A DNA stretch of 30,660 nucleotides, taken from contig JAHBMJ010001454.1 of NCBI GenBank assembly GCA_018398765.1, positions 1-30,660 on the forward strand, given 5' to 3'. Origin of the DNA: Chromera velia. Lineage: Eukaryota > Sar > Chromeraceae. This document shows, piece after piece, positions 1-30,660 of the stretch. The number at the start of each line of letters is the position of its first letter. Position 1 is the first letter of the stretch. The translations under genes were made by a program, and so were the position numbers. Under the pieces are notes generated by a model, which searched no databases, was not told the origin of the DNA, and worked only from the letters and a program-made list of their open reading frames with translations.

Positions 1-205
1 CACCCACCCGAGATGATCAGGACGCAGTAGGTAGGCATGATGAATCTGAAGCCCACGAAGCCGATCCAGAAGATCAACAGAATGAAGATGGAAGAGCAGA
101 TACGGTACCTGCAAGTCAATAGAGATATTAATAAGAAGAACACGAAGATATGCGGACAGATGCAGGGATACATGGCAGCACCAGGTACACCCGAGGAAAA
201 ATACA

Positions 206-274
<69 letters not shown>

Positions 275-3200
275 GAAGATGCAACAAAAGACCACAAGAA
301 GCGAGCAAGAAGATAGGTGCGATCCTCGGATGGACCACAGAAAAGTAAGTCAGGTGGAATGGAAACTGTATGCAAACGAACTACATGTGGGTGACAATTC
401 TCGCCCCTCAACTATCAGCATCGCAGTCCCTGCTCACTCGTATGACGTGTACCTCCTCTTTTCTGCAATGTCTGATGCTCTTCTCTTTCTGATACAGGCT
501 GTGACTTTGTTTTGGAATCTTCCGGCAGATACTCGAGTTTCCCCTCTCACCCAAAAAATTCACTCATTCACTCACTCACTCACTCACTCACTCACTGACA
601 TGATGTAGGCCTCGACTCTTCTGTAGATCTGTCTGGAGAGCATGATGGCAGTCACTATAGTCCTCAGGCCGGGCTCCAGAAGTGCGATGTCTGCAGCGCT
701 CTTGGCTGCCTCTGTGGCACCAGCGACGGCAATACCGACAGTGGAGAGCTTGAGGGCGGGTGCGTCGTTGACTCCGTCTCCCGTCATGCCAATCAGGTCT
801 CCGTGCTTCATCAGAGCCTCCACGACCTTGAACTTGTGCTCGGGGTACACTCCTGCGACCAGTAGATGTGCACATGCAGACGTTTTATTCATGTGTTATG
901 TTATATATTATACGGAGTGGATGTTTGTGAGGCTATTTTGTACCATGGAAGCCAAGAGGAACGAAGAGAAAGCGGACAAAGGGGACTGGAGTGGTCCCCT
1001 TTCCCTTGTTTCTTGCTTTTCTCTTTCTCTTCTTTCCTTTTCCCTTTGTTTTTTATCGTGGAAAGCGAGACGAAGCAACATCTCTGTGGGTGAGGGAAAA
1101 GTTGAGTCAAAGAGTAGGCAATGACACGTCATATATCCATGACCATGAGAAGACGTTTTCCTAAGGAAGGCTTGTAAGCAAAAGATGTTTTGGGAATACG
1201 CTGAGCCGACTCAGTGGAAAAAGTGTACAAGCTGACCGGCAAATCCGTTGACAGATCTGCAGAACTCGGTGAAGTTGGCGCAGTTCATGAAAGGAGTAGT
1301 CTCTGTGGGGATCTTCCAGACGTCCTGACCACAGATGTTGATGCCCATGCCCAGCATCTTGGCAGTCTCGATGGCAATTGCCTGCTGGTCTCCAGTAACC
1401 ATCTTGACTTCCACTCCCAGGGATCTGCACACACAAAATTTTCATGCGTACTACTTCTGCACTCGGACACATATAAAAGCTCAACAGTAATTGTGAGCTA
1501 CACTGATACGAATTGACAGTCTGGTTGACTTTCACTCCTCAACTCATACTCCTCGACGGCTTACTTTGCCTGTGAGCTATGCAGTCAGAGCAGAAACGAA
1601 GCAGAAAACTCAAATGAAGACGATGTCGATTTTCTCCACCGTGTCACTAAAAGAAGGATATGGGATTTTATAAATAAATGACTTTCTGAGTACTACGAGA
1701 AGCAAGTCGAGCTACCTGGCGAGGTCGATGGTTTCCTTGGTGTCGTCACGGGGAGGGTCAAAGAGGGAGATGTACCCGATCAGCTTGCACACGCCGACGT
1801 CGTGGACGTCCTGGGGGTCGACTGCGGGGGTGGTCTCGATGGCAACTCCGAGAGTTCGGAGTCCTCTGGAGGCTCTCTCGTTGATCAGCGCGTCCTGTCT
1901 GTCGTGGTCCTCCTTGTCGTTGGCGGTGATTTGACAGATGATGTGTGGGGCGCCCTTGAGTACACGGATCTTGTTGCCCATGGGGTCGGTGCAGGTGGCA
2001 ATCACCTGAAGTCACACATTGAAAATGGAGGGAGTGGAATTGTGTAGAGTAGGTGCACATGCACAGATGCAGTGCAGCAAAAGGTGAGCAGTTCAAAAGG
2101 AAAGTTCCCCCCAGTGAGAAAAGGCAAAAGAGGGGACGGGACCGAAGAGAACAAAAACAGGTACACAAAAGAGTCGATCAGAGCGCCAAGCAAGAAAGAA
2201 AGTTGAGAGTGTAGAAGCGATACAATCCGACAGAGGCGCAGAAACGGTTTCGTACGATACTGTCAGCACTGTGCATGCATGCATGCATGCAGGAAAGACT
2301 CTGTCTGTGTACCTGCATTTCTATTGGCCTATCAGACGCCCCCCCCCCTTCATCCATCAACTAACTGACCTTTTTGTTGACAGGGTCGAATGGGACGACG
2401 TCGAGCTTCTTGTACTGGTTTGCCTTCTTCATGTCTGCTGCCTGTGTGATGGCTTTGTCGATGGGTTCGGGGTGTTCGGTGTTCGAGGCCAGAGCTGCGT
2501 ACACAAGCACCTGCAGCAGGCAGCAGGAGGGAGAACAATGAATTCGTATAAGCGAGATCGAATTTTCCAGTGAAGAAAAGTTGGATTGAACAATCGCCTA
2601 TCCTCCCAATGCAATGCGCCCTTCCTGGTAGAGCGGCCTGCCTCTACAAGGCCCTCGAGGGGTGCGCAGATCGAACAATGGGGCAGCAGATGTACGCGGA
2701 TAGACAGGTCGAAAGAGATAGATAGATAGAAAGAGAGAGACTGACGTCCTCGTTTGTGTATCCAGGTTCCGGTGCGATTTCCTTCTTATTCAACTCGAGG
2801 ATGTTCTTCGTGAGGGTTCCTGTCTTGTCAGAGCAGAGAATCTCCATTCCTGCCATCTCCTCGATGGCAGACAGACGCTGCACGAGGGCATTCTCCTTCG
2901 CGATCTCTTTTGATCCCACCGCCAGGACTGCACGCACACAGACACGCGTCCAACCATTTCTTTTCGCATGAACACATGACTCCATGAACAACAGAGAAGC
3001 AAGGGGGGCGGGGAGATGGAAAAGCAAAGAAAAAAGACAATCAGACGGAGCCGACTCTCTCTCCACTCTCTCCTCGCTGGCCCTCTCGATCGCCTCTTTG
3101 CATTCCCTCCAGAATCCCTTATAGACGCCTCCACAGCGCTTTATTTTGCGCTTTCTGGTCACTTACCGGCAGCAGTCACGACCGGCATTGCTGCAGGAAT

Positions 3201-6200
3201 AACCGAGGAGAGGAGGGCGAAGGCGTACTTGAGGGAGACTCCCCAAGACTCCCCACTCGCAAAGCCGTTTTCGTAGTGAAGTTTCACGAACAGAAGAATA
3301 ATGCAGAAGACGCTGCCGGTGATGGTGATGATGCTGCAATGGTCGCAAACACCGAAAATCGATAGTCAATAAGTAGAAGAAGAGAGAAGCTGGAAATCGA
3401 GATACAAATGTGGATTGGCATGATGCTGCAGCGCTCGTACACAGAGGCACGCTAGGAAGAAACACAGGAAGGAGAGAAACGAAGGAGCTCTCAGGCCGGT
3501 CGGTAGCAGATCCGGGAGAAGCGAATGAATGGATGAGGGACGAGAGACAGAGCTCGTACTGAGAAAATCAACGCACTGGCTGGCGCGGTGTCCTACCACA
3601 ATTGACTGCCTGCCTGCTTGCTGGTTCTCTACAAAGAACAAAAAGAACTGACTTGGCTGCCTTCTTGAGGACCATGCGGAGATGTCCTTGGGGCTGCGTG
3701 AATGAAGGTAGGGAGTGAGGAATTGGAGTGAAACAGGCAGGGGATATCATATCAATCTGTACCGCTCGCTCTATGCATTCGCTCACAAACACAAGTGTGC
3801 AAGCACGCACACACCCGAGAGAGAGAAAGAGAAATACTTGCACCACTCATACACACGCTTACTGAAAACTGATCACACAACACCAGCAGAGACTGCATCG
3901 TACTGCAGTGAGCAAAGAAGAGCACAGAAAGACGGGATGCTAAGAGAGACCGAAGGAGACATAGGTGCTGGGCGCCGACAAGCGAAATTCGTCCGGTAAA
4001 GCAGACAGTGTCAAGGACTGTCTCCCAATTGAACAACTCTTTTTTCCTCTTCTGCTTCTAGTGTCTGCTTCGCCTGCCCCCCTACCTGTGCTTGTCCGAG
4101 GAGGGCGATGGTCTTTCCGAAGAACGAGTTCTCTCCGATGGCAGTCACCACCATGTCCAGTTCTCCCTTCTGGACGACAGCACCCGAGAGGAGCTCGTCG
4201 CCTGGGTGCTTTGTGACAGGGAGGGATTCACCTGAAAGGAAGGAAGGAAGGAAGGAAGGAAGGTGACATGCATGACGGAGGAGACGTTCTCTCAAAGGGA
4301 GAACATGAGCACATTTGGGAATGTTGCGCTGTCATGCTCAAAGTGAAAGAACGATCAGTCGCCTCAGTGACCAATTCCTCCTTCCTGGTGACCCCTTTGA
4401 TGGACAAGCTGTTTAGTCTACATGCCCAATTACAGCAAAGACCAAAGAGAAGAATAGAGAGAATCAACACGAAGAATAACTGAGAGAGAAACACGCGCGC
4501 ACACTGAGAGAAACGGAGAAAGACGCAGACTAACCAGTGAGTGCGGCTTCATCCACAGAGAGGGGCTGGCCAGGTCCGAGCACCTTTCCGTCTGCAAACA
4601 CGGATATATGCGTATGTATATATATTTACACACACACACACACACACATGTGCATGCATGCACACTTCACACGGAGAAACGCAGAGACTGCATGCTCACA
4701 CGAACGCGTGCACACGCTTGCGGCGCAGCAAGAAGATGACAGGCAGGCAGGTCGACCTTGACTTCACCAATTCCTTCCTTCCGAGGGAGAAGGGAATGTG
4801 TGAATGGACAGAGGAATAAAAAGGAGCGTCCAACGCGAGGCTGGAACAAGTGTCTGTACATTCATCAAGAAGCACCCACCCACCCACCCACCCACCCACC
4901 AGCAGGGATAATGGTTCCTGCACGGAGAATGCACACGTCTCCGGGGACGAGCTCGCGAACCTTCACCTGTTGGAGCTGCCCGTTTCGGCGGCACGCGCAC
5001 TCGGGAGTGCTGCAAAAGAAAGAAGAGAAGGCAGTCGTGACACAACAATCAAACCGTTGGGGACATACACATACAAGTGCTGCTCCAACCAAGACAATGC
5101 AAGGCCAGATACCCGAACGCAAGACAAGACAAGAGAAGAGACAGAAAAACAAGACAAGACAAGAAGAAGATCTAGCACTGTATGGTCAGGGTGGAAAAAG
5201 AACGAACAGAAGAATGCCTGACTGCCTCATTTCTCACGACTCACTTACCTCAATGCCTTGACTGCCTTGAGGGCACTCGCAGCCTGAGCGTCAGACATGT
5301 GAGAGGCAAACACGGTCAGATGAAGAACGAAGTTCACCACTCCGAACGACATCCAGTCCCTAGTTCCTGCATTGAACCACGCACAGGTGCAAAATGCATG
5401 AGCGCAGATCAACAACTCTTCTCTTCGTAATGACACTCATGGCGCAGCATTTCGTTTAGGCCAAGACGAAAGAAGAGCAATTCGGTGTATCCAACGATTG
5501 AGTCCCGTGTCCCTTCTCGTGAGGAACACAGCAGCTCTCCGTGTGTGGATGTCTGAGTGACCCAACACACGCACAGTGGCCCACCCCTCTCCTTCTGGCT
5601 GACCACCAACCACCTCGTCGCTTCATCTCTCCCTTGCGATGCGAAAGGGACCGTCGGATGGGCAGACTGACTCATCTATTCCATCAGGCTGGATCCGTCT
5701 ACATGACCATGCAGCCGGTGTGTCTGACCTGCTCGTCTGTCTGACCTACCACAGACTCTGCCTGAAAGAGAGCTGCTTCCAGCAGAAAAATGGCAGGATT
5801 GGCTGACAACTGTGTGTATCAATCAATAAGCTGTTAAAGTGCCGCCAGACCGACGAATGCATGGGGCACGCATGCATTCTTGATCGAGATGGACTCACTG
5901 TTTCCATTTTCGTCTGTATCCTCGACAGCAACGGCCAGGATCATCGTGGCGATAAGAATGAAGGGGGTAGACCCGATATACCTCTTCAGGTATACTATCC
6001 ACCACGCGGTTTCTTTTGCCACCACCTCATTGTACCCGTACTGGGCTCTCTGCTTTTCCACCTGAGCATCCGTGAGCCCTCTGTTCTCCGGATTCTCCCC
6101 AACGGGGACCGTTTCGGTCCTGCAGGAAGAAGGGACGCAGAAGGTGGGACTTCGGGTATAAGAGAGATGGAGATGGCAGTAAGACGCAAAGGGGAAGAGC

Positions 6201-6226
6201 ACTCACTTGACTTCAGCGGACGCCAT
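1..6226 (-). CDS. P3A-type plasma-membrane H+-transporting ATPase (3' end beyond the window)
   Basis: This is a proton-pumping P-type ATPase that would energise the plasma membrane by forming an aspartyl-phosphate. I see 14 exons: 6207-6226, 5899-6119, 5249-5366, 4900-5009, 4535-4591, 4086-4231, 3653-3693, 3167-3333, 2746-2927, 2370-2510, 1716-2005, 1237-1424, 600-852 and 108 down to about 8. Phases agree at every junction, giving about 678 residues. Visible motifs are TGES (175-178), the M4 sequence PAAMP (284-288), phosphorylation site DKTGT (D327), nucleotide-binding KGAP (418-421), TGD (508-510) and hinge GDGVND (585-590). A short M1-M2 spacing and no heavy-metal domain fit P3A rather than P1B or P2. 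The start MASAEVK is the first in-frame ATG before the exon 2 acceptor. The last visible exon ends in M6; a GTGGGT at 7-2 may be the next donor. P3A pumps are usually 850-1000 residues, so about a quarter is missing. The exact ion is inferred from family. Confidence 0.88.
208..270. repeat. (CA)n-(GA)n compound microsatellite in ATPase intron 13
   Basis: About 16 CA units run directly into about 15 GA units. The array lies inside the intron between the exons ending at 600 and starting at 108. The ORFs that cross it owe their H-T and R-E runs to the repeat and are not genes. Confidence 0.95.
561..599 (-). repeat. (GTGA)n microsatellite starting at the donor of ATPase intron 13
   Basis: Read on the minus strand, exon 13 ends at 600 and the intron opens GTCAGT, followed at once by about seven tandem GTGA units. 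Each unit recreates a GTGAGT-like donor. The true donor is set by frame: two leftover bases plus G restore the Met before YRICSS in the next exon. Confidence 0.85.
4236..4262. repeat. (GGAA)n microsatellite serving as a pyrimidine tract
   Basis: On the gene's minus strand this reads (CCTT)n and ends in TTTCAG at 4232, the acceptor of ATPase intron 5. The splice completes the TGES motif, so this repeat sits where the polypyrimidine tract must be. Confidence 0.85.
4625..4650. repeat. (TA)n-(CA)n microsatellite in ATPase intron 4
   Basis: A short alternating TATATA stretch leads into about ten CA units within the intron between the exons at 4900 and 4591. Confidence 0.8.
4873..4899 (-). repeat. 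(GTGG)n microsatellite starting at the donor of ATPase intron 4
   Basis: Exon 4 ends at 4900, in the codon for A/D of the IIPAD motif. The intron begins GTGGGT and continues as six or so GTGG units. Several identical GTGGGT donors lie 4 bp apart; only the first keeps the frame into the exon that encodes DGKVLGPG. Confidence 0.85.
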
Positions 6227-7968
6227 GTCGCTCCAGCTGTTGTGCCTGCTTTCCTTCGACAGGCTATGTGCAGGCGGGTGAGAAACAACAACAGGATAAG
6301 TTGAGGTTTCTCTCGAATCGTTTCGTTTTTTTCAGACCTCCTGATGCAGTGAAAGAGTCAGCTTTCAATACTTGCAGGGGGAGTCAATGACATGCAAGGA
6401 ATAGACGGCTGAAGTCAACAGCTAGAGCATCTCGAACTTCTTGCCACGTATACTGTTTGAGAGATTTTGAGAGGCGTGCATATCGCTGTCTCAGAGGGCA
6501 GCTCCGACAGTAGCAGATGCGCATTTTAGGTGTGTGTGTCACGCACGCGTGCATGGAGCGCCGAGCCGATTTTCGGCATCCCGGAAAGACAGACTTTTTT
6601 CGCTTTCAGGGACCATGCATTTTCCGGATCCTCGTACGCGAGGCGCGAATGCATGAGGCCGGCGCGATACTCTCGCCAGGCTCTCTAGAGCGGCCATTTT
6701 TAGCACCGCGGCTGCGCCGTGGTTCCCTCCAGGCCCCTCCGCGGCGGCGCCCCCTCCCATTTGGGACATGGCCCCATACACCGTCAAAACGGTTTTTTCT
6801 GCGCGCCGCAGGCGCCACAAAATTTTTTTTAAGGTGTTTCAATGATAAATTTGATCAATTGCTGATCAATTTGGTTCAACTTACCTCAGAAAAGGTAAAG
6901 ACCGGAACAATCACGCCGCGGTTCCCCCCTTTCTTCAAGGTTTTACAACCGCGGCGCGCCGCGGTGCGCCCTTCGGGCGCTCCGCGGCGCTTGGTGCCGC
7001 TCCGCGGCACCGCGGCGTTTGACCGTGCGGTGTCTAGAAAGCCTGACTCTCGCCACTGAAGCCGCTCGGCAAATTTAGTGCAAAACTGAGAAGGATTTCA
7101 GAAGGAAGGCCAGGGTGTATTAATGAAACAGCGAGGAAGATCCAAGCAGCGTCGAACTCCTTCGTTCCCGCTCTTGAATGAATTTCAAACTCCCTGTGTA
7201 AGCATCGGCAAACCGTTTGATCTCTCAGCTGAGACTGCTCGGAGAGAGATCGTGTCTGTATCAGCTTCCGTTGTTTCTTTGCAATCGAACGCGGAAACCT
7301 CTTTTGTTCTTCCAGTGCGATCATCTTGATCTGACGAGTGCTGGTCTGAAGTCATTGCGTCACGCCGCAGGGCAGTCCTCGATCGCCTCGTGACTTTGGA
7401 CGAGATCCAAAACGTCAGTGCCGAGCCGCGAAGAAGGAGGTCAGGTCAGGTGATACGATTTGGGCTCAGGTTCCAGATCGAAGGTGTGCATTGCCTTTAT
7501 CCTTCTCTCATCGTCGTAGACTCTTGGATTCATCGCTTTCCCTGCGCAGCATTCAAGTGATCAGAAATATGTGGTTGCTCTGTCTGCACATATCTGATGA
7601 CTTCAATATTGTATCGGTAGTATCAGTCTGTCCACTCATCTGTTTCTCAACAGTTGGAAATGCTGATCGACACTTTGCTTGCACTTTCAGTCGTCGAGAC
7701 TTCTACCTTTTTGATTGTTGTTTGTTTCAATCTCACAACCGCTGTTTCTTCCCCTGCACTCCACTCAATCAGGAAGATCAGATCTTCTGTTCCCGTCTCG
7801 TCTCCCAGAACCTAAGTGTGGACCTTGTTTTCTTGCAGCCTGGAAGGAGAGAGGAACGGCACCCCTCCAGGCTTTTTCTCTGTGCCCCTTCCTTTCTGAG
7901 AAGGGACAGGAAGGGAGGGGAGTCAGATCTTAGAAGGGGAAAAGGAAGTAAGAAGACAGAGAGGCACG
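6227..7968. other. Divergent intergenic region between the ATPase and the myosin
   Basis: This 1.7 kb separates two start codons pointing away from each other (6226 minus, 7969 plus), so it should hold both promoters and both 5' UTRs. I cannot place a promoter element. On the minus strand CTGAG/GTAAGTT near 6885 is a strong donor, and a pyrimidine-rich stretch ending CATAG near 6263 could be its acceptor, so a 5'-UTR intron in the ATPase is possible. The long ORF at 6517-7059 is compositionally odd (Arg/Pro-rich, GC hairpins) and I do not believe it is coding. From about 7060 to 7968 I see nothing specific beyond pyrimidine-rich leader-like sequence. Confidence 0.6.
6956..7011. repeat. Two adjacent GC-rich hairpins
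   Basis: The first hairpin spans 6956-6990. Its outer arms are GCGCCGCGG and CCGCGGCGC (6956-6964, 6982-6990); after a single T/T mismatch come inner arms GCGCCC and GGGCGC around the loop TTC. The second spans 6993-7011, with arms GGTGCCGC and GCGGCACC around TCC. They stand out sharply from the AT-rich 6825-6890 sequence just upstream. Confidence 0.85.
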
Positions 7969-10900
7969 ATGGCGTCCTCCGACAAGTATGCGGTGGGCAC
8001 GTTGGTCTTTGTGGCCGACGAGGAAATGGTATGGAAGCCTGCCGAAATCATCGCAGTAGCAGGCAAGGAGATCACAGTACGGACAGAGGGTGATCAGGAG
8101 GAGAGGCAGGTGAACTCCGAAAAGGAGCCGTTGTACCTACGAAGTGCTGAGATCTTTTCCGCCGAGGGTCTTGTAGGTCTCGATGACTTGACACAACTTA
8201 TGCATTTACATGAGGCCGCACTTCTTGATTCTCTGAACACCCGCTTTGATGTCGACAAGATCTACACCTTCACCGGGCCCATTCTAATCGCAGTGAACCC
8301 CTTTAAGACCATTCCAGGATTGTATGAATTTGACACACTCAAAAGCTTCATTTCCCCCAAAGTCAGCAAAACACCACACGTCTTTGCGACGGCCAACGCT
8401 GCCTATCGGGCCCTTTGTGACACGACCAGGTGCGTTTTCTTTGCCTCATTCAATTTGTTTTGCTTCTTTTTCCTCTCTGCCCCCTTCCCTGGCTCTTGCC
8501 CTTGCATTTCTTTTTCGTTTTCACGGTCGCTTCCTCGTTCTCCGCCCGTTTTTTGTCTGATTCGAATTTTGGCGTCTTACGATCACCGCCCTTAGAATAG
8601 CTTTAGAGTTTTCCGGGCTTTCCTTGGGTCTTTCCTCGTCAATGAGTCAATGACCATTGAGTTCCTTTTCACTTGGACTCTGCTTTCACTTCTCCCTCTT
8701 CCTCTCTTCTGTTTCCTTCTGTGCAGGTCTCAGACGGTTCTGATCTCTGGCGAGTCAGGTGCGGGGAAGACAGAGTCGACGAAATTCGTCATGAAGTTCC
8801 TGGCATCTGCGGGAACTCCGGACGCAACCAGCCACAGCACTGTGGAAAAACAGGTCCGTTAGTCCATTTGTTTTTTTTTTTTTGGTTGGACAGGCATGGC
8901 GGGTCGAAACTGATCTGAAGAGATACAGAAGGTCCAAATCACGTAGAAGAGAAAAAAAACTGACTGACTGACTGACTGACTGACTGACTGACTGACTGAC
9001 TGACTGACTGAATGAATGAATGAATGAATGAATGGAAAAGGAAAGAATGAAGGAAGGAACCTCTTCTTTTCTGACCGCCTATCGATCTCTTCAGGTTCAT
9101 TCTCTTTCTTCATCTTCCTGTATCGTTCAGTCTGTCCGTCCGTCCGTCCGTCTGTCTGTCTGTCTGTCTGTCTGAGCATGTCTGTCAGTCTCCTTCGAAT
9201 ATCCCCTCGTCATTCCTGTCTGCATATTCTCTTGTGGTCTATCCATCCATGCTGCCTCATTATGTCCTTTGTGGATCTTTCAGGTCCTGGAGTCCAACCC
9301 TCTCCTGGAGGCCTTCGGGAACGCGCGGACTCTTCGGAACGACAACTCGTCGCGGTTCGGGAAATTCATCGAGCTCCAGTTCAAAACCGAAAAAGACTCG
9401 GAAGGTCTCGTCAACGGGCGGGTGTGTGGTGCCCGTATCCAGACGTATCTTTTGGAGAAGGTCCGTGTAGTGGACCAGCAAGAGGGGGAGAGGAATTTTC
9501 ACATCTTCTACCAACTCACGGCAGCTTTTGCAAGGGGGTGCAAAATAGAGGGGGGGAAGCGGTTGTTCACCACCCCCGCGGGGGACACACTTGACTTGAC
9601 GGCGTACAACTCGTTTGACGTTTTCAAATACCTCACCAAGAGCTCCTGTAGTGAACTCGACGGGGTAGACGACGTTGAGCAGTTCTCACGGACTGTCGGT
9701 GCGATGTCGACTGTGGGCATCTCTGCTGAGGAGCAGCAGTCGATTTTCAGGGTCGTTGCTGCCGTTTTGTTTCTCGGGAATGTGAACTTTGAGGCCCCCC
9801 CGGGCAACAGCGAGGCCTCGGAGGTTGTCGACTCGTGCGCGCCGTTCTTGAAAAGTGCGGCACAGATCCTGGAGGTTGACACACAGGCATTGGCGGAGGT
9901 GCTCACCATCCGCACAATCAGAACGAGAGGTGAGTTGTGCGCTGTGGTATGTCTCTGCGGCTGAAGGCGAGGGGTGAAGACTTTTATGGATTGACGCATG
10001 TGACATGTACTGATTGATGGGTGGATCGCGAGGGGCCATTTGATTTCTTGGAATATCCCAGATCCCCCCCCTTCGTGTCGTGTCTTTTCCCNNNNNNNNN
10101 NNNNNNNNNNNNNNNNNNNNNNNNNNNNNNCCCCGCTCGTTCGTACTTTTGTGAGGCATCTTTTGATCCAGCCTTCTTTGCCCTTTTGCACTTGGAGGCC
10201 CTGATCTTTCACTTCCATCACACTCCTTGTTTTGTCTTTTTTCCGTTTACAAACTATAAACGGCATGTATGTGTTGTTGGATGAATTAATATTCTCTCTA
10301 TGATCGCATGCAGGGGAAGTGTTCAAGAAGGCTCTGCTCGTGCACGAGGCCGACGAGACCAGAGACGCCCTTGCAAGGGCTCTGTACGGGACTCTGTTTC
10401 TCCGAGTGGTCCAGAGGACGAATCAGTCGATCGGGTATCTGAAGGAAGTGAAGCTCAACTGCGGTCAGTCAGTTAGTCAGACAACTTCCATGGGTCTGTA
10501 TGAGGTGCTGCAGGTGTCTGCACTCCTGTTTTGTTCTTATTGTTTCCTGGTGGCGCACCTGCTCCGTCAGTTCAGGTTGCTCGTTGTTTGAGGATGAAGC
10601 AGAAAGAACATCTTGGGCGGGGAAGAACAAGCCCTGACTGAAAGGATATCAGAGAGTGAAGTAGAGGAGTAGGCGAACAGCTGCAAATGGAGGACAGGTT
10701 GCAAGTGTGGAAAGACAGGGTAGTGAGGTCGTGCAGATTCGCTTCAAGAGCTTTTCTCTCTTTCATGTCGGTTGGCTTTCTTGCGCTCCGCTGTTTCTCT
10801 CATTCTTTTTCTCCCTTCTGCATGAGTGCTCGCTCAGGTGTGCTGGATATTTTCGGTTTCGAATGTTTCCAGTACAATTCGTTCGAACAGTTGTGCATCA

Positions 10901-13900
10901 ACTTCACGAACGAGCGGCTGCAACAGTTCTTTAACACGTTCGTGTTCAAGTGCGAGGAGGAGTTATACTGCAAGGAGAAGATCCCGTGGGATCCTCTGGA
11001 CTTCCCCGACAACCAGGACTGCGTTGACATGCTGCAGGTAGGGTGGGGTGGGGTGGGTGGGATCCAGACTCTGTTTGGGACAGGGGGGGACAGCGGGATG
11101 GAGAGGGGAAAAGGAAAAGAGAGGGGAGGGGGGAAGAGGGAAGGCGTTCTCTTTTTTGCCTCTTTTTGTTCTCATTCCCTTTCCCTTTTTCTTTTTGCCT
11201 TCTGCTGGCCCTCTCCCCCCTTCCCTAATCCACAGCATGTCATCTCTCTCCGTCAACCCCCCTGTTCTTTCTCTGCCCCTGCAGGACAAACCGCACGGCA
11301 TCTTCCCGATGCTCGATGAAGAGTGCATCGTCCCTCAGGTTCGTCTGGCTGTCCCCCTGTGTGACTCGAGGTTAATTCCTCGGTTGCATAGCCATCCGTT
11401 TGTTTTCTCTCGTTCACCTCAGTTGCCCGTTTTCGTACTGTTCTTTTCACTTGATCAATCATCTGTCGCCTGCTTCTTCGAATGAGCTCCCTCCTTCCTC
11501 TTCATTCTGTCCTTCCTTCCTGCATATCTGCAGGGATCAGATCGTTCGTTCTGTTCGAAGCTCCTCAAGCAGCACTCTGCGCACAAGAGGTTCGATCCCG
11601 TCAAGACGAAACCCACGTGGTTCACCGTGAATCACTTCGCGGGGCCAGTCAAGTACTGTTCCGACGGTTTTCTTGACAAGAACAAGGATCAGCTTCTGCA
11701 AGACGTGCAGGAGTGCGTGAAGAAATCCTCCTTCACTTATGTCGCAGATCTGTTCTCTGAACTTCTCAACAGAGGGGGGGGGGCGGGGGCAGCCCCGGCA
11801 GACCCGCGGGTGACGAAGAAGAAAAGCAACACAGTGTCGTCTGAGTTCAAGGAGCAGCTGTCAGAACTCATGACTGCAGTAGGGGCGACAGACCCCCACT
11901 TTATTCGATGCATCAAACCGAACCCCCAAAACCTGCCTGATGAATTCGACAGGAAAAGTGTCACCGAACAGCTGAGGTATGGGGGGGTGTTGCAGGCGGT
12001 TCAGGTTTCTCGAGCAGGCTACCCTGTGCGTGTTGCACACACCGAAGCCTTCGATGACTACTGCGTTCTGGCTGAAAAGCCTGTACGTACAGGTTTACGG
12101 AAGGTCGCTGCACCGAAAGACCGTGCCCAGAAGTTGTTGGAGACTTTGACTTTGAGCCTGCCGATTCCGAAACTCGAGGACGATCCCCGCCGTCTCGAGG
12201 GGCAGAGGGGGAAGGGGAATACGTGGGCAGTGGGGGAGACCCTTTGTTTCTTCAAACAAGAGGCCTTTGAGGTCCTCAACACAAAGAGGCTCATGCTTCG
12301 AAATAAGTGTGCCACAAAGATACAGGCACGATGGAAGGCGGTTGTGGGTCGTCGCCAGTTCCTCGAAATGATGAGGAATGTGCGGAAGTGTCAGGCAGTG
12401 GCCAGGGGGGCACTTGCGAGGTTGCGAGTGCGGAATATTCGGAAAAGGAAGGCCGCTGTCCGTCTGCAGAGTTACGCCCGTATGCGCAGAGACCGGAAGC
12501 GGTTTCTGCGCTTTCGGAAGGCCGTGTGTTCTCTGCAGGCCAAGTGGAGGTGGAAGCAGTTCCGCCGTGCGTTTGCCCAAATCTTCCAGCAGAGAAAGGC
12601 TGCTGCGATCCAGGCACTGTACAGGGGTCGGAAGCAAAAGGTCTACTTCGAGAAATTGAAGAAGGCCGTCCGGATGGCACAAAACAAGTGGAGGTCTATC
12701 CTCGCACGACGCCAGCTGAGGCGTTTGAGACAAGAGCAGAAAGAAGCCGGGGCCCTCCTCTCGAAGGTCCGCTAGTTAGTTAACTTGAGTGAGGCAGGCA
12801 CGCAGGAAGCGATTGAGTTTGTCTCACTGAGTGCACGCCCTGTCAGGCAGTGAGTGAGCGACTGAGATCAAGTGAGCAAATGACAGAGAGATTGAGCATG
12901 TTCTACCGGTGATCTTTGTCTTCGCATGCGCGGTCTTTAGTCCTCGGCTTCCTTTCTTTTCTGTCGAACACTTTTCTTTCTGTCCACCCTTGTGAAAGGC
13001 CATGAGGTCCGACCGTGAACTCTTTCGTTTCTGTTTTTCATTTCCGGAGTCAAGAAAAGGATTGAACAGAAAGTCGTGCACCGATAGGAAGTAACTCTGT
13101 TCCCTTGCTGTTGTCCCCTGTTGCTTGCTGCCTCGTTGTTGCAGGTCCAAGAGCTCCAGACAGAGCTTCAGAAACACAAGAAGGAGGCGTCCGAGGCCGA
13201 GGCGCGATCCTTCTACGTGCAGGCTGAGGTCGACAAGAAGGACAGCCTGATAGCGTCTCTGAGAAAAGAGATCGAGCAGCTGAAAAAGTCTCTGGAAGAC
13301 GCAGAGACCCAGAGAGTAGAGATGGAGTCCCACCTCGAAGAAGCCCTCAAACAACAGACCAAAACAGAGAAGGAGAAGGAGGAAGCTGTCAAGGCCGCTG
13401 CTGTTGTTGCCCAGGCAGCTCCCGCCGCTGCGACCCCCACCTCCCGCGAGGTAGAAGCCCATGTCATGGAGGCCCTCCAACAGGCGAGGGAGGAGGGGCA
13501 GAGGGCGGAGACCAGAGCAAATACCTTGGCACAGGAGAAGGAGAATATCGAGAAAGATTTCAATCGTCTTGCCGAAGAGCACGAGGCGCTGAAGGGGCAA
13601 TACCAGACCCTCCTCGAGGGCGCGAGGCTCCAACAGCGTCAGCAGGGGTCCATCGACCTGCGTCGGGATTCTTCCGCCGCCTCCGTCGAAAAAGACCAAC
13701 CACCCACCACACCCGCCGCAGCCAAACCCGAAAAACCGTCAGAACCCACCCCAGCTCCGACCCCCAAGGTTGCAGCAGCCGACACCCCCAAACCGTCGGA
13801 CGCTCCTGTCGATCGTCCTGCCGATGGAGCTGAGACAACTCGACAGCGCCGTTCAGCACCCCATGTGCATGACGGAAAGCCATACGACATTGTGGTGTTG

Positions 13901-16900
13901 GGTATTGAGGGGAGTGGAAAGACTTCCATGTTGGAGCAGTTTTGCACGTCGATGGGGAATGAAGAAGGTCCAAAAAAGCTGCGGCGTGCAAAGGAAGAGG
14001 ACGCCCCTCATGTGCTCATCCCTGTTCCCTTCCAAGGAAAGGAGTTGAGGGTCCTCAAGTGCAGTGGGAAGAAACAGTATTATGCATTCGTCCGCGATCA
14101 GCTCGCAAGGGCGAAGTGGGTGTTTGCCGTTTACCAGCCGTCCATGGACAACCAGGAGATCTTTGCGTTCCTTGAAAAAGTTCTTCGGGATGCCATGGCA
14201 GCAGGGTGCAGGATTCTGGTGATTGGCAACACATGGCACGTTCAGAGGGGGCAAGAGTGGAAGGTCTGTCTTTTCTTTTCTGTCTGCTTGTAAATGCAAA
14301 TGATTGGTCGATCCATCGGGTGATTGATTGAAAGCACGTGCATGCACCCTCTCTAAGAGCCGCTCCTTTCTTTTTCGATTTATTCTCAGTCTCTGTTTTC
14401 ACTCCATTCGTCACCTGGGCTTGAAATGAGCTTCTCTCCCCCCCGCAGGGCTTTCCATGGTCCCTCTGACGTGCGCTTCTATCTTTGTGGAGATCTCGAA
14501 CCTCCTTTCCCTGTTCTTGCTTTCTCTTCCTGTTTTCAAGACTATGCCTCCTACTTGACGTTGCTTGCAGGTCGACTTGATCAGTGTGAAGGACCTCGCA
14601 GCCCGTCACCGATGCTATGCGGTGGAGACGGCATCCTTCTCGGATGCCCTCTTCATGGTGTGGGAGACGTTCACAGCACCCGTCCCCCAACCCGCACAAC
14701 CCGCTGTGCAGCCCATTCGACACCCGGCCCGCAATGTGGCGCCGCAGGAGCACAGACCCCGACCCACAGACACTCCAGCGGCAGGAGAGCCATCAGGGGA
14801 GGCAGAGGAGAGGAAGGGCGGTATCATGAACATAGGGGCGATGGCCCAGACTCTCCAGACGTGGTTCGGAAAGTCGCCCGCGGCCGGGCAGGGGAGGGAA
14901 CGGGAGAGGGAGAGGGAAGGGCTCTCCCAGAATGTTCTTCTCCGACCGTCGCTCAAAGGCACGGAGAGCATGCGGACACAGGCAGGGGGAAAGCCCAGAA
15001 AGGAGGCAGATTGGCAAGACCTGCGGTGCGTGCAGGAAGTCACAGAGAGCGAGAGTGCCGTCACTTGTCTGTGCTTTGGCCAAGAGCGTCACCACCTCCA
15101 TTACTACCTCATGGCGTGCGCGTCCAAGGATGGTAACATTGTCATCTACCGCATTTACAGGTCAGTGGTCACACACACAACCTGCAAGCTGGAAGGGGCT
15201 GAATTGGATCACAACACGCAGTCTGCAGTAGTTGGAGGAACGAAGAACGACTCTACACGACGAAACAGAAGCGTCTGAACAGTGCCTTCTCTCAATTTCC
15301 TGTCCCCTTTCTTCTCTGTCGTTTGAACGGTGCCTTCTCTCAATTTCCTGTCTCCTTTCTTCTCTGTCGTTTGAACGGTGCCTTCTCTCAATTTCCTGTC
15401 TCCTTTCTTCTCTGTCGTTTGAACGGTGCCTTTTCTCAATTTCCTGTCTCCTTTCTTCTCTGTCGTTTGAACGGTGCCTTTTCTCAATTTCCTGTCTCCT
15501 TTCTTCTCTGTCGTTTGAACGGTGCCTTTTCTCGATTTCCTGTCTCCTTTCTTCTTTGTCGTTTGAACGGTGCCTTCTCTCAATTTCCTGTCTCCTTTCT
15601 TCTCTGTCGTTTGAACGGTGCCTTTTCTCAATTTCCTGTCTCCTTTCTTCTCTGTCGTTTGAACGGTGCCTTTTCTCGATTTCCTGTCTCCTTTCTTCTC
15701 TGTCGTTTGAACGGTGCCTTTTCTCGATTTCCTGTCTCTGTCAAGCAAAGAGGAGAACGAATGTCTTCAATTGGGCTGTTCCGCTTTCATTTTTGAAAGA
15801 AGAGAAACCCTGCACCATCTACTTGCTCAAGTCAACCGACACACCTTTTTTCTACTCTCACTGCAAGCCTCGGTTCGATTTACCCTTCACCATACCTACC
15901 GCCGGGATCCTTTTGCGTTCCTTGAACGAACGCTTGTATGACGTAGTTGCGGGCTGCCACAAAGCTGCTCTTCATTTGTGATGCCTTCTCTGATGCCCCT
16001 TCTTGCTTCGGCTCTTGCAGGACGGAAATGGAACGAGCTCAGATGTCAAAGGACGATCTCGATCAGATTCAGTCTGTGTCATCGGGACAGAGCTCAAAGT
16101 GGGACACTGCTCCGCCCTCTGAGCACTCCCTCGTCGCGATCCACTCGCGTCTGATCGGTCACAGCCGCGCAGTGACTTCGATCTTCTTCTCCTTGTTGGA
16201 GGATCAGTTGGTCACAACCTCGATCGACAAGAGTGTGCGATTCTGGAGCGTGGACTCGGGAGAGATGCAGAAGGTGTTCACCGACAGCTCCCCCGCTCTC
16301 GTTGCGGCCTTCCTTCCCTTCAACCCGAAGGTCTTTGTCGCTGCCAATTCGAACGCCGTGCTGCGTCTGGTCAACGTCGAGAACGGAATTGTGCACCAGA
16401 AGCTGAAGGTCATTTTTCTTTTGACTTGATGTCTTCGAAAAGTGAGACCGGAAAACCTTTGTAGTAGGGGGTTCGAAGGGGAATACTATGCATGTGGCAG
16501 AATGAATGCGACTAGTGTCAGTGCTTGAAGCTGTAAGTCTTTTTTGTCTGGATGTCTGTACATCATTCTGCTTCCTGTCTGATTTAGAAGTGGCGCTATC
16601 TCTCTGATTGGCCCTTGTGCGGGTGCTTGCATTGCGATGATGAGGGTCTCCACGTACTCGTGTGTGCACTTCGTGTTCTCCCACATTTGTGCGTAAACGG
16701 GGGTTGATCATGTGGTTAATCGTGCTCATTTCGCATTCCTCACTCATTCTCCGCTTGCAGGTGGACGCCGAAGTGCGTGCTCTGAAATTCGACGACACGG
16801 GGCTCTTTTGTATGGCGGGAACGAAGACGGGGAACATTCATGTCCTCGAAGCCTCTGACAACGCGAACCTGAAGTTCAAATTCAGGCTCACAGTCGCGAG

Positions 16901-17318
16901 GGGTGCCATCACGTGCATTACCTTTGTTCCCTCTCAGGACCCAGGACGCAACCCGATGCTGCTCGTCAACTCCTGCGACTCCATCGTCTCCATCGTCGAT
17001 TGCATGTACGGCCCTGCGCCGGGCGTGCTCTCGAGCCTCCAGGTGCAGCACCGAGTCAAGGTGGCGCACTCGCTCTTGCCCCTCCGATGCTGCTACAGCG
17101 GCTTCGGGGGTGGATACCTGATTTCGGCCTCCGAAGATAAGGAGGTGTACGTTTACGCTCTCCGTAAGGAGATGCACTACAAGTCAGCGTATCTAGGCCA
17201 CCACCGTGCCCCGGTGCTGGCGGTGGCAACGAATGTGTCAGACTCCCTGCTCGTCAGTGCCGACTCCATGGGGTCGATAGCAATGTGGAGACGGTTTGAC
17301 TTCAGCCACCTGTTATGA
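7969..17318 (+). CDS. Myosin F-like unconventional myosin with six IQ motifs, coiled coil, Ras-fold domain and WD40 propeller
   Basis: This is an actin-based motor. Apicomplexan MyoF proteins position organelles and vesicles. Exons: 7969-8429, 8727-8853, 9284-9929, 10314-10463, 10838-11037, 11285-11338, 11534-12766, 13145-14263, 14571-15160, 16021-16408 and 16761-17318. They sum to 5526 nt, 1841 residues plus stop, with every phase matching. The motor covers about 60-790: P-loop GESGAGKTE (162-170), switch [10 protein letters not shown] (215-223), switch II DIFGFE (465-470) and actin-side RCIKPN (671-676). Six IQ-like units with IQ, CQ, LQ or AQ cores follow at about 803-955. Next come a coiled coil with an Ala/Pro break (958-1150), a Pro-rich linker, a G-like domain (1203-1364) and seven WD40 blades (1480-1841). 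ATG 7969 leads straight into an SH3-like N-terminal segment. Reading through intron 7 would stop two codons past the IQ region. I know of no G domain in described MyoF tails. Confidence 0.92.
8958..9033. repeat. (GACT)n-(GAAT)n microsatellite in myosin intron 2
   Basis: About thirteen GACT units run into about six AATG units. A further (GTCC/GTCT)n tract lies at about 9128-9174 in the same intron. Neither reaches the splice sites at 8854 and 9283. Confidence 0.9.
10092..10130. other. Assembly gap (39 N)
   Basis: A run of 39 N lies in myosin intron 3 and is flanked by C-rich sequence on both sides. It does not touch an exon: exon 3 ends at 9929 and exon 4 begins at 10314. A collapsed C-rich repeat is the likely cause. 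Confidence 0.98.
13880..14672 (+). other. Ras-like (possibly pseudo-GTPase) domain within the myosin tail
   Basis: Residues 1203-1364 of the myosin, interrupted by intron 8 (14264-14570). PYDIVVL leads into a P-loop GIEGSGKT (1210-1217), followed by a helix. Two strands end at LKCSG (1261-1265), where DxxG is expected. Then come a helix, a hydrophobic strand VFAVYQP, a helix, the strand ILVIGNTWH (N1319 in the NKxD place), and YAVETAS (1346-1352) in the position of the SAK loop. The last helix ends at WETF. Length (about 160) and strand order match small GTPases. The P-loop Lys and Thr are kept, but the Asp of DxxG and the Lys and Asp of NKxD are replaced. GTP binding is therefore doubtful, and a scaffold role is possible. 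The family call rests on reading by eye. Confidence 0.65.
15018..17315 (+). other. C-terminal seven-blade WD40 propeller of the myosin
   Basis: Residues 1480-1841, in exons 9 to 11. Repeat cores can be read as SAVTCLCF...[14 protein letters not shown]...VRFWSV, LVAAFL...LRLVNV, VRALKF...NIHVLE, ITCITF...[13 protein letters not shown]...EVYVYAL and VLAVAT...SIAMWRR. Seven blades would close a propeller. In myosins of this class the tail propeller is thought to bind cargo. The same block recurs in the minus-strand protein at 25749-29916 at roughly three-quarters identity over the last exon (counted by eye). Confidence 0.85.
15283..15738. repeat. 48-bp minisatellite, about 9.5 copies, in myosin intron 9
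   Basis: Nine full copies and one partial copy of a 48-bp unit run from 15283. Copies differ at only a few sites (TTCTCTC or TTTTCTC, CAATTT or CGATTT). Because 48 is divisible by three, frames stay open on both strands and make 16-residue repeats. The array is purely intronic: exon 9 ends at 15160 and exon 10 begins at 16021. Confidence 0.95.
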
Positions 17319-20300
17319 CTCGGCAACAGAAGGTCGGCCTGAAAAGGATTGGGAGGGGGGGGAAGACTGAACAGTGGCTGATTCGCTCCAATTTCAGTAA
17401 TTTGCATTTAGAGGGTAAGGGGAAAGGGAAAGGAAGGGAAGAGGGGATTGTTCGGTGCTTCTTCACTTGTGCAGCCTTTCAATTAGAAGCAATGGTAATA
17501 GGTAGGGGGAGACCAGAGGGGGCGCGTTGGAGTGGATTTGGTCGAGGGGGTGAGCGCCTCTCTCTCACTCTCTCATTCTTCCGCAGAACGTCCTTGATGC
17601 TTTGTTACAGGTTTTGTTTTCATATCCACTCTCATATCCCTTTACTTTCCTTCCGCCCTTCATCTCGGAGCGGGGATGTCCCGCTTGAACGTCAACATCC
17701 GAGCTTTTTATTTGCCACCCCCCTTTTTTCCTTCGCTCATTTCACCTCGCGTTTAGAGTCCTCTCCATCCAGTTTTGTTTTGTTTTGTTTTGTTTGAACC
17801 TCCGAATCGATTGATCCTTTGTCGCTGTCGTTCGGCTTCTGACCAGTGACTATGCCCTCTTTCTCCCTTTCTTTGCGTTGCATCAACGTTGCAAGCGTAA
17901 TGAATGGAACAGAGAGAGGGGAAGAGCAGCGCAGCGTTGTACCGGGTTGGGTATGCGGATCCCCTCCGTCTGTTTTCCTTTCCTCCCCCCTTCCTACCCG
18001 TTTGTTTGCGCAACCTCAGGACGTCTAAAGCGGCGTCGGCCACGTTACTTCACGTTACTTCACTCACTCAACCATTTAAACCTTGCAACCACATGCACAC
18101 AGAAAGAGAGAGAGCAGGTCATTTCCCCCGAGGGAGGCACCCCTCTTTCTTCCTTTGTTGCGGTCGAACAGCGCCCGCTGGCGTGTGGTTCTTCTCTCCT
18201 TCCCCCTTCAGTCGCCCTTTCCGTATTTCTCTTTCTTCCGGTCCGACTCGTTTTGTTGCTGCAATGGATCGGCATGCAGGCTGCATGGTTGGAAGAGGAG
18301 GGACCTCCCGCATTCATTTTCTCGTTCGTTCGTTCATTGCCCTAGCTGTATCCCCATCTCTAGATCTCGCTCTCCCTGCTTATCGGCAGAGGAGGAATGG
18401 AGGCCCTGCGTCTTCGCTGCGCCACCAGAACAAGCGGCAAAAGAGGCGAAAAAACTTTTGGTTTTCAACTTTTTTCTCTCATCTTTTCATCTTCCCTTTT
18501 GTATCATCATTCTCCTCTTGCTGTCTTCTGTTCTTTGTACCATTGATCTCTCCTAGCTGCCTTAGGGCCCGGAGACTTCTTCTCTCGTCGGTCCAATTCA
18601 AATTTTACACAGCGTGGATGTTGGAATGAGGCGAATGCTCGTTGCATGGTCATCCTGATTGCATGAGGGTCCCGGTCAAGGGACATCAAGGTGGATCGCT
18701 TTGGTTTAAAGTGATTGGTCACTTCGATCAATCTGTATTCCTGCAAGTCATGCATGCAATACGGAATTTTACCACTGTCACTTTGTACCTTTACGTCTGT
18801 CTTCACACTCAGTTTTGCGTGCGCTCACTGCGGTCCATGTTCATGTGTGCGTGTAATTGAATTTCTAGTTGAATGTGTAGATCTTTTTTCGTTAAATTTT
18901 GAATGAGATTGTACATCTAGTCATACCTCAACGAGGCCAACTCTCTCTTTCACCATTAACGTGAGTATAATTATTGGTTCAATTCTCTCCTTTCTCTTAT
19001 ATTCTGGTTATCGTATCCTAGGTCGTATCATCTGCTAAGGCCCAACATCCTAGCTATAAATTAGCTACTAGCTAGTAAAGCAGGGTGCATGGGCCTAGAC
19101 TGTATATATATGACATTTAATAGTTACTAAAAAAAGAATGAATGAATGAATGAAGTTGGCTTTGTTAGAGTGGAGCCGTGCTCCCAGCAGCCCATGTTAA
19201 TAATACACTGTAATACAGTGTTATATTCAAGGTGTTGTTTGAATGTATAATAAACAAAAAAAAATGTTTTTTCTAGTTTTTTTTTAGTATCGTAAGCCAG
19301 AAAAGTTCGGTTAAAAAAGTGGTGTTACATGCATTTAGCACCTAAACAATACTTTGAACATAGCATTGAATAACACTATACTTTTTTTTAGTAACTGTTA
19401 AATGTTATATGTAGCCTATAGAGGCTGGGCAGTTAACAAACGGGTAGCGGTAGGTAAAACCAGATTATCTAATGCTTGCGAGCCCATCCAGAAAAGAAGA
19501 CTGACCCAGGGCCCGTTTAGTTCTTTTAGGCTCCTTTCTTTTACTCTTTTTACCAGTATCACCAGCAATAGAGCAGGGCATTATGTAGCATTATGAGACA
19601 TAATTGGTTTCCTAAACAAATGAAAATCACCAAACGGAATAAGGCTTCTTTGTACTTCTTTGATCTTCATATAACAGACAAAAATAGAGAGAGAAAAGGC
19701 CTGATGACCTGTTCTTACCGGGTCTTCGTACTTTGAAGTGTTGCAGAACGAGTTGGGCGACTTTAGGATGCTTAAAACGTGTTCTTGCATCCAGAGTTAC
19801 ATCAAGAGAAGAGGAGATGTTAAGAGATGTCAAGGAGACGTTGAGATGAGGACTCAATATATAACTTAATGGGGGACATAGGGGGAAATTAGGGGGGAAA
19901 TGGTGTTAAATGGTGCAGACAATGATCTGCAGAGTCATGTGGAATTAAAGGTGTGGAAAGCAATATAAACGTACGAAAATGATCGCCCCGTCCGTGGCGC
20001 CGCGCCAACCCACGCCGGGGCCGCCCGCCGAGCGCCGCGGCGCCGATCGATTTGTGGAATGAGACTCATCTTCCCAATCACTGCTGGCATCTTCACGTAC
20101 GTTTAGTGACTTCATGTGACTTCTTTCTGATACGAGCAGACCAGAAAGCGCGTTAGAGTGATGATTGCGTGCCTCTGCACAATAGCTCTATATGACTCGT
20201 GAAGGAAGCTTCTTGGTTGACATTGTGTCCTTGAAAGAGACGGCAGGGGAGCTCTGCGTCCTCTCTACTACCAGTCGATTGTTTTTTCATCATTCTCTTC

Positions 20301-20330
20301 CTGCCCTTCCACTGTTCTCTTCTCGAGAAA
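17319..20330. other. Intergenic region after the myosin; no convincing gene
   Basis: ORFs up to about 240 codons occur at 17315-18629, but they are low in complexity and fit no splice pattern or family that I recognise. This part is probably 3' UTR and spacer. From about 18900 the composition shifts to AT-rich, with an inverted repeat at 19113-19405. A sharply GC-rich island at about 19984-20050 interrupts the AT-rich DNA. No tRNA, rRNA or promoter could be supported. Confidence 0.6.
19113..19405. mobile_element. MITE-like inverted repeat, about 290 bp
   Basis: The left arm at 19113-19136 (ACATTTAATAGTTACTAA then A-run and G) is matched in reverse complement by the right arm at 19381-19405, with one substitution and a one-base difference in the A/T run. 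Weaker similarity extends outward about 20 bp on each side. The interior is AT-rich and has no ORF. I could not identify a target-site duplication, so the exact ends are open. A non-autonomous DNA transposon is the simplest reading. Confidence 0.5.
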
Positions 20331-23300
20331 ATGTCGCAAACAATCGACAGCTCCCAGACTTCTCCTCCAGGTGAGTTGTCCCCGCCCTTTCTTTCCCCAT
20401 CGGTGGAGACTTCTTCCACGCCTGGCAAGATTGGTTTCCAATTTTTTTCTTCTCGTCCCTTCGACTGTTTTGCAGCTGCAGATAACCCGCAAATGACTGG
20501 GACTACATCATTGCAGAGGACAGACAATGCGCTCTGCTCGCTCATTGAACATGCTCGCCCGAGTGCAGAGGTGAGCCGCTCGGAGTCTCCCGTCTACGTT
20601 CAAAAGTTCAATCGGCGCCTCCAGTCTCTCTGTGTTTGCCGCTTTGTTTGTTTCTCAAAAGAAGCTTGCCTGCGGGTTTCCATTACAGGAGATATCGGAG
20701 CTTGCCTCAGACAGGAATGGCTTCGGCTTGGCGTTGGTTCTCCTGGGGTTCATCTGAACGGTGAGTCGAAGGAATGAAAAACGTGAAACTCTCAACTCTG
20801 CTGTTGCTTTGGGTTCTCTCGTTCAGGCGGAAACATATTGAGAAGAATGCATATTGTGAAGAGCCCGAAAAGTTTTTCTGTCAGAGTTTTGGGAGATGAG
20901 CTTCAGTGTCTGGTGCTGTTGTTTTTGTGTGTGCAGCGACGCACTCTCTTGCCCCTGGCAAGTCTTGACCTTTCGGGTAAGTGGCTGTTTTTGGACGGCT
21001 TGTCGACTGATGCACTGTGCAAGGAGTGTGTCTTCAAGACGCATTCAGCATCTCTGTTTTTCGGAGTTTCATTCTCTTCCTCGGTCTTCTCGCGGGACTT
21101 CCTTGAGCTGTTGTCCCTTCCGTGGCTGCGAACCTGCCTTTGAAGGTCTCTCACCGTGTCCCCTTGTCACTTTTTCTCTTCCTGCGAACCTGCCTTTGAA
21201 GGTCTCTCACCGTGTCCCTTTGTCACTTTTTCTCTTCCTGCGAACCTGCCTTTGAAGGTCTCTCTCCATTCCATCGCCCCACGTGTGAGCGCCCTCTCTG
21301 CAGGCTTCTCGCTGAGTACCCGAAAGCTGAAGCTTCTTCTGTCCTCCCTTCCCTCGGGGCCTGGTGTTGTGGAGACGCTCAGATGCGGTCAGTGGAGGGG
21401 CGGGCGACTTCTCTGACCCTTTCACCGCAAGATCAGGGTAAAGACAACGAGTGAAAGAGAGGGGGAATAGAGGAGTCGTTGTCTCGTCGCATGAGAGTGA
21501 TCATCGAAGCAGAGATGCATGTGCCCCTTCATTTTGTTTTTCTGTCTTGAACTGCTCTTTCATGCATCCTCTCCCTCCCCGCAGGTCCTCGTGTCTGCAA
21601 GGACGCCTGCCTGCCTGCACTCCTCGACTTCCTCCAGCGAGTCAGGGCAGGGGGGACAGGAGGGGCGCCGTCGATCTCTATGAAGACTCTCAACCTCTCC
21701 AGTCAGTTGTTCAGCGAGCTTTAAAAGGCCCATGGAGCAGTGCCTGTGGGCAAGTAAATGGACTTGATTGATGTGGAATGTTGTGCCAGCACACGCGGTC
21801 GCTTTGTTCTTTTTTGTTCCCGTGAAACCAGGGAGGAGAAAAGCACGGAAAACTTTTACAGTCAGCTCGACGCTCTCTCTCTCTCTCCCTTTTCCCTCCC
21901 CCCCCACGCATGCAGAGTGCGATCTCGCTCAGGCAGCTGTCGCCATTTTTCACCAGCTACCTCGGTCTCTTGAGCACCTCAATCTGAGTGGTCAGTCATC
22001 CTGAAGCTTCCCAAGACAACAAGGAATGGGACAGATTGTAAGAGAAATCTGAATGTGCAAGGTCCACCACTGGATAGCAAGAATTGGGGGACGCTGTGTC
22101 TCTGTCCGGTCTCTGTCCGGTCTCTGCCCTTGGATCCGCTGGCCTGTTCTTGTGCTGCTTTTCGTACGGAGAGGCAGAGAACAACAAAAAGAAAGCTTCC
22201 ATGGCAACTGCCCGAATTGGCTCGGCTGCCTTGTAGAGATGGCCTCCGTGTGAGTGGAGGGGGGGATCGATTCTCTCTGCCGTCTCTGGGTCTGCAGGTT
22301 TCTGTCTCTTTCTCTGTCCCTGGTGCGTGTCTCGTTGTGTCTGCCACTTTTACATTTTGCTTCTGTCTGCAAGAGTATTGGTTTGCTGATGCTTGTGTGC
22401 CCATGAAGGAGTGCGATTCTTCGTATTCTCGCGGATTGTCCTCTGAGTTCCCTCCCCTTTGTTCCGGTCACACACGGTTTTTCTTTCCAGGTCTCCTTCT
22501 GATCCCTCACGTTTCAAAAAGTGATCCATGAACTCACGCGCTCCTCACATCTGCAGGCAACCGTCTCCGCACTATGTCTATGGAAAGCCTCGCGTCTGTA
22601 TTCTCGTTTGGATGGCTCCCGCACCTCCTTAGTCTTGACTTGAGTGACAACCCTCTGGGCCCTTCAGGGCTGAAGGCGTTTGCGAGGGGCCTGTCTTCGT
22701 CTCCGCAGTCACTCCCCCTACAGTCCCTGAAACTTGCCCGAACAAAGGCCAAAGCAGAGGGGGTGGGAGCACTAGCAGGAGCACTGAAAGCAAAGAAGAC
22801 CACCTCTCTGCAGACCCTTGACCTTGCAGAGAACGAGATGAGGCCGGCAGGGTTGAAGCACCTGTCGTCTGCAGTCAATACAGAGGCAGTGCCTCAGTTG
22901 AGGGTCCTGATACTGAAAAACAATTTGCTCACTTATGTGGCATTCGAAGAGAGGAACTGGTGTTCCGCAGCCGAACTTCTCTCCACTAGCTCATTGAAAG
23001 AGTTGGAGGAGCTTGATTTGAGTGAGAATCGGTTGTTTGACATGGAGATTGGGGGTGCGGGCACGGGTAGTCAGTTGTCCGCTGCCGCTGTTGCAGTTCC
23101 AGGTCGTTTCCCAAAACTGCGACGGCTTGATCTTGGGGGTATATATCCAGCGGTAATCAGCTCTGAGCAGTTGGCAGCTTTTGCGACTTCTTTGGGGGTG
23201 GGGGGCTTGCCGTCTCTTCAAGAGCTCGTCCTCCCTTTCGGGGGTTCTGACCACAATCCGAATCCAGAGGGGGTCGTTGCTCTTGCCAATGCCCTTACTT

Positions 23301-24952
23301 CTGGGAACCTGTCTCAGTTGAGATGTTTGAAATTGCAGTTTCGATACGATATGACAGATGAGGCATTTGCGGGGCTCTGTCGCAGTCTGGCAACAGGTAA
23401 GGTATCCCTCTTGCAGTTTCTAGATCTGGTTCTGAACGATAATGACAGCGCAGAGGGGGTGGGGGCCCTTGCTGAAATGATTGGAGAAAAAAGGTTGTCC
23501 TTTCTTGAAAGTTTTCGGCTGAAGCTGTCAGCCGTAAAGGGGTTTGCAGTGTCGGGCTTGGGACTAGCGTTTGGTTGTGGGGGGTGTCCGGGTCTCCAGA
23601 AGCTCGACCTCAAATGGTCGGAGGAAGGGGATGAGGGGGTGAGGGGACTAGCGGAGGGTTTGGGTGGGGGGCGTTTGTCGTCTCTTCGGGATCTTTGTCT
23701 CAGTGTGGATTGTGGTGTGGGAGGTGAGGGTGAGACGGAGTGGGCAGGCGAGGGGTGTAGAGCTCTAGGGGAGGTTTTGAGCACCGGCAAGGTCCCTTCC
23801 CTCCGGACTGTTAGAATAGATTGGCCTTGCGACCAGAGCTTTGCTTCTCTGTGTGAGGGTTTGTCTCAAGGGAGAGTTGACCCTCCTGTGATGGTCGATA
23901 TTGATTTGCGGCGGAGAGGCCTAGAGAATGATACATATTTGGGAGTGAGGAGATTTGCCGAAACAATTCGAGCAGGCAAGTTGTCGGGGTTGCGGAAAGT
24001 GAGCTCAACGAGGTATCGGATGCTAAGCCGAGAGGGGGCGGGGGTGCTCGGAGAGGCCCTCACACACGCAGATGCCTTGTTGAACTCTCTAGAGGAGCTT
24101 CACATTCTCTCTCAAACACAAGAAGCGAATGCCTTTTTTTTCCAGGGCCTCTCCAGAGGTACGGGACAACTGCCCGCCCTGCATACCCTCCACTGTGCCC
24201 ACGGTGCGGAATCCACCATCGGAACAGATGGTGCTCAGTCCCTGTCCGCCCTGGTGAGTGGGGGCAGGGTTCCTTCCCTCAAAGACCTGAAAGTGGAATT
24301 GGAGGGGATCGGGCAGGAGGGGATGCAAGCGTTTGCTGCTACCCTGAGTTCTCCCCACGTCTTTGCATTGCGCCGACTTGATGTGTTCAAGTTGACCAGT
24401 TTTCACTCCGCAAATCCCGCTGTAGAAGTGGACATACTCTCAGGTGCGCTGAGCTCTGGGCATCTCCGCAGGTTGGAAGAGCTGTGGGTGAGGGGTCTTT
24501 GGGGGGTTGAAGACGTTCGCGCGTTGTGTGTGGGTCTGGGCAGTGGTAAGTTGTCCTCCCTTCGCACGCTTCATTTCTGGAACTGCAGTTTCGGGGGGCA
24601 GGGCAGCAGGGCTCTCTCAGAGGTTCTGGTTGCAGAGAAACTGCCAAGCTTGAGAATACTCGAGGCAGAGTTGACAGGGCTCGCAGACGAAGGGGTCAGT
24701 GCGTTCGTAGACGTATGGATGACCCGAGACCCCCCTCCCCTGCAGCATTTAAACTTTCAGCACAATGCACTCACCGGCGCAATCGTGAATCCAGTGTTGA
24801 GACTGCTGGGCTCGCAGCAGCTGCCTGCTCTCGAGACATTGAGTCTTTTCGGGAATGAAAGGATTGATGAGAGAGCGAGGGAGTCGCTCCTTGGAACGTT
24901 TCCAGAAGTTGTAAAGTTTGCTAGAAAGTTTGATTGGTATCTCATGAAGTAG
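20331..24952 (+). CDS. Leucine-rich-repeat protein, ribonuclease-inhibitor-like repeats (5' exons uncertain)
   Basis: The secure exons are 20937-20976, 21304-21387, 21585-21701, 21916-21990 and 22557-24952 (TAG stop). All four junctions are phase 1. They join to read LASLDLSG-F, TLRCG-P, TLNLSK-CDL and HLNLSG-NRL, so each splice lands just after an LxLS core. The last exon encodes 797 residues of repeats with LxxLxLxxN/C cores and helical segments such as GVGALA, typical of 28-29-residue RI-like LRRs. The repeats degenerate toward the middle. No signal peptide, membrane segment, kinase or NACHT domain is visible, so a cytosolic binding protein is likely; the partner is unknown. The 5' end is a guess: ATG 20331 with exons 20331-20370 and 20476-20570 splices well, but 20689 onward does not join the LRR frame cleanly. 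An alternative start lies near 20714. Confidence 0.7.
21125..21265. repeat. 56-bp direct repeat, about 2.5 copies, in an LRR-gene intron
   Basis: Copies begin at 21125, 21181 and 21237 and are almost identical; the third is truncated. The array lies between the LRR exons ending at 20976 and starting at 21304. Confidence 0.9.
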
Positions 24953-25748
24953 AATTATGTCACGATCGTTGGACAGTACTCGCAATTTACACCGATGTGA
25001 TCGATTTGAGAATCGATTTTTGTTCATGTTTGAATTAATACCTATGATTGCATGGTCCTAATTGGTCCCTTACGGCCCTCAGTGCCCTTCACGGAGTCTC
25101 ACCCCTGTATACTAACATATATAAACTCGATCCTCTAGTTATAATCCAAGTTGGGTTAACCCCATAACCATCTTGAATGAGAGTTACACCATGCAGTGTT
25201 GTTTAAGTATCAATACATTAGACTAGACATTAGATATTTTTTAGGTACGCAAACGACTTTACATACACATAGGATTAAAAGACAAAAACATGTGACGGAT
25301 AAAAGATTTAAATTAAAGAAACTAAAGGAAGACATGAATGTGCACCTTCAATTGGTAATTTGGTATATACAGAAGACCTAGCAGAAAAACATTTACTCTA
25401 GCATTTACTATGATTTACAACACTTCACAAGAGCTAGCACAGGTGCCACAGGAGACTAGACAGAAGAGTATTGATGATGATACAAAATTTCCAGGGTCAC
25501 TCCTAGGGTCACTCACATGTGCATTTCTTCTCATGATGTAAAGTTTCCAGGCTCAGAGTCTCTCAAACGCTGATCCCGATGAGGGTGCACACCCACAAAC
25601 AGTAGGTGCCGTCATCCCCACTTCTCTCCTCCCTGTCAAGGAAATGATGAAGCCGTCCCCCACCTTCCCCCCCTTCCTCCCCCACGCAACTTGATTCGCC
25701 TCGACGTCACTCATGCGTGACAACAGAGACAGACAGACAGAGAGACCC
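24953..25748. other. AT-rich spacer between convergent genes
   Basis: Two stop codons face each other across 796 bp (24952 plus, 25749 minus). The region up to about 25550 is AT-rich and then returns to the composition of the neighbouring genes. Both 3' UTRs must lie here. I see no ORF worth calling and no clear polyadenylation signal. Confidence 0.6.
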
Positions 25749-26520
25749 TCACGGTAACTGGCTGCAGTCATGCCGTCTCCACAGCGCAATCGACCCCTGC
25801 GAGTCGGCGCTGACGAGGAGCGTGTCAGTGCGATTCGTTGCCACGCTCAGCACTGGTGCACGGTGGTGAGCTAGGGAACCAGACTTGTAGTGCATCTCCT
25901 TGCGGAGAGCGAAAACGTACACCTCCTTGTCCTCGGACCCCGAAATCAGGTATCCACCTCCGAAGCTACTGTAGCAGCATCGAACAGGCAGGAGTGCGTT
26001 CGCGACCTTGACTCGGTGCTGTACCTGGAGACGACAGAGCACCCCAGGGGCAGGGCCGTACAGACAATCAACGATCGAGACGATGTCGTCGCAGGAGTTG
26101 ACGAGAACAAATGGGTTCCTTCCCTCTTCTGGAGACGGAACAAAGGTAATGCACGTGATTACACCCCTCGCAACGGTGAGTCTAAATTTGAATTTCAGGG
26201 TCGCACCATCGATAGCTTCGAGGACGTGGATATTGCCCGCCTTCGTCCCTGCCATCAGATATTTCCCCGTGCCGTCAAATCTCATCGCACGGACTTCAGA
26301 GTCCACCTGCAAGTAAGAGGAGAACGAGCGAGGAGCGCACGAGGATAAGACAGGCAAAACAAATCCACGGTCGCTCCCTCTTGTCGGACTAAACAGAGAC
26401 ACAAATACAAAAGCGCACATGGTCGCACATGCTCTCCCTCTCCCCCCCGCTTTCTCCCTCCCCCCTTTCTCTCTCTCTCTGCGCATGTCCCGCTCCCTCC
26501 GTCTCACGCACGTACACACG

Positions 26521-26568
<48 letters not shown>

Positions 26569-29500
26569 GAGAGAGAGAGAGAGAAAGAAAGAGAGAGAAA
26601 CACGCTTTCGTACGCACACGCACACGCACACACACGCAAAGACACGCCCACGCAACGAAAACGCACACCCACTCCAAGGAATGCACCTCGAGACCCTTGC
26701 AACTCCCTTCTTATAAAAGCACAGATGCTTTAGCCGTAAGGCCTTGCCTGAAATGGCAATCTACCTTTAATTTCTGGTGCACAATTCCGTTATCGGCATT
26801 GAGCAGACGCACTACAGCGTTCGAGTTCGCAGCGACCAACACCTTCGGATTGGAGGGAAGGAAGGCTGCCCCCAAATTAGCCGAACTGTCGGTGAAAGTT
26901 TTCATCAGCTCCCCAGAGTCCACGTTCCAAAGACGTGCACACTTATCAATGGAAGTCGTAACCAACTGATCTTCTGTTGGGGAAAAGAAGATAGAGGTTA
27001 CTGCGCGACTGTGCCCGGTCAGGCGATGGTGCACGAAGACGAGGTCGTTGTCGGAGGACGGGGGGGAGTCCCACTCTGACCGCGTTCCCGATGCCCCCGG
27101 GGCCGCAGATTGGATCTGATCAAGCTCGTCCTTCGACATCTGAGCTCGTTCCATTTCCGTCCTGCAAAGAGCGAGTAAGGAAGGATGGAGGAAGGATGGA
27201 GGAGAGCAGAGGTTTCTTAGGAGAACCAACACACCCATCCCACGAAATGTCTCTCTCTGTCATGGAAACAGTCGCAGGGAGGGCGCCAGATTCGGGACGT
27301 CGTAGAGATCCTGTGCGTTCACAGTGTGTTCTTCGAGAAGCTCACATTTTGTGTTAGGAGTGACGGGAGGAAGAATGAATGAAGGAATCACGGCAGGCAA
27401 GTAGGGGAAGAGACAGGAAGGTATGGGTCAATCCACTCGACCCAGAGAACGAGAAGAAAACGGGAAGTGCACATTGTCTCCAATCCGCTCGTCCCTTCCC
27501 TGTTCATCTGATGCACTGTCTGCTGTCTATCTGCTGACCTGTAAATGCGGTAGATGACAATGTTCCCATCCTTGGACGCGCACGCCATCAAATAATAATG
27601 AAGGTGGTGACGCTCTTGTCCGAAACAGAGACAAGTGACGGCACTCTCGCTCTCGCTCCCCTTGACTTCCTGCACGCACCGCAGGTCCTTCCACTCTGCC
27701 TCCTTTCGACCCTTCGCCCCAACAGCCGACCGCATGCTCTCCGTGCCCCTGAGGGACGGGCGGAGAAGCACCCCCATCGAGGGACGCTCCGTCTCATTCC
27801 GTCGTTGAGAAGAGGCTGCCTGGGCGGCCTGCGCCACAGCACCCTCAGAAGATGCAGGCACCTCGGACGGCTCTGCTACGGTTGGCTCGGGTTGGGATTT
27901 CTCTACCAACACATTTATGTCGGAGCTCTCAACGGGAGGGACCCCGGGAATGGGGGGGGAAGGGGAAGGAGGATCACTGAGGGCAGCCGTGAGGCTGAGC
28001 ATCTCGTCAACGGTGGGGGGGGCGGCTTCCACACTGAGGAAGTATTTTTGTGCGACTGCCCTGATGCGTGCTATTGCATTCTCTCGTATGCTCTTCGCTG
28101 CATTGGGGCGCTGGACAGGATTTTCGGAAGGGGGCTCTCTTGGGGCTTCGGCTGCGGCTGCTGCCACGGCTGAGGCAGGCTCAGAGGGCGGTTCTGACTT
28201 CCCTTCTTCGGGTTCGGGTGGTGGCGTTTCTAGCTGCAGAAGGGAGTCGATAGACACCTGCAGAAGGGTCTGATAGAGTCCCTTCAGCAAGTCGTGCTTT
28301 TTGGCAATAGACGAGAGCTCCTGCTCCGCTGCCTCTTTCTCTTTCACGATCTCACGATGTCTCTCCACTGCATGCTGCATCATTTTGTCAACCTCTTGTT
28401 TCTGAACCTTCCTGAAAGTCTCTGTTTCCTTCCAACCTTTTTTGATCTGTGAGATCTCTTCTTGCATTGACTGTAGCTGCTTCTTCATACACTCCTTCTC
28501 CTCCCGAAGACAAGAAAGCATATTTGCATTCTCTTTTTTTTCCTGCACGACCACCTCAAATTTCTTTATAGTTTCCAACTGTTTCTTTGCCGTCTGCTCG
28601 ACGAGCTTCTGGTAGTCTGCCAACCCCTTTGCCTGCTCCCCTTCCACATGCTCTAACTTCATTTTCAGTGCAGACACCTCTTTTTCGAGTGCCTCTTTGT
28701 CCTGCGTCAATACGACGCGTTCTGCCTCCCCCTTTGCTTTCTCCCCTTTCAAACGCTCTAAATTCATTCTCAGTGCAGACACCTCTTTTTCGAGTTTCTG
28801 GTGGTCTGCCTCCCCCTTTGCCTTCTCCCCTCTCAAACGCTCTAAATTCATTCTCAGTGCAGACAACTCTTTTTCGAGTTTCTGGTGGTCTGCCTCCCCC
28901 TTTGCCTTCTCCCATCTCAAACGCTCTAAATTCATTCTCAGTGCAGACAACTCTTTTTCGAGTGCCTCTTTGTCCTGCGTCAATACGACGCATCTCTGCT
29001 TGGCAGTCGAAAGCTCTGTTCTCAAAGCCGCGGAACTAGAGAGCTCCGCTTGCAGAGACGCTTTCTCACTTCTGAGTGTTTGCTCAATCTCCTCTGTACG
29101 CTTCATTAATACCATTTCCCTTTCCCCCGCTTGCTTCATTGGCATTTTCTCCCTCGCCTCCGTTTGTTTTTTGAGCGTTTTTTCCCTCTCTTCCGCACGT
29201 ACGCAGGCCTCCCTTTGAGCCTTTAACTGCTGCTCTAGCGCTGACTTTTGCTTCGCGAGAACGGCAAAATTGGCGGCATTCCGTTCTTTCTCTTCTTTTT
29301 CTGCCTGCGTCTGCTGTAAGAACATTTGCTGCTTCGCAAGCTTCACGGCCTGCTCTACGTGGAAGTTCATCTCTTCCTGTACTCTTGCCTCCCGCGTCTC
29401 GAAAGTCCTTTTGAGTTGAGCAACTAGCTCTTCCTTTTTCCGACACTCCTGGACAGCTGCTCGCTGGGCAGCATCCAGAGCATCACAACGCTGCAACAAG

Positions 29501-29916
29501 GAGGCGTTCTCCCTTCGCAACACATCCACTGCAGCTGCCTCATGCTGATGGCCTCCTGGAAATCGCCCCTGTTGCTCTACAGAATGCTGAGGGGTGGGAT
29601 GACGGAAACGGTGGCTCTCGCTGCCTTCCACTGAAAAAGCCCCAGGGCCAAAGGGGGCCCCGGAATCCAAAGAACTCCCAGCACCGAATGGAGCACCCCC
29701 ACTGAATGGACGGGGCACTGCAGCGCCCGCGTGCACGGGATCGCGTGGGGTGTGCGCCTGGGCAGGGATGCCAGGAGGTGGCGAGAGAGGCTGTGAGGCG
29801 TTTTGCTGGGAACACCCATTGCTTCCCTCTTGAGACACGTTTTTCACACCATCTGTGTCTGAATCAAACCATGATTTTAGAGTTGCCGTCAAGACATCTC
29901 TTCCTTCGTCTTCCAT
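25749..29916 (-). CDS. Coiled-coil/WD40 protein, motorless paralogue of the myosin F-like tail
   Basis: Three exons, 27539-29916, 26765-27161 and 25749-26306, sum to 3333 nt (1110 residues plus stop), and the phases agree. The N-terminal 130 residues are Gly/Pro/Ser-rich. Residues about 130-595 form a long coiled coil rich in Glu, Lys and Gln. A Pro/Ala-rich linker follows, then a WD40 propeller from about 744. From LLRPSLRGTESMRS onward it aligns with the myosin without gaps of note. Both introns sit at the same codons (after IYRIYR and after HQKLK) in the same phase, and the final exon is 558 nt in both genes. The end of the coiled coil also matches (LKGLYQTLL against LKGQYQTLL). No motor, IQ or G domain is present. 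It could share or compete for the myosin's cargo or oligomerise with it; this is inference. ATG 29916 opens the frame and no upstream exon is evident. Confidence 0.88.
26521..26600. repeat. (CA)n-(GA)n compound microsatellite in an intron
   Basis: About 22 CA units are followed by GA/GAAA-type repeats. The array lies in the second intron (26307-26764) of the coiled-coil/WD40 gene. The matching intron of the myosin (16409-16760) has no such array. Confidence 0.92.
28655..29000 (-). repeat. 84-bp coding tandem repeat, about four units
   Basis: Units starting near 28757, 28841 and 28925 are nearly identical, and a diverged fourth lies around 28660. Each encodes 28 residues with cores LEKE-SALRMNLERL and GEKAKGEADHQK, i.e. 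four heptads, at about residues 309-420. The length preserves both the frame and the coiled-coil register. Confidence 0.9.
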
Positions 29917-30660
29917 CGCTTCAACAAACAGATGCGAAAAATCGATGACTTTCTACCGGAACACCAGCAAAAAACTCCGTCACAACGCCCAGCCGTCCAG
30001 GAACCTGCCTCTTCAGTCAAATAGCAGGACAATACAAAATGGGAACGAATATTTGCAGCAATCTTCGCTAGGATTGAGGAGTCAGGCAGTCTGATAAGCT
30101 AGTGCTGTGAACAGGTTACGTACGAGGCCTCGCCAGAAACCTTCAGAGGAATAAGTGCAGAATCACAGCAACGTTCTTAACTTGTTGGTTTGGTCTTCCC
30201 CAAGGAACGCACTTTCGGATTGATCAGTGTCGTACATTGTCCAACGATCATCGACGTTGCATGAGTCAGTGCATGTCAGTGCCAGTCAAGTCTCTGCATG
30301 AACATTTCTGAACATGCATGCATCGATTTTAATGCTTCTGCGGAGCATGCCGTAGCCCCGTTGAAAGGGGGAAACCGGGGGTCGCGCATTATCGCGTATG
30401 AAGGCCTAAATACGACTAAAAATTAGTCTGAAATTCTTACTTATAGTTATAGCAAATCGATCTGCAAACTGTCTACAATACATATTCTTTACCTGAGTTT
30501 ATAAAACTAATTTGCCATATTTTTTCTAACATTTTTAAAAAGGAAAAAATGACGATCTAGAGAATGATTGACTCGTTTTCTAGTTAACGTGATCTCTCAA
30601 TACACTAATAACTCGATTAGGTTCGATACGAAAACACAGTAAAGGTATCTGTGAAAAGGC
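29917..30660. other. Upstream region of the coiled-coil/WD40 gene; no gene seen
   Basis: This should contain the promoter of the minus-strand gene. Small hairpins cluster at 30332-30371 (ATGCT/AGCAT and CCCC/GGGG arms). After about 30400 the sequence is AT-rich with no ORF. Nothing further can be supported. Confidence 0.5.

Follow-up and report, generated by a model that had tools for sequence, protein, structure and literature searches.

MyoF, the myosin of class XXII/XXVII in Toxoplasma and Plasmodium, is described as consisting of a motor, an IQ neck, a coiled coil and a C-terminal WD40 propeller (PMC13120683, PMC6851706, PMC4456382). The report on T. gondii MyoF, which mentions neither GTPase nor Ras in its main text, gives the structure of the region between coil and propeller as unknown, with low-confidence short helices and disorder. 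It also describes oligomerisation via the WD40 and refers to a binding adapter, as yet unknown, at the inner membrane complex (PMC13120683). Another motor, dynein, has a light intermediate chain (LIC) whose Ras-like domain docks on the motor without, it is believed, acting as a switch (PMC4359372). Neither the domains listed in the figure legends of a survey covering 2,269 myosins (PMC2375034) nor the portions of the MyoF literature cited here include a Ras-type G domain for any myosin tail.

A myosin gene with a Ras-like domain in its tail

The window (the whole stretch of Chromera velia DNA analysed here, 30,660 nucleotides) carries a gene with the domain set of Toxoplasma and Plasmodium MyoF, namely motor, IQ motifs, coiled coil and C-terminal WD40 propeller, all in one predicted protein of 1841 aa which, by this set, is a MyoF-type myosin. 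The 11-exon model was joined from open frames and splice signals, the gene being known here from genomic DNA. In the full-length Pfam scan, Myosin_head covers aa 72-753 (E 2.1e-214) and the propeller models begin at about aa 1480; five IQ-like motifs were located at aa 809-928 with a loose pattern, and the coiled coil, N-terminal of the G domain, was judged from sequence. The features of the gene, all on the plus strand, are as follows.

7969-17318, plus: MyoF-type myosin gene, 11 exons, 1841 aa; open spliced frame, GT...AG introns
7969-8429, 8727-8853, 9284-9929, 10314-10463, 10838-11037, 11285-11338, plus: exons 1-6
11534-12766, 13145-14263, 14571-15160, 16021-16408, 16761-17318, plus: exons 7-11
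13145-13873, plus: first part of exon 8, coiled coil and Pro/Ala-rich linker before the G domain (from sequence; aligns with the window paralogue)
13874-14672, plus: whole Ras-like G domain, aa 1201-1364, exons 8 and 9, between coiled coil and propeller
13874-14263, plus: exon 8 part of the G domain, aa 1201-1330, through NTWH (from Pfam Ras, predicted element order and the further copies)
13901-13924, plus: P-loop GIEGSGKT (G1), aa 1210-1217 (from sequence)
14057-14071, plus: KCSGK replacing DxxGQ (G3, switch II; from sequence)
14228-14239, plus: NTWH replacing NKxD (G4; from sequence)
14264-14570, plus: intron 8, phase 0, inside the G domain; splice position recurs in two further copies (C3579, C2992)
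14571-14672, plus: exon 9 part of the G domain, aa 1331-1364, which raises the Ras match
14625-14636, plus: ETAS at the G5 position; ET[AT] also in the C3579 and C2992 copies
14673-15160, plus: remainder of exon 9, Pro/Ala/Gln-rich linker, a 12-residue block and the start of the propeller (aligns with the window paralogue)
16021-17318, plus: WD40 propeller, exons 10 and 11, with intron 16409-16760 (from Pfam)

A preliminary description of this locus had proposed a P-loop GIEGSGKT in the myosin tail, a Ras-like domain around it between coiled coil and propeller, and altered catalytic loops, and relied on an in-frame joining of exons 8 and 9; the present model and the comparisons below support all of these. 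A search with small-GTPase HMMs, which it had also suggested, brings Ras above the cut-off: with the excised myosin domain, Ras is the sole Pfam family above its cut-off (24.0 bits against 21.6, E 3.3e-5, profile positions 2-143 of 162). The second-best match, Roc, stays at 17.2 bits, below its cut-off of 27, and the dynein LIC model is absent among the 12 Pfam families matched at E <= 10, where weak matches can be filtered out. Among PDB sequences at E <= 10, 27 of 30 are Ras-superfamily or LRRK2 Roc chains, the best being Rit1 (E 0.0044). When the P-loop was kept and the rest of the domain shuffled, none of 10 shuffles gave a Ras match. The exon 9 part contributes 4.7 bits, and when exon 9 is shuffled behind an unchanged exon 8 the score falls to 18.5-19.6 bits (0 of 7 shuffles reach 24.0); the junction between the two exons, before V-D, recurs in two further copies, that of C3579 and the one with stops on C2992. 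A 520-residue piece (residues 961-1480) scores 21.4 bits (E 2.1e-4), slightly below the cut-off of 21.6, and Ras is absent among the best 25 of the 42 Pfam families matched by the full-length protein. The flanks thus push the Ras match under the Pfam cut-off, so that whole-protein annotation can miss the G domain, and relatives elsewhere may have been overlooked for this reason.

Altered motifs, further copies and a paralogue without the domain

Ras is a molecular switch in which the Asp of switch II contacts Mg2+, the Gln of switch II activates water and the G4 Asp specifies guanine. A search of the contigs of the genome recovered four more copies of the domain on three contigs, two on C226 and one each on C3579 and C2992, a number that is a lower bound, the search having scored the best candidates only. 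On none of these contigs was a myosin-head match found at E <= 0.001. Three of the further copies, the C226 pair and that on C3579, are stop-free in the part seen and 53-64% identical to the domain of the myosin, together with which they make up the four stop-free copies compared here; the C2992 copy has its G domain broken by three in-frame stops. The two genes on C226 are divergent, with first Met codons 848 bases apart. Taken one by one, the other copies match Pfam Ras at E 0.0022, at E 0.14 and not at all, and the minus-strand copy on C226 has Roc as its best Pfam match (21.3 bits, below the cut-off of 27). A second query with another copy returned identical loci and one extra weak match, on C1114 (E 0.5, with stops), which was dropped.

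The P-loop, GxxxxGK[ST], is intact in three of the four stop-free copies, Thr taking the place of its Lys in the plus-strand copy on C226, and no invariant Thr that could represent G2 (switch I) occurs between a1 and b2. In all four, DxxGQ of G3 is replaced by KC[SAN]GK, with Lys where Ras has Asp57 and Gln61, and [NT]KxD of G4 by N[TAL]W[HNSG], in which Asn is kept and Lys and Asp are absent. The dN/dS values among these copies are 0.145, 0.170 and 0.236 (three of six pairs, those calculable); on such sequence comparisons, the altered loops are maintained under purifying selection.

Pattern scans were run on collections of prokaryotes and viruses, so that their outcome carries no information on other eukaryotes. 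Among genome contigs, none of 8 pattern matches to the G domain query and none of 47 to a Rap2A stretch was confirmed, and viral contigs likewise gave no confirmed match (exon 7 query, 6 pattern matches; Rap2A stretch, 10; four-copy alignment, 44). The equally empty result with Rap2A suggests that these scans are weak.

The window contains a second tail gene.

25749-29916, minus: motorless tail paralogue, 1110 aa, coiled coil and WD40, without G domain; open spliced frame
29916-27539, 27161-26765, 26306-25749, minus: its exons (predicted model; a further upstream exon is possible past the contig end)

The two proteins are 69% identical over 479 columns, which start at aa 1367 of the myosin and run to the end; blastp of the coil and linker gives 28% over 289 columns (E 8e-20) with composition correction off, a setting that flatters coils. 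The N-terminal SWFDS of the paralogue is also present in one C226 copy. No Ras match was found in its segment 27541-28260 at E <= 10. The 35 residues at the site of the G domain were considered as a remnant of the last Ras strand and helix, and this was rejected: their Smith-Waterman scores were equalled by shuffles (n = 2000) 1391 times against the G domain, 1341 against its exon 8 part, 342 against its exon 9 part and 298 against Rap2A, and on DNA by 301 of 1000 shuffles. In a tree of the last WD40 exon (five sequences, one of which, from C648, may or may not carry the G domain), the G-less paralogue is nested among G-bearing genes (bootstrap 71), which would mean that it lost the domain; the tree is too small to press.

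Possible roles of the domain

On balance, the domain is likely to be a Ras-superfamily G domain turned conserved pseudo-GTPase, and to act as a non-switching docking module of the MyoF-type tail. Because both the D and the Q of switch II are lysines, the G4 Asp is gone and one copy is without the P-loop Lys, the domain would not cycle between GTP and GDP, and any nucleotide bound would be structural. Its role is probably that of a docking platform and not of an active switch, given that related motorless proteins carry the same altered module; situated between a dimerising coiled coil and an oligomerising propeller, it may give MyoF and its motorless sisters a partner in common (cargo, membrane or adaptor) or let them bind one another. 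With such sisters, MyoF is also a candidate for being regulated by dilution. The preliminary description had offered two ideas, that cargo binding is coupled to nucleotide state and that a dead G domain is used as an adaptor. The first finds no support in the present data; the second fits better, the altered loops being invariant in four of four copies and the P-loop lysine missing from one.

A more speculative extension, which we regard as rather unlikely, is that motorless MyoF tails (coil, pseudo-G domain, propeller) co-assemble with the single MyoF motor into mixed oligomers, in which the presence or absence of the pseudo-G domain among subunits sets the partner or cargo. Headless sister subunits, if such oligomers form, would set the force and the address of the motor.

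A slow sensor, in which the domain would bind GDP, GTP or ATP without hydrolysis and the bound or empty state would alter what the tail binds, is about as doubtful. The P-loop kept by three of the four stop-free copies could serve such a sensor, and human dynein LIC1, which retains GDP, is believed not to be a switch (PMC4359372); however, all four lack the Asp of switch II and that of G4, no switch I Thr is invariant and in one copy the P-loop Lys is replaced by Thr.

We find it improbable that the domain is a P-loop NTPase of another type (AAA, STAND or kinase) and the Ras resemblance of the myosin copy partly due to chance. The C3579 copy on its own does match AAA-type, NACHT and STAND models weakly and Ras not at all, and with a STAND model all four stop-free copies give weak matches (best E 0.01). 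Yet Ras alone exceeds its Pfam cut-off with the excised myosin domain, and the four copies pooled align with four Ras-type proteins over 136-137 columns in hhalign (probability 94.8, E 5.3e-8); the P-loop supplies much of the score of 58.5, which none of 50 P-loop-keeping column shuffles reached (best 43.6). The AlphaFold2 single-sequence model of the exon 8 part (best of five, pLDDT 69.4, pTM 0.65) gives the order b1-a1-a-b2-b3-a2-b4-a3-b5, including the b2-b3 hairpin. Of the full Ras-type order b1-P-loop-a1-b2/b3 hairpin-a2-b4-a3-b5-a4-b6-a5, the model covers the portion encoded by exon 8 and agrees with it there; the structural comparison of this model found no significant match. On the evidence of the sequence profiles and of the order of elements in a single model of middling quality, a Ras-like fold is very likely.

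The altered motifs make a working divergent GTPase, by which the myosin would carry its own switch, highly improbable: the invariant KCxGK and NxW could form an alternative active site for non-canonical catalysis, but Lys stands at both the Asp57 and the Gln61 position, the guanine-specifying Asp is absent and one copy has lost the P-loop Lys. Least credible is a dispensable insertion en route to loss, which could account for the stops in the C2992 G domain and for the G-less paralogue; against it stand the dN/dS of 0.15-0.24 and the common invariant motifs of the stop-free copies, and the C2992 stops extend along the WD40 as well, which suggests that the gene is dead, not that the domain is dying.

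Comparison with known G domains and motors

With the Ras and Rab small GTPases the domain shares the P-loop and, in the model of its exon 8 part, the predicted order of elements; it differs from them in having none of the G2, G3 and G4 motifs and in being set between linkers in a tail. The Roc domains of Roco proteins such as LRRK2 are likewise Ras-like domains within a large multidomain protein, whereas COR, kinase and LRR models are absent among the best 25 of the 42 Pfam families matched by the full-length myosin. A non-switching docking module, our best reading, would be comparable by analogy to the Ras-like domain of the dynein LIC, a motor-linked G domain that is without DxxG in the equivalent loop (PMC4359372). 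The LIC is, however, a separate subunit of a microtubule motor with insertions of its own, whereas the domain described here is part of the myosin tail itself. Conserved, spliced and multiplied, this domain would offer a handle on how the MyoF tail reaches its partners, and with it an actin motor would have its own counterpart to the Ras-like domain that dynein has in its LIC.

Architecture of the predicted myosin gene

The predicted MyoF-type myosin gene comprises 11 exons joined in a single open frame of 1841 residues in the spliced model, with introns that start with GT and end with AG. Among the best 25 of 42 families in the Pfam search with the full-length protein, Myosin_head covers residues 72-753 (E = 2.1e-214), Myosin_N falls slightly below the cut-off, and propeller models extend from residue ~1480 to the C-terminal end; a loose pattern detects five IQ-like motifs at residues 809-928. 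This architecture is the one described for MyoF in the accessible portions of the published accounts (PMC13120683, PMC6851706, PMC4456382). The Ras-like domain (G domain) is encoded by exons 8 and 9. Exon 8 is assigned to the motor gene because the exon 7/8 junction is open in phase 0, because the coil begins in exon 7 and continues into exon 8, and because exon 8 has no early Met accompanied by the SWF motif, as the motorless genes do. Intron 9 contains a tandem repeat (window 15272-15738; unit of 48 bases, 9.7 copies, 97% matches).

Genes with MyoF-type tails or G domains (C226, C3579 and C2992 are other contigs of the same genome)
7969-17318 (+), predicted myosin gene
13874-14672 (+), G domain of the myosin
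29916-25749 (-), motorless MyoF-tail paralogue of 1110 residues, inverted relative to the myosin on the same contig
C226 4500-16400, two genes for coiled coil or linker and predicted pseudo-G domain; contig without myosin-head match
C3579 22082-28813, coiled coil or linker, predicted pseudo-G domain and WD40; contig without myosin-head match
C2992 8020-14641, coiled coil or linker, predicted pseudo-G domain and WD40, with stops in G domain and WD40; contig without myosin-head match

Copies of the domain and a paralogue without it

A search of the genome (177.8 Mb, 4040 contigs, the window being all of one contig) recovered at least four further G-domain copies, on the plus and minus strands of C226, on C3579 and, with three stops, on C2992; a query with another copy recovered the identical set. 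The intron that splits the domain in the myosin recurs at the matching codon in C2992 (VDRLALQEL) and in C3579 (VDRLELQDL, preceded by K), and a GT comes after this codon in both C226 copies. The in-frame joining of exons 8 and 9, on which the preliminary description had made its reading depend, is thus supported by comparison of the copies.

At E <= 0.001, nine contigs carry myosin-head matches, C226, C3579 and C2992 not being among them, and the MyoF neck query gave no other close match in the genome (single additional match, E = 0.004); the G domain therefore appears to be present in motorless proteins as well. The two C226 genes are divergent, head to head, and the 848 bases between their first Met codons could hardly accommodate a motor. 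For these two copies the search recovered the exon 8 part alone, with no exon 9 match between the G exon and the assembly gap that lies beyond it in each gene. The gene on C3579 and the broken one on C2992 have the WD40 tail as well. On C648, C3678, C1863 and C256, where no myosin-head match was found, there are additional WD40 stretches that share 33-78% identity with the MyoF propeller.

The window paralogue is a natural control within the window. It consists of coiled coil, linker and tail, with no motor in the part of the gene that lies on the contig, which ends 744 bases past its first Met, so that a distant upstream exon is possible. Its tail is 69% identical to that of the myosin over 479 columns, and the last two introns are common to both genes. 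In the MAFFT alignment, the two linkers match on both flanks of the G domain, itself absent from the paralogue, and Pfam detects no Ras match in the paralogue linker. A candidate G-domain remnant was rejected, having failed a shuffle test. The paralogue coil includes an 84-base tandem repeat within coding sequence (28721-28963). By eye, an SWF motif is seen at the N-termini of this protein and both C226 proteins ([ST]-W-F in TLKSWFDSD, GMMSWFDSS and FLDSWFQEM, near the starts at 29916 (-) and in C226); likewise by eye, TLQTWFGKS in the myosin linker (window 14571-15160) carries the short motif, which comes after a helix-like stretch in these proteins. Between the two MyoF-tail genes lies a gene for a long LRR protein (22532-24952 (+); LRR_6, E = 5e-17). 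Elsewhere in the window, an open frame at 2644-3162 (-), with no Pfam family at E <= 0.001, contains a ten-residue stretch that we take to be the P-type ATPase phosphorylation motif.

Ras likeness and sequence constraint

Ras likeness is uneven among the copies. In Pfam searches with single copies, Ras is not matched at E <= 1 by that of C3579; the plus-strand copy of C226 matches it at E = 0.14, and the minus-strand copy matches Roc (E = 3.3e-4) and Ras (E = 0.0022), below both cut-offs. A STAND NTPase model weakly matches all four stop-free copies, the one in the myosin included. These four copies pooled align better to Ras-type proteins (hhalign probability 94.8, E = 5.3e-8, 136 columns; target, Rap2A and three Rab-like proteins encoded in this genome). 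In 50 controls that preserved the first 26 columns and shuffled all others, the highest score was 43.6 versus 58.5 for the real alignment, so the P-loop supplies much, not all, of the score. Against PDB, the best E-value of the four-row profile was 0.021.

The three other stop-free copies are readily alignable with that of the myosin (60, 64 and 53% identity). Invariant in all four are the P-loop E-G-S-G-x-T, KCxGK in place of G3 (DxxGQ in Ras) and N-x-W in place of G4 (NKxD); the C226 plus-strand copy has Thr instead of the P-loop Lys. For the exon 8 part, dN/dS is 0.236, 0.145 and 0.170 in three of the six pairs, the latter two values being rough because dS is 2.3 and 2.8 (1.0 in the first pair); in the remaining three dS is saturated. 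As a yardstick, dN/dS between the window paralogue and the myosin is 0.185 in the last WD40 exon. We regard the G domain with high confidence as real coding sequence and Ras-like.

A putative docking module

In G proteins, Asp57, Gln61 and Asp119 matter for the GTP cycle. Given this general knowledge, such a cycle is unlikely here because Lys replaces both Asp57 and Gln61, and Asp119 is lost; one copy also lacks the P-loop Lys, which suggests that nucleotide is not essential. The sequences show a domain that is conserved along with its non-canonical loops, both in a motor gene and in motorless sisters. The best reading, which we favor with some reserve, is a non-switching docking module: the pseudo-G domain would offer a docking surface well placed between coil and propeller.

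In Toxoplasma gondii MyoF, residues 1175-1585 are listed as of unknown structure (short helices, disorder, low confidence), and the words 'gtpase' and 'ras' are absent from the main text of that report (PMC13120683). A survey covering 2,269 myosins names RA, RhoGAP, RhoGEF, WD40 and others in the domain lists of its figure legends, and no Ras-type G domain (PMC2375034); the main texts of two later surveys lack 'gtpase', 'ras' and 'rab' (PMC5583752, PMC3942036). Among the literature matches listed, with subscription journals mostly outside coverage, none reports a myosin with a Ras-type tail domain. Pseudo-GTPases themselves are known from dynein and, as CENP-M, from the kinetochore, according to the portion of the source consulted (PMC4359372); the present case would place one in the tail of a myosin and in the motorless sister proteins. 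In T. gondii MyoF, the available text has the propeller forming a multi-motor oligomer and the coil a dimer (PMC13120683). Functionally, the closest comparison is with the light intermediate chain of dynein: its Ras-like domain is reported to dock onto the motor and is considered non-switching (PMC4359372).
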